NCBI RefSeq assembly: GCF_001434115.1 | Contig: NZ_AZDW01000032.1 | Location: 81,033-145,032, forward strand | Origin: Levilactobacillus zymae DSM 19395 | Lineage (GTDB): Bacteria; Bacillota; Bacilli; Lactobacillales; Lactobacillaceae | DNA: 64,000 nt | Direction of reading: 5' to 3' | In this document: positions 1 to 64,000 of the stretch, piece by piece | Layout: each line of letters starts with the position of its first letter | Numbering within the stretch: position 1 is the first letter of the stretch | The notes under the pieces: model-generated | What the model saw: the letters and a program-made list of their open reading frames with translations, nothing else | The model's database searches: none | Told to the model about the DNA's origin: nothing | Made by a program: the position numbers and the translations under genes

Positions 1-28
1 CCGGGACACCGGTAGGGTTTTCTTTAAA
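1..28 (+). terminator. possible 3' half of a terminator cut by the window edge
   Basis: The window opens on a GC-rich arm (ccgggacaccggtaggg) followed directly by TTTTCTTT, as in the descending arm and T-tract of a Rho-independent terminator. The other arm would lie outside the window, so this is inference only. Confidence 0.3.
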
Positions 29-33
29 TATCG

Positions 34-50
34 GTAATCATAATGATTAC
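34..50. promoter_or_regulatory. 17-bp perfect palindrome, Fur/Zur-box-like
   Basis: GTAATCAT-A-ATGATTAC is a perfect 8-1-8 palindrome. The odd-centred, A/T-rich layout resembles Fur-superfamily operators (Bacillus Zur and Fur boxes are 7-1-7 with TAATnATTA cores). A Fur-family gene lies in this window at 47077, but far away. No gene start is visible just downstream on the plus strand, so the controlled gene is probably off the left edge, on the minus strand. Confidence 0.4.
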
Positions 51-87
51 ATGACTACAGTCTTTTGTAGTTTATCAAGCAGGGAAG

Positions 88-119
88 CAGGTCAACTTCG
101 GTTGGCCTGTTTTCTTTTG
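88..119 (+). terminator. Rho-independent terminator
   Basis: A 9-bp stem (caggtcaac / gttggcctg, one G-T pair) closed by a TTCG tetraloop is followed by TTTTCTTTTG. It would end a plus-strand transcript entering from the left. Confidence 0.55.
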
Positions 120-123
120 TATC

Positions 124-153
124 AAAAAACCGTGACCCGTAAGTCACGGTTTT
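124..153 (-). terminator. terminator of the thiamine operon
   Basis: The arms AAAACCGTGAC and GTCACGGTTTT form an 11-bp stem around a 6-nt loop. On the minus strand it is followed by a T-run. It lies just after the stop of the last minus-strand gene (165). Confidence 0.75.
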
Positions 154-164
154 GGAAATTAACG

Positions 165-539
165 TTAGAATTGCGGCCAGTTGGTGTGGTTTTGGCGCAC
201 GTCGCGCCGCAGACCGAAGCAAAAAATCAGAAAGACCGCCACCGCAATGGCGAGTAAGATGGTCCACAGCCAGGCTTGGGTGTGAATGAACACGAAGTAG
301 CCCACGCCCAGGGTGCTGAGGGCAATCAGGCTTAACCGTAGGCCCAGCGACCGGTCGTGAAGAAACGCCACGGCGAGGGCCAGAACCACGGCACCGCCGA
401 ACATGTCGTCGCCGCTCACCACCGTGCCGGGACGGGTAATCAGGGCGTAGCCTTCAATGACTACCCCTAAAATCAAGGCCAAGAACCCAAATAATTCTAA
501 GAATGATAATTGCCGTAAGTTTTTCAACGGACTCACCAC
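165..539 (-). CDS. small membrane protein, last gene of the thiamine region
   Basis: About 124 residues with four hydrophobic segments (start FLELFGFLALILGVV, then VVLALAVAFL, SLIALSTLGVGYF and TILLAIAVAVFLIF) and a short basic C-terminal tail. I do not recognise the family. A longer frame exists but would start inside tenA. I chose the GTG at 539 because a TATAAT lies just upstream (561-566) and the hydrophobic protein begins there; the ribosome site is weak, so the start is uncertain. It follows tenA and precedes a terminator. It may be part of the thiamine operon or an independent gene with its own promoter. Confidence 0.55.
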   Translation of the reverse strand: MVSPLKNLRQLSFLELFGFLALILGVVIEGYALITRPGTVVSGDDMFGGAVVLALAVAFLHDRSLGLRLSLIALSTLGVGYFVFIHTQAWLWTILLAIAVAVFLIFCFGLRRDVRQNHTNWPQF

Positions 540-560
540 TTTCTCTATCGGTGTAAGTCC

Positions 561-589
561 ATTATAGGGCAAGCCGACTAACTTGAGAA
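561..589 (-). promoter_or_regulatory. possible promoter for the small membrane protein
   Basis: A perfect minus-strand TATAAT (561-566) lies 22 bases upstream of the chosen GTG. The -35 at 17-bp spacing (TTCTCA) is poor. Confidence 0.35.
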
Positions 590-607
590 ACGGAACGCCC
601 CGTGAGG

Positions 608-1261
608 TCAGAGTTGCCACGTTTCGTGGTCTAACGCCATCTGCCAGAAGTGGCATTCGTACCAGCTACTCTTCTGAAAGGCGGCCAACAGCGCCGACGT
701 ATTTTCCGGCGTGGCGACCCGATTAGTTAACGCGAGTTGGGCGGTCATCGCGTCGGTATAGTCGTTAGCGGTGTAGGTATCGATCCAGGTCTGGTAGATG
801 GGCACGGGCGACCCGGTCCGGGCCAACTCCGCGCCGATTTCGGCGTACAGCCAGTAACACGGTAACAGACCAGCAATGGCCCCGGGCGTCCCGGCCGTGA
901 CCAACATCCGGTACAAGTGACTGGTGTAGGCGTAATTCGTAGGCGCCACCGGGGTTGCCGCGATTTCGGCCGGGGTGATATCGAGTTCTCGGTAGAACGT
1001 CTGGCGATTAGCGACCTCGCCGTCTTCAAGACTCTGTGCGCCGGCCCGCAGTTGCGCAGCCGCCGCGGCATCGGTGGTTTGTTGGGCGGCCAGTTCGTGG
1101 ACCTTAGCAAATGCTTGCAGATAATAATGATCTTGAATCAAATAGTACCGAAACGTACTCAGGGGTAAGGTTCCAGCCTGGAGCGCCTGAATGAACGGGT
1201 GGTGCTTGGAGGCGTTCCAGCTAGCTAACGTGGCGGTATGGGCGTCATCGGTAAACATCAA
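608..1261 (-). CDS. tenA: TenA, aminopyrimidine aminohydrolase (thiaminase II)
   Basis: 217 residues, the usual length for the TenA/THI-4 family. TenA hydrolyses amino-HMP released from degraded thiamine to HMP, a salvage step for thiamine synthesis in the cytoplasm. The nucleophilic cysteine is Cys135 in LLPCYWLY, Asp44 lies in IQDHYY, and the C-terminal acidic residue is Glu202 in WYECHFW; these match the layout of Bacillus TenA. A clean AAAGGAG ribosome site precedes the ATG. It is the fourth gene after ykoE-ykoD-ykoC, so imported pyrimidine or thiamine breakdown products would be processed by it. The whole set is probably repressed by TPP through the upstream riboswitch. Confidence 0.93.
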   Translation of the reverse strand: MMFTDDAHTATLASWNASKHHPFIQALQAGTLPLSTFRYYLIQDHYYLQAFAKVHELAAQQTTDAAAAAQLRAGAQSLEDGEVANRQTFYRELDITPAEIAATPVAPTNYAYTSHLYRMLVTAGTPGAIAGLLPCYWLYAEIGAELARTGSPVPIYQTWIDTYTANDYTDAMTAQLALTNRVATPENTSALLAAFQKSSWYECHFWQMALDHETWQL

Positions 1262-1276
1262 AAAGCTCCTTTCGAG

Positions 1277-1930
1277 TTAGGGCAGGCCTAAGCAAAGGCC
1301 AACTTGGACTAATGCTAAGCTACCAACGAAGTAGACCCAGTCGCGGGAGCGCAGGGGGATGGTCAGCGCGTAAGTTCGCGGGGCCCCTTCCACGTAACCG
1401 TGCGAGGTCATGGCGTCGGCCAATTGCTCGGACCAGGTCATGGCGGTCAAAATGACCTTAAAGTACAGTTGCGGCGACCAGACGTGGAGCACCTGGCCCC
1501 GCATTAATGCGGCGGCGCGCACGGTGGCCACCTCCGCGCGAATCTTGGGAAACAGGTTAAAAGCGGCAAGAAAGCCGTAAGCAAATTTCGACGGTAGCTT
1601 CGCGTTTTGTTCCAGCGAGCGGGTGAGGTCTAAGGGCGCCGTTGTTTGGGTGAAGGTCGCCCCCAGGTAGACGTACACGAACATCCGGGTAAACAGGACG
1701 ATCAAGAAATGGGGGCTGGCGTTTCCCCGGAGCATCAACGACCAGACTAGGGCACTGGCGAAGAAAAGCGGGACGGCCGTCAACCACAGGAGCGTGCGCA
1801 ACCGGATGTGGGCCAGTAACAGGATGACTAGACCCACAACAATCAGGGCAACGTTGACCGTCCAGACCTGGGTGAACGAGACCTCCAACGCAATTAAGAC
1901 GATGACGGTTAGTTTTAAGGTAGGATTCAC
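1277..1930 (-). CDS. ykoC: ECF transporter T component, YkoC-like
   Basis: 217 residues, hydrophobic, EcfT family (energy-coupling transmembrane protein). It couples the ATPase pair to the substrate-binding membrane subunit. Several transmembrane segments fill the N-terminal half; a cytoplasmic part contains the conserved Ala-Arg-Gly-type coupling region (AAALMRGQV). The frame stays open far upstream inside ykoD, but the GTG at 1930 is preceded by an AGGAGG site and overlaps the ykoD stop as GTGA, so the genes are translationally coupled. Neighbours ykoE, ykoD and tenA place it in thiamine-precursor (HMP or thiamine) uptake. Confidence 0.9.
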   Translation of the reverse strand: MNPTLKLTVIVLIALEVSFTQVWTVNVALIVVGLVILLLAHIRLRTLLWLTAVPLFFASALVWSLMLRGNASPHFLIVLFTRMFVYVYLGATFTQTTAPLDLTRSLEQNAKLPSKFAYGFLAAFNLFPKIRAEVATVRAAALMRGQVLHVWSPQLYFKVILTAMTWSEQLADAMTSHGYVEGAPRTYALTIPLRSRDWVYFVGSLALVQVGLCLGLP

Positions 1931-3336
1931 GGTGTCGCCTCCTGATAAACAAATTGTTGGTGGGTCAACGCCAGGTGATAGTCCACGTAGTCGTTGAGGC
2001 CACCGAGTTGGTGACTGATCATCACCAGCGTTAAGTGCAGGTCCCGTTGGGTGGTGGTCAGGAGTTTCAAGGCCGCTTGAACGGATTGCAGGTCGAGTCC
2101 TTTCAGGGGTTCGTCGAGCAGGAGAACGTCGGGGGCCATGATCAGCATGCACAGAAGTTGGAGCTTTTTCTGTTGACCACTGCTGAGGGAATAAATGATC
2201 TGTTGGTCGCGGCCGGCTAAGTTCAATTGCTCGAGGGCCGTTTGAATCCGGTCGGGCGTGAAGTAAGTCGCGTTGCCGTACTTTTGGGACAGGGCCAACT
2301 CTTCGGCGACCGTGACGTTGAGAAATTGGGCCGTGGCGGCTTGAAACATCAGGCTGACGTGACGAGCGTAAGTTCGCCGGCGTAACCGTTGGATGTCTTG
2401 CCCCTGATAGGCTAAGGTTCCTTGATAAGCCCCTAACCGGACTAATGCCCGGAAGAAGGTCGACTTGCCACTGCCGTTCGGTCCCGTGATCAGGGTCAGC
2501 TTGTGGGCCAAGAGTTTTAAGTCTTGGGGCCGAACCAGTACCCGGTCGTTACGCGTGAGACCAAATTGTTGCCCCTGCAGGCAGGCTTCGGCGGTTGCGG
2601 TGGGCCGCTGGACGTGGGTCAGCCGCAGGCGTTCCGGGGTAAAAGCCGCTAAACGTTCTTGCGTGGCGGTTGCCGAAAGGGTGGTCAGTTGCCCGGCGTG
2701 GAGCACCGTTAAATGGTCGACCCACTGCGCGTAGCCACTAAGATCGTGGTCGGCTAAGATGATGGTCTTCCCCTGCTGGTGGCAAAGCTGGACCAACCGT
2801 GTGAGTAACGTTTGACGGGTGGCGGGGTCAATGCTGGCGAAGGGTTCGTCGAGTAAGATCACATCGCTATCCATGGCCACGATGATGGCTAAAGCGACCT
2901 TTTGCTGTTCGCCGCCGGATAGCTGCATCAAGGACCGATCGCGCAGAGCGGTGATTCCCACGAAGTCTAGGGCCGCCGTGATTTTAGCGGCCATGTCGGC
3001 GGGAGCGACCTGCTGATTTTCCAGCGCAAAGCGCAACTCGTTGGTCACGGTGTCCATGGTAAATTGCGTGCTAGGCTCCTGAAAGAGAAGCGCCACGGTT
3101 CGGGAACGTTGGGTGGCTGGCTGGTCGGTGAGGGCTTGCCCGTCGAAGGTCAGCTGGGCGTCGGCTGGCAGCGGGGTGAGGCCCGCGATGAAGCGTAACA
3201 GCGTGGTTTTGCCACTCCCGGACGGCCCGGTGAGTAGGGAAAAACGACCGCCGGGAAAGGTGGCCGTGAGATCCCGTAAGACGGGGGCTTGGTGTGCCGG
3301 GGCATAAGTTAAGTTTTGAATGGTGACGGTCGCCAA
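1927..3336 (-). CDS. ykoD: duplicated ECF-type ABC ATPase, YkoD-like
   Basis: 469 residues carrying two ABC nucleotide-binding domains in one chain. Domain 1 has Walker A GPSGSGKTT (37-45), signature LSGGEQQK (139-146) and Walker B VILLDEP. Domain 2 has Walker A GPNGSGKST (284-292), signature LSSGQQKK and Walker B VLLLDEP. This fused arrangement is typical of YkoD in the YkoEDC thiamine/HMP transporter. The start is TTG at 3336, seven bases after GGAGG. The gene lies 16 bases after ykoE and overlaps ykoC by four bases. Confidence 0.93.
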   Translation of the reverse strand: MATVTIQNLTYAPAHQAPVLRDLTATFPGGRFSLLTGPSGSGKTTLLRFIAGLTPLPADAQLTFDGQALTDQPATQRSRTVALLFQEPSTQFTMDTVTNELRFALENQQVAPADMAAKITAALDFVGITALRDRSLMQLSGGEQQKVALAIIVAMDSDVILLDEPFASIDPATRQTLLTRLVQLCHQQGKTIILADHDLSGYAQWVDHLTVLHAGQLTTLSATATQERLAAFTPERLRLTHVQRPTATAEACLQGQQFGLTRNDRVLVRPQDLKLLAHKLTLITGPNGSGKSTFFRALVRLGAYQGTLAYQGQDIQRLRRRTYARHVSLMFQAATAQFLNVTVAEELALSQKYGNATYFTPDRIQTALEQLNLAGRDQQIIYSLSSGQQKKLQLLCMLIMAPDVLLLDEPLKGLDLQSVQAALKLLTTTQRDLHLTLVMISHQLGGLNDYVDYHLALTHQQFVYQEATP

Positions 3337-3352
3337 ATAGGTTCCTCCAGTA

Positions 3353-3919
3353 CTAAGCGTTTGCGCGTGGGGACAAGACGTGAGCGCGGCTCAACAGGTT
3401 GGTGATGAGCTTGGTCAGGACGCCCCCGAAAACAAAGACGGAAATAAAGCGGGTGATGAGTAGGACCATCATAAATCCGAATTGGTACTTGTTGTACCCA
3501 CTGCGGAAGAAGTCCCACCCGAAGGTGACTAACGTGGTGGTCAGGGCGCTGAGCACCAGGGTCAACCAGTTATAACGTTTGTAGCCGGTGAGTACGAACC
3601 CTAATTCGGACCCGACCCCTTGGACGATCCCGGAAATCAGGGTTGCGGCGCCCCACATGCCCCCGAGAAACATTTCCACTACGGACCCCAAGAGTTCGCC
3701 TAACGTGGCGGCACCGGGGATGCGAATGACGAATCCCGCTAGCGGACCGGCCATGCACCAGAGGCCTAACAGTAAATCGTTAGCCATGGGTTGCAGGCCG
3801 AACGGGGCTAAAGCCGCGCCTAAAACGGTATAGAGCGGACCGGTCACCCAGAAAATGACCCCCATAAAAATTGCCAGAATCGTGACTAAAATAATATCTT
3901 TAACGTGCCAACGTGCCAT
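3353..3919 (-). CDS. ykoE: thiamine/HMP ECF substrate-binding subunit YkoE
   Basis: 188 residues, about six transmembrane segments, matching the YkoE family of integral-membrane S components. It binds thiamine or its hydroxymethylpyrimidine moiety and partners with YkoD and YkoC. The ATG has a strong GAGGAGG site. It is the first gene after a TPP riboswitch, which independently supports the substrate assignment. Confidence 0.93.
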   Translation of the reverse strand: MARWHVKDIILVTILAIFMGVIFWVTGPLYTVLGAALAPFGLQPMANDLLLGLWCMAGPLAGFVIRIPGAATLGELLGSVVEMFLGGMWGAATLISGIVQGVGSELGFVLTGYKRYNWLTLVLSALTTTLVTFGWDFFRSGYNKYQFGFMMVLLITRFISVFVFGGVLTKLITNLLSRAHVLSPRANA

Positions 3920-3965
3920 AAAATTGTCTCCTCCTCAATTTTTGCCGCTGGGCTACCCCGAACGT

Positions 3966-3996
3966 GAAAAGCCCCCACTAAGTTGATAGTGGGGGC
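3966..3996 (-). terminator. expression-platform terminator of the TPP riboswitch
   Basis: Minus-strand stem GCCCCCACTA / TAGTGGGGGC with a 6-nt loop and a short T-run (TTTT). It lies between the aptamer and the ykoE ribosome site, so TPP binding would favour termination before ykoE. Confidence 0.8.
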
Positions 3997-4011
3997 CAAT
4001 TGCTTGATAAG

Positions 4012-4083
4012 TCACCGTCCCTTCGCTGGAATTGTCCAGAGCAGGTTCAATGGGTTTGATCTCAGCCGTACGGGCACCCCAGT
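4012..4083 (-). promoter_or_regulatory. TPP riboswitch aptamer (THI element)
   Basis: On the minus strand the conserved blocks appear in order: GGGGTGCCC, GGCTGAGA, ACCC, TTGAACCTG, TCTGGA, AATTCCAGCGAAGGGA. These are the signature of the thiamine pyrophosphate riboswitch. It sits upstream of ykoEDC-tenA and is followed by a terminator. Confidence 0.95.
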
Positions 4084-4101
4084 CGGATTTAAATTACTCT
4101 T

Positions 4102-4130
4102 AGCGTAACCATTCTCCCGGTAAAATGCAA
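4102..4130 (-). promoter_or_regulatory. candidate promoter of the ykoEDC operon
   Basis: TTGCAT and TACGCT are separated by 17 bp and would start transcription about 20 bases before the aptamer. The -10 match is poor. The rest of the 4084-4355 gap holds no gene that I can support. Confidence 0.35.
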
Positions 4131-4355
4131 CCGCTAACGGGGGACAATCGTAACCAAGGATTTAGCTGTTGAGGGCCGGAACGGTCCTGATGAAAAACAG
4201 TGCCACCCGCCAAACGGTCCGGACCAATTAACGACTTGGGTGCCCGTTGCCTCGAGTGGTAAACTGATAAATGGTCGAATAATTCGGTATTTTGGTTAAT
4301 TAGCCAATGGATTAGTCACCCAAAATTTAGACTATTCAAAGAAGGATCTCGAATC

Positions 4356-5531
4356 ATGCAAAGTTGGCAGTTGAAGTTAGTTGGTTATGGCGCGGTCTTA
4401 GTCGCCGGCGGGGGCTTTGGTTTGGGCCTGGGGCGACCGTTGCCCGCTCAGGCCGCGGCGTACCGGACGGTGGCCACGCAGAAGATCGCCAAGCACGCCT
4501 ATCACCGCAAGGGACAGCACGGGGCGGTCTACAATCGGGCCCACACCAAACGAGTCGCCAGTTTACGGGCTTACCCGCACACGACCTGGTACGCGACCCA
4601 GAAGGCCACGCTCCGGCACGGGCACGCTAAAGGGGTTTATCTGTACGTGGCCAACGCCAGTCGTTCCGTGAAGGGGTGGGTCTGGCACGGTTACCTGAAG
4701 CGCGGCAAGGCAGCCTTTCATCTGAAGTACGCGAAGGGCGCCGTGGCCCTAGATGCTAATACCGGGAAAGTGGTCTGGGCGAAAAACGCTAACCACGCGC
4801 GGCCGATTGCCTCGACCAGCAAGATTATGACGCTCTACTTAACGCTCAAAAAAGTTCACAGCAAGTCGGGGAGTTGGCACAGTATCGTGAAGACCAATAG
4901 TCGGGGCCTGATTGCCATGGGAAAGAATTCCTCGGTCGGGGGCTTTCGGTTCAAGGCGCACCATAAATACACGGTCAAGGAACTCTACTACGCCGCTTAT
5001 CTGGATTCTTCGAACAACGCGGCCATCGCGCTGGGCAAGTGGGTCGCCGGCAGTAACGCTAAATTCATCCGGCAGATGAACGCCCAGGCCAGGGCTTGGC
5101 ATCTCGGTCACGCCAAGTACGTGTCGGCCTCGGGACTGGAAAATAGTGACCTGCGGCGGTACGGCTATGCGTACGGCACGGCTAACGCCAACGAGGTTTC
5201 ACCCAAGGACCTGGCTATCGTGGCCCGGCACCTGATCACCAAGTACCCGCGGGTCGTCGTGGACGGCAAAATCGGGGCCAAGACCGTCAACGGTCAGCTT
5301 TGCTACAACTACAACAATCTGCTTCCGGGACGGAAATACTACCGCGCCTCGCTGAACGTGGACGGTCTGAAGACCGGGTACACGCCGCTAGCGGGCTACT
5401 GCTTCGTGGGCACGGCCGTGCGGCACGATAAGCACCGGGTCATCACGGTGGTCCTGCACGACGAGAACGAATTTACCGAAACGCGGTCGTTGATGACTCA
5501 CGCGTTTGCCGCGAAGGAAATGAATTATTAA
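4356..5531 (+). CDS. secreted D-alanyl-D-alanine carboxypeptidase (S11), copy 1
   Basis: 391 residues. A signal peptide ends near AQA (30-33), followed by an SH3-like stretch of about 85 residues with regular Tyr/Trp-X-K repeats, then the peptidase S11 domain. The three penicillin-binding motifs are present: STSK (153-156, nucleophile Ser153), SSN (218-220) and KTG (339-341). The enzyme would remove the terminal D-Ala of peptidoglycan pentapeptides outside the membrane. No C-terminal amphipathic anchor of the PBP5 type is seen, so it is probably released or wall-bound through the SH3-like part. A close paralogue follows at 5780. The protein is strikingly rich in Arg, Lys and His. Confidence 0.88.
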   Translation: MQSWQLKLVGYGAVLVAGGGFGLGLGRPLPAQAAAYRTVATQKIAKHAYHRKGQHGAVYNRAHTKRVASLRAYPHTTWYATQKATLRHGHAKGVYLYVANASRSVKGWVWHGYLKRGKAAFHLKYAKGAVALDANTGKVVWAKNANHARPIASTSKIMTLYLTLKKVHSKSGSWHSIVKTNSRGLIAMGKNSSVGGFRFKAHHKYTVKELYYAAYLDSSNNAAIALGKWVAGSNAKFIRQMNAQARAWHLGHAKYVSASGLENSDLRRYGYAYGTANANEVSPKDLAIVARHLITKYPRVVVDGKIGAKTVNGQLCYNYNNLLPGRKYYRASLNVDGLKTGYTPLAGYCFVGTAVRHDKHRVITVVLHDENEFTETRSLMTHAFAAKEMNY

Positions 5532-5580
5532 GATTTGCCGCAAAAGCGAATTAGTCACTGGATTAATCAGCCTATGCGTG

Positions 5581-5625
5581 AACGGGACGTCGACCAACTG
5601 GCCGCGCCCCGTTTGTTTTGAGGGA
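5581..5625 (+). terminator. possible terminator after carboxypeptidase copy 1
   Basis: AACGGGACG and CGCCCCGTT can pair imperfectly across a 15-nt loop, followed by TGTTTTG. The stem is modest. Confidence 0.4.
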
Positions 5626-5662
5626 AGGTTAGCTGAACGAACCAAATGCCGCCAAGGGGTGG

Positions 5663-5699
5663 ATTACAGGGAGATTACGCGCACGACAGGGGGATTACA
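5663..5699. promoter_or_regulatory. candidate WalR (YycF) binding sites
   Basis: On the minus strand four half-sites read TGTAAT-N5-TGTCGT and CGTAAT-N5-TGTAAT, each pair on an 11-bp period, with 9 bp between the pairs. The WalR consensus in Gram-positive bacteria is TGTWAH-N5-TGTWAH. The array lies about 80-115 bases upstream of a cell-wall carboxypeptidase, the class of gene WalRK controls. Confidence 0.5.
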
Positions 5700-5779
5700 A
5701 AGCCTCGGCAGGCGTGTTGTTTTCGCGAGGAACGTGCTAAATTGGAAATAACTTATCAAAACCAGAAGGGACTCATGAC

Positions 5780-6949
5780 ATGACAGTTCGTAACTTAAAG
5801 TTCGGGGCCTTGGCGTTCGTCGCCACGCTGACCCTGGGCGTCGGCTTGACCCATCCCCAGACCGCACAGGCGGCCACCTACACCACGGTCTCGTCGAAAA
5901 CCCTCACCAAGACGGTTTACCACAAGAAGAGCACTAGCGGCGCACTCTACACGCAAGGCCATTCCCGGAAAGTTGCCGCCCTCAAGACCTACCCGAATAC
6001 CACCTGGTACGCCACTAAGCAGGCCACGTGGAAACACGGCAATTCGAAGGGCATTTATTTGTACGTCAGCAACAAGGCCGGTTCCGTGAAGGGCTGGATC
6101 TGGCACGGCTACCTGACCAAGGGGACCGCGCCGTTTGGGTTGAAGTACGCGAAGGGCGCCGTGGCGATGGACGCCAGCACCGGGAAGGTCGTCTGGTCCA
6201 AGGCGGCTAACACGGCGCGGCCAATCGCCTCGGTCTCGAAGATCATGACCCTCTACTTGACGCTGCAGAAGGTCAACAGCTCGTCGGGGAGTTGGAACGA
6301 CGTGGTCGACACCAGCAGTAAGGGCTTGATCGCCATGGGGAACGATTCCGCGTGCGGGGGCTTTAAGTTTAAGACCGGCCACAAGTACACGGTCAAGGAC
6401 CTCTACTACGCCGCCTACCTGGATTCGTCCAACAACGCCGCCATCGCGTTGGGCAAGTGGGTCGCCGGCAGTAACGCCAAATTCATCCAGAAGATGAACG
6501 CCCAGGCCAAGAGCTGGGGCTTGACGCACACCAGTTTCGTGTCGGCGTCCGGGTTGGAAAATAGCGACTTGAAGACCTTCGGGTACAACTACGGGTCCGC
6601 TAACGCCAACGAAGTGTCCCCTAAAGACGTGGCGACGATTTCCCGGCACCTGATCAACGATTATCCACGGGTGGTCACCGACGGGAAAATCGGCTCCAAG
6701 AGTGTCGATGGTCAGTCGTTGTATAACTACAACAACCTCTTATCCGGTCGGAAGTACTACCAAGCCTCGCTGAACGTCGACGGCTTGAAGACCGGGTATA
6801 CGCCACTAGCGGGCTACTGCTTCGTGGGGACCGGTCAGAAGAGCGGGAAGCACCGGGTGATTACGGTGGTCCTGCACGATGAAAATGAATTCACGGAAAC
6901 GCGGTCATTAATGAATCACGCGTATAAATCCAGCAGCATGACTAGCTAA
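5780..6949 (+). CDS. secreted D-alanyl-D-alanine carboxypeptidase (S11), copy 2
   Basis: 389 residues, collinear with the gene at 4356. Signal peptide to about residue 31 (AQA), SH3-like segment to about 120, then the S11 domain with SVSK (151-154), SSN (216-218) and KTG (337-339). The catalytic blocks are almost identical to copy 1, whereas the surface of the SH3-like part is less basic and more Ser/Thr-rich. It has its own upstream region with WalR-like half-sites and an extended -10 (TGCTAAATT) near 5732, and its own terminator, so the two copies are separately regulated. The role is peptidoglycan maturation outside the cell. Confidence 0.88.
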   Translation: MTVRNLKFGALAFVATLTLGVGLTHPQTAQAATYTTVSSKTLTKTVYHKKSTSGALYTQGHSRKVAALKTYPNTTWYATKQATWKHGNSKGIYLYVSNKAGSVKGWIWHGYLTKGTAPFGLKYAKGAVAMDASTGKVVWSKAANTARPIASVSKIMTLYLTLQKVNSSSGSWNDVVDTSSKGLIAMGNDSACGGFKFKTGHKYTVKDLYYAAYLDSSNNAAIALGKWVAGSNAKFIQKMNAQAKSWGLTHTSFVSASGLENSDLKTFGYNYGSANANEVSPKDVATISRHLINDYPRVVTDGKIGSKSVDGQSLYNYNNLLSGRKYYQASLNVDGLKTGYTPLAGYCFVGTGQKSGKHRVITVVLHDENEFTETRSLMNHAYKSSSMTS

Positions 6950-6965
6950 TTTGATTTATAAGATA

Positions 6966-7003
6966 GGGACCTTCGCGCACTCACTGGCGAAGGTCCCTTT
7001 TTT
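6966..7003 (+). terminator. Rho-independent terminator
   Basis: Perfect 11-bp stem GGGACCTTCGC / GCGAAGGTCCC with a 10-nt loop and six Ts. Confidence 0.9.
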
Positions 7004-7097
7004 GACGTTGACCGGGGCAAGGGTTAGTCGTTGCGTCCCTGAGGAGAAATCGGTATGCTGAAAGTACTTTCATGGACGCTTAGGGGGATTGAAAATC

Positions 7098-7925
7098 ATG
7101 TTACCACGACTCATTGCAACCGACTTAGACGGCACCTTTTTAGATCCGCAGGGGGCCTACGATCACGCGCGCTTAGACCGGACGTTGCGGGCCTTGGCCC
7201 GGCACGGCAGTCACTTCGTGGTGGCGACCGGCGACCCGCTGGACCACGTGCAGGACTTGTTCGGTGGGCTACAAGAAGCGGCGGCGCTGACCTACGTGGT
7301 CGAAGACGGGGCGCTGACGGCTACGGGACAAGGAACGGTTTTACAGACCCGGCCGATTCCGGTGAACCTGGTGCACGCGGCGGTGACCTGGATTCAAACG
7401 GCCCCCAGTTTTGCGGGGAATTTTCTGATCAGCTGCGGGGTGACCCGGGCCTACACGGAATTACCGGCGGCCGGGAAGCGGTTCGCGGCGTCCCGGGCGT
7501 TTTATCCTAGCCTGACGCACGTGGCGGACCTGACCCGGGTGAATGCGCCCATCCTGAAATTGGACGTGACCTGGCATCATCTGGACGTTCAACCCCAGGT
7601 TGCGGCCTTTAACCGGCATTTTGCGGGCCAACTGGTCGCGACCAGTAGCGGCTTGGGTGGGCTGAACGTGTCGTTACCGGGCGTCAGCAAGGCCACGGCC
7701 GTGCAAGTCTTAGCCCAAGACTGGCACCTGTCGCGTACCCAGGTGGCGGCCTTCGGGGATTCCGGCAACGACCTTGCCTTGTTACGGTGGGCCGGTCAGA
7801 GCATTGCCGTGGCCAACGCGGCCCCCGAGGTCTTAGCCGTAACGACGACCCACACCCCCCAGACGAACGCGGCACCGGTCGTGCTGGACCAGATTGACGC
7901 GTGGCTGGCGGCGTTTGAGGAGTGA
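7098..7925 (+). CDS. HAD-superfamily phosphatase, Cof type
   Basis: 275 residues. Motif I is DLDGTF near the N-terminus and the late motif is GDSGNDLALL; the long central cap marks the Cof-like IIB subclass, which dephosphorylates sugar phosphates and nucleotide cofactors in the cytoplasm. The ATG at 7098 has GGGGG ten bases upstream; an in-frame TTG three codons earlier sits directly on that site and is unlikely. The canonical alcohol group of motif II is replaced by a GDPLD context (ATGDPLD) where most family members have TGR. Substrate unknown. A second Cof-type gene is at 10159. Confidence 0.82.
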   Translation: MLPRLIATDLDGTFLDPQGAYDHARLDRTLRALARHGSHFVVATGDPLDHVQDLFGGLQEAAALTYVVEDGALTATGQGTVLQTRPIPVNLVHAAVTWIQTAPSFAGNFLISCGVTRAYTELPAAGKRFAASRAFYPSLTHVADLTRVNAPILKLDVTWHHLDVQPQVAAFNRHFAGQLVATSSGLGGLNVSLPGVSKATAVQVLAQDWHLSRTQVAAFGDSGNDLALLRWAGQSIAVANAAPEVLAVTTTHTPQTNAAPVVLDQIDAWLAAFEE

Positions 7926-8000
7926 CCACCCTAACCGATCGCCGTGGGGGCGATTCACCCGACTGACGGGTTACAATCGATAGCGATGGGGGTGCGGTGC

Positions 8001-9302
8001 ATGGCAGAACAAGTGAGTCGACTCGGCCAGTGGGTCATTGCGGGAGAACTGCGCTGGCGCAAGTTGCGACAGGTCCGCGTGGTGCTGACGGCGCTACGGG
8101 TGATTTTTCCGTTGGTGCTGATTGGGACCTTGGCCGATCTGGTGAACCGGAGTTGGTTAACGCCCACGGGTTACTATTATCAGACGTTACACGTGACCAC
8201 CTGGCTCTTGCGTCGGACCCGCTTACAACAGGGCATTTTATTGATTCAAACGGGCGCCCTGGGGTTGGCTGTGTTGGGGGTGGCGTTTGCCGTGAGCTAC
8301 CTCTTGGTGGCCGGTGTGACGCGGCGAACCAGTGACCGGTTGATGGGCGGGGGACTAGCCGTCCTAGCCCTGGAATTTTTAAACGTGACCCCGGCCACCT
8401 TACGCGCGGGCCGGCCCCTCGAGTGGGCGGCAATGAATTTAGGCCTGCCGGGGCTAGCCCTAGGCATCGTGGTCGGACTATTGGTCGGCAACCTTTATCG
8501 CTGGGGCGTTCGGCGCTGGCACCATCCCAGTGATGCGCTGATTCGGCCGCTCACGTTGGGCACCTTAGGTGTGCTGTTGACGGCGTTCGTGAGCTTATTA
8601 TGGCTGATGCGGGGCCCTGTGGACACCACTTTCGGGCCGGCCGCCTGGTTGCGCTCGACGTTGACCGGTGCGAGTGACTGGCCCGCGCTTTTAGGCGTGA
8701 GTGTGCTGAATGGTGGGGTCGCCTGGTTAGGGAGCTTGAGCCCACTGCCGAGTACCCCGCAACAGGCTGCGATGGCCGCCCAGAATCTGGCGACGGTCTT
8801 AGACACAGGTAGCTGGCACTTGCCCCACCCGCTGACGGGCCAAACCATCTTGCAGGCCTACGCTAACATGGGTGGGCCGGGGATGACCCTGGGCTTACTG
8901 TTGGCCATCTTTTGCGTGACCCACAACGCCACACAACGGCACGTTGGGTGGCTGAGCGTGCTGCCCGTGCTAGGCAACTTTAACGCACCTCTCTTGGTGG
9001 GCTTACCGGTGGTGTTAAGTCCGGTGTTCCTGTTGCCGTTCTTGTTAGCTCCAGCGGTCTGCTTATCGTTAAGCAGCCTCTGCCTAGCGTTGCACTGGGT
9101 TCCCGCCTCGGCCTACGCGTTTGCCGTGGGGACGCCCGGTCCGCTGATCAGCTATCTGGGGACCGGCGGCGCTTGGTCGGCGCTGGGATTAGCCGTGGTT
9201 AATCTCGGGTTGAGTACGGCCATTTATTACCCCTTCGTGAAGTGGGCGGCTATGGCCGATCGACAGCTGTCTGAGGAGGCGACCAATGATGCGATGGGTT
9301 AA
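8001..9302 (+). CDS. divergent PTS EIIC-like membrane protein (cellobiose/lactose family), orphan
   Basis: 433 residues with about ten hydrophobic helices. The C-terminal half shows the EIIC cellobiose-family pattern: GGPGMTLGLLLAI, then a block ending NFNAPLLVGLPVVLSP and LLPFLLAP. In family members the latter reads NINEP(I/L), with the Glu contacting sugar; here Ala replaces it. The GIHG histidine also appears changed (LNGG in LLGVSVLNGGVAWLG). No EIIA, EIIB or glycosidase is nearby. I started at the ATG with GGGGG eight bases upstream; an in-frame GTG at 7944 has no ribosome site. It may be a facilitator or have lost PTS function. The next gene overlaps its 3' end. Confidence 0.7.
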   Translation: MAEQVSRLGQWVIAGELRWRKLRQVRVVLTALRVIFPLVLIGTLADLVNRSWLTPTGYYYQTLHVTTWLLRRTRLQQGILLIQTGALGLAVLGVAFAVSYLLVAGVTRRTSDRLMGGGLAVLALEFLNVTPATLRAGRPLEWAAMNLGLPGLALGIVVGLLVGNLYRWGVRRWHHPSDALIRPLTLGTLGVLLTAFVSLLWLMRGPVDTTFGPAAWLRSTLTGASDWPALLGVSVLNGGVAWLGSLSPLPSTPQQAAMAAQNLATVLDTGSWHLPHPLTGQTILQAYANMGGPGMTLGLLLAIFCVTHNATQRHVGWLSVLPVLGNFNAPLLVGLPVVLSPVFLLPFLLAPAVCLSLSSLCLALHWVPASAYAFAVGTPGPLISYLGTGGAWSALGLAVVNLGLSTAIYYPFVKWAAMADRQLSEEATNDAMG

Positions 9303-10104
9303 ACGTTATCGGGGGTTAGGCGTGATTTTGGCGGTAATCCTGTTACTCAGCGTTCCCGGTCTGTTCTGGCGATCGGAGCAGACCCGGGCCGCGCGGGCTA
9401 ACTACCGGAGCGCCATGGCCCCGGTGATTCTGGTGCCGGGGTCGAGCGCCACGCAGAACCGGTTCAACCAGCTGGTCAAGGAACTGAATACCCAGACCAA
9501 GACCCAGCACAGCCTCTTACGTGTCGAGGTCAAAACCAACAATCAATTGGTCTATAGCGGGGCGATTCGGCGGGGCGACCGGCAACCGTTTATCGTCATC
9601 GGGTTTCAGAACCGAGCCGACGGGTTGACGAACATTCGCAAGCAAGCGGCCTGGTTTGCCGTGGCGTTTCAGGCCCTCCAAAAGACCTATCATTTTAACC
9701 ACTTCTCGGCCATGGGGCACTCGAACGGGGGACTGGTGTTGACGTTGTTCATGGAAAACGCGATGGCGAAGACCGGGGCCCACGCCGACCGGTTGATGAC
9801 CATCGCCTCGCCGTTCAACCTTGAGGAAGCCGACCCCAAGGTGGATACGCCGATGTTCACCCAATTGGTGGCCGGCCGCCAGCATCTTTCTAAAGACCTG
9901 GTCGTCTATTCGTTAGCCGGCAGCCAGTCGTATACCGGCGACGGTATCGTTCCGTTTGACAGTGTTGATCGGGGTAAATACATCTTTCAAAAACAGGTCA
10001 AGAGCTTCACGCAGATCACCGTGAGTGGGGCCAACGCCAATCACGCTAATTTGCCGGAAAACCAACAGATCGTCCGTCTGATTCGCCAGGATCTTTTGGA
10101 CTAG
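9286..10104 (+). CDS. membrane-anchored alpha/beta hydrolase, DUF915 type
   Basis: 272 residues. One N-terminal transmembrane segment (11-27) would place the catalytic domain outside the cell. The nucleophile is in GHSNGG (Ser146), the acid in GDGIVP (Asp219) and the base in NHANLPEN (His253), the usual DUF915 arrangement. The substrate is unknown; cell-surface ester or lipid hydrolysis is plausible. The ATG overlaps the preceding EIIC-like gene by 17 bases and has a GAGGAGG site inside it, so the two are co-transcribed. Confidence 0.82.
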   Translation: MMRWVKRYRGLGVILAVILLLSVPGLFWRSEQTRAARANYRSAMAPVILVPGSSATQNRFNQLVKELNTQTKTQHSLLRVEVKTNNQLVYSGAIRRGDRQPFIVIGFQNRADGLTNIRKQAAWFAVAFQALQKTYHFNHFSAMGHSNGGLVLTLFMENAMAKTGAHADRLMTIASPFNLEEADPKVDTPMFTQLVAGRQHLSKDLVVYSLAGSQSYTGDGIVPFDSVDRGKYIFQKQVKSFTQITVSGANANHANLPENQQIVRLIRQDLLD

Positions 10105-10107
10105 AGG

Positions 10108-10136
10108 TTCACTTTTAAAATCGTAACGAGTAGACT
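10108..10136 (+). promoter_or_regulatory. candidate promoter
   Basis: TTCACT and TAGACT are separated by exactly 17 bp, ending 22 bases upstream of the HAD gene at 10159. Confidence 0.4.
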
Positions 10137-10158
10137 GAGGTTAACTGGAGGTTAGACC

Positions 10159-10974
10159 ATGATCAAGATGATTGCGCTCGATTTAGACGAGACGTTACTG
10201 AATACCGATAAGACGATTAGCGAGAAAAACGTTGCCACCCTACAACGCCTGCATCAGGCGGGCATGAAGGTGGTCTTGTGCACCGGCCGGCCGATCAATG
10301 CCATCTGGGGCTACATTAAGCAGTTAGGCTTAACGACCCCGGCCGACTTTACGATCACCTTTAACGGGGCTCTGGTGGTGAACAACGTCACCCGGGAAAC
10401 CCTGGCCCAGAGCGGATTGAAGCACCGCGATTTTGAACTGTTACACGTATTTGCGGCGGCTAATGGTTATCCGTTAGACATTCTGGACTTCGAACAGGTT
10501 TACCCGATTGCCGACTTGACCCCATCCGTGTACCAGCAGATGTTAAAAGCCCCGATGGCCTTTACCCCGACGGACTTTGCCAACTTGCCGGACCACCTCT
10601 ACAGTAAGGCAGTCATGGCCACGGACGCCGCGGTCTTAGACCAGGTCGTAACCAACTTGACGCCAGACTTGAAGCAGCAGTACCACGTGGTGCGGTCCCA
10701 ACCGAAGATCTTGGAATTCTTGGCGGCCGACATGGATAAGGCCGTGGGCTTGGGCCAGTTATTGACCCACTTCGGCTGGAACTTTAGCAACCTGATGGCC
10801 TTCGGGGATGCCGAAAACGATTTGGGCATGATCAAGGCCGCCGGCGACGGGGTCGCGATGTTGAACGGGCAGCCCGAGGTCAAGGCGGCGGCGAACCATC
10901 AAACGCCAACGGCCAATAATGACGCCGGAGTGGCCGCTTATCTGCAACAGGTTTTTGAAGACGCTATCAATTAG
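10159..10974 (+). CDS. HAD-superfamily sugar phosphatase, Cof/YidA-like
   Basis: 271 residues. Motif I DLDETLL (8-14), motif II TGR (LCTGRP), and the metal motif GDAENDLGMI near residue 219 are all intact, with a C2-type cap in between. Members of this group (YidA, YwpJ) hydrolyse sugar and nucleotide monophosphates in the cytoplasm. ATG start with a TGGAGG site. It is a second Cof-type enzyme within 3 kb, but the two are not close duplicates. Confidence 0.88.
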   Translation: MIKMIALDLDETLLNTDKTISEKNVATLQRLHQAGMKVVLCTGRPINAIWGYIKQLGLTTPADFTITFNGALVVNNVTRETLAQSGLKHRDFELLHVFAAANGYPLDILDFEQVYPIADLTPSVYQQMLKAPMAFTPTDFANLPDHLYSKAVMATDAAVLDQVVTNLTPDLKQQYHVVRSQPKILEFLAADMDKAVGLGQLLTHFGWNFSNLMAFGDAENDLGMIKAAGDGVAMLNGQPEVKAAANHQTPTANNDAGVAAYLQQVFEDAIN

Positions 10975-10987
10975 TGAAACGCCTTAA

Positions 10988-11016
10988 CTGACAAGTGGGG
11001 TCGAATGTGGCACACT
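10988..11016 (+). promoter_or_regulatory. candidate promoter of the secreted protein gene
   Basis: CTGACA (one mismatch to the -35 consensus), 17-bp spacer, then CACACT preceded by TGTGG, an extended -10 context. Confidence 0.5.
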
Positions 11017-11053
11017 AAATGAAACAGCTAAGAAACTTAAGGAGGAAATTGTG

Positions 11054-11707
11054 ATGCGTTTATGGGCGAAGGTCAGCATGACCGTGTTGGTTGCGGGAAC
11101 CATGGGGGGCGTGTTAACGCCGAGCGTGGCGAGTGCGAAGTCCACGACCAAATTTGTTAACCGAGATCTGCAAAGTTACTACAAGAGTGCTAAGGCCAAG
11201 AGTGCCTTTCATTTTGCCACGATTCAATCCACGACGAACAGTAAAAAAGCGGCCACGATGCTGGTCATGGGGGACTTTGGGAGCGACCCCAGCGTGAAAT
11301 ACGGGGCACTGACATCGTTGAAAATGAGCAAGAACAACAAGGTCTTAACCACCAAGTACCGGATATTAAACTTCAAGCAGTCGGGGGATAAAACCACCAC
11401 GTCGCTATCCAAGAAGACCTACACCTTCAAGTTGACCAAGAAGTCGACGAATAAATTCAGCGCTAAGCTGACGGGGACCAAGGCCAACCGGCGTTTAGGG
11501 ACCAGTGGGAAGACCTACACGTACACGCGAACCAAGACCAGTCCGGCCAAGGCTTACGCCACGAAGTACGTTCAACCAACGATGTATCAGAAGTACCTGA
11601 AGGCGTTTGATTCGATCGACGCCACGCAGGCTCAAAAGGAACAGGTGGCCACCAAGTACGCTAACGATGCGGTGACGACCATGGTGAAGAACTTTAACGT
11701 TAAATAG
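11054..11707 (+). CDS. secreted protein of unknown function
   Basis: 217 residues. A signal peptide with cleavage after ASA (about 25-28) is followed by a basic, Lys/Thr/Ser-rich domain with beta-like alternation and a helical C-terminal tail. No lipobox, LPxTG or catalytic motif is visible. A strong AAGGAGG lies eight bases before the ATG; a GTG one codon upstream is possible. It has its own promoter and terminator, so it is monocistronic. I do not recognise the family. Confidence 0.7.
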   Translation: MRLWAKVSMTVLVAGTMGGVLTPSVASAKSTTKFVNRDLQSYYKSAKAKSAFHFATIQSTTNSKKAATMLVMGDFGSDPSVKYGALTSLKMSKNNKVLTTKYRILNFKQSGDKTTTSLSKKTYTFKLTKKSTNKFSAKLTGTKANRRLGTSGKTYTYTRTKTSPAKAYATKYVQPTMYQKYLKAFDSIDATQAQKEQVATKYANDAVTTMVKNFNVK

Positions 11708-11762
11708 ACGCGTGGTTTTAATTCCGGGCTCGAGTAAGTCCGTAAATCGAAAATCAGCCAAC

Positions 11763-11802
11763 AAAAAATCCAGCGGGTCCGCGAAGACCGACTGGATTTT
11801 TT
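11763..11802. terminator. bidirectional terminator
   Basis: AAAAAATCCAG and CTGGATTTTTT flank an inner GGTC/GACC stem. It serves the plus-strand gene at 11054 and the minus-strand nucleoside hydrolase. Confidence 0.8.
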
Positions 11803-11831
11803 CGATTTAAGCCGCAACTAAGCAGACTTAA

Positions 11832-12788
11832 TTAGTTTTGCTTGAAGAGGTTGGTTAAGTAGTCCATGAACGTCTTTAAGTAACGGTCCGTGTCGACTTG
11901 GACGGAAACCTTGACGTTCGTTGGTTCGTTCAACCGGTTATCGTCACCGATGGTCCGACCGTAATCTTCCTTACCATACTTGACCAGCATGTTTAGGTCC
12001 AAGGTTTGGACGAAGGATGGGTCTAAGGCCACCCCAACGGCTAATGGGTCGTGTAAGGCACAGCCACCCAAGTTGTCGTTGAATTGACGGTAGGCTTCGA
12101 TGTAGTAGTCGACGATGTCGGCAAACTTTTCACCAGACTTAGTGCCCAGGTCACGCCATTGTTGGGTTTCCTTGCGGGTCAATAAGGTCCGTAAGGTGAC
12201 GTCCAGGCCAACCATCGTGGAGTGCAATGGGCTGGTCAAAACGGCGTTAGCGGCTTCGGCATCCTGGTTGATGTTGGCTTCGGCAACGAAGGTCACGTTA
12301 CCGGGAACGGTCAAGGCACCGCCCATGAAGGTCACGTTACCAATTTCCGTGGCGATTTCTGGGGCCTTCTTCAAAGCCGCAGCCAGGTTGGTCATGGGAC
12401 CAGTGGGTACTAAGGTCAAATCTTTACCGTATTGGTGCACTGCGTCGATCAAGAAGTCCACTGCGGATTCTTTTTCGATGGGCCGCTTCGGGTCGGGTAG
12501 GTCGACTTGGCCAATCCCGTTTTCCCCGTGAATGTTGGCACTGACCTGCATCCGGTCGAAGTGGTCACTCGTGGAAGAATGACTTTCCCCCACGTAGACG
12601 GGAATATCGGTGTGACCCAATAATTCCAAAATCTTTAAGGCGTTTTTGGCACCGTCTTCAACGTAGACGTTCCCGTAAGAACCCATAATCCCGATTAAAT
12701 CAACATCCGGGGCCCCCAAGGCGTAGGCGATGGCTAAGGAGTCATCGATCCCAGTATCTAGGTCCAAAATCATTTTACGTTTTGCCAT
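11832..12788 (-). CDS. nucleoside hydrolase (inosine-uridine preferring type)
   Basis: 318 residues, the standard length. The calcium-binding N-terminal signature DLDTGIDDSLA (8-18) is intact; further sites are TGPMTNLA, EANINQDAEAA (usually E-N-I-x-x-D-P-E-A) and the late HDP of CALHDPLAV. The enzyme splits ribonucleosides to base and ribose in the cytoplasm for salvage. ATG start behind GAGGGG. The promoter carries a palindromic operator, so induction by a ligand-responsive repressor is likely. Base preference cannot be told from sequence alone. Confidence 0.9.
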   Translation of the reverse strand: MAKRKMILDLDTGIDDSLAIAYALGAPDVDLIGIMGSYGNVYVEDGAKNALKILELLGHTDIPVYVGESHSSTSDHFDRMQVSANIHGENGIGQVDLPDPKRPIEKESAVDFLIDAVHQYGKDLTLVPTGPMTNLAAALKKAPEIATEIGNVTFMGGALTVPGNVTFVAEANINQDAEAANAVLTSPLHSTMVGLDVTLRTLLTRKETQQWRDLGTKSGEKFADIVDYYIEAYRQFNDNLGGCALHDPLAVGVALDPSFVQTLDLNMLVKYGKEDYGRTIGDDNRLNEPTNVKVSVQVDTDRYLKTFMDYLTNLFKQN

Positions 12789-12836
12789 AATTGTGTATCC
12801 CCTCTGTAATCCATAGTTGGCTATGCGCCTAACTTA

Positions 12837-12865
12837 ACTATAATGTAACGGGTTACATTCCGCAA
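12837..12865 (-). promoter_or_regulatory. promoter with palindromic operator filling the spacer
   Basis: Minus-strand TTGCGG and TATAGT are 17 bp apart. AATGTAAC-GG-GTTACATT (12842-12859, an exact 8-2-8 inverted repeat) covers the whole spacer and touches the -10. Repressor binding here would block RNA polymerase at the nucleoside hydrolase promoter. The regulator is not identified. Confidence 0.7.
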
Positions 12866-12979
12866 CCCTCGCCGGCATTTGTTGAAGGCGAGCAGACTTC
12901 ACGGTAAGATAGGTGGGGACGATTTTTGACCGCAGTTCGGCCTTAGGACCGGCCGCGGTTGCGCAAAGGAGGAGCGCTC

Positions 12980-14023
12980 TTGGCGAATAAAGAAACGGTC
13001 AAGCCGATTAAACGGCGGTTCCATTATCATAATCATCTGTTAGACGACGCCACGAAAGAAATGAACGAGTGGACCGGTGAAAATAAGGTGGTAGAAATCC
13101 ATCTGTTCGCCATGTTTTCGGAGGTTTTCAAGGCCCATGACCGCGACGATGCCGAATCCCTGTTTATCGTGGGGACGCGTAACACCACGCCGTCGCTCGA
13201 GGCGGTCTCCGTGACCCCAGTCAAGCCCTGGTTATTTTCCCGGGTGTTTGCCGTTTTAGGGAGTAGCTTTGTCCTGTTGGCCATTCTTTTTTTGGTCTTT
13301 CGGAGCAATAACGCGGTACCGGGGATGATCTTCATCGGGTCGTTGACCGTGCCGTTCTCGTTACTGATCATGTTTTTTGAAATGAACGTGTTTCAAAATC
13401 TCTCGGTCTACCAGCTCTTAACGATTTTTCTGGTGGGCGGCATCCTGTCGTTGGTGGCGACCATGATCCTGTATTCCCTGATTCCATCGGGGAACGGGAC
13501 TTCCTGGGAATCGGCGCTGATCGTGGGATTTATCGAAGAGACGGCCAAAATGTTGGTGATTGCCTTTTTCATCAACCGGTTCCACCTCAACTACATCTTT
13601 AACGGCTTGTTGGTCGGGGCGGCCATCGGGGCGGGATTTGCGGTCTTTGAGACGGCGGGTTACACCGGCCAGTACGGTCTGGTCACGTTACTGATGCGTA
13701 GTTGGCAAGCCATCGGGACCCACACCATCTGGTCAGCAATCATGGGCGCGGCAATTATTTTAGCTAAAGACCGCCATCAACCCGTGACGGGGAGTAACAT
13801 GGTAGCCCCGAAGTTCTTACGCTTCTACCTGTTAGCTATCCTGCTACACGCGGCGTGGGACTGGAACGCGCCGTTCGCGGTGTTGGACATGCTCTACTTG
13901 CAACAGTGGGTCCTGATCGCCATTGGCTGGTTAGCGATTTATATCTTGGTCAACGCCGGCTTACGGGAGGCCCGGACCCTTCAGGGGCAACGCATCTTAA
14001 AGGCGACTCAGTTGGGCCGGTAG
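12980..14023 (+). CDS. PrsW-family intramembrane protease
   Basis: 347 residues. About 95 cytoplasmic residues precede eight or so transmembrane helices. The PrsW signature EETAKM (EExxK) lies in the core, followed by GAGFAVFETAGY, a GTHTIWSAIMG block and HAAWDW, which carry the other conserved Glu and His residues. Bacillus PrsW cuts an anti-sigma factor; no such partner is visible here. The TTG at 12980 has AAAGGAGGA six bases upstream and is preferred over an upstream in-frame TTG that lies before this site. The 3' end overlaps the convergent gene at 14008 by 16 bases. Confidence 0.85.
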   Translation: MANKETVKPIKRRFHYHNHLLDDATKEMNEWTGENKVVEIHLFAMFSEVFKAHDRDDAESLFIVGTRNTTPSLEAVSVTPVKPWLFSRVFAVLGSSFVLLAILFLVFRSNNAVPGMIFIGSLTVPFSLLIMFFEMNVFQNLSVYQLLTIFLVGGILSLVATMILYSLIPSGNGTSWESALIVGFIEETAKMLVIAFFINRFHLNYIFNGLLVGAAIGAGFAVFETAGYTGQYGLVTLLMRSWQAIGTHTIWSAIMGAAIILAKDRHQPVTGSNMVAPKFLRFYLLAILLHAAWDWNAPFAVLDMLYLQQWVLIAIGWLAIYILVNAGLREARTLQGQRILKATQLGR

Positions 14024-14766
14024 AGAAAAGTAGCGATTTCCCGGTCGACCGGGCCACTTTCGTGTAAGAGCGAGTGTTCGACCTGCCAGAGGTGACCGTG
14101 CATGATTTTAAAGTGGTAGCTGGCCACGTGGCCGCGCACGAGCGAGTCGAGCCGGCGGGCGTCACTTAACGGCACCTCACCGTCGTTGGAGACCGCATCG
14201 ATCATACCGGCAAGGTTCAAGACCCGCAATTGCGGGTACTGCTGCGTTAACGGGGCAATTCCCGGAAAGTCGGCGCCGATGCACACCAGGTGAGTGACGG
14301 TCACGGGCGCCGGGTGCGCAAGGTTCAGGTAGGCCAGGGCGATGGTTCCGCCGGACGAATGACCCACGAAATTCACGTGGGTGATGTGGTAGCGGGTGGC
14401 CAGGTCGTTGAGGACGCCGACCAATTGGCGGGCTTCCCGTTGGGGGTGCGTATTATCCGCGAATAAGACGGGGACAACGGGATTATCGGCCCGCACCGCT
14501 CGAAGTTGTTCCCAGCTGACGTGCCCGTTGGTCGCCACGTGGGCGGTCAGACTGTGAGTGGCGACGTGCGGTTGACTGAGCGTCAGGGTCATACTGCGCA
14601 AAGACAGCCAGTTCCCACCGTCACCGGGTAGCAGTAAAGTTGCCGTTCTGGTCTGTTCCCCGCGAAACTGGTGTAGGGCCCGGTGGTGGGTCGCCCACGC
14701 GCCCGTGAGGCCGAAGATGATCACTAGACTGATACCAATGCTGATCCAATAAGCCCGATGGCGCAT
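14008..14766 (-). CDS. membrane-anchored alpha/beta hydrolase, DUF915-like
   Basis: 252 residues. N-terminal membrane segment (8-25) and an extracellular hydrolase domain with GHSSGG (Ser137), NDGEVP (Asp195) and the EHSLLHES histidine (231). This is the second DUF915-type protein in the window, only distantly similar to the one at 9286. AAAGGAAG lies seven bases before the ATG at 14766. It is convergent and overlapping with prsW. Confidence 0.82.
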   Translation of the reverse strand: MRHRAYWISIGISLVIIFGLTGAWATHHRALHQFRGEQTRTATLLLPGDGGNWLSLRSMTLTLSQPHVATHSLTAHVATNGHVSWEQLRAVRADNPVVPVLFADNTHPQREARQLVGVLNDLATRYHITHVNFVGHSSGGTIALAYLNLAHPAPVTVTHLVCIGADFPGIAPLTQQYPQLRVLNLAGMIDAVSNDGEVPLSDARRLDSLVRGHVASYHFKIMHGHLWQVEHSLLHESGPVDREIATFLYRPN

Positions 14767-14813
14767 ACCCAGACTTCCTTTCAACTTAAATTTAAAAATA
14801 TGGAGTGATGAAG

Positions 14814-15806
14814 ATGACTGAAACGTACGATATCACAATTATTGGGGGCGGCCCCGTGGGGATGTTTGCCGCCTTTTATGCGGGGATGCGTAACGCCAAG
14901 ACCCAATTGGTGGAAAGCCTCGCCGACTTAGGGGGGCAGGTCAACGCCCTGTATCCCGAGAAGACGATTCTTGACGTGGCCGGGTATCCGGCGATTCAGG
15001 GTCGGGACCTGATTGCGGCCCAGCGCCAACAGTTGGCCCAATTTCCCCTGACGATTCAAACGGGCGCCCCGGTCACTAACCTGCAACGGACCGCCGACGG
15101 GTTTACCGTGACGACGCCCAAGGGCATCACTCACAGTAAAACCGTGATCGTGGCGGTGGGTAACGGGGCCTTTGCGCCGCGACCGCTCAACGTACCCAAC
15201 GTCGATGGGTTTGTGGCGCGCGGTCAGGTCAGCTACAGTGTGCCGGATAAGGAACAGTTCCGGGGTCAACGGGTCCTGGTGGCCGGCGGGGGCGACTCGG
15301 CCATCGACCAGGCCCTGATGCTGGAATCGGTGGCCGACTCGGTCACGCTACTGCACCGACGTAACACCTTTCGTGGCTTAGAGCACATGGTCGACGTTTT
15401 GCACCAGTCGAGTGTGACGGTGAAGACGCCGTACCTGATTCGCGAACTGGCCGCTACGGCCGATGGGGCGGTGGACGTGACCATCAAGACGGTCGGCGCC
15501 GATACGGAAGAACATGTCATCGTGGATCGGCTATTGATTAGTTACGGTTTCACGTCTGACTACCACGTCATCGAGGGCTGGGACCTAGCCTTTGAGCGGG
15601 ACCGCCGGTTGATTGCGGTGGATTCGACCATGGCGACCAGCGTTCCCGGCGTCTTTGCGATTGGCGACGGGGCCACGTACACCGGGAAGCAACCGTTGAT
15701 TGCTACGGGATACGGTGAAGCGCCGATTGCGGTCCACCAGATTATGACGGACTATTTCCCAGACAAGCGCGGTCCGGTTCACAGCACGTCGTTGCGAGAA
15801 GGCTAA
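14814..15806 (+). CDS. ferredoxin/flavodoxin-NADP+ reductase, thioredoxin-reductase-like
   Basis: 330 residues, typical of the YumC/FNR type 2 group. FAD motif GGGPVGMFAAFYAG at the N-terminus, NADPH motif GGGDSAIDQA in the middle, and C-terminal AIGDGATY. The CxxC redox pair of true thioredoxin reductases is absent, which separates the two families. It transfers electrons between NADPH and ferredoxin or flavodoxin, for example for isoprenoid or ribonucleotide enzymes. The ATG at 14814 was chosen because TGGAG is eight bases upstream. Confidence 0.9.
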   Translation: MTETYDITIIGGGPVGMFAAFYAGMRNAKTQLVESLADLGGQVNALYPEKTILDVAGYPAIQGRDLIAAQRQQLAQFPLTIQTGAPVTNLQRTADGFTVTTPKGITHSKTVIVAVGNGAFAPRPLNVPNVDGFVARGQVSYSVPDKEQFRGQRVLVAGGGDSAIDQALMLESVADSVTLLHRRNTFRGLEHMVDVLHQSSVTVKTPYLIRELAATADGAVDVTIKTVGADTEEHVIVDRLLISYGFTSDYHVIEGWDLAFERDRRLIAVDSTMATSVPGVFAIGDGATYTGKQPLIATGYGEAPIAVHQIMTDYFPDKRGPVHSTSLREG

Positions 15807-15882
15807 CGGGGTAGTCATTTAGAGACTATCTTAAAATAACTATCTCGGAAACATTCTGCCTATACAATTTAATTATAGAACC

Positions 15883-15933
15883 AAAAACACCATCCCGGTA
15901 CTGGAGAACTCTCCAGAATTGGGATGGTGTTTT
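15883..15933. terminator. bidirectional terminator
   Basis: AAAAACACCATCCC and GGGATGGTGTTTT with an inner CTGGAG/CTCCAG stem. It lies between convergent genes and serves both. Confidence 0.88.
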
Positions 15934-15939
15934 GCGTGA

Positions 15940-18072
15940 TTACTTACCGCTGGTATCGTCTTGGTTGGTAATCTTGATCCGGTTCGAATCGGTTTCCTTG
16001 TGGTTCAGTTCTGGTGCGTCGGTGCTGTACCACTTCTGCGTGGATTTATCACCGTTGCGCGAGAAGAGACTGGTGGACTTCAAGCCCAGTTTGTCTTCGA
16101 TCTTTTCGGCTTTTTCTAACCCGTCGGCGTAGTTGTAGTCGTTCGGGTCAACGGCCGTAAAGCCCTTCGGGTGGTAGAAACGCAGCAGGTTCTTTTGGTT
16201 CAACGAGTCCGAATAGCTCAGGGCTTCGTTGACGTGTTTTTGCATCTTCTCGATGGCCGCCTTTTGCTTGCCGGTCGGGTGGAGTTCCTCGCCGGTCTTA
16301 TTGCTATAGATGGTGCCATCGACGGACGTGTAGTCGGGACTCTCCCAATCCCGGTTCCGGAAGGCCACGACCTGGTTGTGCTCCTTGGAGAACAGGTCGG
16401 TTCCGAACTGCAAGTACTTCTTGGAACTGATCCCCATCAGGTGAAGCAGGGTCGGCAGTACGTCGATTTCACCGCCATACTGGTGTTCCACCTTACCGTG
16501 GGTGTAGCCCGGCATGTTGAACATCAACGGTACTCGCTGGAGTTGGGCGTTATCGTAATCGTCCCAGTCGTCGGGGTTGACGCCCAAGACCTTGGCTAAG
16601 GCCTTGTTCGACGAATTGGAGATACCGTAGTGGTCCCCGTAAAGCATGATGATCGAATTCTTGGCCAGCCCCGATTTCTTGAGGTAGTGGTAGAATTCCT
16701 TGACGGATTGATCCAGGTAGTGAGCGGTCTTGAAGTAGTTATCGACCGTCTTATCGCCGGTGTTAGGCGTCTTAAAGCTGGAATCTTCGCTGTCTAGGGT
16801 GTACGGGAAGTGGTTGGTCACGGTCAGATACTTCACGTAAAACGGTTGTTGCAGGTGTTGCAGGTATTTGACGGAGTCGTTAAACAATAACTTATCCTTT
16901 AACCCGTAGCCCAGCGACTTATCCCCGGAGGTGTCGTAGTAACTGGCATCGAAGAAGTACTGGTAACCCAGGTTCTTATAGGTGTTACTGCGGTTCCAGA
17001 AGCTGGCCACGTTACCGTGGAAGACCGCCGTGGTGTAGCCGGATTGGTCAAAGATGGCGGGCGCCGCCTGGAAGGTGTTGTCGTTCCCTAGTTGCGTAAA
17101 TAGTGAGCCTTGCGACAGCCCAAAAGTCCCGGTCTCCAACATGGTTTCGGCATCGGAAGTTTTCCCTTGGCCGACCTCGTGGAAGAAGTTGTCGAAACTG
17201 TAGGTTGATTTACTGTTGTAGAGTTTATTGAGAAACGGCGTGACTTCCTGACCGTTCACTTTACGGTTCAACAGGAATTGCTGGAAACTTTCCAGGTGAA
17301 TGACGATGACGTTCTTGCCCTTGGCGACCCCGTAGAGTTTCTTATTCGGGGCGGCGTAGTTTTGGTGCACGAACTTTAGAATGCCGTCTAACTCGGATTT
17401 CTTGGCGTGTGAGCGGACTTCGCTGGTGTGTTGGGTCTTGATGCCGTCATAGACGGTAAAGGCGTCTAGCCCCAGGTATTTGACCACGTAGGTCCGATCG
17501 AAGGTCCGCGTTAAGAGTTGCGGCCGGTCCATTTCGCCGAGCGTCAGGTTACCGGCGAACAGCAACATGGACAGGGAGGTCACGGCCAGCCCCACGCGTT
17601 TGTTGACGGGCCGCGGGTCGATGTAGATGCGCCGGGTGGCCATTAAGACTAAGACCACGACCAAATCTAGCCAGTAGAGGACGTCGTGGGGTGAGGTGAG
17701 GGCCAGCGAACTGCCGGACAGGCCTTGATCGACTTTGGAGTAGCCCAGCATGGTACTCACGGTCATGAAATCGGTGAATTCTCGGAAGTAGATCACGTTG
17801 ATGTAGAGGAGTAACGTGTTGAGAATGTCGATTAAGAATAAAAAGGGATAGAAAAAACGAGCACGTTTAAAATACAGTGCGAGCCCGAAGAGTAGGAGCG
17901 TCGTCGCCAGTGGATTCAACAGGAGGATCATAAATTGAAAGGGATCACTGAGGTTTAAGTTGAAGTCGACAAAGTAGGCGACGAGGGTCTTTAGCCAAAA
18001 CAGGATGACCAGAAGGGCCACAAAGCCCATCCGGGTTCCGGTTCGGGCCCAAATCTTTTTGAAACGTTCCAC
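15940..18072 (-). CDS. ltaS: lipoteichoic acid synthase (LtaS family)
   Basis: 710 residues. Five N-terminal transmembrane helices (to about 175) and an extracellular sulfatase-like domain. Metal and catalytic residues are at the expected spacing: Glu261 in HLESFQ, nucleophile Thr305 in GKTSDAET, His421 in TNHFPY, and Asp480-His481 in YGDHYG. It polymerises glycerol phosphate from phosphatidylglycerol onto a glycolipid at the outer membrane face. A long charged C-terminal tail of about 100 residues follows the domain. GTG start after AAGGAG. It is monocistronic. Confidence 0.93.
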   Translation of the reverse strand: MERFKKIWARTGTRMGFVALLVILFWLKTLVAYFVDFNLNLSDPFQFMILLLNPLATTLLLFGLALYFKRARFFYPFLFLIDILNTLLLYINVIYFREFTDFMTVSTMLGYSKVDQGLSGSSLALTSPHDVLYWLDLVVVLVLMATRRIYIDPRPVNKRVGLAVTSLSMLLFAGNLTLGEMDRPQLLTRTFDRTYVVKYLGLDAFTVYDGIKTQHTSEVRSHAKKSELDGILKFVHQNYAAPNKKLYGVAKGKNVIVIHLESFQQFLLNRKVNGQEVTPFLNKLYNSKSTYSFDNFFHEVGQGKTSDAETMLETGTFGLSQGSLFTQLGNDNTFQAAPAIFDQSGYTTAVFHGNVASFWNRSNTYKNLGYQYFFDASYYDTSGDKSLGYGLKDKLLFNDSVKYLQHLQQPFYVKYLTVTNHFPYTLDSEDSSFKTPNTGDKTVDNYFKTAHYLDQSVKEFYHYLKKSGLAKNSIIMLYGDHYGISNSSNKALAKVLGVNPDDWDDYDNAQLQRVPLMFNMPGYTHGKVEHQYGGEIDVLPTLLHLMGISSKKYLQFGTDLFSKEHNQVVAFRNRDWESPDYTSVDGTIYSNKTGEELHPTGKQKAAIEKMQKHVNEALSYSDSLNQKNLLRFYHPKGFTAVDPNDYNYADGLEKAEKIEDKLGLKSTSLFSRNGDKSTQKWYSTDAPELNHKETDSNRIKITNQDDTSGK

Positions 18073-18376
18073 GATAATTGCTCCTTCGTATCAGGATAAT
18101 AATGGGCCGAGATGGACTCGGAATCTGACTAGGCGCCGGGGCCGGACAATTGCCCGAACAATCCTGACGGAATAGTAGCCTTATTCTACCATAATTTGCC
18201 CCCTGAACTGGCAAACTACGGGGAACCATTTTCCCTATCCTAGCAAAGAACCCCCGGTCCGGCCCAGTTCCGGGGGGAAGTTTAGGAAAACTTTAAGTCA
18301 ACCACCAAAATGTAACCGCTTTGGCGGGGTTATTTGGTACACTAGAGGTAGTTCAGACGAAAGGTGTGAAGACGTT
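18073..18376. other. divergent promoter region, no gene
   Basis: 304 bases between ltaS and the histidine phosphatase. Minus strand: an extended -10 TGGTAGAAT (18183-18191) for ltaS. Plus strand: an extended -10 TGGTACACT (18335-18343) for the phosphatase gene. A GC-rich hairpin (CCCCCGG / CCGGGGG, 18252-18278) lies between them and on the minus strand is followed by TTCTTT. It may insulate the two promoters. Confidence 0.5.
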
Positions 18377-19036
18377 ATGGATAAAGGAATCACGCTGTAC
18401 GTGGTGCGGCACGGCCAAACCTATTTCAACATTTATAACAAATTGCAGGGTTGGAGCAATTCCCCGTTGACCGAGGCGGGACTGGCCGATGCCCGGCAAG
18501 CCGGCCAACGGCTCAAGGACGTCAAGTTTGCGGCGGCCTATTGTAGTGATACGACCCGGGCCGAACAAACGGCGCAGACCATCATCGCGGCTAACGCGTC
18601 GGCGCCCAAGCTCACCACGGCGCCGTTCTTTAGAGAAGAGTTCTACGGTTATTACGAAGGCACCGATATGGCCCAGGCCTGGTACGTTGCCGGGGCGCCA
18701 CACGGGGTGCCGACGTTTAAGGCCATCGAAGCCAAGTATTCGATTGGAAAGGCTAAGGACTTCCTGAAGGCCGCCGACCCGTTCCATCAAGCCGAAGATA
18801 ACGCGGAGTATTGGCAACGGGTGGACCAGGGATTTGACCTGATTCGCCACAATCCCGCGCTGCACGACGGCGATAACGTCTTACTGATTAGTCACGGCAA
18901 CACGTTACTGAGCTTAATGGAACGTTACGGCCAGGGCAAGTACGACCTCAGTGTCCGGCCCGCTAACGGGAGCTTAACCAAATTACACTTAACCGACCAG
19001 AATATTCAGGTCCTGAGTTACAATCAAAAAGATTAG
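18377..19036 (+). CDS. histidine phosphatase (phosphoglycerate mutase-like)
   Basis: 219 residues. The catalytic RHGQT motif (11-15) and second histidine in LLISHGNT are present, with a glutamate at REEFYGYYEG. This is the broad-specificity phosphatase branch, not a glycolytic mutase. Lactobacilli carry many such paralogues of unknown substrate. ATG behind AAAGGTG. It is followed after 17 bases by a GNAT gene, so the two form an operon. Confidence 0.85.
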   Translation: MDKGITLYVVRHGQTYFNIYNKLQGWSNSPLTEAGLADARQAGQRLKDVKFAAAYCSDTTRAEQTAQTIIAANASAPKLTTAPFFREEFYGYYEGTDMAQAWYVAGAPHGVPTFKAIEAKYSIGKAKDFLKAADPFHQAEDNAEYWQRVDQGFDLIRHNPALHDGDNVLLISHGNTLLSLMERYGQGKYDLSVRPANGSLTKLHLTDQNIQVLSYNQKD

Positions 19037-19053
19037 GAAACGGAGCTGACAGT

Positions 19054-19494
19054 ATGGAATGTCGTATGGCTTGGGGGACGCAGAATCCCTGTTATCAGGA
19101 CGCCGTTGGGATTCGACGGCAAGTGTTTATTGACGAGCAGGGGATTGACCCCCACGACGAACTCGACGGGACCGACGAAGATAAGATGCATTACGTGGGT
19201 TACGTGAACGACCAACCCGTGACCACAGCCCGCATCGACATGCTGGCCGGTAACCGGGTCAAAATCCAGCGGGTGGCCACCGTGGCGTCCGCGCGGCATC
19301 GGGGCTATGCCGGCACGTTGATCAAGCAGATCATTGCCGACGCACGGCGCTCGGACGTCGCCCGGATCGAACTGGACGCGCAGTTGACCGCGTTAGCCTT
19401 TTATCAGGAATTAGGGTTCGTCGCGATCGGTGAGCCGTTCGAAGAGGCGGGAATCCAGCACAAAACCATGCGTTACCAAGTCACTAACGCTTAA
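19054..19494 (+). CDS. GNAT-family N-acetyltransferase
   Basis: 146 residues, YjcF/ElaA-like. The N-terminal IRRQVFIDEQGI block and the acetyl-CoA loop (VATVASARHRGYAGTLI) are typical, ending with ALAFYQELGF. The substrate is unknown. A GGAG site precedes the ATG. Second gene of the histidine phosphatase operon. Confidence 0.87.
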   Translation: MECRMAWGTQNPCYQDAVGIRRQVFIDEQGIDPHDELDGTDEDKMHYVGYVNDQPVTTARIDMLAGNRVKIQRVATVASARHRGYAGTLIKQIIADARRSDVARIELDAQLTALAFYQELGFVAIGEPFEEAGIQHKTMRYQVTNA

Positions 19495-19510
19495 TATAGG
19501 ACAGACGAGC

Positions 19511-19543
19511 GGGGACCGACCGAATTGGTGGGTCCCCGTTTTT
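19511..19543 (+). terminator. Rho-independent terminator
   Basis: GGGGACC / GGTCCCC stem followed by GTTTTT, after the GNAT gene. Confidence 0.8.
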
Positions 19544-19550
19544 GGTCACA

Positions 19551-19590
19551 AAAAAACGTTGCCGCTAGCCATCTGCTAGCGCGCAACGTT
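19551..19590 (-). terminator. terminator of the NlpC/P60 gene
   Basis: AACGTTGC / GCAACGTT outer stem and GCTAGC / GCTAGC inner stem; the minus strand continues into seven Ts. Confidence 0.85.
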
Positions 19591-19633
19591 TTGAGGTTTT
19601 ACCGATCTATTTATTCATGAGAAAGTCATCGGT

Positions 19634-20155
19634 TTAGTTATTGCTGGACGTGGTTACACGGGCGTAACCTACCGCGTGCCACCATGGGGCGTGAACGGCT
19701 TCGCGAACCACACCACGGTTTTGGGCATCGATCATCTTGCCCTTACCAATGTACATCCCAACGTGGGAGATGGAGTACTTACTACCACCGAAGAAGACCA
19801 AGTCACCCTTCTTGATGTTCGCGTACTTCACGTGCTTGTAAGCGTTGAATTGCGCTTGGGCGGTCCGGGGCAGGGTCACGTTAGCACCCTTGCGGTAGAT
19901 GTAGCTGGTAAAACCGGAGCAATCGAAGACGTTGGGGCCAACGGCACCGTAGACGTATGAGGCCCCTAAGTGAGCCTTAGCGACCTTGTAAACGGCCTTG
20001 AACGTCGTGTTCTTCTTAGCGGCGGGAACAGTTGTCTCTGTAGTGGTATCAGTTGTTGCATCGGTACTATCAGCGGCGGCTGTCGTGGTGGCCAACGTCA
20101 CGGCCCCCGAAACAACTAATGCGATTGTCGCAATACTTTTAACTAATTTTTTCAT
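19634..20155 (-). CDS. secreted NlpC/P60 peptidoglycan hydrolase
   Basis: 173 residues from the MKKLVKS start. Signal peptide to about AAA (28), a short Thr/Asp-rich linker (29-50), then a single NlpC/P60 domain with nucleophile Cys79 in FDCSGF and His131 in SHVGMY; the third position is in MIDAQNR. It cleaves stem peptides of peptidoglycan (D,L-endopeptidase) outside the cell. No LysM or SH3 binding domain is present. The GAGGAG ribosome site is 13 bases from this ATG but only 5 from an upstream ATG of a three-codon mini-ORF that ends on it (see findings). A longer start at 20176 lacks any ribosome site. Confidence 0.88.
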   Translation of the reverse strand: MKKLVKSIATIALVVSGAVTLATTTAAADSTDATTDTTTETTVPAAKKNTTFKAVYKVAKAHLGASYVYGAVGPNVFDCSGFTSYIYRKGANVTLPRTAQAQFNAYKHVKYANIKKGDLVFFGGSKYSISHVGMYIGKGKMIDAQNRGVVREAVHAPWWHAVGYARVTTSSNN

Positions 20156-20163
20156 CCTAACAT
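20152..20163 (-). other. three-codon mini-ORF overlapping the NlpC/P60 start
   Basis: Minus strand ATG-TTA-GGA-TGA sits five bases after GAGGAG (20169-20174). Its TGA overlaps the ATG of the NlpC/P60 gene. This could couple initiation of the real gene to termination on the mini-ORF. No expression evidence. Confidence 0.3.
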
Positions 20164-20207
20164 CACAACTCCTCATGAATTTACAAGTTCAAGGTTACCA
20201 GTCTAAT

Positions 20208-20224
20208 ATGACAATTTTGTAACA
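20208..20224 (-). promoter_or_regulatory. candidate WalR box upstream of the NlpC/P60 gene
   Basis: Minus strand TGTTAC-AAAAT-TGTCAT fits TGTWAH-N5-TGTWAH with one mismatch. It ends shortly before a possible -10 (TAGACT), overlapping the -35 region, as expected for an activator site. Confidence 0.4.
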
Positions 20225-20348
20225 AGTGAGTTGCAATGCCGTTAAATGTCTTAAACAAAACATTACTTTCTAAGGGGATAACTTGCGATTGGCGGGCAAA
20301 CCTTGGTAAACTACATCTTGATAAAAACAGTTCAGCCAGAGGGAGGCA

Positions 20349-20822
20349 ATGGACGTGGCAGAATTTACAGATGAAATGCGACACGTATTTGACGTACACC
20401 GGTTGGTCTTTCGAATTGGGGAGTTGGCCAGCATGACCGGGGTGTCGCCACGTCAGCTACGGTATTGGGAAAAGAAGGGGCTGATCAAGTCCCGGGAACG
20501 TGAAGGCGAGCAGGCGCGGGTCTACACGTTTGGTACGTTTGTAAAGGTTTCGATGATCAAATATTTCTTGGATAACGGGTATACGTTGACCGCGGCGAGT
20601 CAGAAGGCTGCGGCCCGCAATTCGAGTGCCAAGGTGCTCCACCGGTTTATTTCAACGGGATTACAGGGCTTTGCCGAAATTGATGGTCAAATGGCCATCA
20701 ATTTGGGGCCCTTCGACGACCAGCAAACGTTGATGGCCACGTTACCCGAGGACGGGGCGGTGGCGTACCGGTTACTGCCCAACGCCGAAGCGCAAAAGTT
20801 AACGCAAGCGTCACCAGAATAG
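20349..20822 (+). CDS. MerR-family transcriptional regulator
   Basis: 157 residues. Winged-helix DNA-binding domain at about 20-90 (RIGELASMTGVSPRQLRYWEK is the recognition part) and a short C-terminal region without Cys pairs, so it is not a metal sensor of the classic kind. GGAGG precedes the ATG by only two bases; the GTG two codons on (20355) has better spacing and may be the real start. It is convergent with the MMPL transporter, a common partner of MerR proteins, but co-regulation is inference. Confidence 0.82.
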   Translation: MDVAEFTDEMRHVFDVHRLVFRIGELASMTGVSPRQLRYWEKKGLIKSREREGEQARVYTFGTFVKVSMIKYFLDNGYTLTAASQKAAARNSSAKVLHRFISTGLQGFAEIDGQMAINLGPFDDQQTLMATLPEDGAVAYRLLPNAEAQKLTQASPE

Positions 20823-20872
20823 GATGAGCGTTAGCGGCCAGGTTGGGGAATGGCCGGTAGCTTGAAGCCATA

Positions 20873-20915
20873 AAAAGACGGGACCACGCATTTTTTCTGC
20901 GTGGTCCCGTCTTTT
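20873..20915. terminator. bidirectional terminator
   Basis: Eighteen-base arms (AAAAGACGGGACCACGCA and its complement) around a 7-nt loop, between convergent genes. Confidence 0.92.
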
Positions 20916-20937
20916 GGCATGTTGATTGAAACGTTAT

Positions 20938-23742
20938 TTATTTTTGATCGTCGGTTGACTGATCGTCAGTGGCATCGGCGTCGGTGTGGTGTCGCCGCCA
21001 AGAACGCCGTGAAGGCCGTCCCGTAGCTTTGCGCGTTGGCCAGTGGAACTGATAAGGCTTTTGCGCGGGGATGATCACGGAAAGCTTACCGAAGGACGAG
21101 GCCATTAACGGTAACGTGATGTTGAAGATGATCGCCGTCAAAATGGTAATCAGCGTGACCGCCGTTAAGACCTGAGATTCGGCCGCTAACAACCCGAGGA
21201 CCCCGGCAATGACGATGAACAGTGAATGCCGCATGGTCTGGCCGACTTCGTGAATGCCCGGAAGTAACCAATCCAGTAATGGGGCCTCGTTTAACCGGTA
21301 GCTCAACGCTAGCTGGGTCAGTTCGACCACGGCGAGGACCGTCAGTGGTACGAAGGCCAGTAACGGTACTTGCCAGTTGAACTGACTGTTCCCGGTCAAC
21401 CATTGCATGATCAGGTGGGTCAGTTGGTAACTTGCCGCCGCGGAAGCCAGGAAGGTTAAGAACCAGTAGCTAGTTTGTAACAGCGACCGGCTGAAGATGA
21501 CCAGCAGGAGCAACGTGATACCGAAGACTAACAGCAAGACGCGTGGTAAGTCGTGTTGGAACTGTTCCTGTAACGTCGAGGTGACGACCGGTTGGCCGGA
21601 GAAGGTCAACGTGGCATCCTTCAAAGAAGTGCCCCGCAACTGGCTCGTGGCCACTTGCTTAAGTGACTGCAGCGTCTTGGTCGTGGTCTTGGCGTTCGGT
21701 TCTCGCTTCAACGTGATGGTCAGGTACGTGGTCTTGACCTTGGCGTCGGTGAAGTTGACCAGGGATTGTTGGAAATCACCGCTGGCCAGTTGCGTAGGCG
21801 TCAGGTACAGCGACTTCGCGGCTTCGGAGTTTTGCAAGCCGCCCAGGTAAGTGTAAACCTGGTTGATGGACTTGTTTAACTTCTGAACCTGCTTACGCGT
21901 TTGTCCCAAGCTGGAGTTGACCGCCTTGATGGATTCTTGGTAGGTGCTCAGGTTGGATTGAACGGTGCTGACGTCACTGCTGGTAGCCCCAACGGCTGCG
22001 GCTAAGTTCGTCAGCGTGGTCGACGCCGTGTTCAATTCGGTATTGATCCGGTTCAGTTGACGAATGTAACGCCGGGCAGCCTTCGAGGAGCTACTGCTAG
22101 TCGAGGTATTGCTCTGGACGGATGACAAGGCCGACTGGAGCCGACTACTTTGACTGACTAACTTGTCGGTCTTGGTGGACAGCTTGTTGAGGCGCTTGAC
22201 CTCAGCCTTCAAATCCTTTTGCTTCAAGCCGTTTTGGTCGGCCTTGATGGCGTTGCGGATGGACTGGAGTTGACCCATGGCCCCGGATAAACTAGTGGTG
22301 ACCCCGTTTAATTGCCGGGAGACGTAGTACTGGGTCACGGGTTGACCGCCGGGTTGGGTGACGGACGTGACCGCCGCAACACCGGGTTGAGCCCGTAATT
22401 TCTTGGTTAAATTATCGAGCTGGTAAAGTTGATCTTGATTATCCAGGCGCTGCTTGTTCTGCAGGTACAGCGTGACTGGCGTGGCTTTTCCTTGACCAAA
22501 GTGGGCACTGAGGACGCGTGCCCCTTGCACGGCTTGGTTATTCGGAATATCTTGTGCGTTGTTGTAATTCAGGTGGGCTTGCGTGCCACCAAACAGACCG
22601 ACCCCGGCAAAGTAGAGGACCACGATGACCGCAATCCAAGGTTGCCAGAGACCGAAGCGGGCCAGTTGCCGCCACAGCTTGTGGTCGGCCAATTGGGGCC
22701 GCGTCTTTTTCGGCCAGAAGAGGCTGTTCCCGAGCATTCCAGCAAAGACCGGAATCAGGGTGACGCTGGCCACCCCGGTGATGGCAAAACCAACGCCGAG
22801 AATGCCAAGGGCCCGAATGCTGGAAAACTTGAAGAGCATCAGGCTACCGAAGGCCAACGTCAAGCTCAGGGTACTGATCAAAATCCGGTAGCCCAGGTTG
22901 TGAATGACTTGAGTGGTCGCGGCCTGGCTGTCCGTCCCCTCGTCGACCAGGTTACGCAGGTCCCTAAAGAACCAGAAGCTGGTCAGCAGGGTAAACAGGC
23001 TGATCCCCAATAGCAGGAAGATCGGCGTGTATTCGGAGTACGCGAAGTTCCAGTGATAGGCTAGGTTCGTTGCGAGACTAAGGGTGGAAATATAGCTAAT
23101 GAGAATGGCCAAGAAAGTGATGATTGGCGCAATAATTGACGCGAATAAAATCCCCATCGCAACTAAGGCAATTAGTAAGGTCATCAAAATGACGATCAGC
23201 GTAAACGAGGCAATGTGTTCGTTGGCCGCGTCGCTGACGATTTCGGGACTAGTCACGTAGGTTTCTAAGCCCGCCGTGCCAATCTCGTTTTTCAACTGCT
23301 TGGCAATGTCGCGAACGGGTTCCTGGTTATGACTAACGGACAGTTGCACGATTTCCGTGGATTGGTCCTTGGACAATAACTGTGGTCGACTCGTCGGGGT
23401 ATTGGTCATGGTCGTGATCTTTTGAATCCCGTAGTAAGTCGACTTTTTCTGTAATGCCGACGTGGTCTTGTTGATCGCGGCTAACTGTTTATTGGTCAGT
23501 TTCCCCGCGGGGTTGTTAAAGACCGCATTGACCGTGTAGGTGCCGTCAAGGTTACGCCCCCAATGGTTCCGTACTTGACTGGCCTTAACGGGTTGACTCG
23601 TATTCGCCAATTGTGGTTGACCATCGTATTGGATGATCGTGTTGACATTTGGTAAGGTCACAATGGCCGCAAAGACCACAACTAACCAGAATACGAGTGC
23701 AAAAATTCGGTTATGATGAAGCTTTCTAATCCGTTCTTGCAT
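20938..23742 (-). CDS. MMPL-family (RND) membrane transporter
   Basis: About 934 residues. Two halves, each with one helix, a large outer loop and a five-helix MMPL bundle. The second outer loop is long and coiled-coil-like (Gln/Ser/Leu/Lys-rich, roughly residues 500-650, LNKLSTKTDKLVSQSSRL and following heptads). This layout matches the YdgH/YdfJ group, which exports lipids or hydrophobic compounds across the membrane. The C-terminus is a basic, His/Asp-rich cytoplasmic tail. I use the ATG at 23742 (MQERIRK); AGAGAGG is about 13 bases away, so the start is a little uncertain. An upstream in-frame start at 23787 would precede that site. Confidence 0.88.
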   Translation of the reverse strand: MQERIRKLHHNRIFALVFWLVVVFAAIVTLPNVNTIIQYDGQPQLANTSQPVKASQVRNHWGRNLDGTYTVNAVFNNPAGKLTNKQLAAINKTTSALQKKSTYYGIQKITTMTNTPTSRPQLLSKDQSTEIVQLSVSHNQEPVRDIAKQLKNEIGTAGLETYVTSPEIVSDAANEHIASFTLIVILMTLLIALVAMGILFASIIAPIITFLAILISYISTLSLATNLAYHWNFAYSEYTPIFLLLGISLFTLLTSFWFFRDLRNLVDEGTDSQAATTQVIHNLGYRILISTLSLTLAFGSLMLFKFSSIRALGILGVGFAITGVASVTLIPVFAGMLGNSLFWPKKTRPQLADHKLWRQLARFGLWQPWIAVIVVLYFAGVGLFGGTQAHLNYNNAQDIPNNQAVQGARVLSAHFGQGKATPVTLYLQNKQRLDNQDQLYQLDNLTKKLRAQPGVAAVTSVTQPGGQPVTQYYVSRQLNGVTTSLSGAMGQLQSIRNAIKADQNGLKQKDLKAEVKRLNKLSTKTDKLVSQSSRLQSALSSVQSNTSTSSSSSKAARRYIRQLNRINTELNTASTTLTNLAAAVGATSSDVSTVQSNLSTYQESIKAVNSSLGQTRKQVQKLNKSINQVYTYLGGLQNSEAAKSLYLTPTQLASGDFQQSLVNFTDAKVKTTYLTITLKREPNAKTTTKTLQSLKQVATSQLRGTSLKDATLTFSGQPVVTSTLQEQFQHDLPRVLLLVFGITLLLLVIFSRSLLQTSYWFLTFLASAAASYQLTHLIMQWLTGNSQFNWQVPLLAFVPLTVLAVVELTQLALSYRLNEAPLLDWLLPGIHEVGQTMRHSLFIVIAGVLGLLAAESQVLTAVTLITILTAIIFNITLPLMASSFGKLSVIIPAQKPYQFHWPTRKATGRPSRRSWRRHHTDADATDDQSTDDQK

Positions 23743-23865
23743 ATGTAATCTGAGTCCTCTCTGAGTAATTAGTTTCCCGCCGTGCAAGCAGGGTGCAATT
23801 CATGCTTAATTCTACCATATCTAGCCCCATCCGAAAGGGATAGGTTTTGATTTAGAAAAAGTTAA

Positions 23866-23887
23866 GGAAGTCATTTGATTGACTTCC
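23866..23887. promoter_or_regulatory. inverted repeat between divergent genes
   Basis: GGAAGTCA-TTTGAT-TGACTTCC is an exact 8-6-8 inverted repeat. It lies between the MMPL gene and the 79-codon gene, has no T-run on the plus strand, and is more likely an operator than a terminator. Confidence 0.45.
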
Positions 23888-23943
23888 CGCTAAAAGCCGG
23901 TAAAGTAGGAGTACTTACGAACTAAAAGAAAGTAGATGATTTT

Positions 23944-24183
23944 ATGGCCAAACGCCATCATGCTTACACCAGTCCCTTTGCGGCACTGATGGGGGCCGAC
24001 CGGTTCGACTTTGCGACCCAGCTGGCGCAACAAACGGGCCTGGACCCCAGTCAGGTTTTGTTTGCTTACTTACAAATCACGGCCAGTGTGGCGGGAGCGG
24101 GACTATCCGGGGACACGGCCCGGCAACGGGCCATCGACCAGCAGTTCCAACGATTTCTGAATGATGCTCAGGCCGCGGACTAG
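23944..24183 (+). CDS. small hypothetical protein, 79 residues
   Basis: 79 residues, mostly alpha-helical and soluble by appearance (FATQLAQQTGLDPSQVLFAYLQ, then a Gln/Ala-rich tail). No motif recognised. The ribosome site is weak (AAAGAAAG). It ends 12 bases before the choloylglycine-hydrolase gene, whose GAGGAGG begins right after this stop, so both are on one transcript. Confidence 0.65.
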   Translation: MAKRHHAYTSPFAALMGADRFDFATQLAQQTGLDPSQVLFAYLQITASVAGAGLSGDTARQRAIDQQFQRFLNDAQAAD

Positions 24184-24195
24184 AGGAGGCGGACT

Positions 24196-25173
24196 ATGTG
24201 TACCAGTATTTTGCAGATTGCTAAGGACGGGAGCCATATTTTAGCCCGGACCATGGATTGGCACGTGATGCGCAGTATGCCGCTCTTCGTGCCCCGCGGC
24301 TATCGGTGGCAAAGCCTCTTTGACAACCAGCCCCACGTCACCAAGTACGCGTTGATCGGCGGGGGTGGTCCCCACGACCACGAGATCGACGTGTCCGATG
24401 GCGTCAACGAGCGCGGGCTCAGCGTCCAGAAATTGACCTTCGCGAACGGGTCACGGTTGGTGGACACGCCGACCCCGGACCACGTCCATTTGGCGCCGTT
24501 TGAATTTTCGTTCTACTTATTAAGTTGCTACGGCTCGATCGCCGAAATTGAAGCCCACTTGCCCGAAATTCAACTGATGAGTGGGCGACTCGCGGCCAAC
24601 GCCATCGGCGACAGTGAGCTTCATTTTGCGGTGGTCGACCGAACGGGCCGGACCGTGGTGATCGAACCCACCCACTTTCCCATGCGCATCCGGGAAAATC
24701 CGCTGGGCGTGGTCACCAACAGTAAAGACTTCGAGTTACAACTGGAGCGCTTGGGGCAGTACGTCAACTACACCGATGACTTTGTTGCCGGGACGGTCCC
24801 GGTGAACACGCCGCGGGTGACGACCGGCCGGTTCTCGGGTAAACCGGTGCCCAGTGGCTCCTACACGCCGGGGGGCCGATTCGTGCGCGCCGCCTATTAC
24901 AAGGAACGTGCCGACCTGCCCGCCGACGAAGCCGCCGGCGTCATTAGTGCTTGGCACCTGTTGGACAGCGTCACGGTCCCCAAGAGTCACCACTACCGCC
25001 CGACGTACTCGGTTTATCGTGCGGCGACCTGTAGCGAATCGTTGACCTATTATTTTCAACCTTACAACCGGTTAGACGTGGTACGGTTACGGTTAACCCG
25101 GGAAATGTTGTCCTGGACGACGCCAAAATTTTACCCGATAAAAAATGAATTCACTGTGACAGATTTGAACTAA
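24196..25173 (+). CDS. choloylglycine hydrolase family (bile salt hydrolase / penicillin V acylase)
   Basis: 325 residues, the family length. Ntn-hydrolase fold with the nucleophile exposed after Met removal: Cys2, then Arg18, Asp21, Asn175 and Arg228, exactly the canonical numbering of bile salt hydrolases. The residue around position 82 that separates bile salt hydrolases (Asn) from penicillin V acylases (Tyr) falls in QKLTFAN and matches neither clearly, so the amide substrate is open; acyl-homoserine lactone or other N-acyl amides are alternatives. No signal peptide; cytoplasmic. Strong GAGGAGG site. Confidence 0.88.
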   Translation: MCTSILQIAKDGSHILARTMDWHVMRSMPLFVPRGYRWQSLFDNQPHVTKYALIGGGGPHDHEIDVSDGVNERGLSVQKLTFANGSRLVDTPTPDHVHLAPFEFSFYLLSCYGSIAEIEAHLPEIQLMSGRLAANAIGDSELHFAVVDRTGRTVVIEPTHFPMRIRENPLGVVTNSKDFELQLERLGQYVNYTDDFVAGTVPVNTPRVTTGRFSGKPVPSGSYTPGGRFVRAAYYKERADLPADEAAGVISAWHLLDSVTVPKSHHYRPTYSVYRAATCSESLTYYFQPYNRLDVVRLRLTREMLSWTTPKFYPIKNEFTVTDLN

Positions 25174-25182
25174 CCGCAACCT

Positions 25183-25225
25183 AAAATCGGCAATTATTCC
25201 TGACGCGGGAATAGTTGCCGATTTT
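25183..25225. terminator. bidirectional terminator
   Basis: AAAATCGGCAA / TTGCCGATTTT with an inner TATTCC / GGGAATA stem, between convergent genes. Confidence 0.85.
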
Positions 25226-25274
25226 GAATTTAGTCGGGTAAGCTGACCCGGAAGACTTGCTAACTTGACGGTTT

Positions 25275-26261
25275 TTAAATCAATAACCAGAGTCCGTTGA
25301 TGACCACCAACGTGACCAGAACGCCCCGGTGTAAACGGGGGTGGAGCATGAGGATGGCGAGAAATTCGCGGGCCCAGGCCATGGGCAGGTAGGCCCACCG
25401 CGTCGGGGCGGGCACCCCGGGACACCGGATCCCCAGGTGGTGCGCCAGAATCTGCGTCCGAAAGAGGTGGTAGCTACTGGTGATCAGGACCACCCGGCCG
25501 CCCTGTTGGGGTAATTTGACCCAGAGACGCTGGCTGTTGAACAGGTTGGTCAGGGTGTTGGTCGCCGCCGTTTCTTGAACGATTTTATCGGCGGGAAAGC
25601 CGTGAGTCTGCAGGTAGGCTGCCATGGCGGCCGCTTCGCTGACGGTCTCGTCCGGTCCCTGGCCGCCCGTGACCAGCAAGGTGACCGGAGACGACTGCCG
25701 TTTGGCGAGGGCCAAGGCGGTGTCGAGCCGCGCGCCCAGGATGCGGCCGACCTGATCCCCGTTGACCAGTCCGGCGCCCAAAACGACCAGCGTATCGGCG
25801 TGCCGGGCCCGGTGAAGGCTGGCCCGGCAATAGCCCACTAGGCTGGCGGCGTAGAGAACGCCCAGGTAGAGGCTAAAGACGGGAATAAACGTTAGCCAGG
25901 GCCACAGGGTATCGCTGAAATGGCCGGTCAAAACGGCCCAGGTCCAGCCGCCCCCCAGGATCATCCAGCTGCCGATACCGAGCCGTAAGCCCCAAGTGAG
26001 GCGTTCGCGTTTACGCAAGACGCGGTGTGGGACCAGGAGAATCAGAGCCAACGTGCCCAACCCGCTGACCGCAATCAGGGCCACGACCGCCCAACCAATG
26101 ATGGCCAAGCCGTGGGCCCAGGCGTGCTGGGAAAAACTAGCAATCAAGATAATTAGGCCGCCACTTAAACTGGTAATGACGGCGCTAAACAGGCCGTGGG
26201 GTTGCCAGAAGGTCATGAGGGCGGTCAAACACAGGAGAAAAAAGATTAAACTCAGTAGCAC
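25275..26261 (-). CDS. YdcF/DUF218 family membrane protein
   Basis: 328 residues. Five N-terminal hydrophobic segments (to about 150), then a DUF218 domain (VVLGAGLVNGDQVG, TGGQGPDETVSEA, ATNTLTNLFNS, SSYHLFR), ending in a further helix. The family includes ElyC/SanA-like proteins linked to envelope carbohydrate metabolism; its reaction is not established. GTG start eight bases after AAAGGAGG. Confidence 0.85.
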   Translation of the reverse strand: MLLSLIFFLLCLTALMTFWQPHGLFSAVITSLSGGLIILIASFSQHAWAHGLAIIGWAVVALIAVSGLGTLALILLVPHRVLRKRERLTWGLRLGIGSWMILGGGWTWAVLTGHFSDTLWPWLTFIPVFSLYLGVLYAASLVGYCRASLHRARHADTLVVLGAGLVNGDQVGRILGARLDTALALAKRQSSPVTLLVTGGQGPDETVSEAAAMAAYLQTHGFPADKIVQETAATNTLTNLFNSQRLWVKLPQQGGRVVLITSSYHLFRTQILAHHLGIRCPGVPAPTRWAYLPMAWAREFLAILMLHPRLHRGVLVTLVVINGLWLLI

Positions 26262-26342
26262 GGGGGAAGCCTCCTTTCGGAAAAAAGATTAAGTTTTGTT
26301 GTGGCCTGCGGCAAAGTCGTTTCCCCGGACGGTAAAGGTGGT

Positions 26343-26348
26343 TATAAT
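26343..26348 (+). promoter_or_regulatory. -10 box of the GH73 gene
   Basis: A perfect TATAAT 35 bases upstream of the GTG start. The -35 at normal spacing is poor. Confidence 0.5.
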
Positions 26349-26382
26349 AGGACCAATTATAACGGAAATTGGGGGGACGCGG

Positions 26383-27006
26383 GTGCCAAAACGACGTCGA
26401 AGAAGTCATCAGCGAAATAGCCATCCCGCCTTTGCGACCTGGATCTTTGTCATGGTCCTGCTGGTCGTAGGGGGTGGCTTACTGGTGCGCAGTAAATTAA
26501 AGACAGAAATTGAATCGGGATTTGTCACCCAAACCACGAGTAGTTCGTCGTCGAATGAGACCGCCGCTCAGCAGCAATTTATCAAGAAGATGGCGGCGCC
26601 GGCGGTCCGGGTCTACCAGCAAAATGGTCAGGTCCTGCCGAGTATCGTGATTGCGCAGGCCATCTTGGAGTCTAGCTGGGGGACCTCCCAACTGTTCTTG
26701 CAGGCCAACAACCCGTTTGGGGTCAAGGGGGCCTATCAGGGCAGTAGTAAGGAATTTTGGACCACCGAATACGTAAATAATAAGCGCGTGAAGGTCAAGG
26801 CCGCTTTTCGGAACTACCCGAACCTGACGGATGCCATTTTGGATCACGACGCGCTGTTAAAACAAAACTATTTTAAGGGAACCGTGACGGATTATCAAAC
26901 GGCCGCTAAGTTGTTACAAACCAACGGCTACGCGACGGATCCGGATTATGCCAAGAAGTTGACCAACGTCATCGCCACGTATAATTTGAACCAGTACGAC
27001 ACTTAA
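26383..27006 (+). CDS. membrane-anchored GH73 muramidase/glucosaminidase
   Basis: 207 residues. A basic N-terminus, one transmembrane segment (about 17-35), a Ser-rich linker (50-60) and a GH73 (Lyz-like) domain with the catalytic Glu96 in AILESSWGTS, then NPFGVKG and the YNLNQYD end. It cuts glycan strands outside the cell while staying anchored. The longer frame to 26296 has no ribosome site; the GTG at 26383 follows GGGGGG. Confidence 0.85.
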   Translation: MPKRRRRSHQRNSHPAFATWIFVMVLLVVGGGLLVRSKLKTEIESGFVTQTTSSSSSNETAAQQQFIKKMAAPAVRVYQQNGQVLPSIVIAQAILESSWGTSQLFLQANNPFGVKGAYQGSSKEFWTTEYVNNKRVKVKAAFRNYPNLTDAILDHDALLKQNYFKGTVTDYQTAAKLLQTNGYATDPDYAKKLTNVIATYNLNQYDT

Positions 27007-27009
27007 TTT

Positions 27010-27059
27010 AAAAAAAGGAGGCAGCCTTCGCTCAGATCAGCGAGGACTGTCTCCTTTTT
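27010..27059. terminator. bidirectional terminator
   Basis: AAAAAAGGAG and CTCCTTTTT form the outer stem, with CTTCGCT / AGCGAGG inside. Convergent genes on both sides. Confidence 0.82.
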
Positions 27060-27063
27060 AACG

Positions 27064-28386
27064 CTAATTTTCGTTATAGTTTTCGGCGAGACTGTATAAC
27101 GTCTGTGCCAAGGAATTAATTGATTTGGTAGGACTTTGGTTGGCGAAGAGAATCGCGCCGTACTTGTTTCCCTCGGTCCCGTACAATACGGTATCGTAAC
27201 CGGCACCGGTCAGGGAACCCCGGATGCGTTTCATGCCACCGCTATAGTGGTACATGCCGCCATCGTAGGTGTACTTCTGGTTGTTGGCCAGGTCGTTGTA
27301 CTGGCTCTTGGTCAGGACCTTACCGTTACGCAGGCCGCGTTGGAAGGTCGCGTAATCTTCCGGCGTGGAGTAATAGTTACCGGCGCCCAATAGCGACGAC
27401 ATCAGGTCTTGCGAGACGTTAGCGCTCTGGTAATCTTGACCGTTGGCGTAACGATAACCGCTAGCGGCGAGTTGCGAGGTCGGTAATTGGTCCCAAGCGT
27501 AGGTGTTTTGGAGACCTAATGGCTTGATGATTCGGCTTTGCACCAAGTCTTCATAACTCTGGCCGGTCACCTTCGAGGCGATGGCGGCAAGCAGGGCGTA
27601 GTTGGCGTTAGTGTAGTTAAAGCTGGACTTCCCGGTTGAATTCAATTGTTGCAAGGTGTAGTTGATTTGAGCCGCTTGCGTGGTGAGCAAAGACCCCGGC
27701 GTACTTTCGGCCATGTTGATTCCGGAACGGTGGTCGAGCAACTGTCGAATCGTGATGTTCTGGCTGTACTTGACGCTAGGATAGAATTTGCTCAGCTTAT
27801 CGGTCATCGACAGCTTGTTGCTACTGGTCAGCTGTTCGATGATGGCCCCCGTCATCACCTTCTGCAGTGACGCGATGGGGTAAAGGGTGTTGGCGGCATT
27901 GGCCGTCTGGCTAGACGCATCGGCGTACCCCACGCTGACGTGACTGGCGTTAGTCGAGTAATTGTTAAATAAAATGGCCCGGCCCTTAAAGTGGGCGTTG
28001 GTCAGCAAAGCCTGCGCGTTGCTGGTCCGGCTGAACTTCTGTAAGGCCCGCTGGTCGACCCAGCCGATGGTCTTGCCGTACCAGGAAAACTTGGCGAACG
28101 TAACGCCGTTAGATAACTTGGCCGTCTGGCTGACCCGCACGAACCGATGTTGCCAGTTCTTCCCGCTGGCGTCGCGCGTCGTGGCCGACCGGCGCGTCTT
28201 GTAGGGACCGTAATAATAAATCCCATCGTTACGCTTGGGTTGCCCCACGAACCGGGCGTTGTAGTCCGTGTTCTGGGTGTTCGTAATTGTCAAATAGCTA
28301 CTGGCGTGGGCCCCACCCACGGGCAGTAGGCCGCCCGCAAAGATTGCGGAAGCGGCGATTAACATGAGTTTTTTCACAATAACCAT
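27064..28386 (-). CDS. secreted serine hydrolase, beta-lactamase/PBP4* family, with SH3-like region
   Basis: 440 residues. Signal peptide to about AHA (28); an SH3/GW-like module (about 30-118, YYYGPYKTRRSATT and GKTIGWVDQRAL); then a class C beta-lactamase-type domain with SLQK (173-176) and YTN (258-260). The third motif is not a clear KTG/HTG (SLTGAGYD region). Likely a D,D-peptidase or esterase acting on the wall. ATG behind AAAGGGG. Upstream on the minus strand lie TGTTAC and TGTTAT half-sites 22 bp apart, weakly suggestive of WalR, and a TATACT -10. Confidence 0.85.
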   Translation of the reverse strand: MVIVKKLMLIAASAIFAGGLLPVGGAHASSYLTITNTQNTDYNARFVGQPKRNDGIYYYGPYKTRRSATTRDASGKNWQHRFVRVSQTAKLSNGVTFAKFSWYGKTIGWVDQRALQKFSRTSNAQALLTNAHFKGRAILFNNYSTNASHVSVGYADASSQTANAANTLYPIASLQKVMTGAIIEQLTSSNKLSMTDKLSKFYPSVKYSQNITIRQLLDHRSGINMAESTPGSLLTTQAAQINYTLQQLNSTGKSSFNYTNANYALLAAIASKVTGQSYEDLVQSRIIKPLGLQNTYAWDQLPTSQLAASGYRYANGQDYQSANVSQDLMSSLLGAGNYYSTPEDYATFQRGLRNGKVLTKSQYNDLANNQKYTYDGGMYHYSGGMKRIRGSLTGAGYDTVLYGTEGNKYGAILFANQSPTKSINSLAQTLYSLAENYNEN

Positions 28387-28572
28387 CCATTCCCCTTTGA
28401 TTGGTAGTATACGTTCATGGTAACGCGCTTTAGTTGCGAATTAATAACAAGACGATGGCGTTTCGGTAACATTTTCAACGTTTTAAATTATGAAGGACAC
28501 AGGTTACTTAACCAACGAGCGCGCGAGCGGTTAAAAAATTTGGCGGGTTAGTCGCCAGGGAGCCCGTCGGTA

Positions 28573-28581
28573 TGGTAAAAT
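28573..28581 (+). promoter_or_regulatory. extended -10 promoter of the TerC gene
   Basis: TGGTAAAAT. It overlaps the ATG at 28580, so that ATG cannot be the translated start if this promoter is used. Confidence 0.55.
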
Positions 28582-28612
28582 GGCCCCAACAAAAAAGGAG
28601 CTGAAGCATGCG

Positions 28613-29380
28613 GTGTTACATTTTTTAAGTCAGTTATACGGGCCATTTTTTGACCCGCAGAACTGGGCAACTGTGATTACAACGGGAAACGATTGGCTGA
28701 TTATTTTTTCATTAGTTCTGATCGAGTGTCTGTTGTCCGTCGATAACGCGGTGGTTTTGGCCGCCCAAACGCAATCGTTACCGACGCAGGAATTGCGCGA
28801 GAAATCGCTGTTTTACGGAATTTGGGGAGCCTATATTTTTCGGTTCATTATCATTGGGTTGGGGACCTATTTGATTCATTTCTGGGAGATCAAGGTCTTA
28901 GGGTCACTGTATCTGGCTTATCTGGTCTTTCAATTCTTTACCCGGACCCGTGTGAAACATACGCGTAAATTGGTCACAGACAAGAAACACCGGGTGTTTT
29001 CGCTGTTCTGGTCCGTCGTGATTCAGATCGAATTAATGGACATCGTGTTCTCCGTGGACTCGGTCCTGGCTTCGTTGGCCATTTCGAGCAACCCGGTCAT
29101 CGTCTTGATTGGGGGGATGATCGGAATCCTGGCCATGCGGGGGGTCGCCGAGATCATCATGAAGTTGATGCAACGGATTCCCGAACTGGAACCGATGGCC
29201 TACATTTTGATCGGCATCATCGCGGTGAAGCTGTTCCTGTCGATTCCGGCCATCGATATCGAGATTCCGGCCGTGGTGTTTGGCCTGATCGTGGTGGGAG
29301 CCATCATTGTGACGCTCTTGATTCACGTGATTCGGCAACGGCGGAGGGCTCAGAAACCTTCCGAACCTAAAAAAGATTAA
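28613..29380 (+). CDS. TerC-family integral membrane protein
   Basis: 255 residues with seven transmembrane helices and the two TerC acidic motifs, LIECLLSVDNAVVLA and IELMDIVFSVDSVLA. The family is implicated in metal (Mn) export or membrane-protein metalation. An in-frame ATG at 28580 lies inside the promoter -10; the GTG at 28613, after AAGGAG, fits the usual N-terminus (FLSQLYGPFF) better. The 12-base spacing is long, so the start is uncertain by a few codons. Confidence 0.87.
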   Translation: MLHFLSQLYGPFFDPQNWATVITTGNDWLIIFSLVLIECLLSVDNAVVLAAQTQSLPTQELREKSLFYGIWGAYIFRFIIIGLGTYLIHFWEIKVLGSLYLAYLVFQFFTRTRVKHTRKLVTDKKHRVFSLFWSVVIQIELMDIVFSVDSVLASLAISSNPVIVLIGGMIGILAMRGVAEIIMKLMQRIPELEPMAYILIGIIAVKLFLSIPAIDIEIPAVVFGLIVVGAIIVTLLIHVIRQRRRAQKPSEPKKD

Positions 29381-29385
29381 TCCCT

Positions 29386-29420
29386 AAGGGTGTGTCGTGC
29401 TTCGCGCGGGGCACCCTTTT
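29386..29420 (+). terminator. Rho-independent terminator
   Basis: AAGGGTG / GCACCCTT stem with a GC-rich interior and TTTT. Confidence 0.7.
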
Positions 29421-29493
29421 GTGCGGGGGCGTCACGGTGGTCGGGCGCAATGACCCAGCGACTCGCGTTACTGACCCTCTAATGGAAGTTTCG

Positions 29494-29502
29494 TGGTACG
29501 AT
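29494..29502 (+). promoter_or_regulatory. extended -10 promoter
   Basis: TGGTACGAT, 31 bases upstream of the oxidoreductase ATG. Confidence 0.45.
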
Positions 29503-29533
29503 AGGGCTAATCACAACCAAGGGGGTTAGTGAC

Positions 29534-30400
29534 ATGCAAATTGGTTTTATCGGTACCGGCGTGATGGGTACCGGCATCATTCAGAATCTGTTGAAGGCGG
29601 GGCACCAGGTCGTGGTTTACAATCGAACCAAGGCTCACGCGCAGACCGTCCTTACGGCGGGGGCGACCTGGGCGGACTCACCGCAGGCCGTGGCGGCTCA
29701 GTCCACGGTGATCATTACCATGGTTGGGTTTCCACAGGATGTGCAGGACGTCTATTCCCGCACGGACGGCATCTTTGCTGGCGCCCGGCCGGGCAGTACG
29801 GTGATCGACATGACCACCAGTACACCGGCGTTAGCCGTGGAGTTGACTAAGACGGCCCATGAATTGAAGTTAAAGGCCCTCGATGCCCCAGTTTCCGGGG
29901 GTGACGTGGGGGCGAAAAACGCCACGCTGACCGTCATGGTCGGGGGTGATCAGGAGGCCTACCAGGCCATGAAGCCGCTCTTTGACCAGATTGGTCAACG
30001 CGTGAATTACTTCGGGACCGCCGGAAAGGGCCAACACACCAAGATGGCTAACCAAATTATGATTGCGGGGACCATGACCGGCCTGACTGAGATGTTGGTT
30101 TACGCGAAGGCGGCCGGTCTGGACCTACCCCAGGTCTTAGCCACGTTAAGTAGTGGTGGGGCCGATAACTGGAGCATGGAAAACTACGTCCCACGCATCT
30201 TAAAGAACGATTACACGCCAGGCTTCTTTGCCAAGCATTTTCTCAAGGATTTGCGGATTGCCTTACGGGAAGCTGACCGGATGCACTTAGACCTACCGGC
30301 GACCCAGCAGGCCAAACAGCTCTACGAGACCATGGTCGACGACTGCGGTCTGGGCGATGACGGGACGCAGGGCTTGATTAAGATTTATGAAGACAAGTAA
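29534..30400 (+). CDS. NAD(P)-dependent beta-hydroxyacid dehydrogenase (3-hydroxyisobutyrate dehydrogenase family)
   Basis: 288 residues. Rossmann motif GFIGTGVMGTGI (4-15), substrate signature DAPVSGGDVGAKNATLT, and the catalytic lysine in GQHTKMANQ. This is the HIBADH/GarR/tartronate-semialdehyde reductase family. The true substrate cannot be read from sequence. ATG start, no close operon partner. Confidence 0.9.
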   Translation: MQIGFIGTGVMGTGIIQNLLKAGHQVVVYNRTKAHAQTVLTAGATWADSPQAVAAQSTVIITMVGFPQDVQDVYSRTDGIFAGARPGSTVIDMTTSTPALAVELTKTAHELKLKALDAPVSGGDVGAKNATLTVMVGGDQEAYQAMKPLFDQIGQRVNYFGTAGKGQHTKMANQIMIAGTMTGLTEMLVYAKAAGLDLPQVLATLSSGGADNWSMENYVPRILKNDYTPGFFAKHFLKDLRIALREADRMHLDLPATQQAKQLYETMVDDCGLGDDGTQGLIKIYEDK

Positions 30401-30450
30401 CGGGTAACTTAACTAATCTGTCTAAAAAGACTAATTTGAAGTATTCAGCG

Positions 30451-30605
30451 CTTCCAGGCCAGTCAGAAACGGGCTGGAACGGAGTGGGTACGGCTTCAAG
30501 CCCGAAAATCAGGTCTTGAAGACCGACCTTTGTCTAGGCCGGCAAAGCACACCGGCCAACACAAATTTCACTCCTGAGCCCATTTCTGACTGGCCCTCCA
30601 GCTCA
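30451..30605. ncRNA. highly structured intergenic element, candidate ncRNA or structured repeat
   Basis: Nested pairing read by hand. P1: GGCCAGTCAGAAACGGGCT (30457-30475) with 30577-30595, 19 bp with one G-U. P2: GGAGTG (30481-30486) with CACTCC (30569-30574). Inside are two hairpins: CGGCTTCAAGCC with GGTCTTGAAGACCG (30491-30523), and TTTGT-GGCCGG with CCGGCC-ACAAA (30529-30565). The fold is a closed three-way junction of about 140 nt. No coding frame, no promoter I can defend, and orientation unknown. The surrounding 30401-30700 holds nothing else recognisable. Confidence 0.55.
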
Positions 30606-30700
30606 CATAAGTTATAACAATAATTAAACTGGGTTCTTTTCGGCAAGGGTAATGGGTGATCAGTTAAATCAGTGATTGAGTTTTAAGACAGGCCCTAGCT

Positions 30701-30743
30701 AAATAAAGGGACGCCCCGAATTTCGTGGGGCGTCCCTTTATTT
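30701..30743. terminator. bidirectional terminator of the ABC operon
   Basis: Perfect 17-bp stem AAATAAAGGGACGCCCC with its complement around a 9-nt loop. Confidence 0.92.
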
Positions 30744-30761
30744 GTAGATGATGCGTCATTC

Positions 30762-31532
30762 CTATTCGATTTCCGCAAAGAAACTGTAGAGTTTCTCGGT
30801 GGTCAGCGCGGCCTTTTCGGCTCCCGCCACGTCAAAGGTGATTTGGCCGTGGTGGAGGACAATCAGCCGGTTGCCGTAAGTCAGGGCATCTTCGAGGTGG
30901 TGGGTGATCATCAGACAGGTCAGGTTTTGGTCCTGTACCCGTTCGTTGGTCAGGTGCATTAGGTCCTGACTAGTTTGCGGGTCCAACGCGGCGGTGTGTT
31001 CGTCTAGTAACAACAGTTCCGGCCGCTTTAAGGTCGCCATCAAAAAGCTCAGGGCCTGACGTTGGCCCCCGGACAGGTTCCCCGTAGCGGTGGTTAGGCG
31101 TTGGTCCAAGCCGTTGTGCATGGTGGCCGTGATCTCCTTAAAGTGGGCCAGTTGTTTGTTGAGCCGTCGCGGCATGAGGCCGCGGCGTTGCCCGCGCCGT
31201 TCGGCCAGCAAGAGGTTCTCGGCCACGGTCATCCGTGGGGCGGTCCCCAACTTGGGGTCCTGGAAGACCCGGCTGAGAAAACGGGTCCGTTTTTCTACGG
31301 AATCGTGGGCGATGTCGCGGCCGTTCAGCAGGATCTGACCGCTATCGATCGTTAGGTCGCCCCCGATGGCGTTGAACAGGGTAGATTTCCCGGCCCCGTT
31401 CGAGCCCAATACCGTGATGAAGTCGCCGGCGTTGATGGTCAGGTTGAGGTGGTCTAAGATTTTGATTTCTTCGGGCGTGTGGCGGTTGACCTTGAGCACC
31501 ACGTCCTTGAGTTGTAATAATGGTTTAGTCAT
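30762..31532 (-). CDS. ABC transporter ATPase, TrpZ-like
   Basis: 256 residues. Walker A GSNGAGKST, Q-loop VFQDPKLG, signature LSGGQRQALS, Walker B LLLLDEHTAALDP and H-loop TCLMITHH. The DEH variant of Walker B is characteristic of this COG1101 group. It energises the membrane subunit at 31525, which it overlaps by 8 bases. The set resembles TrpXYZ of streptococci and lactobacilli, proposed tryptophan importers; the upstream leader with a Trp codon supports this. Confidence 0.88.
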   Translation of the reverse strand: MTKPLLQLKDVVLKVNRHTPEEIKILDHLNLTINAGDFITVLGSNGAGKSTLFNAIGGDLTIDSGQILLNGRDIAHDSVEKRTRFLSRVFQDPKLGTAPRMTVAENLLLAERRGQRRGLMPRRLNKQLAHFKEITATMHNGLDQRLTTATGNLSGGQRQALSFLMATLKRPELLLLDEHTAALDPQTSQDLMHLTNERVQDQNLTCLMITHHLEDALTYGNRLIVLHHGQITFDVAGAEKAALTTEKLYSFFAEIE

Positions 31533-32424
31533 TAGTATCTAACCCCCGTTTCAAGATGTGCTTGAAGTTGAAGGCCTGCTTGAAGACCGGCAGCATCATG
31601 CACAGCGCCAGGACGATGGCGGATAACAGGTTCAAGTCGTTGGCGTTGAACCCGAGCTTCAGCACGATCAGTAGGACGAACCGGTAGAGGATACTCCCCA
31701 AGGTCACGGCGACTAACCGTTGATTGAGGGTCAGGTCCCCAAACGCGACTTCCCCGATGATGATGGAGGCCAGGGCGATGACGATGATCCCAATCCCCAT
31801 GTTGACGTCGGCGTAGCCGTTGTTTTGGGCAACCAGGGCACCGCCGAAGGCAATCAGCCCGTTGGAGACCATCAGTCCCATGATCTTCATGTTGTCGGTG
31901 TTGATACCCAAAGAACGGGCCATGGTCTGGTTATCCCCGGTCGCGATGAACCCTTGGCCCAGCTGGGTTTGAAGGAAGTAGATCACGATGCCCGTGACCA
32001 CGACCATCACCAGCGTGCCCAGAAAGACGCTGTCGAAGTATTGCGGTAGGCCTTCCAGAAAGTGGTTCTTAAAGAGCGTGGCTTTCCCTAACAGGGAGAC
32101 GTTGGCCCGGCCCATGATCCGCAGGTTAACGGAGTAGCAGGCGGTCATGACTAAGATCCCGGCTAACAGGATGGGAATGTGGCCCTTGGTGTAGAGTAGT
32201 CCGGTGATCAAGCCGGCCAGGCTCCCCACGATAAAGGCTAATAACGTCGCAACGATCGGCGACATGCCGTTACTAATGGCGGCGACACAGGTGGCCGCGC
32301 CTAACGGGAAGGTGCCTTCGACCGTCATGTCGGCAAAATCGAGAATTCTAAAGGTGAGGAACAAGCCCACCCCGAGGACGGCCCACAGCAGGCCTTGTCC
32401 GATTGCAGATACCATTAAACTCAT
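31525..32424 (-). CDS. ABC transporter permease, TrpY-like
   Basis: 299 residues, about eight transmembrane helices, COG4120 branched-chain-permease-like family. The EAA-like cytoplasmic loop is near GDNQTMARSLGIN. It overlaps the binding-protein gene by four bases (ATGA) and the ATPase by eight, a tightly coupled operon. Confidence 0.88.
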   Translation of the reverse strand: MSLMVSAIGQGLLWAVLGVGLFLTFRILDFADMTVEGTFPLGAATCVAAISNGMSPIVATLLAFIVGSLAGLITGLLYTKGHIPILLAGILVMTACYSVNLRIMGRANVSLLGKATLFKNHFLEGLPQYFDSVFLGTLVMVVVTGIVIYFLQTQLGQGFIATGDNQTMARSLGINTDNMKIMGLMVSNGLIAFGGALVAQNNGYADVNMGIGIIVIALASIIIGEVAFGDLTLNQRLVAVTLGSILYRFVLLIVLKLGFNANDLNLLSAIVLALCMMLPVFKQAFNFKHILKRGLDTND

Positions 32425-33416
32425 TTAAAGACCTCCCCGTGTTGTTGGGCTTCCTTGACGACGTCACTGGGGAGCGTGATCCCCAGTTTCTTAGCGGCGG
32501 CTAAATTGATGGTCATTTCCCCGCGGCGTTCAAAGTGAATCGGCGTGGTGGCCGGGTTCTTGCCCCGCAGGATGGCGGCGGTCATCTTTCCGGTTTCTAC
32601 CCCCAGCTTGTACTGGTTGATACTAAGCGTGGCGAGCCCCCCGGCCTTGACCATGGTGTCGACGGCAGGGAACACGGGCACTTTCTTGGCGTTAGCCGTG
32701 GCGACCAACGTTTGCATGGCACTGGCCACGGTGTTGTCGGTCGGCACGTAGACCGCGTCGACTTGGGAGACCATCTGCTGGGCGACCTGGTTCAGGTCGT
32801 TGGTGTTGGCGATGGAGTAGGCCTTCAGCTTGACGTTGGCCTGCTTACAAATGGCCGCGAATTGGTGGTACTGGGCCGTGGCCGAATCGTCGGATGAGGT
32901 GTAGATGATGCCCAGCGTCTTCATATTCGGCATGATCTTTTGGATCAATTTCAATTGGGCCTTCAGAGGCGCTTGATCGGAGACCCCGGTGACGTTGGTG
33001 CCCGGCCGGGTGTTACTCTTGACCAGGTCGGCACCCTTGGGGTCGGTGATGGCCCCTAAGACCACCGGCGTGGTGCTCGAGGCGTTGGCTAACGCTTGGG
33101 CGGCCGGCGTGGCAATCCCAATCATGACGTTTGCGTGTTCGTTGACGAACCGCGCGCTCATGGTCTTTAGGTTGCTCTGATCGTTTTGCGCGTTTTGAAA
33201 ATCAATCTTGATGTTCTTGTTGACGTGGTAGCCTTCCTCGGCTAACCCGTGAATGATGCCCTTGTGAATGGCATCGAGTGCCGGGTGGGAGAGGAGCTGT
33301 AAGATCCCCACGGTCGGCGTGCCCGTCTTTTGGGCGTTTTGCTGGCGGTTTTCCTTAACGAAGGCAAATCCCAGGAAAATCAATATAATGGCAATTAATC
33401 CGTATAACCGTTTCAT
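32421..33416 (-). CDS. ABC transporter substrate-binding protein, TrpX-like
   Basis: 331 residues, COG2984 (ABC_sub_bind) family with two Rossmann-like lobes (VGILQLLSHPALD start, GVSDQAPLKAQLKLI middle). The N-terminus has a membrane segment (6-20) without a lipobox cysteine, so it stays tethered by an uncleaved anchor. The ATG at 33416 is nine bases after GAGG; an in-frame TTG at 33425 is too close to it. The gene is preceded by a terminator and leader peptide (see below). Tryptophan as substrate is inferred from family and leader. Confidence 0.87.
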   Translation of the reverse strand: MKRLYGLIAIILIFLGFAFVKENRQQNAQKTGTPTVGILQLLSHPALDAIHKGIIHGLAEEGYHVNKNIKIDFQNAQNDQSNLKTMSARFVNEHANVMIGIATPAAQALANASSTTPVVLGAITDPKGADLVKSNTRPGTNVTGVSDQAPLKAQLKLIQKIMPNMKTLGIIYTSSDDSATAQYHQFAAICKQANVKLKAYSIANTNDLNQVAQQMVSQVDAVYVPTDNTVASAMQTLVATANAKKVPVFPAVDTMVKAGGLATLSINQYKLGVETGKMTAAILRGKNPATTPIHFERRGEMTINLAAAKKLGITLPSDVVKEAQQHGEVFK

Positions 33417-33457
33417 CCTTCTCAACCTCGCTTTATGAAAGTTGGCTTTTTCCGACT

Positions 33458-33488
33458 AAAAAAGGGCACCCAGCCGCAGCGGGTACCC
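33458..33488 (-). terminator. attenuator terminator of the TrpXYZ-like operon
   Basis: Minus strand GGGTACCCGC / GGCTGGGTGCCC with a short loop, followed by six Ts, ending 42 bases before the first gene. The 5' arm (33479-33488) overlaps CCGCTG (33477-33482), which can instead pair with CAGCGG (33503-33508) to form an antiterminator. Confidence 0.82.
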
Positions 33489-33613
33489 CAAAAACTAGTG
33501 GGCCGCTGGCGGATAACTCATCCGTGCAGACCCTTTCCATCAGAAAGTTAGCCGGCGCAGATGCGAAGAGCACTCTGTGAGCTCAAGTCGCATCTACAGT
33601 GATGACGACTTGA
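33489..33613 (-). promoter_or_regulatory. leader region with mutually exclusive hairpins
   Basis: Directly after the leader-peptide stop, TCAAGTCG (33606-33613) can pair with CGACTTGA (33583-33590). Three bases of the latter are shared with AGATGCGA (33588-33595), which pairs perfectly with TCGCATCT (33559-33566). The two hairpins exclude each other. Further on, CTTTC-TGAT-GGAAAG and GGAT-GAGTT-ATCC hairpins precede the antiterminator strand. Confidence 0.65.
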
Positions 33614-33661
33614 TTACCGGCTTTGCCAACGTCCATTTAAGTTCTGAGTAGACATTTGCAT
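33614..33661 (-). CDS. 15-residue leader peptide with one Trp codon
   Basis: Translates as MQMSTQNLNGRWQSR and stops at TAA. A strong AAGGA lies seven bases before the ATG and a promoter 36 bases upstream. The stop codon abuts the first pairing strand of the leader RNA. The position, length and Trp codon (12th) fit a ribosome-mediated attenuator sensing charged tRNA-Trp or translation state. Confidence 0.6.
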   Translation of the reverse strand: MQMSTQNLNGRWQSR

Positions 33662-33696
33662 GTAACTTTCCTTCTTTCCGTATTCTGAATAAATTT

Positions 33697-33725
33697 AGTG
33701 TACGGCATTGCCCCGCACACGTCAA
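33697..33725 (-). promoter_or_regulatory. promoter of the TrpXYZ-like operon
   Basis: Minus strand TTGACG, 17-bp spacer, TACACT. It would give a leader of about 270 nt before the first gene. Confidence 0.8.
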
Positions 33726-33802
33726 CTCCCTTTTAGCGGTTTTCTCGCAATCAATTTTCGCCGGGCTCACGGTGAAAAACGGCTGGTGCTCAAGCGGGGG
33801 CA

Positions 33803-33811
33803 TGGTATACT
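33803..33811 (+). promoter_or_regulatory. extended -10 promoter of degV
   Basis: TGGTATACT; the transcript would start near 33818 and contain a 7-bp hairpin (CTCGCGG / CCGCGAG, 33837-33860) before the ribosome site. Confidence 0.55.
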
Positions 33812-33887
33812 AAACCATAACTAACTTTGAGACTGACTCGCGGTGCGTGCTTGCCGCGAGACCACCGAAAGCAAGGGAGATGCCGTC

Positions 33888-34769
33888 GTGAAGATTGCAA
33901 TTGTGACGGATACGTCGGCGGGGATTACGCCCCAGGAGGCCGCAATCAGGGGGATTACCCTGTTAGCGGCGCCCATTATGTTTGGCAACCGCCAGTATCA
34001 CGAATATCAAGATTTAAGTCCGGCCGACTATTACCGGTTATTGCGCTTAAGTAAGCCGCGCAAAATGGTGCCGACCGCGCCGCAGATTTCGATGCAAACG
34101 GTCCATGCGACCTGCGACCAATTGGCCCATCAGGGCGTGACGGACGTGATCGTCATTGGCCCCACCAGTGGGCTATCCGGGTTCATGACCACGCTAGGGG
34201 CCTACGTCGAAAACATCAAGAGCGTCAAGGTCTGGCCCTGGGATTCACGGGCTATCCTGACGGGGATGGGCGACCAGGTGCGCTTAGCGGCGGCTTTGGT
34301 CGAACAACGGGTGCCGGTCGCCACGATTTTGGACCGGTTGGCTACGCTACGGGCGACGGCCCATACCGGGTTCGTGGTCGATTCCATCAAGCCGTTGTTA
34401 CATACGGGAGAAATCAATCCGGGACACGGCCCGGGCAATGCGCCGTTACTAGCGGGTAAGCCGTTACTGGTCTTTGAGGATTCTGGCAAGATTCGGTTTG
34501 CCGGAAGTACCCTCCGGTTGAAGAGTGCGCTGGGGGACCTTTTGGATCTCATGGCCCCCGATTTGAATCAAAGTACCGCCCTCAAGGCCACGATTCTCAA
34601 TGCCGACCAGCCGGAAACGACGGAACAGTGGTTAATGGCGGCCCACGACCGGTTCCCACAAGTCACGTTTGACGCGGCGCTGATCGGCCCCAGCTTCGGG
34701 GTCCACGTGGGCGACGGCGCCATGGGCTTGGCCTGGGCGCGCGATTACCGAGAATTGGTGACACGATAA
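33888..34769 (+). CDS. DegV family fatty-acid-binding protein
   Basis: 293 residues. N-terminal IAIVTDTSAGI and GPTSGLSG are the family's lipid-head-group contacts; the C-terminal GPSFGVHVGDGAMGLAW end is typical. FakB-type proteins present fatty acids to the FakA kinase for phospholipid synthesis. GTG at 33888 behind AAGGGAG is preferred over an upstream frame opening at 33843 without a ribosome site. Confidence 0.88.
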   Translation: MKIAIVTDTSAGITPQEAAIRGITLLAAPIMFGNRQYHEYQDLSPADYYRLLRLSKPRKMVPTAPQISMQTVHATCDQLAHQGVTDVIVIGPTSGLSGFMTTLGAYVENIKSVKVWPWDSRAILTGMGDQVRLAAALVEQRVPVATILDRLATLRATAHTGFVVDSIKPLLHTGEINPGHGPGNAPLLAGKPLLVFEDSGKIRFAGSTLRLKSALGDLLDLMAPDLNQSTALKATILNADQPETTEQWLMAAHDRFPQVTFDAALIGPSFGVHVGDGAMGLAWARDYRELVTR

Positions 34770-34782
34770 CGTTAATTGAGCT

Positions 34783-34825
34783 AAAAACCGCACCGACTCC
34801 AGCCGAGTCAGTGCGGTTTCTTTTG
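34783..34825. terminator. bidirectional terminator
   Basis: AAACCGCAC-GACTC with GAGTC-GTGCGGTTT, followed by TTCTTTT; between convergent genes. Confidence 0.85.
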
Positions 34826-34826
34826 T

Positions 34827-35522
34827 CTACAGTAAGGATAATGCGTTGTTCATAAAGTGTAACGCGATGTCGTACCGCACGTCGCGGAAGTGGAGGTAGG
34901 CGAAACCGAGGACCCAGCCCAAAGCCGAGTACATCAATAGCGTCCACGAGAAGCCACCCACGTGCATGTAACCGAAAATCAACCCGGAGACCAGTACGCC
35001 TAGAACGTTGAGCCAACGGTTGTTCTTGCGGAAGAAGTAGTTGAGGAAAATCCCCCGAAAGATCAGTTCCTCAATCACTGGGGCAAAGAAGACCGTGTAG
35101 GCCAGGTTCCAAAACGGCAACTGCTGAACTTGTTGGTTAATGGCGGTTTGGTTAGCGGGGCTGCTCAACACGTGCGCCCCAATCAGGACGCTCCACAGCA
35201 TCTGAATCCCGTACATGAGTAAGAATAGCGCAATCAGTTGCCCGAACCGTTGAAAGGTCAGCGGTGTCCGCCCAAAGTGCCGCGGATTGTCGTAATCCAG
35301 TTGCTTTTGGTAGCGCCAACTGATAAATGCTAGGAGTCCCGCTGAATAGATTAGCATGATGCCAATCATCCGGGTGGCCGCGGCGGGTTGGGTGCTGGCT
35401 AAGTTGGTAGCCGTGGTTAAAATCAGCGAGTCTGCTAAATAAATGATGATAAACCCGACCCAGTACCCACACCGGCCGAGCCAGTCAAAGAGGGCCATGA
35501 TGCCCCGAGGTGCCTTTTGCAT
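34827..35522 (-). CDS. CPBP intramembrane metalloprotease (Abi family)
   Basis: 231 residues, about six helices. Motif 1 is APVIEELIFRGIF (EExxxR), motif 2 FGYMHV and motif 3 HFMNNA. In lactobacilli these are often linked to bacteriocin self-immunity or CAAX processing; no bacteriocin gene is nearby. ATG nine bases after GGGGGA. Confidence 0.87.
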   Translation of the reverse strand: MQKAPRGIMALFDWLGRCGYWVGFIIIYLADSLILTTATNLASTQPAAATRMIGIMLIYSAGLLAFISWRYQKQLDYDNPRHFGRTPLTFQRFGQLIALFLLMYGIQMLWSVLIGAHVLSSPANQTAINQQVQQLPFWNLAYTVFFAPVIEELIFRGIFLNYFFRKNNRWLNVLGVLVSGLIFGYMHVGGFSWTLLMYSALGWVLGFAYLHFRDVRYDIALHFMNNALSLL

Positions 35523-35549
35523 GTGTCTGCTTCCCCCTTATGCTTGGGT

Positions 35550-35933
35550 TTAGTGATCGTATTTGCCGATTTCAATCAAATTTTCGTCCGGGTCGCGCAC
35601 GTAGACCGAGGTCATGGGACCCTGAGCGCCCATCTTGGGCAGCGGGCCGTCGATGATTTCGACCGCGTAGTTGGTCAGATGAGAAAGGATGTTAGCTAAG
35701 GGGTCGGTGGCGATGATGGCGAAGTCCGCCGCGCCGACCGTGGGGTGCTTGGCCACCGGTAAGTGGGGGTCGCTGGCAACCTGGAAGTTGATTTTTTGTT
35801 TGCCCAGCTTGACGCCGCGGCGACCATCGTCGAATTCTACGATGGGGAGGTCAAAAACCTCGTGGTACCAGCGTACGGAGCGCTCGATGTCGCTAACGGT
35901 CAGGGTAATGTGGTCAATGTCACGAATATTCAT
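35550..35933 (-). CDS. VOC-family (glyoxalase-like) protein
   Basis: 127 residues, one vicinal-oxygen-chelate domain: the DHITLTVSDIERSVRWYHEVF start and VYVRDPDENLIEIGKY end hold His, Glu metal ligands. Members include lactoylglutathione lyase and fosfomycin-resistance-like enzymes; the reaction here is unknown. 27 bases upstream of the CPBP gene on the same strand. Confidence 0.85.
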   Translation of the reverse strand: MNIRDIDHITLTVSDIERSVRWYHEVFDLPIVEFDDGRRGVKLGKQKINFQVASDPHLPVAKHPTVGAADFAIIATDPLANILSHLTNYAVEIIDGPLPKMGAQGPMTSVYVRDPDENLIEIGKYDH

Positions 35934-36010
35934 TTAAAGTGTCAGTCCTTAGTGAAGCAAATTTTCATCATTATAGCATAGTTCCCCGGCGACCCCCTAG
36001 GGAGGTGTTG

Positions 36011-36040
36011 TTGACGCTGGGGCGGGTTTCGTGTTAAGTT
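36011..36040 (+). promoter_or_regulatory. candidate promoter of the ABC-F gene
   Basis: TTGACG, 18-bp spacer, TAAGTT. Transcription would begin near 36047, upstream of the terminator hairpin. Confidence 0.45.
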
Positions 36041-36064
36041 ATGACGTATTAATGTAGAAAAACG

Positions 36065-36089
36065 GCCTTGACGTTGTCGGGGCTTTTTT
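36065..36089 (+). terminator. terminator hairpin in the ABC-F leader (possible attenuator)
   Basis: GCCTTGAC / GTCGGGGC (8 bp, two G-U pairs) with a 3-nt loop and six Ts, ending 37 bases before the GTG of the ABC-F gene and pointing at it. No plus-strand gene lies upstream, so its likely job is attenuation of the downstream gene. Confidence 0.7.
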
Positions 36090-36126
36090 GTGCGAACGCA
36101 TAAGAGCAGAAGGGAAGGATTTAACC

Positions 36127-37680
36127 GTGCCACTATTAGAAGTTGATGACCTGAGCATGAGTTTCGCGGACAAGCAATTGTACGCCGATGCCAGCTTTCA
36201 ACTGAACAAGGGTGAACATATGGGCGTCGTGGGTCAAAACGGGGTCGGTAAGTCCACGCTAATCAAGATTATTACGGGCCAGGAGCTCCCCGTGACGGGG
36301 TCCGTTAAATGGCAAAACAAGGCGCGGGTCGGTTACTTGGACCAGTACGCGGACATTCCGGAGGGGATGACGCTGATTGAGTTTTTGCATACGGCTTACG
36401 CGGACTTGTACGAAATGAACGACCGGATGACCGCGTTGTACACGGAATACGCCGAAAAAATGGACGATAAATTACTCGAACGGGCGGGCCGCCTGCAAGA
36501 GCAACTCGACGCGCGGAACTTCTACGACGTCGAAACCGAAATCGAACGGGTCATCTCCGGGTTAGGCCTAGACGACATTGGCCGCGATCACGAAGTTGCC
36601 AAGATGTCCGGGGGGCAACGGTCCAAGATCATCCTGGCCAAGTTGCTGCTGGAAAACAACGACGTTATCCTGTTGGACGAACCGACCAACTACCTGGACG
36701 TGACGCACATCGCCTGGTTGGAAGACTACCTGAACGGCTTTGACGGGGCGGCGTTGATCGTGTCTCACGATTACGACTTCCTGCAAAACGTCACCAATTG
36801 TATCATTAACGTGGCGTTTGGCCGGATCACTAAGTACCGGGGGAACTTCAAGCAGGCCATGCGGCAACGTGAGGAACGCGAGAAGGCCCAACAACGGGAA
36901 TTTGATAAGCAACAGGTCGTGATCGAAAAGGCCGAACGCTTTATTCGCAAGAACAAGGCCGGGTCCAAGTCGACCATGGCGAAGTCCAGAGAAAAGATGC
37001 TGAACCGGATGGACCGGGTCGATCCGCCGTCGACCAACATTCAGGCGCACTTTGATTTTCCGTATCAGGATACGGGGTCGCAAAACGCCTTAGTGGTCGA
37101 CCAACTTTCCGTGGGGTACGACCGGCCGCTGTTAAAGCCGGTGACCTTCTCGGTGACCACCAATCAGAAGGTGGGCTTGACCGGGTTCAACGGGGTCGGG
37201 AAATCGACGCTGATCAAGTCCATCTTAGGCCTCATCAAGGCCAAGGGTGGAGAAGCGCACTTCTCCCCGTCGGCCAAGATCAGCTACTTTAGTCAGGACT
37301 TAGTCTGGGATAACGACCACCAAACGCCGTTACAGATCATCCAGGCCAAGTACGAAAAATTGCCCCAAAAGGCGATTCGGACCAAGCTTTCCAAGTGTGG
37401 GTTGGACTCGGCCAACGCGATGAAGCCCATCGGGGAACTCTCCGGGGGAGAACAGACCAAGGTCAAGCTCGCGATGATGGAATTTGAGCCCGCGAACTTC
37501 CTGATCATGGACGAACCGACGAACCATTTGGACGATGAGACCAAGCAAGCCCTTAAGAATGCAATCGGGTCCTTCCCGGGCAACGCCATCATCGTCAGCC
37601 ATGAGGCCAGCTTCTATACCGGCCTGGTCGACAAGATTTTAAACGTAGAAAAGCTGAGTTTAAAGAATTCCGCCAATTAA
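36127..37680 (+). CDS. ABC-F family ATPase (ribosome-associated)
   Basis: 517 residues, two ABC domains and no membrane part. Walker A motifs GQNGVGKST (36-44) and GFNGVGKST; signatures MSGGQRSK and LSGGEQTK; Walker B VILLDEPTNYLD and FLIMDEPTNHLD. The inter-domain linker (about 250-310, rich in Arg, Lys and Gln) is the P-site-tRNA interaction motif region. Such proteins act on stalled ribosomes or protect against antibiotics; this subgroup (YbiT/YkpA-like) is mainly housekeeping. GTG start eight bases after GGAAGG. A terminator in its leader suggests induction by ribosome stress. Confidence 0.9.
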   Translation: MPLLEVDDLSMSFADKQLYADASFQLNKGEHMGVVGQNGVGKSTLIKIITGQELPVTGSVKWQNKARVGYLDQYADIPEGMTLIEFLHTAYADLYEMNDRMTALYTEYAEKMDDKLLERAGRLQEQLDARNFYDVETEIERVISGLGLDDIGRDHEVAKMSGGQRSKIILAKLLLENNDVILLDEPTNYLDVTHIAWLEDYLNGFDGAALIVSHDYDFLQNVTNCIINVAFGRITKYRGNFKQAMRQREEREKAQQREFDKQQVVIEKAERFIRKNKAGSKSTMAKSREKMLNRMDRVDPPSTNIQAHFDFPYQDTGSQNALVVDQLSVGYDRPLLKPVTFSVTTNQKVGLTGFNGVGKSTLIKSILGLIKAKGGEAHFSPSAKISYFSQDLVWDNDHQTPLQIIQAKYEKLPQKAIRTKLSKCGLDSANAMKPIGELSGGEQTKVKLAMMEFEPANFLIMDEPTNHLDDETKQALKNAIGSFPGNAIIVSHEASFYTGLVDKILNVEKLSLKNSAN

Positions 37681-37704
37681 CTTTGGGACGTGGGGGACGT
37701 CACC

Positions 37705-38253
37705 ATGCGTAATTTCCGTAAATTTCTGATCATCGTGGGGCTGCTGCTGGTTGCGGGCTGGGGGCTTAATCAGGCGTTGGCCTGGTTCAAGATTGGCGTG
37801 GCCCAACCGGCCATCGATTGGCGCGCGCCCTCCGAGACCAAGGCCTACCCCGACCTCGCGGCGCACCCCAACGCCTGGCTGGACGTTAATACCAGCCGGC
37901 AGCGGGTCTACGTCAAAGCCGGTCGCCGCACACTGTACACCATGTACTGTTCGACCGGGACGGGGGATAACGCCACCCCGACCGGGACCTTCCACATTCA
38001 AGCGGAACGGGGGAAGATTTTTTACAACCCGACGTCCGGCGAGGGGGCCCGGTACTGGGTCTCCTGGAAAGATCACGGGGTGTACCTCTTTCACAGTGTG
38101 CCAATCAACAAAAATGGTGACTATATTACCCAAGAAGCCGAACAACTCGGCAAGACGGCCGCGTCGCACGGGTGTGTGCGATTGTCCGTGGCCGATGCTC
38201 GGTGGGTCTACCAACACGTGCCGTACGGGATGCGGGTAGTCATTCATGCTTAA
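37705..38253 (+). CDS. L,D-transpeptidase (YkuD), copy 1
   Basis: 182 residues. N-terminal signal anchor (about 5-27) then a YkuD domain with the catalytic HGVYLFHS and ASHGCVRLS blocks (His and Cys in SHGCVR). It would crosslink or modify peptidoglycan at meso-DAP or replace D-Ala, outside the membrane. ATG at 37705 after GGGGGAC. It follows the ABC-F gene by 24 bases, perhaps read through from it. Copies 2 and 3 follow. Confidence 0.88.
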   Translation: MRNFRKFLIIVGLLLVAGWGLNQALAWFKIGVAQPAIDWRAPSETKAYPDLAAHPNAWLDVNTSRQRVYVKAGRRTLYTMYCSTGTGDNATPTGTFHIQAERGKIFYNPTSGEGARYWVSWKDHGVYLFHSVPINKNGDYITQEAEQLGKTAASHGCVRLSVADARWVYQHVPYGMRVVIHA

Positions 38254-38254
38254 C

Positions 38255-38299
38255 AAGGGTGTCATTTTGAACAACAATGTTCGGAATGACGCCTTTTTT
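38255..38299 (+). terminator. Rho-independent terminator
   Basis: AAGG-GTCATT with AATGAC-GCCTT, inner GAACA / TGTTC, then six Ts. Confidence 0.78.
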
Positions 38300-38349
38300 G
38301 AACGGCCAGCTGGTCAACATTTGGCGCGAGTGCCTAAAAAATGAAGTTA

Positions 38350-38386
38350 ACGATTTGGTCAAATTAAGATTACGATTTAGTCAAAT
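38350..38386. promoter_or_regulatory. two direct repeats, candidate activator site
   Basis: ACGATTTGGTCAAAT (38350-38364) and ACGATTTAGTCAAAT (38372-38386) are 14/15 identical and spaced exactly 22 bp, two helical turns. Each is itself near-palindromic (ATTTG-GT-CAAAT). They lie just upstream of the copy 2 promoter. Confidence 0.65.
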
Positions 38387-38393
38387 AGCTTCC

Positions 38394-38430
38394 TTTTTTC
38401 AGAAAAAACGGTTATGGTAAGCAGTACAAT
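38394..38430 (+). promoter_or_regulatory. promoter region of L,D-transpeptidase copy 2
   Basis: TACAAT -10 at 38425-38430. There is no good -35; instead the place is taken by a 7-1-7 palindrome TTTTTTC-A-GAAAAAA (38394-38408). A weak -35 next to direct repeats fits an activator-dependent promoter. Confidence 0.5.
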
Positions 38431-38456
38431 GAAAAAATTATAAAGGATGAAATTCG

Positions 38457-39065
38457 ATGAAGCACTTTAGAAAATTGCTCTTGGTGGTGCTAGTCGTCCT
38501 CGTCGCCGGCTGGGGACTGAACCACCTTTTTCAGCGCTTATCCGCGACCTCGACGCCGCGAACCAGTCAATCCGCTAAAAAATCAACGACCAATACGACT
38601 ACGCAAGCCGAGGCTAAGACCATCGACTGGCGGAAACCGTCCGAAAGTAAAGCCTACCCGAACTTAAAGAAACACCCTAACGCTTGGTTAGACGTCAATA
38701 CCACCCGGCAACGGGTCTACGTCAAGGATGGACAACGGGTCCTCTACACGATGTACTGCTCGACCGGGACGGGCAAGAAGAACGGAACGCCGACCGGGAC
38801 TTACCACATCCAGAGCGAACGGGGAACCTTCTTCTACAATCAAAGTTCCGGTGAAGGTGCGCGTTACTGGGTCTCCTGGAAGGACCATGGCATCTACCTC
38901 TTCCACAGTGTGCCGACCGACCAAGACGGCCACTACATTAAGAAGGAAGCCGAAGAATTGGGTAAATCCGCCGCATCCCACGGATGTGTCCGGTTGTCCG
39001 TGGCCGATGCCAAGTGGGTCTACGAGACCGTTCCTTACGGCATGAAAGTGGTTATTCACAGTTAA
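38457..39065 (+). CDS. L,D-transpeptidase (YkuD), copy 2
   Basis: 202 residues. Signal anchor (5-25), a Ser/Thr/Lys linker (31-58) absent from copy 1, then the YkuD domain with DHGIYLFHS and ASHGCVRLS. The mature domain is about 80% identical by eye to copy 1. ATG behind AAAGGA. Its own promoter with direct repeats shows separate regulation. Confidence 0.88.
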   Translation: MKHFRKLLLVVLVVLVAGWGLNHLFQRLSATSTPRTSQSAKKSTTNTTTQAEAKTIDWRKPSESKAYPNLKKHPNAWLDVNTTRQRVYVKDGQRVLYTMYCSTGTGKKNGTPTGTYHIQSERGTFFYNQSSGEGARYWVSWKDHGIYLFHSVPTDQDGHYIKKEAEELGKSAASHGCVRLSVADAKWVYETVPYGMKVVIHS

Positions 39066-39083
39066 AACTGCAAGAGTGTGACA

Positions 39084-39246
39084 AAAGGCGGTTAGCTGGC
39101 GAGCATTAACGTCGTAGGGCGGATAATCCTGAACCTGGATTATCCGCCCTACGGGGTTAAGCACAACCAGCTGCCTTTAGGCGCACGTTTCGGCACCGTT
39201 CAGTCGGTGTTACCAAAAGAGTCCTGCCGACTGGCGGGGCTTTTTT
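39084..39246 (+). ncRNA. rod-shaped hairpin plus terminator, candidate sRNA or structured 3' UTR
   Basis: Arms pair in order: AAAGGC/GCCTTT (39084, 39173), AGCTGG/CCAGCT (39094, 39167), TTAAC/GTTAA (39106, 39156), and a perfect 17-bp CGTAGGGCGGATAATCC (39113-39129) with 39137-39153 around a 7-nt loop. A second hairpin CACCG/CGGTG follows (39194-39209), then a Rho-independent terminator AGTCCTGCC/GGCGGGGCT plus TTTTTT (39220-39246). It starts 18 bases after the transpeptidase stop. No separate promoter is clear, so it may be the 3' UTR of that gene. Confidence 0.55.
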
Positions 39247-39320
39247 GGTTTGGTTCTCACAAATAGCTAAGATTGGGGGACGGGATGGCCCAGATTGGTG
39301 GTAGCTACTGTTCGACGCTG

Positions 39321-39329
39321 TGGTATGAT
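39321..39329 (+). promoter_or_regulatory. extended -10 promoter of L,D-transpeptidase copy 3
   Basis: TGGTATGAT, 62 bases upstream of the start codon. Confidence 0.5.
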
Positions 39330-39390
39330 GAATAGCTGACAAAGTGTTGCCGCTAAGTTATTTGGCAGCAAAACAAAGGAGCGACCTATT

Positions 39391-39975
39391 TTGCGGAATC
39401 ATCAGTTAATCGGCGGGCTGATTTTGGGCTTGATCATTGCCGGAAGCGTGGCGTGGGGCGGCAATCCAGCGCCCGTCATCGCTAAGGCCCCCGCCAAAGC
39501 CACGACCGTTAAGGCTAAGCCGGTTATTAATTGGCGCAAGCCATCACAAGCCAAGCCTTATCCGAATTTGAAACATTACCGTCACGCTTGGCTTTACGTC
39601 AGCACCAAGCGCCAACGGGTCTACGTTTACAACCATAAGGGGGCCCACCAGAAGGTCCTCTACACCATGTACTGCTCGACGGGAACCAAGAAGTCCCCGA
39701 CGCCCAAGGGAACCTACCACATTCAAGCGCAACGGGGATATTCGTTCTATAACGCGGCGTCCGGTGAAGGGGCCCGTTATTGGGTCTCCTGGAAGGATCA
39801 TGGCGTCTACTTATTCCATAGCGTGCCGGTTAATCGGCGGGGCCACTACGTGAAAGCAGAAGCCGCTAAATTGGGTCGCAAGCCCGCTTCGCACGGGTGT
39901 GTGCGCCTCTCCATCGCCGACGCACAGTGGGTCTACCACCACGTTCCATACGGGATGCGCGTTGAAATTCACTAA
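39391..39975 (+). CDS. L,D-transpeptidase (YkuD), copy 3
   Basis: 194 residues. Signal peptide or anchor (5-23), Ala/Lys/Pro linker, then YkuD with DHGVYLFHS and ASHGCVRLS. It is the most divergent of the three (insert GAHQKV after YVYNHK). Start TTG at 39391, nine bases after AAAGGAG. Own promoter and terminator. Confidence 0.87.
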   Translation: MRNHQLIGGLILGLIIAGSVAWGGNPAPVIAKAPAKATTVKAKPVINWRKPSQAKPYPNLKHYRHAWLYVSTKRQRVYVYNHKGAHQKVLYTMYCSTGTKKSPTPKGTYHIQAQRGYSFYNAASGEGARYWVSWKDHGVYLFHSVPVNRRGHYVKAEAAKLGRKPASHGCVRLSIADAQWVYHHVPYGMRVEIH

Positions 39976-40002
39976 TTGAAAGTTAATGGCGACCAGTTAA
40001 CG

Positions 40003-40040
40003 GGATCCGTGCTTTTAGGCACGGATCCTTTAGTTTTTTA
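40003..40040 (+). terminator. Rho-independent terminator
   Basis: Perfect 10-bp GGATCCGTGC / GCACGGATCC stem, 6-nt loop, then TTTAGTTTTTT. Confidence 0.9.
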
Positions 40041-40110
40041 AGGCAACCAACTGCATTTTGGGGTACACTAGGCTGTAAGCGGTTTAGTTTAACGTAAAGG
40101 GGTTTTCAGA

Positions 40111-40728
40111 ATGGTTAAAAAGATCAGCGCCGAAATCTTACAGCAGAGCGCACATAAAGATATTTTTCAAAAGGTGGCCGACGGGGACTGGTACCAATAC
40201 GTCCACGAACCCAAGATGCAGGCGATCGTGAAGCGCAGTGCCCAGACGGTCCAACACATCAACGACGTGGCCAAGACCGACATTCCCGGGGCTAACCAAT
40301 TGATTAAAGCGTTTTTGCCCAACCTGGGAAAGGACGTCGAACTGTACTGTCCCATTGTCAGCATCGAACACCCTAAGCAACTAACGATTGGGGAGGGCAG
40401 TTTCATCAACGCCCGGCTCCAGGTCCTGAGTGCGGGCAAGGTCACGATTGGCAAATATTGTTTTATCGGGCCCAACTGCCAACTCTTCACGCCCAACCAT
40501 CCCACGGACGATTGGCAACTTCGCGCCCAGGGCTGGGAGTACGATTCACCCATCACGATTGGTGACTACTGCTGGTTCGGCGGGTCGGTGATCGTCTTAC
40601 CCGGCGTGACGATTGGCCGCAACGTGGTGGTCGGCGCGGGCTCCGTGGTGACCCACGACCTACCGGACAACGTGATTGCGGCCGGTAATCCGGCCCAGGT
40701 CATCCGGCCGGTGCGCAATCCGAAATAA
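40111..40728 (+). CDS. maltose/galactoside O-acetyltransferase-like (LbH) enzyme
   Basis: 205 residues. N-terminal helical segment and a left-handed beta-helix of hexapeptide repeats (GEGSFINARLQVL, GKYCFIGPNC, GDYCWFGGSVIVLPGVTIGRN, GAGSVVTHDLP, ending AGNPAQVIRPV). Catalytic His likely in NHPTDDW. It transfers acetyl from acetyl-CoA to sugar hydroxyls. ATG behind AAAGGGG. Confidence 0.87.
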   Translation: MVKKISAEILQQSAHKDIFQKVADGDWYQYVHEPKMQAIVKRSAQTVQHINDVAKTDIPGANQLIKAFLPNLGKDVELYCPIVSIEHPKQLTIGEGSFINARLQVLSAGKVTIGKYCFIGPNCQLFTPNHPTDDWQLRAQGWEYDSPITIGDYCWFGGSVIVLPGVTIGRNVVVGAGSVVTHDLPDNVIAAGNPAQVIRPVRNPK

Positions 40729-40740
40729 TCCAGAACAACG

Positions 40741-40780
40741 AAAAACGCTTAGCGGCCAGGAAGGTCACTAAGCGTTTTTT
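40741..40780. terminator. bidirectional terminator
   Basis: AAAAACGCTTAG / CTAAGCGTTTTTT around a 15-nt loop, between convergent genes. Confidence 0.88.
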
Positions 40781-40790
40781 GACGCGCAAT

Positions 40791-41699
40791 TTAATCGTTG
40801 AAGTTATCGTTTTCCACGTCACGAATGAACGTTGCCAAGTGGTCGTAGTAGACCGGCGCGTTATCAATCATGTGGTGGTGGCCACCTTCGGGCGTCGTGG
40901 CCCACCGGGCGTGGGGGATGGTTTCGGCCATCCGCTTACCCGTGGCCAGTGGCATGGTTTCGTGTTCCCCGAAGGTCACTAACGTGGGAACTTGGTCGTT
41001 CTTGAGTTGGTCGCGAACGTCCCATTCCTTGAGCTTCCCGGTGATAACGAATTCGTTATCGCCCTGGAAGGCCCCGTAAACGTCGGTCGCCGTAGTGTCG
41101 ATCAGGTGGGAGATGGCGGCCGGTTGTTTCCGGTCGACGTAGCCCTTGTTCAAGATGTCGACTAAGCCTTGGTACTTGGCATCGTCGTAGTTTCCGTTGG
41201 CTTCGACCTGCTTCATGTAAGCCAGTTGGTCGGCCGTCATGATCTTTTCGCGGATCTTGTTGACGTTGACCACGTATTCGTCGATGTTATCGACCATTGA
41301 GGAAATGATGGCCCCCTTGAGGTGTTGGCCGTACTTTAAGGAGTACATTTGAACCAGCGCGCCACCCCAGGATTGACCGATCAGGTAGAAGTGGTCGATG
41401 CCCAGCTTTTGCCGAACTTCTTCGACTTCATCCAAGAAGTAGTCGTAGGTCAGTAACTTTTGGTTTTCCGGCTTGCTGTAGTCGGGTTGATCGGAGTACC
41501 AGGAGCCCAATTGGTCGTACATGTGGACTTGGACGTTCAGCCCTTGCTTGGCGAGTTGCTTGGCGGTGTCTTCCCAGTATTCGTGGTTACCACCGGGGCC
41601 CCCGTGTAAGGCCAGCAAATGAATATCGCCGGTTCCCTGGGTGTTGGTCCAGAGGTGGTAGCCGTTGTCGAGCGTGATGATGGTGGTTCCTTGTTTCAT
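40791..41699 (-). CDS. pepI: proline iminopeptidase (S33)
   Basis: 302 residues, alpha/beta hydrolase. Oxyanion motif HGGPGG (32-37) and nucleophile Ser110 in GQSWGG, with a late Asp in FGEHETMP and His in EGGHHH; both are characteristic of the PepIP family. It removes N-terminal proline from peptides in the cytoplasm. ATG at 41699 is eight bases after GGGGGA; an upstream TTG is too close. It stands next to pepX, another proline peptidase. Confidence 0.9.
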   Translation of the reverse strand: MKQGTTIITLDNGYHLWTNTQGTGDIHLLALHGGPGGNHEYWEDTAKQLAKQGLNVQVHMYDQLGSWYSDQPDYSKPENQKLLTYDYFLDEVEEVRQKLGIDHFYLIGQSWGGALVQMYSLKYGQHLKGAIISSMVDNIDEYVVNVNKIREKIMTADQLAYMKQVEANGNYDDAKYQGLVDILNKGYVDRKQPAAISHLIDTTATDVYGAFQGDNEFVITGKLKEWDVRDQLKNDQVPTLVTFGEHETMPLATGKRMAETIPHARWATTPEGGHHHMIDNAPVYYDHLATFIRDVENDNFND

Positions 41700-41772
41700 A
41701 ATCAAATTCCCCCGATGCTTAAAGTTTTAATGATGTCTAGTTTATCATGATTTTAATTAAAGACCCAATTTT

Positions 41773-44211
41773 CTAATCCGCTAACGTGGGGACGGTCAAG
41801 GTGGCCGTATCGAGCTGGATGGAATATTGTAGGTCCTGGTTGCCGCGCACCGTCATACCAAAGTCGGTGGCGTAGATGACCAACCCGAGCTGATGGCCGG
41901 CCAATAACCGGTGGTGGGTGGGTTGTAACGGCACACTCAGGTCGTAGAAGACGTTGGGTTTCAACTCGTCGACCTGGTAGGTGTTGGTCCGGTTTTGCAG
42001 GTTGCGGTGGCCCTTGGTGATCAGGTGCCAGGGCGTGACGGGGCCCAGCTGAAATTCTCGCAGGCTGTCTTCACGCCAGTGGTAGCCCAAGTCTAAGGCC
42101 TGACGTAGGGGCGTTGGGTTGGCTTTGAGGCGTTTGGCGTCGCCATAGTCCACCAATTGGAAACTCAACATCCCCACGGGTTGATTGACGGCCACGCGCA
42201 GGTTAACGGTGGGTTTGCCGTCGAGCACCAGGTCATGCTCTAAGCCGGCCGACTTGAAAATCAAACGGTGGTTGGCCATGGCGTTGTGTTTATCGCCTAA
42301 CAGGTCGGCCTGCCAGTCGTCGATGTGGTGGGTGTAGTGTTCAAACTGTTTAACGGGCAACTGGTCGCTAAAGCTGATGGCCCCGGTTCCCGGCGTAGCC
42401 ACGGGCGCGTCGATCAGTTCGCCTTCGCGTAGGGTAAAGCGGCGTTGTGGGTTAGTCGGGGCGTCCCAGTCGTCGAAGGCTTGCCAGCGTTCCGGTTGCG
42501 TGTTGTCCTGGATGATCACGTTGGGCAAGAGCGTGTCGGCCTGGTTGTCCACGCCCAGGAGCTCGTGGGTCAACCAGAGATTGACGATGTCGGTGTAGTC
42601 GATGGACCGAAAGGCGTTGATGTAAATGTGTTGGCCCTGATGCAGGATCAACTTCTTGGTGACGGGTAAGTCGCGGACCGCGTTCCATAAATTATTCACG
42701 TTGCGGGGTTTGACGTTCCAGTCGTTGAGACCGTGGACCAACAGGAGGTCGGCCTTGATGTCTTGGGCGTGTTTCAGGTAGTTACGGGCGTCCCAGAAAC
42801 GGTTGTAGTTCCCGGTGGTCCGGTCTTGGTCGTGGGTGATCTGGGCCAACGCGGCCTGCCATTTGCCCTGAAGCTTGTGGTAGGCGCCGGCCTGTTGTTG
42901 GCGACTGAAGACCTCTTCGGCCAAGACGTCGGCGTCTTCACCGGGGAAGCCCCCCGGTGCGATCACTAGCCCACCGTCGCGGTAGTAGTCGTACCAACTG
43001 GAAATGGCGGCTTCACTGATGACGGTCTTTAAGCCCTGAACCCCGGTAGTGGCGGCGGCCGTCGACAGGGTCCCCAGGTAGGAGCGCCCGGTCATGGCAA
43101 TGGCTTGGTTGGACCACCACGCGGCAATCGCCGTCGTGGCCGCGCGGGTCGTGAAGGCCGTGCGGTTACCGGCCAGCCACTCGATCACGGCGGTGGTCGA
43201 AATGGTTTCGTCGGGGTCCCCGGTGGTCCGTAACCCGTCGGAGTCCTTGGTCCCGATTCCGGCGGCGTAGGCCACGGCAAACCCGCGGGCCAAGAAGTAA
43301 TCGTTCAGCGTGTAGGATTGCTCGCGCGCGAAGTGTTCTTCGGCGGTGCGCGTCGTCGCCGTCACGGGCCGTGGGGCGGGAACCGCGGAGGGCGTCTCCG
43401 GTGCGGTCACGTCGGCTAACGTCCGCTGTACGGGTTGCTTGGGGGTCAACGGCACATTGACGTTATGGGTCAGTGCCTCGCCCTCGGCGTCGTTGGTGCC
43501 CTGGTTGTAGGGACTCGACGTGAAGAGTACGGGGACCTTAAGTCCGTCGGCGGTTTCGGCCGGGCGTAAGACCTCGACCTTTAACAGGTCACGTTGCCCG
43601 TCGTGATCGGTGTCCTGAGAACTTTCCACGTAAACCACGTCGCGCAACAGCTCGCTGGTGTCGAAGACCGCTTGGGCCTTACCATTAAAGAGGAGCGGCT
43701 TGGTAACGCTGGCGTCGTGGTAGAACGGTACGAAATAGCCGTGGGTGGTCAGTTGGTCCAAGAACGTCTGCCCGGTCTTGGTGTGGGTAGCCAGCAGCAG
43801 GTACCAGGCCTGTTTGAGTTCGGCCAGGGTGAAGTCGGCCCCGGCATGGGAACTGACGGGGAGTTGGATCTTAGTCATGGCGGCTAACGGATCGGTCAAG
43901 TCGAAGTCGCGACCGACCGCAAAGTTCAACCGTTGGAGCGCTAAGTTGTAAAAGACCGTGACCGGCACGTTATCGTGAGTGGCCAGGAAAGTCGCCGCGT
44001 CGGTATCGGGCGTTGCTAGCAAGTCAGCCAACTGGGCCTCGACACTACTGGCAGCCGGAAACTCGGGCCAACTCTTGGCGTAAAAGGCCTTGAGGAGCGC
44101 GCTGGGCGTGGTGAGGGCTTCCGTGGTGTCGTCTAAGAAACGAATTTGGTGCAATTCGTCTAGCGCCTGTGTCGGCGTGGTGGGACGAATCGCAAATTGA
44201 TGATTACGCAT
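41773..44211 (-). CDS. pepX: Xaa-Pro dipeptidyl-peptidase PepX (S15)
   Basis: 812 residues. N-terminal helical PepX domain, alpha/beta hydrolase core with Ser377 in GRSYLG, Asp in HGLNDWNV and His in GQHIYINAF, and a C-terminal jelly-roll. It releases X-Pro dipeptides from peptides, complementing the peptide importer at the right end. ATG behind AAGGTAGG. Confidence 0.95.
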
Positions 44212-44319
44212 AAAATCGCCTACCTTAACCTAAAAGTGTTTGTGTGACTAGTTTATAACAATGATGGTTGTTCCACGCAGGTGGATGGTGGGTTTTGTCG
44301 GTGAGTAGCCGTTCAGAGC

Positions 44320-45714
44320 TTACGCTTGGTCGTTGAGCCGACTGTGGCGTAAGCCGTAAGTCAGGTAGATCACCAGTCCCAAGGCAAACCAGATGGTGGA
44401 CGCAATCCACGTTTCGGCGGGCAACTGCAGCATCATGTAGAAGCACAGGAGTCCCGAAATAATTGGCAATACCGGGTAGAAGGGTACCTTGAAGCCCGTG
44501 TTTTTCGGCATTTCTGGCAGGTGTCGTAAGCGAATGATGCCGAAGGACACGAACAGAAAGGCGACCAAAGTCCCGATGTTGACCAGGTTGGTCAGTTGAT
44601 CCAGGGGCACGAAGCCTCCCAGAATGGCGATGACCACCGTGACCACGGCCAGACTGTGCTTGGGCGTTCCCGTTTGGCTGTCGATCTTCCCCAAGAACTT
44701 GGGTAACAGCCCGTCACGGCCGACCGAGTAAATCAGACGCGACGAACTGTAGATCATGGTGACCATCATGGTGAACATACCGGCCAGTGCCCCTAACGAG
44801 ATGATCCCGGAAGTCCAGTTCTGGTGGACCAGGGTCAACGCAAAGGCCACGGGGTCGGCCACGTTTAACTTGGTGTAGGTGACCATCCCGGTCAAGACGA
44901 TGGCCACTAACATGTAGAGAACGGTGGCAACGACCAGCGTCCCGATGATCCCGATGGGCATGTTCCGCCGGGGATTCTTAACTTCGGCCGCCGAAGAGGA
45001 GACCACGTCAAACCCTAAGTAAGCGAAGAAAACGGTCGCGGCTCCGCGGCGAATCCCGGCGGCCCCGAACGGTGCGAAGGGGTGCCAGTTCTCGGGCCGA
45101 ACGTAAAACGCGCCGACCACGACGAATAAAATAATAATGGCAATTTTGACGATGACGATGGCGTTGTTGATCCGCATGGATTCGCGCATCCCCCGATTCA
45201 ACAGCCAACTGATGAAGAAGACCACCAGGATGGCGACCAGGTTGCCGTAGGTGCCGTGCGCTGGATCGAAGGGTCCGGCGATGGCCGTGGGGATGGTCAG
45301 GTGAAAGCCGGCCACGAACGATTTGAAGTAGGCCCCAAAGGCGTTGGCCACGGCGGCCACGGCTAAGACGTATTCGAGAATCAACGCCCAGCCTAAGACC
45401 CAACCGATGATTTCGCCGAAGACCAGGTTCCCGTAGGAGTAGGCCGATCCGGCAACGGGCAGCACGGAGGCAAATTCCGCGTAACACATGGCGGCGGTGG
45501 AACAGACGATGGCGGCCAGAAGGAAGGAAAGCACGATTCCGGGACCGCTGTACTGCGCGGCGATGGTCCCGGGGAGAATGAAGATCCCGGTCCCGATGAC
45601 CGCACCAATCCCTAAGGACATGAGATCCTTAGCGGACATGGTTTTGGCAAAATGTTTGTCGCTGCTGAGATAACTATCGAGTTTCTCGCGGCGGAAGAGA
45701 CGTGAAATAGCCAT
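44320..45714 (-). CDS. APC-family amino-acid permease
   Basis: 464 residues, twelve transmembrane helices. The APC signature GIGAVIGTGIFILPG (helix 1) and FFAYLGFDVVSSSAAEVKNPRR mark the cationic/YfnA-like branch. Proton-coupled uptake of an amino acid, specificity unknown. 108 bases separate it from the pepX start on the same strand; its stop has no evident terminator. Confidence 0.9.
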   Translation of the reverse strand: MAISRLFRREKLDSYLSSDKHFAKTMSAKDLMSLGIGAVIGTGIFILPGTIAAQYSGPGIVLSFLLAAIVCSTAAMCYAEFASVLPVAGSAYSYGNLVFGEIIGWVLGWALILEYVLAVAAVANAFGAYFKSFVAGFHLTIPTAIAGPFDPAHGTYGNLVAILVVFFISWLLNRGMRESMRINNAIVIVKIAIIILFVVVGAFYVRPENWHPFAPFGAAGIRRGAATVFFAYLGFDVVSSSAAEVKNPRRNMPIGIIGTLVVATVLYMLVAIVLTGMVTYTKLNVADPVAFALTLVHQNWTSGIISLGALAGMFTMMVTMIYSSSRLIYSVGRDGLLPKFLGKIDSQTGTPKHSLAVVTVVIAILGGFVPLDQLTNLVNIGTLVAFLFVSFGIIRLRHLPEMPKNTGFKVPFYPVLPIISGLLCFYMMLQLPAETWIASTIWFALGLVIYLTYGLRHSRLNDQA

Positions 45715-46015
45715 AAAAGGCCCCCTTGAAATAGTTGATATCTTGGCTAAGTGTACCCTAGAATTAAATTAAAAGTCAATGAGAGTTCGGCCGGTCAACG
45801 GCGAAAATTCGGCTTTTTGCCCGTCTCATTTTTGAAAACCGAGCGGGAAGGCTATTCGGGTGCTGCGGATTCCGTTATAATAAGGGTTTGCCATAGTGAA
45901 TCGGTCCCGCGAAACCAAACCGTTGACGGAACCCACCACGCAGAATTAGCCTTAAACTAAATAAACAGCGGGTCGTACCCGCAAATGAGCCAAAATAATC
46001 AAGGAGGTCGGTTTA
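45715..46015. other. intergenic region with promoter and leader for the NUDIX gene
   Basis: A plus-strand TATAAT (45876-45881) would give a leader of about 130 nt. The leader contains a small hairpin GCGGGT-CGT-ACCCGC (45969-45983). A 69-codon frame inside has no ribosome site and is not called a gene. Confidence 0.5.
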
Positions 46016-46435
46016 ATGATTACCGAAAATGCCAGTGGAGCGGTCGTTTACCAAATCAAGGACGGCCAACCCCAATACCTACTACTAAAGAGTGCCACCA
46101 GTGACTTCTGGGGCTTTCCTAAGGGACACGTGGAAGGGGCCGAGACGGACCTCGAAACGGCGCACCGGGAGATTCAAGAAGAGACCCAACTGGACGTGAC
46201 CGTGGATCCCGAATTTCACGTGGTCCTCGACTACGATATGCAGAATGGTCACCATAAGCACGTGGTCTTGTATACCGCTAAGGTGGCTAACGACGTCACG
46301 ATTACCCGGCAGAAGGTCGAAATTAGTGACTTCGGGTGGTTCCCGTACAGCGAAGCGCGGGCAACGCTCAGCTATGCTAATCTCCAGGGCGCTCTCGATC
46401 AGGCCCACGCTTACTTAACGGCGGGTGCCCTATGA
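46016..46435 (+). CDS. NUDIX hydrolase, Ap4A-hydrolase-like
   Basis: 139 residues with a perfect NUDIX box, GHVEGAE-x7-REIQEET, and WGFPKGH just before it. It probably hydrolyses diadenosine tetraphosphate or another nucleoside polyphosphate. AAGGAGG precedes the ATG. It overlaps the next gene by four bases (ATGA). Confidence 0.9.
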   Translation: MITENASGAVVYQIKDGQPQYLLLKSATSDFWGFPKGHVEGAETDLETAHREIQEETQLDVTVDPEFHVVLDYDMQNGHHKHVVLYTAKVANDVTITRQKVEISDFGWFPYSEARATLSYANLQGALDQAHAYLTAGAL

Positions 46436-46992
46436 CGCCAAAAGTCTTAGTGATCACCGGCGCCACGGGGACGGGGAAGACCACGGTCCAGCGCTATCTG
46501 GCGCAAAACTACCCGGTTACCCGGATTGTCACCCACACCACCCGCCCCCCACGTGCCGGGGAGGTCAACGGCCGTGACTACTATTTCGAAACCGATGAGT
46601 CGTTCGCGCGCAACCACTATCTCGAATCCGTGGTCTACGCGGGCTACCACTACGGCTCCTCGCGGGAGGGCATCGCCGAGGGATTCAAACGCGCCCCGTT
46701 TCCGGCCATCGTGTTGGATACCAAAGGGGCCATCACCTACGCGCAAACCCTGGGGGACCAAGCCGTGGTGATTTTCCTAACGGTCAGCGACACGGGCCAA
46801 CTTCAGGGCCGCTTATCGGCGCGGGGGGATAACGCCACCATGTTGAAGCAACGGTTGGCCAGTCCGGAGTACCGGCGGGATCTGACCATGCCGTTAGCCT
46901 TACGTGGTCGGGCCATCGAGCTGAACAACGATCATTGGCAACAAACGCAACTGAAACTCGACGATTTGATGGCCCGGTTGACCGCCGAATAG
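46432..46992 (+). CDS. guanylate-kinase-like P-loop kinase
   Basis: 186 residues. P-loop GATGTGKTT (9-17), GMP-binding TTRPPRAGEVNGRDYYF and a later YHYGSSREG, as in guanylate kinase. The lid is short and divergent. It may be a paralogue of housekeeping Gmk. Translationally coupled to the NUDIX gene, suggesting nucleotide-pool maintenance. Confidence 0.82.
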   Translation: MTPKVLVITGATGTGKTTVQRYLAQNYPVTRIVTHTTRPPRAGEVNGRDYYFETDESFARNHYLESVVYAGYHYGSSREGIAEGFKRAPFPAIVLDTKGAITYAQTLGDQAVVIFLTVSDTGQLQGRLSARGDNATMLKQRLASPEYRRDLTMPLALRGRAIELNNDHWQQTQLKLDDLMARLTAE

Positions 46993-47009
46993 GCGCGGTG
47001 GGCCGGCAG

Positions 47010-47037
47010 TTGCGTTTCTTAGGAAGTATGCTAAACT
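47010..47037 (+). promoter_or_regulatory. promoter of the Fur-family gene
   Basis: TTGCGT, 16-bp spacer, TAAACT with a preceding TGC (extended -10). Confidence 0.6.
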
Positions 47038-47076
47038 AACAGGGAATTCGGACTAATTATAAGGAGGCCGTCCATC

Positions 47077-47535
47077 ATGGCAGAATCATTGACCGCCGCT
47101 GTGGCGATTTTAAAAAAGAACAAGTTAAAGCTCACCAAACAACGGCACGCGCTCTTATCGTTCCTACTGACCAATCAGGGTCACTACACGGACGTCGTGA
47201 ACGTCGACGCCTATATGCGGACCGAATTTCCGGGGATGAGTCACAACACGGTTTACCGCAACCTCAAGGAATTTGAAGAGGTCGGCATCGTGGAACAAAA
47301 CACGGAACAGGAACGGGCGCGAGTGAAGTACCAGTGTGATTTTCACCACCAGCATCACCACCACTTCATCTGCCAGAACTGTGGCAAGGTCACGGAACTG
47401 CAGATGTGCCCGCTAGACTTCTTCACCGACCAGCTTCCCGGTTGTGACGTGACGGGGCATAGCTTTGAGCTGTACGGGCTGTGCGCCGAATGCAAGGCTG
47501 CGGGCGTGACGGAAGCGACCTTAGTCAAAAATTAA
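47077..47535 (+). CDS. Fur-family metalloregulator (Zur/PerR/Fur)
   Basis: 152 residues. Winged helix (about 15-90, LTKQRHALLSFLL and SHNTVYRNLKEFEE), then the metal domain with an unusual His run (HHQHHHHF) and two structural Cys pairs, FICQNCGK and GLCAEC. Which metal or peroxide signal it senses cannot be decided by eye. ATG behind AAGGAGG. A Fur-box-like palindrome is at 34-50, but a link is only suggestive. Confidence 0.88.
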   Translation: MAESLTAAVAILKKNKLKLTKQRHALLSFLLTNQGHYTDVVNVDAYMRTEFPGMSHNTVYRNLKEFEEVGIVEQNTEQERARVKYQCDFHHQHHHHFICQNCGKVTELQMCPLDFFTDQLPGCDVTGHSFELYGLCAECKAAGVTEATLVKN

Positions 47536-47609
47536 AGGAATTTTGAGAAAGTTTTCACCTAACCATGAGATAATGGGCTCAACGAGTTAGGCATAAGGAG
47601 GAATCAGAC

Positions 47610-48161
47610 ATGGCGTACCGCACACCACCGTTTATCACGCCATTCGCAATTTTATCGATGGCATTGGCACTCGGGGCCACCAACGTGGTGACCAACAGCG
47701 TGACGAAGACCAACGAAGGCGCTAGTCGCGTGTCCACGACCAGTTCATCGTTATCGGGACAGTTCTCGGATAGTTCCGATAAGAAGAAGCCGAGTGACGA
47801 TAGTAGTAAAAAGGATAAGAGCTCGGATTCTTCTGACAGTAGCAGTAAGGACAAGGCCTCTTCTGCCGATAGTTCCTCGACGGATACGCAAAGTTCATCG
47901 GCGGATAACACGTCGGAATCCGGGGATGACACCACTACGACTACGGGCAACACCAGTACGGGTGGGACCACCACGTCCAAGAAGAAGTCGTCGAGTTCCA
48001 CCACGACCACGGGGAACACCAACAGCACCATGGACGACGATACCACAACGGGCAACGACACCACGTCGGATACCACGGGAACGACCGGTACCACGACCAA
48101 TAACGCCACGACGACGCAAGGAACCACCGATGATGGTGGGACCACGGACGGTGGCAATTAA
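47610..48161 (+). CDS. secreted Ser/Thr/Asp-rich low-complexity protein
   Basis: 183 residues. One hydrophobic N-terminal segment (8-24), then a Ser/Asp/Lys-rich part (about 40-105) passing into a Thr/Gly/Asn/Asp-rich tail ending DDGGTTDGGN. No anchor motif or lipobox. Such sequence is typical of unstructured, possibly glycosylated surface stalks. It sits 20 bases before the next gene, whose product also has a Thr-rich end. AAGGAGG lies before the ATG. Confidence 0.7.
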   Translation: MAYRTPPFITPFAILSMALALGATNVVTNSVTKTNEGASRVSTTSSSLSGQFSDSSDKKKPSDDSSKKDKSSDSSDSSSKDKASSADSSSTDTQSSSADNTSESGDDTTTTTGNTSTGGTTTSKKKSSSSTTTTGNTNSTMDDDTTTGNDTTSDTTGTTGTTTNNATTTQGTTDDGGTTDGGN

Positions 48162-48181
48162 GCCAGAAAGGGGGACCGAAG

Positions 48182-49138
48182 ATGTTAAGCTTTCTTGATA
48201 TGGTGAACCATTACTTGGGGTACGTGAACGTCAGCGTTAAGCTCAAAAACCGGATCTATACGGTACTGGGCCTGCTGGGGGACTTCTACCTCTTTTACAT
48301 CGCGGTGCGCTATCTGCAAAACGGCCATCCATTCTGGGGTCTATTGATCTTACTGGTGGCCATCATCTTGCTGTACTTCGCATTTTTGAACGGGGTCTAC
48401 TACTTTACCAAAAAGAAGGCGCCGTTTGATATTTCGCCCAAGATCGAAAAATTATTGGGGACGAAGCCTAAAGACGCCGAAGCGACCCAACCGCGGCGCA
48501 ATAGTCTCGGCCGTAACATTCCGGCGAACGGCTATTTCGACGAGAAGAAGATTCTTCCCGGCAAACTGATGGCGACCCCGGTACAGCAACAAAACGTCCA
48601 AAACCTGGCGACCCAACTTCAGCAAAACCGGCTCTTGCGGCTGGACTACTCTGGCTTGGGCGACCGGGAAATCATGGAACAGGTGCAAAAGGACGGCAAG
48701 CCGGTTTACGCTTCCGGTCCCGGCGTACTGATTCCGTACTTCGAAATGCAAAATGAAGATAACCACCTGGTGGTCTACGCGGGCTTGAACCAAGCCGACA
48801 AGCAGCCCGTGGGGACGGTCAGCACGGTGGGCCTACAAAACGTGAACGACGTACGCGACCAATTCAAGCTGTACCTGGCCAACGCAACGCTGGTCGGCGG
48901 ACCGTTCAAGGTCGTTGGGCGGACCACGTTGATTGAACAGGACAACGACTTCGCGGTCGCCGTGCAACTGGCGTACAAGCACCAAGCGGAAGACCAACCC
49001 ACCACGACTGCGCGAACCGGTCAAACCCCGGCCACGACCACGACCCGGCGCCAACGGTACGACCAACAGGCCACGTCATCAGCAGCGTCTACTACGGATG
49101 ACGAACCCATGACGCGGCGGTCACGCTACCACCATTAA
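48182..49138 (+). CDS. lactobacillus membrane protein of unknown function (DUF6681-like)
   Basis: 318 residues. Two N-terminal transmembrane helices (about 26-72), a cytoplasmic domain with basic and Gln-rich stretches, and a Thr/Arg-rich C-terminal tail. I associate it with the DUF6681 lactobacillus family, unverified. Probably in an operon with the Ser/Thr-rich gene. Confidence 0.7.
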   Translation: MLSFLDMVNHYLGYVNVSVKLKNRIYTVLGLLGDFYLFYIAVRYLQNGHPFWGLLILLVAIILLYFAFLNGVYYFTKKKAPFDISPKIEKLLGTKPKDAEATQPRRNSLGRNIPANGYFDEKKILPGKLMATPVQQQNVQNLATQLQQNRLLRLDYSGLGDREIMEQVQKDGKPVYASGPGVLIPYFEMQNEDNHLVVYAGLNQADKQPVGTVSTVGLQNVNDVRDQFKLYLANATLVGGPFKVVGRTTLIEQDNDFAVAVQLAYKHQAEDQPTTTARTGQTPATTTTRRQRYDQQATSSAASTTDDEPMTRRSRYHH

Positions 49139-49156
49139 ATTGAATCGTTTGACTTA

Positions 49157-49185
49157 AAGTTCTGGCTGCGGCCAGAACTTTTTTT
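49157..49185 (+). terminator. Rho-independent terminator
   Basis: AAGTTCTGGC / GCCAGAACTT with a TGCG loop and seven Ts. Confidence 0.92.
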
Positions 49186-49276
49186 GACCAGTCATCACCG
49201 GGCAAAAACGGTTGGTAGGTAACTCTTTTGAGGGGATAACGACTTTGGCAAGGACGGGGCGAACGAGGTAATGTTT

Positions 49277-49305
49277 TTGACCGGCCTATTCTTTTGGTTT
49301 AAACT
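49277..49305 (+). promoter_or_regulatory. promoter of the glutamine ABC operon
   Basis: TTGACC, 17-bp spacer, TAAACT. The transcript would begin about 115 bases before the first gene. Confidence 0.75.
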
Positions 49306-49339
49306 TTAATTTAGACCCTGCAAATGTTCAAAAATTTGA

Positions 49340-49400
49340 GGAGCAGTAGGTACCACAATAACCTTAGTGGTGGGGCTACGGACCAACCGTCCGGAGCCCC
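49340..49400 (+). promoter_or_regulatory. structured leader of the glutamine ABC operon
   Basis: A hairpin GGGGCT-CGGAC / GTCCG-AGCCCC (49372-49400, one A/G mismatch) follows a possible CCAC / GTGG stem (49353-49370). No T-run follows, so it is not a simple terminator. It may affect translation or RNA stability; I know no named riboswitch with this sequence. Confidence 0.4.
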
Positions 49401-49425
49401 AACCTATTCTAGTGGAGGGAAAAAT

Positions 49426-50163
49426 ATGTCAATGATTGAATTCCACAACGTGGAGAAGTATTACGGCGACTTTCACGCGTTGCATAATATCAACTTAACC
49501 ATCGAGGCCGGTGAGACCGTCGTGCTGATCGGGCCATCCGGTTCCGGAAAGTCGACACTGATTCGTTCGGTGAACGGGTTGGAACGGATTCGTGAGGGTA
49601 AGCTGATCGTTAACGGCCAAGACCTCGCCAACCCGAAGACCGATATCAACCGGATTCGCAAGAACGTGGGGATGGTGTTCCAACACTTTAACCTGTACGC
49701 CAATAAGACGATTCTGGAAAACATCATGTTGGCGCCTCGAATCGTGCTACACCGCGACGAGGAAGAAAACAAGAAGGTCGCGATGGAAATGCTCGACCGG
49801 GTGGGTCTGGCCGACCAAGCCCCTAAGATGCCCGCGCAATTATCCGGGGGGCAGCAGCAACGAATCGCCATTGCGCGGTCGTTAGCCATGAAACCCAAGT
49901 GTCTGTTGTTTGACGAACCTACCAGTGCGCTGGATCCGGAAATGGTCGACGATGTCTTGAACATCATGAAGACCATCGCCCGAGACTCCAGTATGACGTC
50001 GCTAGTCGTGACCCACGAAATGGGCTTCGCACGCGAAGTGGCCAACCGGGTGATTTTCATGGCCGATGGGCGGATCCTCGAAGACGATTCCAAGGACCAA
50101 TTCTTTAACGGTGAACCGACCAACGAACGGGCCCGTCAATTCTTAAGCAAGATTTTGCATTAA
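49426..50163 (+). CDS. glnQ: polar amino-acid (glutamine) ABC transporter ATPase
   Basis: 245 residues. Walker A GPSGSGKST, Q-loop VFQHFNLY, signature LSGGQQQRIAIARS, Walker B LLFDEPTSALDPE, H-loop THEM. ATG at 49426 behind GTGGAGGG. The frame is open upstream to 49324 but has no ribosome site there and runs through the leader hairpin. First gene of glnQ-glnH-permease-permease. Confidence 0.9.
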   Translation: MSMIEFHNVEKYYGDFHALHNINLTIEAGETVVLIGPSGSGKSTLIRSVNGLERIREGKLIVNGQDLANPKTDINRIRKNVGMVFQHFNLYANKTILENIMLAPRIVLHRDEEENKKVAMEMLDRVGLADQAPKMPAQLSGGQQQRIAIARSLAMKPKCLLFDEPTSALDPEMVDDVLNIMKTIARDSSMTSLVVTHEMGFAREVANRVIFMADGRILEDDSKDQFFNGEPTNERARQFLSKILH

Positions 50164-50181
50164 TCAGGGAGGGACACGCTT

Positions 50182-51018
50182 ATGAAAAAATTAATGCGGC
50201 GCCTGGGCCTGGTTGTTGCTCTGCTGGCCCTCACCGTGGTCGTCAGTTCTTGTGGGTCCAAACCGTTGTCATCCCGGAACGTGTTAAAGGTTGATCAACA
50301 GTCCAAGACCATTACCTGGGGGGTCAAGGCCGATACGCGGCTGTTTGGGCTACTCGATACTAAGGACGGCAAGATCAAGGGGTTTGAAATCGACCTTGCC
50401 AAGGCCATCACGAAACAAATGCTGGGTTCTAAGGGGAAGGCTAAATTCATTCAGGTGACGAGTTCGACGCGGATGCCAATGTTGAAAAACGGGAACATCG
50501 ACGCGATTATTGCCACCATGACCAATACGCCGGAACGGCGCAAACAGGTCGCATTTAGCAATACTTACTTCTACGCCGGCCAGTCGTTACTGGTCAAAAA
50601 GGGCAGTAGGATTAAAAACGTTAAGGATCTTAATCAACAAAAGGGCACGGTCCTGGGGGTCGTGGGTTCGGACTCCGTGGAAAACGTGGCTAAAGTCGCA
50701 CCAAACGCCAAGGTCTTACAATTGACCGACTACGCCCAGGCCATGACGGCCCTGAAATCGGGACAAGGTCAGGCGCTGACCACCGATAACGGGATTCTTT
50801 ACGGGATGTCCGTTCAAAATCCGGACTACGTGGTCACCGGCGGCACGTTCGTTTCCGAACCGTACGGGATTGCCGTGGACAAGACCCAAACGCCGTTCCG
50901 CCAAGGCATCAACCAGGCGATTGCGGAGTTGCGGGCTAACGGCCAATACCAGAAGATCCTGCACAAGTGGTTCCACAACGTCAAAGGCTTTGATTACGAG
51001 GAGGCGGCTCAAGAATGA
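50182..51018 (+). CDS. glnH: glutamine-type substrate-binding lipoprotein
   Basis: 278 residues. Lipobox VSSC (Cys24), then a SBP_bac_3 domain with the amino-acid-binding pattern (FGLLDTKDGKIKGFEIDLAKAI, IIATMTNTPERRKQVAFS). It captures a polar amino acid at the membrane. GGGAGG ribosome site. It overlaps the first permease by four bases. Confidence 0.9.
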   Translation: MKKLMRRLGLVVALLALTVVVSSCGSKPLSSRNVLKVDQQSKTITWGVKADTRLFGLLDTKDGKIKGFEIDLAKAITKQMLGSKGKAKFIQVTSSTRMPMLKNGNIDAIIATMTNTPERRKQVAFSNTYFYAGQSLLVKKGSRIKNVKDLNQQKGTVLGVVGSDSVENVAKVAPNAKVLQLTDYAQAMTALKSGQGQALTTDNGILYGMSVQNPDYVVTGGTFVSEPYGIAVDKTQTPFRQGINQAIAELRANGQYQKILHKWFHNVKGFDYEEAAQE

Positions 51019-51653
51019 TTCATATTTTTCAAGCTTACGGTGGCACCCTCCTTTACGGGTTGGGCCAAACGCTGTTATGTAGTGTGATTGCACTGATCTT
51101 TAGTTTGATTATTGGGACCTTCTTCGCCTTGCTCGAAGAATCGCCGAATAAGTTCGCCCGGGGAGTGGCCCGGGTCTACATCGAAGTCTTCCGGAACATC
51201 CCGTTGCTGGTGATTACCATGTTCTTCTACGTGGTGATTCCGCTGTACGTCTTAAAGATGAACGGGTTTACCGCCGGCACCATTGGGTTAACGCTCTACA
51301 CCTCGGCATTTATCGCCGAAACCGTGCGGGCGGGGATTCAATCCGTCGACCCTGGCCAGATGGAAGGGGCCCGCTCCAACGGGTTGACCTTCTGGCAGTC
51401 GATGCGCTACATCGTCTTGCCCCAAGCCTTCCGGTACGTGATTCCGCCACTGGGTAACCAGTTCGTGAACCTGGTCAAGAATTCGTCGACCTTAGCCTTC
51501 GTGGGTGGGTTCGACCTGATGTACCAGGGGAACTCGATCGCCTCGAGTTCGCTGGAGACCATGGCGGCCTATTCCGCCGTTGGGGTCCTTTACCTGATCA
51601 TCACCATGCCGATCAGTTACTACATGCGCTACTTGGAAAAGCGTTTAGCTTAG
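51015..51653 (+). CDS. glnM: amino-acid ABC transporter permease 1
   Basis: 212 residues, about five helices, HisMQ-type. The EAA loop is ETVRAGIQSVDPGQMEGARS. ATGA overlap with the binding-protein gene. Confidence 0.87.
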   Translation: MIHIFQAYGGTLLYGLGQTLLCSVIALIFSLIIGTFFALLEESPNKFARGVARVYIEVFRNIPLLVITMFFYVVIPLYVLKMNGFTAGTIGLTLYTSAFIAETVRAGIQSVDPGQMEGARSNGLTFWQSMRYIVLPQAFRYVIPPLGNQFVNLVKNSSTLAFVGGFDLMYQGNSIASSSLETMAAYSAVGVLYLIITMPISYYMRYLEKRLA

Positions 51654-51667
51654 GGGAGGATTAAACC

Positions 51668-52324
51668 ATGCTGAATAATTTTATTGCCGCATACTCCCCG
51701 GATAACTTACGCTACCTGTTCGGTGGCCTGGGGATCACCATCTTGGTATCGGTGGCCTCCATCATCGGGAGTTTCATTATTGGCGCCATCTTAGGGGTCA
51801 TCCGCTACGTTAAGATCAAGTATTTTTCCGCGATTGTCGGGTTTGTGATCGACGTGATTCGGAACCTACCGTTAATTTTGATTCTGTTCTTTATCTACTT
51901 TGGTCTGCCGAACCTGGGGGTCAAACCTGAGGTGATTCCGGCCGCCATTCTGGCCATGACGATCTTTGAATCCGCCATGTTGGCCGAAATCGTGCGGTCG
52001 GGGATTCAGGCCGTGGATCCCGGCCAGATGGAAGGGGCCCGGGCCAACGGGTTGACCTACTGGCAGGGATTGTGGCACATCGTGTTGCCCCAGGCCATGG
52101 TCAAGATGATTCCGGCGATTGTGAGTCAGTTCATCTCGCTGGTCAAGGATACCTCGTTAGCGACCATCATCTTGTTGCCAGAAATGCTGTACCGGTCGCA
52201 AATCATTTACGGGCAAAACACCAACTACATCATTCCGATGTTCGTGGCGATTGCGTTGCTGTACTTCATCGTCTGCTACGCGTTGTCCGTACTCGCTCGG
52301 TACCTCGAAAAGCGTCAGGCGTAA
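51668..52324 (+). CDS. glnP: amino-acid ABC transporter permease 2
   Basis: 218 residues, paralogous to permease 1. EAA loop EIVRSGIQAVDPGQMEGARA. The two permeases would form the heterodimeric channel. GGGGAGG before the ATG; last gene of the operon. Confidence 0.87.
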   Translation: MLNNFIAAYSPDNLRYLFGGLGITILVSVASIIGSFIIGAILGVIRYVKIKYFSAIVGFVIDVIRNLPLILILFFIYFGLPNLGVKPEVIPAAILAMTIFESAMLAEIVRSGIQAVDPGQMEGARANGLTYWQGLWHIVLPQAMVKMIPAIVSQFISLVKDTSLATIILLPEMLYRSQIIYGQNTNYIIPMFVAIALLYFIVCYALSVLARYLEKRQA

Positions 52325-52350
52325 CTAAGGGATTTAACGACTTAGCAATT

Positions 52351-52388
52351 AAACCGGAACCAGTCTTGATGATTGGTTCCGGTTTTTT
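52351..52388 (+). terminator. Rho-independent terminator
   Basis: AAACCGGAACCA / TGGTTCCGGTTT stem with seven Ts. Confidence 0.92.
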
Positions 52389-52412
52389 TGCGGCGGCAGT
52401 CGCACCCACAAT

Positions 52413-52454
52413 GGGCGGTGAAAACGCCCTATATAATAGAAGAAAACGCTTACA
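52413..52454 (+). promoter_or_regulatory. orphan -10 box and cre-like site
   Basis: A perfect TATAAT (52432-52437) is followed by AGAAAACGCTTACA (52441-52454), one mismatch from a catabolite-responsive element. Upstream GGGCG/CGCCC may form a hairpin. No plus-strand gene follows before the end of hflX on the other strand. Confidence 0.35.
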
Positions 52455-52508
52455 AAAAACAAGCTTAATTGTCGATTGACCCGGAAGTTTCAACGTTTGG
52501 CGGTCACC

Positions 52509-52538
52509 AAAAAGGACCCGCGATTTACCGCGGGCCCT
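52509..52538 (-). terminator. terminator of hflX
   Basis: GGACCCGCG / CGCGGGCCC with one mismatch; the minus strand then runs into five Ts. Confidence 0.7.
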
Positions 52539-52570
52539 GGTTATTTTGAACGAGAATCGGTGCAATCAGC

Positions 52571-53863
52571 CTAGTCTTCACTCGGCGCATCGGTTACCAC
52601 GTACTGTCTGAAGCGGTTGAAATCGGCCTGGGGCAGTTCCACGCGCATGGCAGTTCCCGTGGCCTGGTAGTCCGTGCTGAGGACGTTCGCGTGGTCGTTT
52701 AGGTAGGCCACCACGTCACCGGCGTCAAACGGAATCAAGAAGTTGGCCGTCACGTAATTGTGGAAGACCTTTTCCTTCATGGTCTGGACCAACATATCGA
52801 TGGACGCGTCGTCTTTGGCCGAGAGAATCAGTTGGTCGCCCGCTCGACTAGGGTAGGTGGCCGAAGTCAGGTCCGCCTTGTTGAAGACCGTGATCATCGG
52901 CACGTCGGTCACGCCAATCTCCTGTAAGGTCTTTTCCGTGGTGGCCATCATGGCCTCACGGTTGACGTCGGCGTAATCGACCACTTGGACTAACAGGTCG
53001 GCGTTGGCCGCTTCGGCTAACGTCGAACGGAAGGCCTTGACCAGGTTAGTGGGTAACTGGCTGACGAAGCCGACCGTGTCACTCAATAAGAGCTTCTTTT
53101 GGTCGGGGAAAATCAGTTGCCGGACACTGGTGTCCAGGGTCGCGAACAGCATGTTCTTGACGAACACCTGCTTGTCTTCGTTCTTGCCGAAGCGTTGGAC
53201 TAAGGCGTTCATCAGCGTGGACTTACCGGCGTTGGTGTAGCCGACCAGGGCCACTGACGGTAACTGGTTGCGTTCACGTTGGGCGCGCTGCGTCTCGGCG
53301 GCCTGGTTGATTTCCTTTAGTTCATGGTTAACGTGGTTGATCGACCGTTGGATGGTCCGCCGACTCATTTCGGTCTGGGATTCCCCGGCCCCCCGGTTGG
53401 TGAAGCCACCGCCACCGCCGCTCCCGGTCTGTTGGTCTAACCGTTGCGAGGCGCTGGTGTGCAGCCGCGGTAACTGGTACTGCAGCATGGCCAGTTGGAC
53501 CTGTAACTTGGCTTCCCGGGACTGGGCCCGGTTGGCGAAGATTTCTAAAATCAAGCCGGTCCGGTCGATGATCCGGGCCTTGGTGCCGGCTTCGAGGTTT
53601 CGAATTTGGCTAGGGGTCAGCTCATCGTTGACCACGATGGTATCGACCCCGTCGTCAGCGACGATGGTGGCCAGTTCTTCCACCTTCCCGGTCCCGAAGT
53701 AGGTGCCGGGATTCGGCTTACTTAAGGCCTGTTGCACCTGTTCGACCACGGTCATGTTGTTGGCTTCGACCAGGGCGTCCAGTTCGGCCATGGCGTAGTC
53801 GAACGTGGCCTGTCCCGAGTTAAGGCCAATCGTAATGACGGGTGTTGCTGGTGTTTCATCCAT
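52571..53863 (-). CDS. hflX: ribosome-splitting GTPase HflX
   Basis: 430 residues. N-terminal HflX domain with the GTGK motif (57-60), a coiled linker with a Gly-rich loop (GSGGGGGFTNRGAGES), the G domain with G1 GYTNAGKS (208-215), G3 DTVGF and G4 NKAD. HflX splits stalled or heat-damaged ribosomes. ATG nine bases after GAGGAG. Confidence 0.95.
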   Translation of the reverse strand: MDETPATPVITIGLNSGQATFDYAMAELDALVEANNMTVVEQVQQALSKPNPGTYFGTGKVEELATIVADDGVDTIVVNDELTPSQIRNLEAGTKARIIDRTGLILEIFANRAQSREAKLQVQLAMLQYQLPRLHTSASQRLDQQTGSGGGGGFTNRGAGESQTEMSRRTIQRSINHVNHELKEINQAAETQRAQRERNQLPSVALVGYTNAGKSTLMNALVQRFGKNEDKQVFVKNMLFATLDTSVRQLIFPDQKKLLLSDTVGFVSQLPTNLVKAFRSTLAEAANADLLVQVVDYADVNREAMMATTEKTLQEIGVTDVPMITVFNKADLTSATYPSRAGDQLILSAKDDASIDMLVQTMKEKVFHNYVTANFLIPFDAGDVVAYLNDHANVLSTDYQATGTAMRVELPQADFNRFRQYVVTDAPSED

Positions 53864-53964
53864 ATGCTCACGCTCCTCATTATACTTATGGGCTCAGTAT
53901 ACCATGCACTGGACCTTTCGGGGGGAATGTGGGTTAGGATACCTTACAAGATTAGAGGATAATG

Positions 53965-53993
53965 TTGATTCTCATCGAATTCCAATCTACGAT
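53965..53993 (+). promoter_or_regulatory. promoter of oppA copy 1
   Basis: TTGATT, 17-bp spacer, TACGAT. The spacer starts CTCATCG, also seen at copy 2. Confidence 0.7.
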
Positions 53994-54037
53994 GGCCTCA
54001 ACGTCGTTAAGAGAGACGTGAGGGGAGTTGAGTCGCA

Positions 54038-55678
54038 ATGAAATTATCAGCAATGGCCAAATTGGGGACTGTGGCCACACTCGCAACAATGTTATTGGCT
54101 GCCTGCGGAAATGGCGCCTCACCAGCTAAGTCGAGCACAGCTCAGGCCAAGAACCAAACGTTGACCTGGATGGAAAGTTCATCACTGACCAGCATGGACA
54201 ACTCACTGGCCACCGATATTATTTCGGCCGAAACGTTGAATAACACCGGTGCCGGTCTGTTGAAGTTTGGGGCGGGCAACAAGACCTACCCGTCAGTCGC
54301 AACCCGGTATACCAAGTCGAAGGATGGGAAAACCTACACCTTCTACCTACGGAAGTCCAAGTGGAGTAACGGGCAACCGGTAACCGCTAAGGACTTCGTC
54401 TACGGGTGGCAACGGACCGTTAATCCTAAGACCGGATCGCAGTATTCTTACCTGTACGCGGATATCAAGAACGACACCGCCATTTCGAAGGGTAAGGAGC
54501 CAGCTAGCGACCTTGGGGTGAAGGCGGAAGGAAACTATAAACTGGTGGTTAACTTGGTTCACCCAATCAGTTACTTCCCAACCCTAGTGGCCCAGGTTAG
54601 CTTCTTCCCGCAAAATAAGTCGGTCGTGCAAAAGTACGGCAAGGCCTATGCGGCCAACGCGCAAAATAACGTGTACAACGGGCCGTTTAAACTGACTTAC
54701 TGGACCGGGACGTCGGATAACTGGACGTTGACCAAGAACCCGAGTTACTGGGACGCTAAGGGGGTTAAACTCCATCAACTGAAGTTTAGCGCTGTCAAGG
54801 ATCCGCAAACCGCGTTGAGCCAGTATCAAAGCGGTAAGCTGGACGCCATTTACCTGACGGGACAACAACCACGGAATTTGAAGTCCAATCCAGGTTACCG
54901 GTCCTTGACTAGTGCCCGGGCGGCCTACGTGGAAATGAACGAGAAACACGATTCATTGATGCGCAACACCAAGGCACGGCAAGCGTTGTCCTTAGCCATC
55001 AACCGGACCCAATTTACCAAGAAGGTCATGGCCGATGGGTCGATCCCCGCAACGGGAATCGTCACCAAGGGACTGGCGACCTACAAGGGCAAGGACTTCG
55101 CGACCGAAGCCACGGATCCAAGTGCTACGGCGTATGACCAAGCCAAGGCGAAGAAGCTGTGGGCCGAAGCGTTGAAGGAGACCGGGCGGAAGAGTTACAA
55201 CATGACCTTGATGTCCGATGATACGCCAGTGGGCAAGAGTACGACCGAATACCTGCAAAGTGAATGGAGCAAGCTGCCTGGCCTGAAGGTCACCAACCAA
55301 AACATTCCGTACAAGACGCGGCTCGCGCGGTCGGCTGCGGGACAATTTGACGTCGTCGTTTCCCTGTGGGGCGCCGACTTCCCAGATCCAATCACCGACC
55401 TGCAACTGTTTACGTCGGGGAACACCTACAACAACGGTAAGTGGTCCAACAAGGCCTACGATAGCCTGATCAATAAGGTCACGACGACCGATGCCAACAA
55501 CCCAGACAAGCGGTGGAACGAAATGGTTTCTGCGCAAAAGATCCTCTTGCAAAACGAAGGGATCATCCCGTTGTACCAAGGCGGCAAGCCACAATTGCTG
55601 AAGTCGAAGGTCAAGGACGTTGTGTACTACCCAATTGGGGCTAACTGGGACTTTAGTCACGCCTACATCTCGAAGTGA
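54038..55678 (+). CDS. oppA: oligopeptide-binding lipoprotein OppA, copy 1
   Basis: 546 residues, SBP_bac_5 family. Lipobox LAAC (Cys23), a short Ser/Ala linker, then the family block WMESSSLTSMDNSLATD, KSKWSNGQPVTAKDFVYGWQR and the long C-terminal domain. It binds extracellular peptides for the OppBCDF importer. GGGGAG site ten bases before the ATG. First of four tandem paralogues, each with its own promoter. Confidence 0.92.
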   Translation: MKLSAMAKLGTVATLATMLLAACGNGASPAKSSTAQAKNQTLTWMESSSLTSMDNSLATDIISAETLNNTGAGLLKFGAGNKTYPSVATRYTKSKDGKTYTFYLRKSKWSNGQPVTAKDFVYGWQRTVNPKTGSQYSYLYADIKNDTAISKGKEPASDLGVKAEGNYKLVVNLVHPISYFPTLVAQVSFFPQNKSVVQKYGKAYAANAQNNVYNGPFKLTYWTGTSDNWTLTKNPSYWDAKGVKLHQLKFSAVKDPQTALSQYQSGKLDAIYLTGQQPRNLKSNPGYRSLTSARAAYVEMNEKHDSLMRNTKARQALSLAINRTQFTKKVMADGSIPATGIVTKGLATYKGKDFATEATDPSATAYDQAKAKKLWAEALKETGRKSYNMTLMSDDTPVGKSTTEYLQSEWSKLPGLKVTNQNIPYKTRLARSAAGQFDVVVSLWGADFPDPITDLQLFTSGNTYNNGKWSNKAYDSLINKVTTTDANNPDKRWNEMVSAQKILLQNEGIIPLYQGGKPQLLKSKVKDVVYYPIGANWDFSHAYISK

Positions 55679-55720
55679 GGTCGCGGACAGACTAACTCTT
55701 AAAATTTGATGATAAATGAG

Positions 55721-55757
55721 AAACGGGACCAATCCGGCGATTGGCCCCGTTTTTTTG
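55721..55757 (+). terminator. Rho-independent terminator
   Basis: AAACGGG-CCAATC / GATTGG-CCCGTTT stem and seven Ts. Confidence 0.9.
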
Positions 55758-55799
55758 GCATGTCCGCCAATTAAATTAATTAAAAATTAAAAAATACTA

Positions 55800-55828
55800 T
55801 TGATTCTCATCGTTTTATCATTTATGAT
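55800..55828 (+). promoter_or_regulatory. promoter of oppA copy 2
   Basis: TTGATT, 17-bp spacer (CTCATCG...), TATGAT. Confidence 0.75.
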
Positions 55829-55877
55829 GATGACATGCTGTATTGTTGATGGGTACATATTAGAGGGGTTGAAAGAT

Positions 55878-57506
55878 ATGAGGGTAACTTCGTTTATTAA
55901 GTTAGGGACTGTCGCCACGCTCTCGACGATTTTATTAGCGGCGTGTGGGAGTTCCTCCAGTAGTTCTAAACAGGCTAAGGACCAGACCTTGACCTGGATG
56001 GAAAGTTCGTCACTCTCGTCGATGGACAATTCGTTAGCCACCGACATCATTTCGGCGGAGACGCTGAATAACACGGGTCAGGGGCTCTTACAGTTCGGCA
56101 AGAACAACAAGACCTACCCGGCCGTGGCGAAGAGCTATACGACGTCTAAGGACGGGAAAACGTACACGTTTAACCTGCGGAAGTCGAATTGGAGTAACGG
56201 TGATCCCGTGACCGCCAAGGACTTCGTTTATGGTTGGCAACGGACGGTCAATCCTAAGACCGCGTCGCAGTATGCTTACCTGTACGCGGACGTGAAAAAC
56301 GCTAACGCCATCATGAACGGGAAGAAGGCCGTCTCCACGTTAGGGGTTCAGGCCAAGGGCAAGTACAAGGTCGTCGTGCACCTGACGCACGCGGTCAGCT
56401 ACTTCCCAACGTTGGTCGCTCAGGTCAGTTTCTTCCCACAAAACCAAAAAGTCGTGCAAAAGTACGGCAAGAAGTACGCCAACAACGCCCAGAACAACGT
56501 TTATAACGGGCCATTCAAGTTAACTTCCTGGACTGGGACGTCGGATAACTGGACCTTAAGCAAGAACCCGAAGTACTGGGATGCCAAATCCGTGAAGCTG
56601 CAACACATCAAGTTTAGCGCCATCAAGGACCCGCAAACCGCGTTAAGTCAGTACCAAAGCGGCAAGATGGACGCCATCTACCTGAGTGGGCAACAACCAC
56701 GAAACTACAAGAACAACAAGGATTACCGGTCACTGACCAGTTCGCGGGCGGCTTACGTGGAAATGAACCAGAAGTCCGACTCGATGATGAAAAACGTCAA
56801 GGCCCGGCAAGCCTTATCACTGGCCATCAACCGGAGTCAGTTTACCAACAAGGTCTTAGCCGATGGGTCCACGCCGGCCACGGGAATCGTGACCAAGAAA
56901 CTGGCCTTACGCGACGGCAAGGACTTTGCGGACCAAGCCACGGTCAAGTCCGCCACGGACTACAACCTGACCAAGGCCAAGCAACTCTGGAAGCAGGCCC
57001 TAAAGGAAACCGGCCGTAAGAGCTACAACCTGACGCTGATGGCCGATGATACGCCGGTCGCCAAGAGTACCACCGAATACCTGCAAAGTCAGTGGAGCAA
57101 GCTCTCCGGCATCAAGGTCACGAACCAAAACATTCCGTACAAGACGCGGTTATCCCGTTCGGCCAACCAACAATTCAACGTGGTCGTGAGTCTCTGGGGC
57201 GCCGATTTCCCTGACCCGATCACCGACTTACAGTTGTTCACGTCGGATAACTCATACAACAACGGGAAGTGGAAGTCCGCCGCTTACGACAAGCTGATCA
57301 AGGAAGCCACGGACACCAACGCCAACAAGCCGGCAGCCCGGTGGCAGAACATGGTGGACGCCCAGAAGGTCCTGTTGAAGGATGAGGGGATCATCCCATT
57401 GTACCAAGGGGGCAAGCCACAGCTGGTCAAGTCGAAGGTCAAGAACGTGGTCTACTACTCGGTGGGTGCCAACTGGGACTTTAGTAAGGCCTACATCGCC
57501 AAATAA
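55878..57506 (+). CDS. oppA: oligopeptide-binding lipoprotein OppA, copy 2
   Basis: 542 residues, lipobox LAAC (Cys23), SBP_bac_5. Closest to copy 1 (IISAETLNNTG, LQLFTSDNSYNNGKW). The longer frame begins within the promoter; the ATG at 55878 follows GAGGGG. Ends at a terminator near 57540. Confidence 0.92.
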   Translation: MRVTSFIKLGTVATLSTILLAACGSSSSSSKQAKDQTLTWMESSSLSSMDNSLATDIISAETLNNTGQGLLQFGKNNKTYPAVAKSYTTSKDGKTYTFNLRKSNWSNGDPVTAKDFVYGWQRTVNPKTASQYAYLYADVKNANAIMNGKKAVSTLGVQAKGKYKVVVHLTHAVSYFPTLVAQVSFFPQNQKVVQKYGKKYANNAQNNVYNGPFKLTSWTGTSDNWTLSKNPKYWDAKSVKLQHIKFSAIKDPQTALSQYQSGKMDAIYLSGQQPRNYKNNKDYRSLTSSRAAYVEMNQKSDSMMKNVKARQALSLAINRSQFTNKVLADGSTPATGIVTKKLALRDGKDFADQATVKSATDYNLTKAKQLWKQALKETGRKSYNLTLMADDTPVAKSTTEYLQSQWSKLSGIKVTNQNIPYKTRLSRSANQQFNVVVSLWGADFPDPITDLQLFTSDNSYNNGKWKSAAYDKLIKEATDTNANKPAARWQNMVDAQKVLLKDEGIIPLYQGGKPQLVKSKVKNVVYYSVGANWDFSKAYIAK

Positions 57507-57848
57507 TCCCACCTTAAGTCAATTTAGCGACAGCTTAAATCCGTGGGGTCCTAACGGGGCCGCACGGATTTAGTTTGTCTGCTTAACCGTTTATGAGTTT
57601 TTAAGGTGAATTTACTAATTTTGCAAGTGATATTTATTCAATTTTAGAATGAATTCCCCCGCAAAAGACAGTTAATTAATCAATTACGCTTAATTTAAAA
57701 TCCTGATTAGACGGCATTTATAACGGTTTACTAAAAATAAATTAGATATTCCTATTGATTTTAATGGTTTTCTAATATACACTAGGGCTAATCAAATTTG
57801 AGGTGTTAGTTTTTGTTCCATGACCAACTAAGAGGGGTTGAATAAGTG
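57507..57848. other. AT-rich intergenic region with terminator and promoter of oppA copy 3
   Basis: A terminator-like hairpin AAATCCGTG / CACGGATTT lies at 57537-57573. 57574-57750 is strikingly AT-rich without a reading frame or recognised element. The promoter TTGATT (57755) - 17 bp - TACACT (57778-57783) follows. Confidence 0.6.
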
Positions 57849-59486
57849 ATGAAGATCAATTCAGCAGTCAAGTTAGGGACGGTTGCCACGTTTGCCGCAA
57901 TCTTATTAGCGGCGTGTGGGAGCTCGTCCAGTAGTAACAGTGGTGCCAGTGAGGCGAAGGACCAAACCTTAAACTGGATGGAGTCCTCGGCGTTACCATC
58001 GATGGATATTTCCACGGCGACCGACGTGGTTTCCGGTGAAACCCTGAACAACACCAACGAAGGGTTACTCCGGATGGGGAAGAACAGTAAGACGCATCCC
58101 GGGGTCGCCAAGAGCTATTCCAAATCCAAGGACGGGAAAACGTATACCTTTAATTTACGGAAGTCCAAGTGGAGTAACGGGGACCCCGTTACCGCTAAAG
58201 ATTTCGTTTATTCCTGGCAACGCACCGTTAATCCCAAGACCGCTTCGCAATACGCTTACTTGTTCGCTCAGGTGAAGAACGCCAACGCCATCATGAACAA
58301 CAAGAAGCCAGTTTCCAGCTTAGGAATCAAGGCGGACGGCAACTACAAGGTTGTGGTCACGTTGACCAAGGCGACGAACTACTTCCCAGCCTTGGTTGCT
58401 AACCCGACCTTCTACCCGCAAGATAAAAAGATCGTGCAAAAGTACGGCAAGAAGTACGCGGCCAACGCCCAAAGTAACGTTTACAACGGCCCATTCAAGT
58501 TAACTTACTGGACCGGGACGTCAGACAACTGGACGTTAAGCAAGAACAGCAACTACTGGAACGCTAAGAACGTCAAGCTGAAGAAGATCAACTTCAAGAC
58601 CATGAAGGATCCACAAACCGCCTTGAGTCAATATCAAAGTGGTAAGTTGGACGCTACTTACCTGAGTGGTCAACAACCAAAGAACTACAAGAACGATAAG
58701 CAGTACGTGGTTCGTAAGGGGGCTTCAACCTTCTACATTGAAATGAACGAAAAGAAGGATGCCATCTTTAAGAACGTTAACGCCCGGAAGGCCTTATCCT
58801 TGGCCATCAACCGGAACCAATTCGTCAACAAGGTCTTACAAGACGGGTCCACGGTGCCATCCGGTTACGTGGCTGATGGGTTAGTTTCTTACAAGGGCAC
58901 GGACTTCGCCAAGGCCGCTAAGACCAGCGAAGGCACGGCTTACAACTTAGCTGAAGCCAAGACCTTATGGAAGAAAGCCTTGAAGGAAACTGGCAAGTCC
59001 AACGTGTCTCTGACCTTGATGGCCGATGATACGCCAGCCGGCAAGAACGCGACCGAATACGTTCAGAGTCAATGGGCTAAGTTACCTGGTTTGAAGGTTA
59101 CGAACAGCAACTTACCATTTAAGACCCGGTTGAGCCGATCACAAAACGGCCAATTCGATGTCGTGGTTTCTGGCTGGGGCGCTGACTTCGCCGATCCAAT
59201 TTCCTTCTTGTCACTGTTCACTTCTGGTAACTCGTACAACAACGGGAAGTGGAAGTCCACGACTTACGACAAGGACATCGACAAGGCCAACAACCAAGAT
59301 GCCAACAACGAATCCGCTCGGTGGAACGATTTGATCGATGCCGAAAAGACGTTGATGAACGAACAAGGGATCATCCCAATCTATCAACAAGCTAAGCCAC
59401 AACTGGTCAAGTCCAACGTCAAGGGAGTTATCTACTTCCCAACCGGCGCTAACTGGGACTTCAGTAAGACTTACATCTCCAAGTAA
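57849..59486 (+). CDS. oppA: oligopeptide-binding lipoprotein OppA, copy 3
   Basis: 545 residues, lipobox LAAC (Cys23) and SBP_bac_5 fold. Pairs with copy 4 rather than 1 and 2 (WMESSALPSMDISTATD, ATYLSGQQPKNYKN). GAGGGG is eleven bases before the ATG; a GTG one codon earlier is possible. Codon use is strongly biased (many TTA, CCA, GCT), as in highly expressed genes. Confidence 0.92.
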   Translation: MKINSAVKLGTVATFAAILLAACGSSSSSNSGASEAKDQTLNWMESSALPSMDISTATDVVSGETLNNTNEGLLRMGKNSKTHPGVAKSYSKSKDGKTYTFNLRKSKWSNGDPVTAKDFVYSWQRTVNPKTASQYAYLFAQVKNANAIMNNKKPVSSLGIKADGNYKVVVTLTKATNYFPALVANPTFYPQDKKIVQKYGKKYAANAQSNVYNGPFKLTYWTGTSDNWTLSKNSNYWNAKNVKLKKINFKTMKDPQTALSQYQSGKLDATYLSGQQPKNYKNDKQYVVRKGASTFYIEMNEKKDAIFKNVNARKALSLAINRNQFVNKVLQDGSTVPSGYVADGLVSYKGTDFAKAAKTSEGTAYNLAEAKTLWKKALKETGKSNVSLTLMADDTPAGKNATEYVQSQWAKLPGLKVTNSNLPFKTRLSRSQNGQFDVVVSGWGADFADPISFLSLFTSGNSYNNGKWKSTTYDKDIDKANNQDANNESARWNDLIDAEKTLMNEQGIIPIYQQAKPQLVKSNVKGVIYFPTGANWDFSKTYISK

Positions 59487-59801
59487 CGCATGCGTTATCG
59501 AAGCTCGCCGCTCGATCGTCGACCGGCGAGCTTCCTTAATCCCAATAGTGAATAATCGGGGGTGAAAATCAGTCATTTCCTGTATATGGTATGCAGAAAA
59601 GGCAAATTAAATACAATTAAAATGTGACACCAGATTTTAATTTTTAATTTCAAATGTTGATATATCAGTGTTTCTATCCGAGTAAACTGAATAAATTAAA
59701 TACAACCATTGATTTTAATTGTTTTCTAATATACAATTGGAACCATCAAATTTGAGGTTGTCAATTTATTTGGCACAACTAGGATAGAGGTTGGATTTTC
59801 A
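59487..59801. other. AT-rich intergenic region with terminator and promoter of oppA copy 4
   Basis: Hairpin GAAGCTCGCCG / CGGCGAGCTTC (59500-59534) ends copy 3. 59560-59700 is AT-rich with no recognisable gene. Promoter TTGATT (59709) - 17 bp - TACAAT (59732-59737); the spacer and downstream bases nearly match copy 3 (attgatttTAAT-GTTTTCTAATA and CAAATTTGAGG). Confidence 0.6.
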
Positions 59802-61433
59802 ATGAGGATCAATTCAGCAGTCAAGTTAGGGACGGTGGCCACGTTTGCCGCCATTGTGTTGGCAGCGTGTGGCTCGTCGAGTTCGAGTAGTACTAGCGCG
59901 GCGAAGGGCCAAACCCTAAATTGGATGGAAGCGTCCGCACTCCCATCAATGGATATTTCGAAGGCGACCGATCAGGTTTCGGGGGAAACCATGAACAACA
60001 CGGGTGAAGGGCTCTTGCGGATTGGCAAGAACAACAAGCTAACGCCCGGTGTCGCTAAGAGTTACAGCAAATCGAAGGATGGGACCGTCTATACCTTTAA
60101 TCTGCGGAAGTCGAAGTGGAGTAACGGGGATCCCGTTACGGCTCAAAACTTCGTGTACTCTTGGCAACGAACGGTGAACCCTAAGACGGCATCGCAATAC
60201 GCGTACCTGTTGTCTCCGGTCAAGAACGCCGACGCCATTTCCAAGGGGAAGCAACCCGTCTCGGCCTTAGGGATTAAGGCCCAGGGCAAGTATAAGGTCG
60301 TGGTCACGTTGACCAAGGCGACCGCTTACTTCCCGTCCCTCGTGGCGAGCCCAACCTTCTTCCCACAGAACGCTTCTGTGGCCAAGAAGTACGGCAGCAA
60401 GTACGCGACGACTGCTCAGGCTAACGTTTACAACGGACCATTCAAGCTGACTTACTGGACCGGGACTTCCGATAACTGGTCGATGAGTAAGAATGCTAAC
60501 TACTGGAACGCCAAGAATGTTAAACTGAAGAAGATTAATTTCAAGACGATGAAGGATCCTCAAACGGCCTTGAGTCAGTACCAAAGCGGTAAGTTAGACG
60601 CCACTTATTTGAGTGGCCAACAACCCAAGAATTACAAGAACAGTAAGGAATACGTAGAACGGAAGTCAGCCGGAACCTTCTACTTGGAACTGAACGAAAA
60701 GAAGGATTCCATGCTGCGTAACAAGCACGCTCGGCAAGCCTTATCCATGGCCATCAACCGGAACCAATTCATCAACAAGGTCTTAGAAGACGGTTCTACG
60801 CCGGCCAAGGGTGTGGTTGCCACAGGCTTAGCTTCCTACAAGGGTAAAGATTTCACCGACGTGGCGAACGTCAAGTCCGCTTCAACGCAGAACTTAACGC
60901 AAGCGAAGAAGTTGTGGAAGCAAGCCTTGAAGGAAACTGGCCGGAAGAGCTATTCGTTGACCTTTATGGCCGACGATACGCCAGCCGGTAAGAACGCGGC
61001 CGAATTCATCCAGAGTCAATGGGCCAAGTTACCGAACCTGAAGGTCACGAACCAGAACTTACCATTCAAGACGCGGTTAAGCCGCTCGCAAAATGGTCAA
61101 TTCGACGTGGTGGCTACGGCTTGGGGCGCTGACTTCCCCGATCCAATTTCCTTCCTGCAATTGTTCACGTCCGACAACGCGTACAACAACGGGAAATGGA
61201 AGTCTGCAGCTTACGACAAAGACATCGCGAACGCTAACGGCAAGGATGCCAACAACGAGAGCGCTCGGTGGAACGACATGGTCAACGCCCAAAAGACGTT
61301 GCTGAACGACCAAGGGGTCATTCCGTTCTATCAACAAGGGAAAGCGCAACTGGTTAAGTCCAACGTCAAGGGCTTGATCTACTTCCCAACCGGCGCAAAC
61401 TGGGACTTCAGTAAGACTTACATCGCCAAGTAA
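59802..61433 (+). CDS. oppA: oligopeptide-binding lipoprotein OppA, copy 4
   Basis: 543 residues, lipobox LAAC (Cys23), SBP_bac_5. Nearest paralogue is copy 3. Specificity for peptide length or charge may differ between the copies. Immediately upstream of oppB. Confidence 0.92.
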   Translation: MRINSAVKLGTVATFAAIVLAACGSSSSSSTSAAKGQTLNWMEASALPSMDISKATDQVSGETMNNTGEGLLRIGKNNKLTPGVAKSYSKSKDGTVYTFNLRKSKWSNGDPVTAQNFVYSWQRTVNPKTASQYAYLLSPVKNADAISKGKQPVSALGIKAQGKYKVVVTLTKATAYFPSLVASPTFFPQNASVAKKYGSKYATTAQANVYNGPFKLTYWTGTSDNWSMSKNANYWNAKNVKLKKINFKTMKDPQTALSQYQSGKLDATYLSGQQPKNYKNSKEYVERKSAGTFYLELNEKKDSMLRNKHARQALSMAINRNQFINKVLEDGSTPAKGVVATGLASYKGKDFTDVANVKSASTQNLTQAKKLWKQALKETGRKSYSLTFMADDTPAGKNAAEFIQSQWAKLPNLKVTNQNLPFKTRLSRSQNGQFDVVATAWGADFPDPISFLQLFTSDNAYNNGKWKSAAYDKDIANANGKDANNESARWNDMVNAQKTLLNDQGVIPFYQQGKAQLVKSNVKGLIYFPTGANWDFSKTYIAK

Positions 61434-61497
61434 TTGACGACTCATGCACAAGGTTTCTGCTTATGAGCCGGGCGACCGACTTATAAGCTTTATCGGG

Positions 61498-61533
61498 GAG
61501 TAAGGATCAACCGCCGTTGGTCCTTACTCTTCG
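61498..61533 (+). terminator. possible terminator between oppA copy 4 and oppB
   Basis: GAGTAAGGA-CAAC / GTTG-TCCTTACTC, 13 bp, followed by TTCGATGTT. The T-run is weak, so partial read-through into oppB is likely. Confidence 0.6.
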
Positions 61534-61636
61534 ATGTTATAGCAATCATTTATCATCTTGTTGTTTTTTAATGGTTTTTATTAAGTTGTGGAACTTATAT
61601 GGTAACGAATAAGTCTACTGATTGAGAGGTAAACAA

Positions 61637-62566
61637 ATGGCAAAATACCTAGCAAAGCGGATCTTCTACTTGATCCTGACCTTATTCATCGTGATTACCG
61701 TAACGTTTTTCCTGATGAAGCTGCTTCCCGGGACGCCATTGACCAACCAAGCCAAGCTGTCCAAGAGCCAAATTGCGTTGATTTACAAGCAATACGGGTT
61801 GGATAAGCCGGTTTGGCAGCAATACGTGCTGTACCTGGCCGGGGCAGTGAAGGGGAACTTCGGGACGTCATTCCAATTCAGTGACCAACCGGTGTCCTAC
61901 CTGATTTCCAGTCGGATCGAACCCTCCTTGCAGATTGGGCTGCAAGCCATCATCGTGGGGGTCATCGTGGGGATCATCATCGGGGCGTTTGGCGCGATGA
62001 AGCAAAACAGTTGGGTCGACACGTCGGCAACGGTGGTTTCTATCTTAGGGATCTCCATTCCTTCCTTCGTGTTGGCGGTCTTGTTGCAGTACTACCTGGG
62101 GTTAAAACTTGGGTGGTTCCCAATTGCCGAATGGGGCGGCTTTAGTTATACCGTGTTACCAACCTTAGCGTTGGCCGCGGCACCGTTAGCCGAATCCGCC
62201 CGATTCGTGCGAACCGAAATGGTCGATGTGTTGAGTTCGGACTACATTGAATTAGCGAAGGCCAAGGGGCTCAGTCGGATGGGCGTGATTTACCATCACG
62301 CGTTGCGGAACAGTTTGATTCCGTTGATCACCATCGTGGGGCCGTTAGCCGTGAACATCATGACCGGGTCGATGGTTGTGGAAAACATCTTCTCGATTCC
62401 CGGGATTGGGGAACAATTTGTGAAGTCCGTCTTGACCAACGACTACCCAACCATCATGGGGCTGACGATCGTCTACTCCTTCATGTTGTGTGTCGTGCTG
62501 CTGATTACCGATATCCTTTACGGAATCGTTGATCCGCGGATTCGGATTACAGGAAAGGCTAACTAG
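61637..62566 (+). CDS. oppB: oligopeptide ABC transporter permease OppB
   Basis: 309 residues, six helices, DppB/OppB family. N-terminal TFFLMKLLPGTPLTNQA and EAA loop ELAKAKGLSRMGVIYHHALRN. ATG at 61637 behind GAGAGG. It forms the channel with OppC. The -10 is not clear; a TTTTAATGGTTTTTATTAA block at 61565-61583 echoes the oppA promoters. Confidence 0.93.
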   Translation: MAKYLAKRIFYLILTLFIVITVTFFLMKLLPGTPLTNQAKLSKSQIALIYKQYGLDKPVWQQYVLYLAGAVKGNFGTSFQFSDQPVSYLISSRIEPSLQIGLQAIIVGVIVGIIIGAFGAMKQNSWVDTSATVVSILGISIPSFVLAVLLQYYLGLKLGWFPIAEWGGFSYTVLPTLALAAAPLAESARFVRTEMVDVLSSDYIELAKAKGLSRMGVIYHHALRNSLIPLITIVGPLAVNIMTGSMVVENIFSIPGIGEQFVKSVLTNDYPTIMGLTIVYSFMLCVVLLITDILYGIVDPRIRITGKAN

Positions 62567-62577
62567 GAGGTAAATAA

Positions 62578-63606
62578 ATGGCAGATACAGTAAAACTCCC
62601 AGAAGATAGCTTTAAGCCGATGACGCCGGCCGAACGGCAAGCGCTCGACAGTGAAAAAATTGCTGCCCCATCGCTGACGTTCCGCCAAGATGCTTGGCGT
62701 CGACTGAAGAAAAACAAGGGGGCCTGGGTGTCCCTCATCGTTTTAGGAATCATCTTTATCATGGCTTTCGGGTCATTGGTCGTGTCACCGCATAACCCCA
62801 ACGCCGTCAACCCGTCGTATGCCAACTTACCGTCCAAGATTCCGGGCGTGGGCATTAACGGTTTCAACGGGACGCTGGTTCAAGCGGGCCAACGGGTCGA
62901 CGCCTACAAGCAAGCGGGCGCCAGTGCCGGGACCTACTACATCATGGGGACCGACTACTTGGGCCGGGACCTGTTCTCCCGGGTTCTTTACGGGACACGG
63001 ATCTCTTTGATCATTGCGTTAGTTGCCACGTTATTTGATTTGACCATCGGGGTAACTTACGGGATGATTTCCGGCTGGAAGGGTGGTCGAGTCGACACCA
63101 TCATGCAGCGGATCATCGAAATTATTTTGTCCATTCCTAACCTGGTCGTCATCGTCCTGTTGATTTTGATCTTAAAACCCGGGATGACCTCGATCATTAT
63201 CGCCATCGCGCTGACGTCGTGGGTCAACATGGCCCGGCTGGTCCGAGCGCAGACGTTAGAGTTAAAGGAGCAGGAATTCATCCTAGCGGCCAGAACCTTG
63301 GGGGAAAGTTCGATGAAGATTTCCTTCAAGCACTTGTTGCCGAACCTATCGAGTGTGATCATCATTAACACGATGTTCACCATTCCGAACGCCATCTTCT
63401 TCGAAGCCACCTTGTCCTACATCGGGATCGGGATTTCGTCACCTCAGGCTTCGCTAGGGACGTTGTTGAACGATGGGCAAAAGAACTTCCAGTTCTTGCC
63501 GTATCAGATGTGGTGGCCCGCGTTGATTCTCTCCATTATCATGTTAGCCTTTAACCTCTTGGGTGATGGGCTGCGGGACGCCTTTGATCCACGGACGAAA
63601 GAGTAG
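62578..63606 (+). CDS. oppC: oligopeptide ABC transporter permease OppC
   Basis: 342 residues, BPD_transp_1 with an N-terminal cytoplasmic tail, a long outer loop (about 85-125, with PNAVNPSYANLP) and EAA loop ILAARTLGESSMKISFKHLLPN. AGGAGG precedes the ATG, 11 bases after oppB. Confidence 0.93.
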   Translation: MADTVKLPEDSFKPMTPAERQALDSEKIAAPSLTFRQDAWRRLKKNKGAWVSLIVLGIIFIMAFGSLVVSPHNPNAVNPSYANLPSKIPGVGINGFNGTLVQAGQRVDAYKQAGASAGTYYIMGTDYLGRDLFSRVLYGTRISLIIALVATLFDLTIGVTYGMISGWKGGRVDTIMQRIIEIILSIPNLVVIVLLILILKPGMTSIIIAIALTSWVNMARLVRAQTLELKEQEFILAARTLGESSMKISFKHLLPNLSSVIIINTMFTIPNAIFFEATLSYIGIGISSPQASLGTLLNDGQKNFQFLPYQMWWPALILSIIMLAFNLLGDGLRDAFDPRTKE

Positions 63607-63619
63607 GTGAATGCACGTC

Positions 63620-64000
63620 ATGGATAACGAAAAAGATATTTTGGAAGTCCGGAACTTACAGGTTGACTTTAAGACCTACGCCGGGGACGTTAAAGCGATT
63701 CGGAACGTTAGCTTTGACCTGCGGAAGGGTGAAACGTTAGCCATCGTGGGGGAATCTGGTTCTGGGAAGTCCGTTACCACGCGGACCATTATGGGGTTAA
63801 ACGCCTCGAATGCCCGGATTACCAGTGGGTCCATCATGTACAAGGGCCAGGACTTATTAAAGAAATCGGAAAAAGAAATGCAAGCCATTCGGGGCCAAGA
63901 CATTGCCGAAATTTTCCAAGATCCGATGACTTCGTTGGATCCCACCATGCGGATTGGCCGGCAAATCGCCGAACCGCTGATGATCCACAAGGGCATGAAG
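63620..64000 (+). CDS. oppD: oligopeptide ABC transporter ATPase OppD, 5' part
   Basis: Only the N-terminal 127 codons are in the window; no stop is reached. Starts MDNEKDILEVRNLQV and includes Walker A GESGSGKS and the Q-loop EIFQDPMTSLDPT. A GTAGGTGA site overlaps the oppC stop and is nine bases before the ATG at 63620; an in-frame ATG at 63611 is too close. oppF is expected downstream. Confidence 0.9.
   Translation, partial: MDNEKDILEVRNLQVDFKTYAGDVKAIRNVSFDLRKGETLAIVGESGSGKSVTTRTIMGLNASNARITSGSIMYKGQDLLKKSEKEMQAIRGQDIAEIFQDPMTSLDPTMRIGRQIAEPLMIHKGMK

Follow-up and report, generated by a model that had tools for sequence, protein, structure and literature searches.

A candidate tryptophan-codon attenuator upstream of trpXYZ in Levilactobacillus zymae and related leaders with other sensor codons

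The leader and its operon in L. zymae

The window, by which we mean the whole 64-kb stretch of Levilactobacillus zymae DSM 19395 that was analysed, carries an importer operon on its minus strand, and all features given below by coordinates alone lie on that strand. The first gene (32421..33416) encodes TrpX, the substrate-binding protein of a Trp ABC importer, with matches to PF04392 and to NF041285 (487 bits against a curated cut-off of 390). It is followed by a permease (31525..32424, PF02653) and an ATPase (30762..31532, PF00005) that are trpY-like and trpZ-like by position, in agreement with the TrpXYZ-like importer that an earlier, sequence-only reading had placed downstream of the leader. 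The nearest named loci for the binding protein are those of Levilactobacillus, with 98% for L. acidifarinae, and the protein is present in all 35 genomes of the genus set. A second binding-protein match, about 40% identical, occurs in 32 of these 35 genomes, mostly near the first and on the opposite strand, and has an internal stop in some of them; the genome of L. zymae and two others (G001 and G034) have a single match only.

The sequence-only reading had also described a promoter, a ribosome site, a 15-codon ORF, a stop codon abutting a pairing strand, several named pairings and a terminator with six Ts, and each of these was found where it had been placed. The promoter-like site, TTGACG-17-TACACT (33697..33725), agrees with the consensus at 9 of 12 positions in a consensus scan, a level at which about one site is expected by chance in the scanned stretch; a promoter-like site is also visible by eye in other Levilactobacillus leaders. 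A Shine-Dalgarno sequence, AAGGAAAG (33666..33673), precedes the leader peptide ORF, which is recognised from the sequence and from relatives and comprises the 15 codons of MQMSTQNLNGRWQSR and a stop (33614..33661). Its single Trp codon, UGG (33626..33628), is the putative sensor codon; it is kept in relatives and replaced by Tyr, Phe, Leu or His codons in others. The pairings TCAAGTCG:CGACTTGA and AGATGCGA:TCGCATCT are present in the leader, with TCAAGTCG adjoining the ORF stop.

Seen together with the tests described below, the leader can be divided into strands S1 to S7. S1 (AGCCGG, 33617..33622) lies within the ORF and, by folding and swap test, would pair with the 3' part of S4 when no ribosome is present. 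S2 (TCAAGTCGTCATC, 33601..33613) adjoins the stop codon and has S3 (33583..33597) as its predicted partner, on the evidence of swap test, covariation, spacing and folding. Swap tests, covariation and folding also support S3, S4 and S5: S3 would pair with S2 in a read-through state or with S4 in a termination state, S4 (33550..33567) with S3 in termination, with S5 as an antiterminator or, through its 3' part, with S1 in the ribosome-free RNA, and S5 (33519..33532) is both the antiterminator partner of S4 and the 5' side of hairpin 1. S6 (33500..33510), the 3' side of that hairpin, has S7 as a possible partner in swap tests. Hairpin 1 (33490..33533), seen by reading the sequence and in a swap test, resembles a terminator, with a paired region (33533-33500) followed by five bases and five Ts. 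S7 (33470..33489) forms the 5' arm and loop of terminator 2 (33458..33489), which carries the six Ts and was recognised both by reading and in a terminator scan; according to the S6:S7 swap test, it may enter a relay pairing with S6 (CAGCGG:CCGCTG). Three features go beyond the sequence-only reading: the S1:S4 pairing, hairpin 1 and the actual antiterminator, in which S4 (33567-33550) would pair with S5 (33532-33519).

Folding of the leader (33692-33425) gives -92.5 kcal/mol, compared with -76.3 +/- 4.8 for shuffled sequences (z -3.4; 0 of 200 as low). The terminator scan of both strands returned four terminator-like sites against 1.5 +/- 1.2 in shuffles, and hairpin 1 is not among them. At the gathering level, a TPP riboswitch at 4000-4091 on the minus strand is the only Rfam match in the window. 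When the leader was compared with all 4227 Rfam families at E up to 10, the only match was one below the cut-off, to a viral pseudoknot model (E 4.6). The leader-peptide families of Rfam, which we take to be those named Trp_leader and the like, gave no covariance-model match on the leader either at the gathering level or at E up to 10.

Leader ORFs and alternative helices in relatives

Of 79 loci encoding relatives of the binding protein, 75 carry an ORF upstream whose Trp codon is in the equivalent position, a count in which the invariance of Trp is partly a matter of ascertainment, as the leaders were found with patterns that hold TGG, 12 of them supplied by hand. One Enterococcus leader (L075) has a two-Trp form, WQNWRR, and was identified by eye, and no leader was found at three of the 79 loci (L077, L078 and L079). 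The ORF, whose loss in relatives would have spoken against the sequence-only reading, is thus kept at nearly all of these loci. The reading frame was also approached from the ribosome site, by way of the ATG that has the strongest Shine-Dalgarno sequence within 19-72 nt ahead of the Trp codon. This ATG shares the frame of the Trp codon in 154 of 163 leaders and lies in another frame in none, nine leaders having no such ATG. Among loci matched by the Rfam family RF04312 (see below), ORFs chosen by Shine-Dalgarno score alone contain a Trp codon in 85 of 89 cases, two more loci being without such an ORF and three (L141, L142 and L198) having been excluded beforehand. The four misses comprise one wrong pick, two Phe/Tyr leaders and one lost start codon. 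Two Trp codons are present in 55 of these 89 leaders. At the locus with the lost start codon (L189 in genome G239, near a contig start), the usual start codon is ATT, while the WQSW block and the RNA are intact.

The helices were examined by swap tests, in which strands taken from alignments were exchanged among one representative per 75% cluster (18 lactobacillus leaders and 53 RF04312-type leaders). For S2:S3, S3:S4, S4:S5, S5:S6 and S1:S4, the native duplex was stronger than all 2000 strand swaps in both sets, bearing in mind that the sequences are related and that permutation and shuffle counts are not independent events. As a control, S2:S4 gave 1923 and 308 of 2000 swaps as low in the 18- and 53-leader sets, respectively; a second control, S1:S2, gave 927 of 2000 in the lactobacillus set and 7 of 2000 in the RF04312-type set, although this pairing is not predicted. 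Covariation in a joint alignment of 58 sequences points the same way. In S3:S4 and S5:S6 taken together, 94.5% of cells are paired, with double changes at 16 of 18 pairs; in S2:S3, 91.7% are paired, with double changes at all six pairs. For S4:S5, 95.4% of cells are paired and 4 of 6 pairs have double changes, a number of pairs that was reached by 69 of 500 shuffles and a number of cells that was reached by none. Slid controls had 17.5-69.8% of cells paired. Compensatory pairing in relatives, suggested earlier as a check, is therefore present as double changes in the helices.

S2:S3 and S3:S4 cannot form together, nor can S4:S5 coexist with either S3:S4 or S5:S6, as an attenuator requires; S4:S5 and S5:S6 would in this way represent a mutually exclusive antiterminator and terminator, both of which covary. 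By comparison with relatives, the conserved parts of the predicted element are the leader ORF in its reading frame, its Trp codon, the set of alternative helices and a fixed distance between that codon and S2.

The CAGCGG:CCGCTG pairing had been proposed in the sequence-only reading as the antiterminator. The pairing itself finds support: in the 18 lactobacillus representatives, native S6:S7 duplexes have -11.87 kcal/mol against -8.30 +/- 0.60 for swapped strands (0 of 2000 as low), and seven controls (S1 to S5 with S7, and two with a reversed strand) gave 428-1383 of 2000. Its assignment as the main antiterminator did not hold, and the pairing appears instead to be a relay from hairpin 1 to terminator 2, with S6 possibly opening the latter through S7. 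In four leaders from Lentilactobacillus and a related assembly (L039, L048, L052 and L056), no T-run follows hairpin 1, so that the decision would pass to terminator 2. In lactobacilli, S6:S7 is probably a second layer that relays the decision to the distal terminator.

Where the ribosome would stall can be judged from spacing. Across 153 distinct leaders, S2 begins 14-21 nt after the first nucleotide of the Trp codon, and the stop codon follows the Trp codon by anything from 9 to 33 nt, falling inside S2 in some leaders. The peptide tail after Trp varies too, with forms such as WQSR, WQFR, WHIR, WQSQH, WQS, WQNWRR and WNSWRRSLYR. A fixed distance from Trp to S2 combined with a wandering stop favours stalling at the Trp codon over TnaC-like stalling at the stop codon; the sequence-only reading had regarded both as possible, and the fixed spacing, the variable tail and the exchange of codons with the downstream gene retain the former and argue against the latter.

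Folding with a ribosome placed on the leader, another check suggested earlier, gave a similar picture. In these calculations, the RNA was folded up to S5 with the ribosome-covered part removed, the ribosome edge of 13 nt being a hand-set assumption and kinetics lying outside the model. For the L. zymae leader, the expected number of S4:S5 pairs is 4.6 in the free RNA, 11.5 with a ribosome at Trp and 5.1 with a ribosome at the stop, and the corresponding numbers for S3:S4 are 1.3, 0.2 and 10.0. S4:S5 is thereby favoured at the Trp stall and S3:S4 at the stop. Across the leaders folded in this way, S4:S5 is higher for the Trp stall than for the stop in 54 of 66 and 82 of 87 cases (12 of 66 and 5 of 87 fail) and higher than in the free RNA in 53 of 66 and 76 of 87; S3:S4 is higher at the stop than at the Trp stall in 59 of 66 and 83 of 87.

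Relation to RF04312 and exchange of the sensor codon

A kinship to the Rfam family RF04312 (the trpB motif, SRC-39-1) is an addition to the sequence-only reading. RF04312 has been described as a strong riboswitch candidate with more than 900 members in Firmicutes and Fusobacteria, and its description leaves room for a protein factor or a classic attenuator (PMC11109978). It lies mostly upstream of an amino-acid-type ABC transporter and sometimes upstream of trpB. With the element described here it shares the S3:S4 stem, the terminator S5:S6 and an antiterminator in the right shoulder of the first stem. The L. zymae leader has no RF04312 match at the gathering level or at E up to 10, and its link to the family runs through intermediates. 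Two of the relatives' leaders, L065 (60.1 bits) and L075 (62.6 bits), exceed the gathering cut-off of 59 bits. A joint alignment of lactobacillus leaders and RF04312 matches covaries, with related S3:S4 stems and terminators, and the model built from it (R1) finds the L. zymae leader at E 4.1e-6, a close relative (L001) being among its 58 rows. Judged from its sequence, the L. zymae element is a lactobacillus relative of RF04312. The Rfam model starts in S3, and the ORF, the sensor codons, S1 and S2 lie outside it.

At E up to 1e-3, RF04312 matches 210 of 395 Lactobacillales genomes, 59 of them over the cut-off, and no Levilactobacillus genome is among the matches listed in that search. Phylum-wide, 4 of 398 genomes have a match at the same threshold, two of the matches (L141 and L142) being rejected as not this element. 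We inspected 93 matches, namely 30 and 60 of the Lactobacillales matches listed and three from the phylum-wide search: 88 have a Trp block just upstream (including L189, with its lost start codon), two have a Phe/Tyr block (L140 and L202) and three have no leader (L141, L142 and L198).

Because model R1 starts only 12 nt downstream of the Trp codon's first base, it does not select for the sensor codon. At E up to 0.01, it finds 107 of 151 Lactobacillaceae genomes, with a single match in that of L. zymae, to the leader described here; in the order of G780, 39 of 194 genomes, all listed in one family (f143); in the family of G157, 21 of 27 genomes; and phylum-wide, 5 of 398 genomes, two of which (G476 and G492) were false by eye. 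In the order of G780, 59 of the 61 inspected among 64 matches listed have leader blocks such as FFFSYFR, YYYNYYR, LLLLANLR and HHHR, none with Trp in the block, and two (L311 and L312) have no leader. Among 29 inspected of 132 Lactobacillaceae matches listed, picked as second copies and weak matches, 12 have Trp, eight Tyr or Tyr/Phe, one Phe, four RLRSR and four no leader. In the family of G157, 12 of 29 loci were inspected, the other 17 being mostly at places already matched by RF04312, and three have Trp, seven Phe/Tyr, one Tyr and one no leader.

Taking all sets together, and after dropping 12 loci with an identical peptide and an identical start of the downstream protein, there are 259 distinct loci: 170 with Trp, 34 with Phe (and Tyr), 29 with Tyr, eight with Leu, four with His, four with Arg/Leu and 10 with none. 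Merging identical 80-mers leaves 253 loci and 164 with Trp, the other classes being unchanged. Nine leader ORFs in these sets were assigned by reading (L125, L200, L201, L193, L189, L285, L335, L271 and L281), and four loci of the class 'other' were reassigned by hand (L230, L304 and L305 to His, L280 to none). Of the 10 leaderless loci, L198 is a model match at E 9.6e-6 and the others do no better than E 2e-4.

In 79 non-Trp leaders, the commonest residue occurs on average 3.8 times in the last eight positions and 2.3 times in the first eight (more often in 57 leaders, less often in two), a count that names no residue while the selection of non-Trp leaders does use the classes. Densities in the last eight residues are 59% against 6% for Tyr or Phe in the Tyr class and 62% against 4% for Leu in the Leu class, values that are partly circular since classes were assigned from the last 12 residues. 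The S2:S3 helix is found in non-Trp leaders too: in 44 representatives of 69 leaders, nine of 78 having been excluded because S3 was not found by pattern, native duplexes have -16.49 kcal/mol against -11.25 +/- 0.43 (0 of 2000 as low), with a wide S2 window. In the RLRSR leaders (L314-L317), Leu (CTG) and Arg (CGA) codons stand where Trp and Gln stood; these leaders perhaps sense Arg or Leu. One genome, G842, carries three of them (L314, L315 and L316) beside a Trp leader (L313).

The sensor codon appears to follow the gene behind the leader. Downstream genes were assigned by similarity to seed proteins, 20 proteins being checked against NCBIfam. All six trpB genes lie behind Trp leaders (four were scored, all over the TIGR00263 cut-off), and all four His leaders stand before his-type genes, namely three hisS genes, of which the two scored exceed the TIGR00442 cut-off, and a hisZ-like one (L230, 218 bits, below the cut-off of 272). 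Three of three fusions of a substrate-binding protein and a permease lie behind RLRSR leaders, and the fourth RLRSR leader precedes an Opp protein. The sodium-symporter family, with 43 loci, has eight Leu, 17 Phe, 18 Tyr and no Trp leaders. Over 232 loci, with kinship ignored, the mutual information between codon class and gene is 0.53 nats, compared with 0.05 for label shuffles (0 of 1000 as high). Four TrpX-like proteins behind Tyr or Phe leaders score 316-343 bits, below the TrpX cut-off of 390, TrpX of L. zymae being the only protein behind a Trp leader that was scored with NF041285.

A quick tree of 100 TrpX-like proteins, reduced from 174 by thinning the Trp class, with L247 on a very long branch and seven rows flagged for unusual composition, holds the 84 Trp rows together on the same side of a branch (support 98) and the seven Tyr rows likewise (support 95), while nine Phe rows need two changes. 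The three labels together need two changes, the minimum, which none of 200 shuffles reached. In genome G198, Trp (L323), Phe (L322) and Tyr (L324) leaders each precede their own TrpX-like protein. From these comparisons, codon identity is seen to track the gene that the leader would control.

A few Trp-type leaders have other genes, or none, behind them. L113 and L144 (genomes G050 and G065), with WQNWHR and WQNWQI, have no ORF of at least 80 aa behind them in the stretch examined and look like orphan leaders after gene loss; a similar leader, L117 in G073, precedes trpB. The first ORF behind L110 in genome G098 resembles what we take to be a group II intron reverse transcriptase. An Opp-type oligopeptide-binding protein lies behind the Trp leader RWQSH of L158 (genome G379), where peptides are perhaps a source of Trp.

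Proposed mechanism and competing explanations

We consider it very probable, at roughly 0.92, that the L. zymae leader is a ribosome-mediated transcription attenuator sensing charged tRNA-Trp, a reading based on a putatively translated leader ORF with its ribosome site, on a predicted sensor codon for the amino acid of the controlled operon (a Trp codon before a TrpX-type importer) and on the alternative helices. Control by translation of a leader peptide, proposed in the sequence-only reading, is to this extent largely supported. We infer stalling, the order of events and the sign (on at low Trp) to be as follows. When Trp is short, the ribosome would stall when the UGG codon, 15 nt ahead of S2, is in its A site, covering S1 and leaving S2 free; S2 would then pair with S3, release S4 and allow the S4:S5 antiterminator to form. 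This would block hairpin 1 and leave S6 free to invade terminator 2 via S7, so that RNA polymerase may read into trpXYZ. When Trp is plentiful, the ribosome would reach the stop codon and cover S2, S3 would pair with S4, and S5:S6 and terminator 2 would end transcription. If the leader is not translated, S1 may hold S4, and termination would be favoured too. A point against an attenuator is that a single Trp codon is little for a strong stall.

In trp and his attenuators of the E. coli trpL type, the ORF contains codons for the regulated amino acid, and a stalled ribosome chooses between antiterminator and terminator. The element proposed here differs in having six strands rather than four, with S2:S3 keeping S3 from S4, in its relay to a second terminator in lactobacilli and in codons that can be exchanged on one related RNA. 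Runs of His codons have been reported in leader peptides of Bacillota his operons, hisS and hisZ, Peptostreptococcaceae included; in the available parts of these reports, such leaders are described for His and are not connected with RF04312 or with Trp, Tyr, Phe or Leu versions (PMC9413887, PMC2965389). Candidate upstream ORFs with Cys or Phe codons have been noted in other groups (PMC8632094). Within open-licence PubMed Central, we found no paper naming RF04312, 'trpB motif' together with ncRNA solely in PMC11109978, and none that joins the His or upstream ORF leaders with RF04312 or describes Tyr, Phe or Leu versions.

Together with the relatives that its model misses, RF04312 likely constitutes one framework of ribosome-read attenuators rather than riboswitches, in which the codon block (Trp, Tyr, Phe, Leu, His and perhaps Arg) is exchanged and the RNA switch is kept. 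Besides Lactobacillales, the framework would include at least one other family of the phylum (f143). If true, this would be a peptide-leader counterpart of the T-box, and an orphan riboswitch candidate would be explained as a leader-peptide attenuator, ending the search for its ligand. The sensor codons would suggest substrates for uncharacterised transporters, among them sodium symporters, BrnQ-like carriers and TrpX-like proteins, as well as leader-peptide sensing as a sizeable system beside the T-box in Bacillota. The three paralogous importers of G198, behind the same kind of switch with Trp, Tyr and Phe codons, may serve as a natural experiment.

The published classification of RF04312 is that of a strong riboswitch candidate for an amino-acid-related ligand (PMC11109978). 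In its favour are the structure and covariation of the element, its location in the 5' UTR of an amino-acid-type transporter, and the scores of L065 and L075 above the family's cut-off. A metabolite-binding RNA with an incidental ORF seems very unlikely to us, however, as in 90 of the 93 matches (L189 included) an ORF carrying a Trp or Phe/Tyr block runs up to the motif, the sensor codons vary with the downstream gene on a constant RNA, and S1 and S2 covary although they lie outside the Rfam model. The authors of RF04312 themselves left a classic attenuator possible (PMC11109978). Arrest at the stop codon is an idea that the sequence-only reading had named, and it is suggested by the single Trp codon of the L. 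zymae leader and by Trp standing near the peptide end in relatives. In TnaC, a short leader peptide containing Trp, free Trp is sensed by arrest of the nascent chain. A TnaC-like arrest by free Trp and the nascent peptide has little to recommend it here, given that neither a conserved tail nor a conserved stop-codon position was found in the relatives' leaders, in which the Trp-to-S2 spacing is constant, that Tyr, Phe, Leu and His codons occur on the same framework, and that a ribosome at the stop would cover S2 and, in folding, favour S3:S4, the terminating state.

Attenuation by a ribosome reading the sensor codon also accounts better for the leaders than a protein, TRAP-like or other, that binds the RNA and decides termination. 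Such a factor was left possible by the RF04312 authors (PMC11109978); it is highly improbable in view of the conserved reading frame and codon identity, and the Tyr, Leu and His versions are not easily explained by it. A diverged T-box, finally, has a precedent in Streptococcus suis, where trpXYZ serves Trp uptake and is induced by Trp limitation via a T-box with a UGG specifier (PMC9382623). The two systems share the type of operon, the Trp-limitation signal and a choice between terminator and antiterminator, but the S. suis RNA binds tRNA directly, and the available excerpt mentions no leader ORF (PMC9382623). A T-box is also present at the locus of a distant relative (L077). For the L. zymae leader, this identity is extremely improbable: the sequence-only reading had counted a T-box hit as evidence against it, and cmscan with RF00230 gave no match on the leader even at E up to 10, while the ORF led by a Shine-Dalgarno sequence and the helices account for the region. 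We rejected T-box identity as far as the Rfam model reaches. The L077 T-box lies at L077:2307-2551, before a TrpX-like protein in a Christensenella assembly, and by the GAA-NNN convention its specifier is presumably UAC (Tyr).
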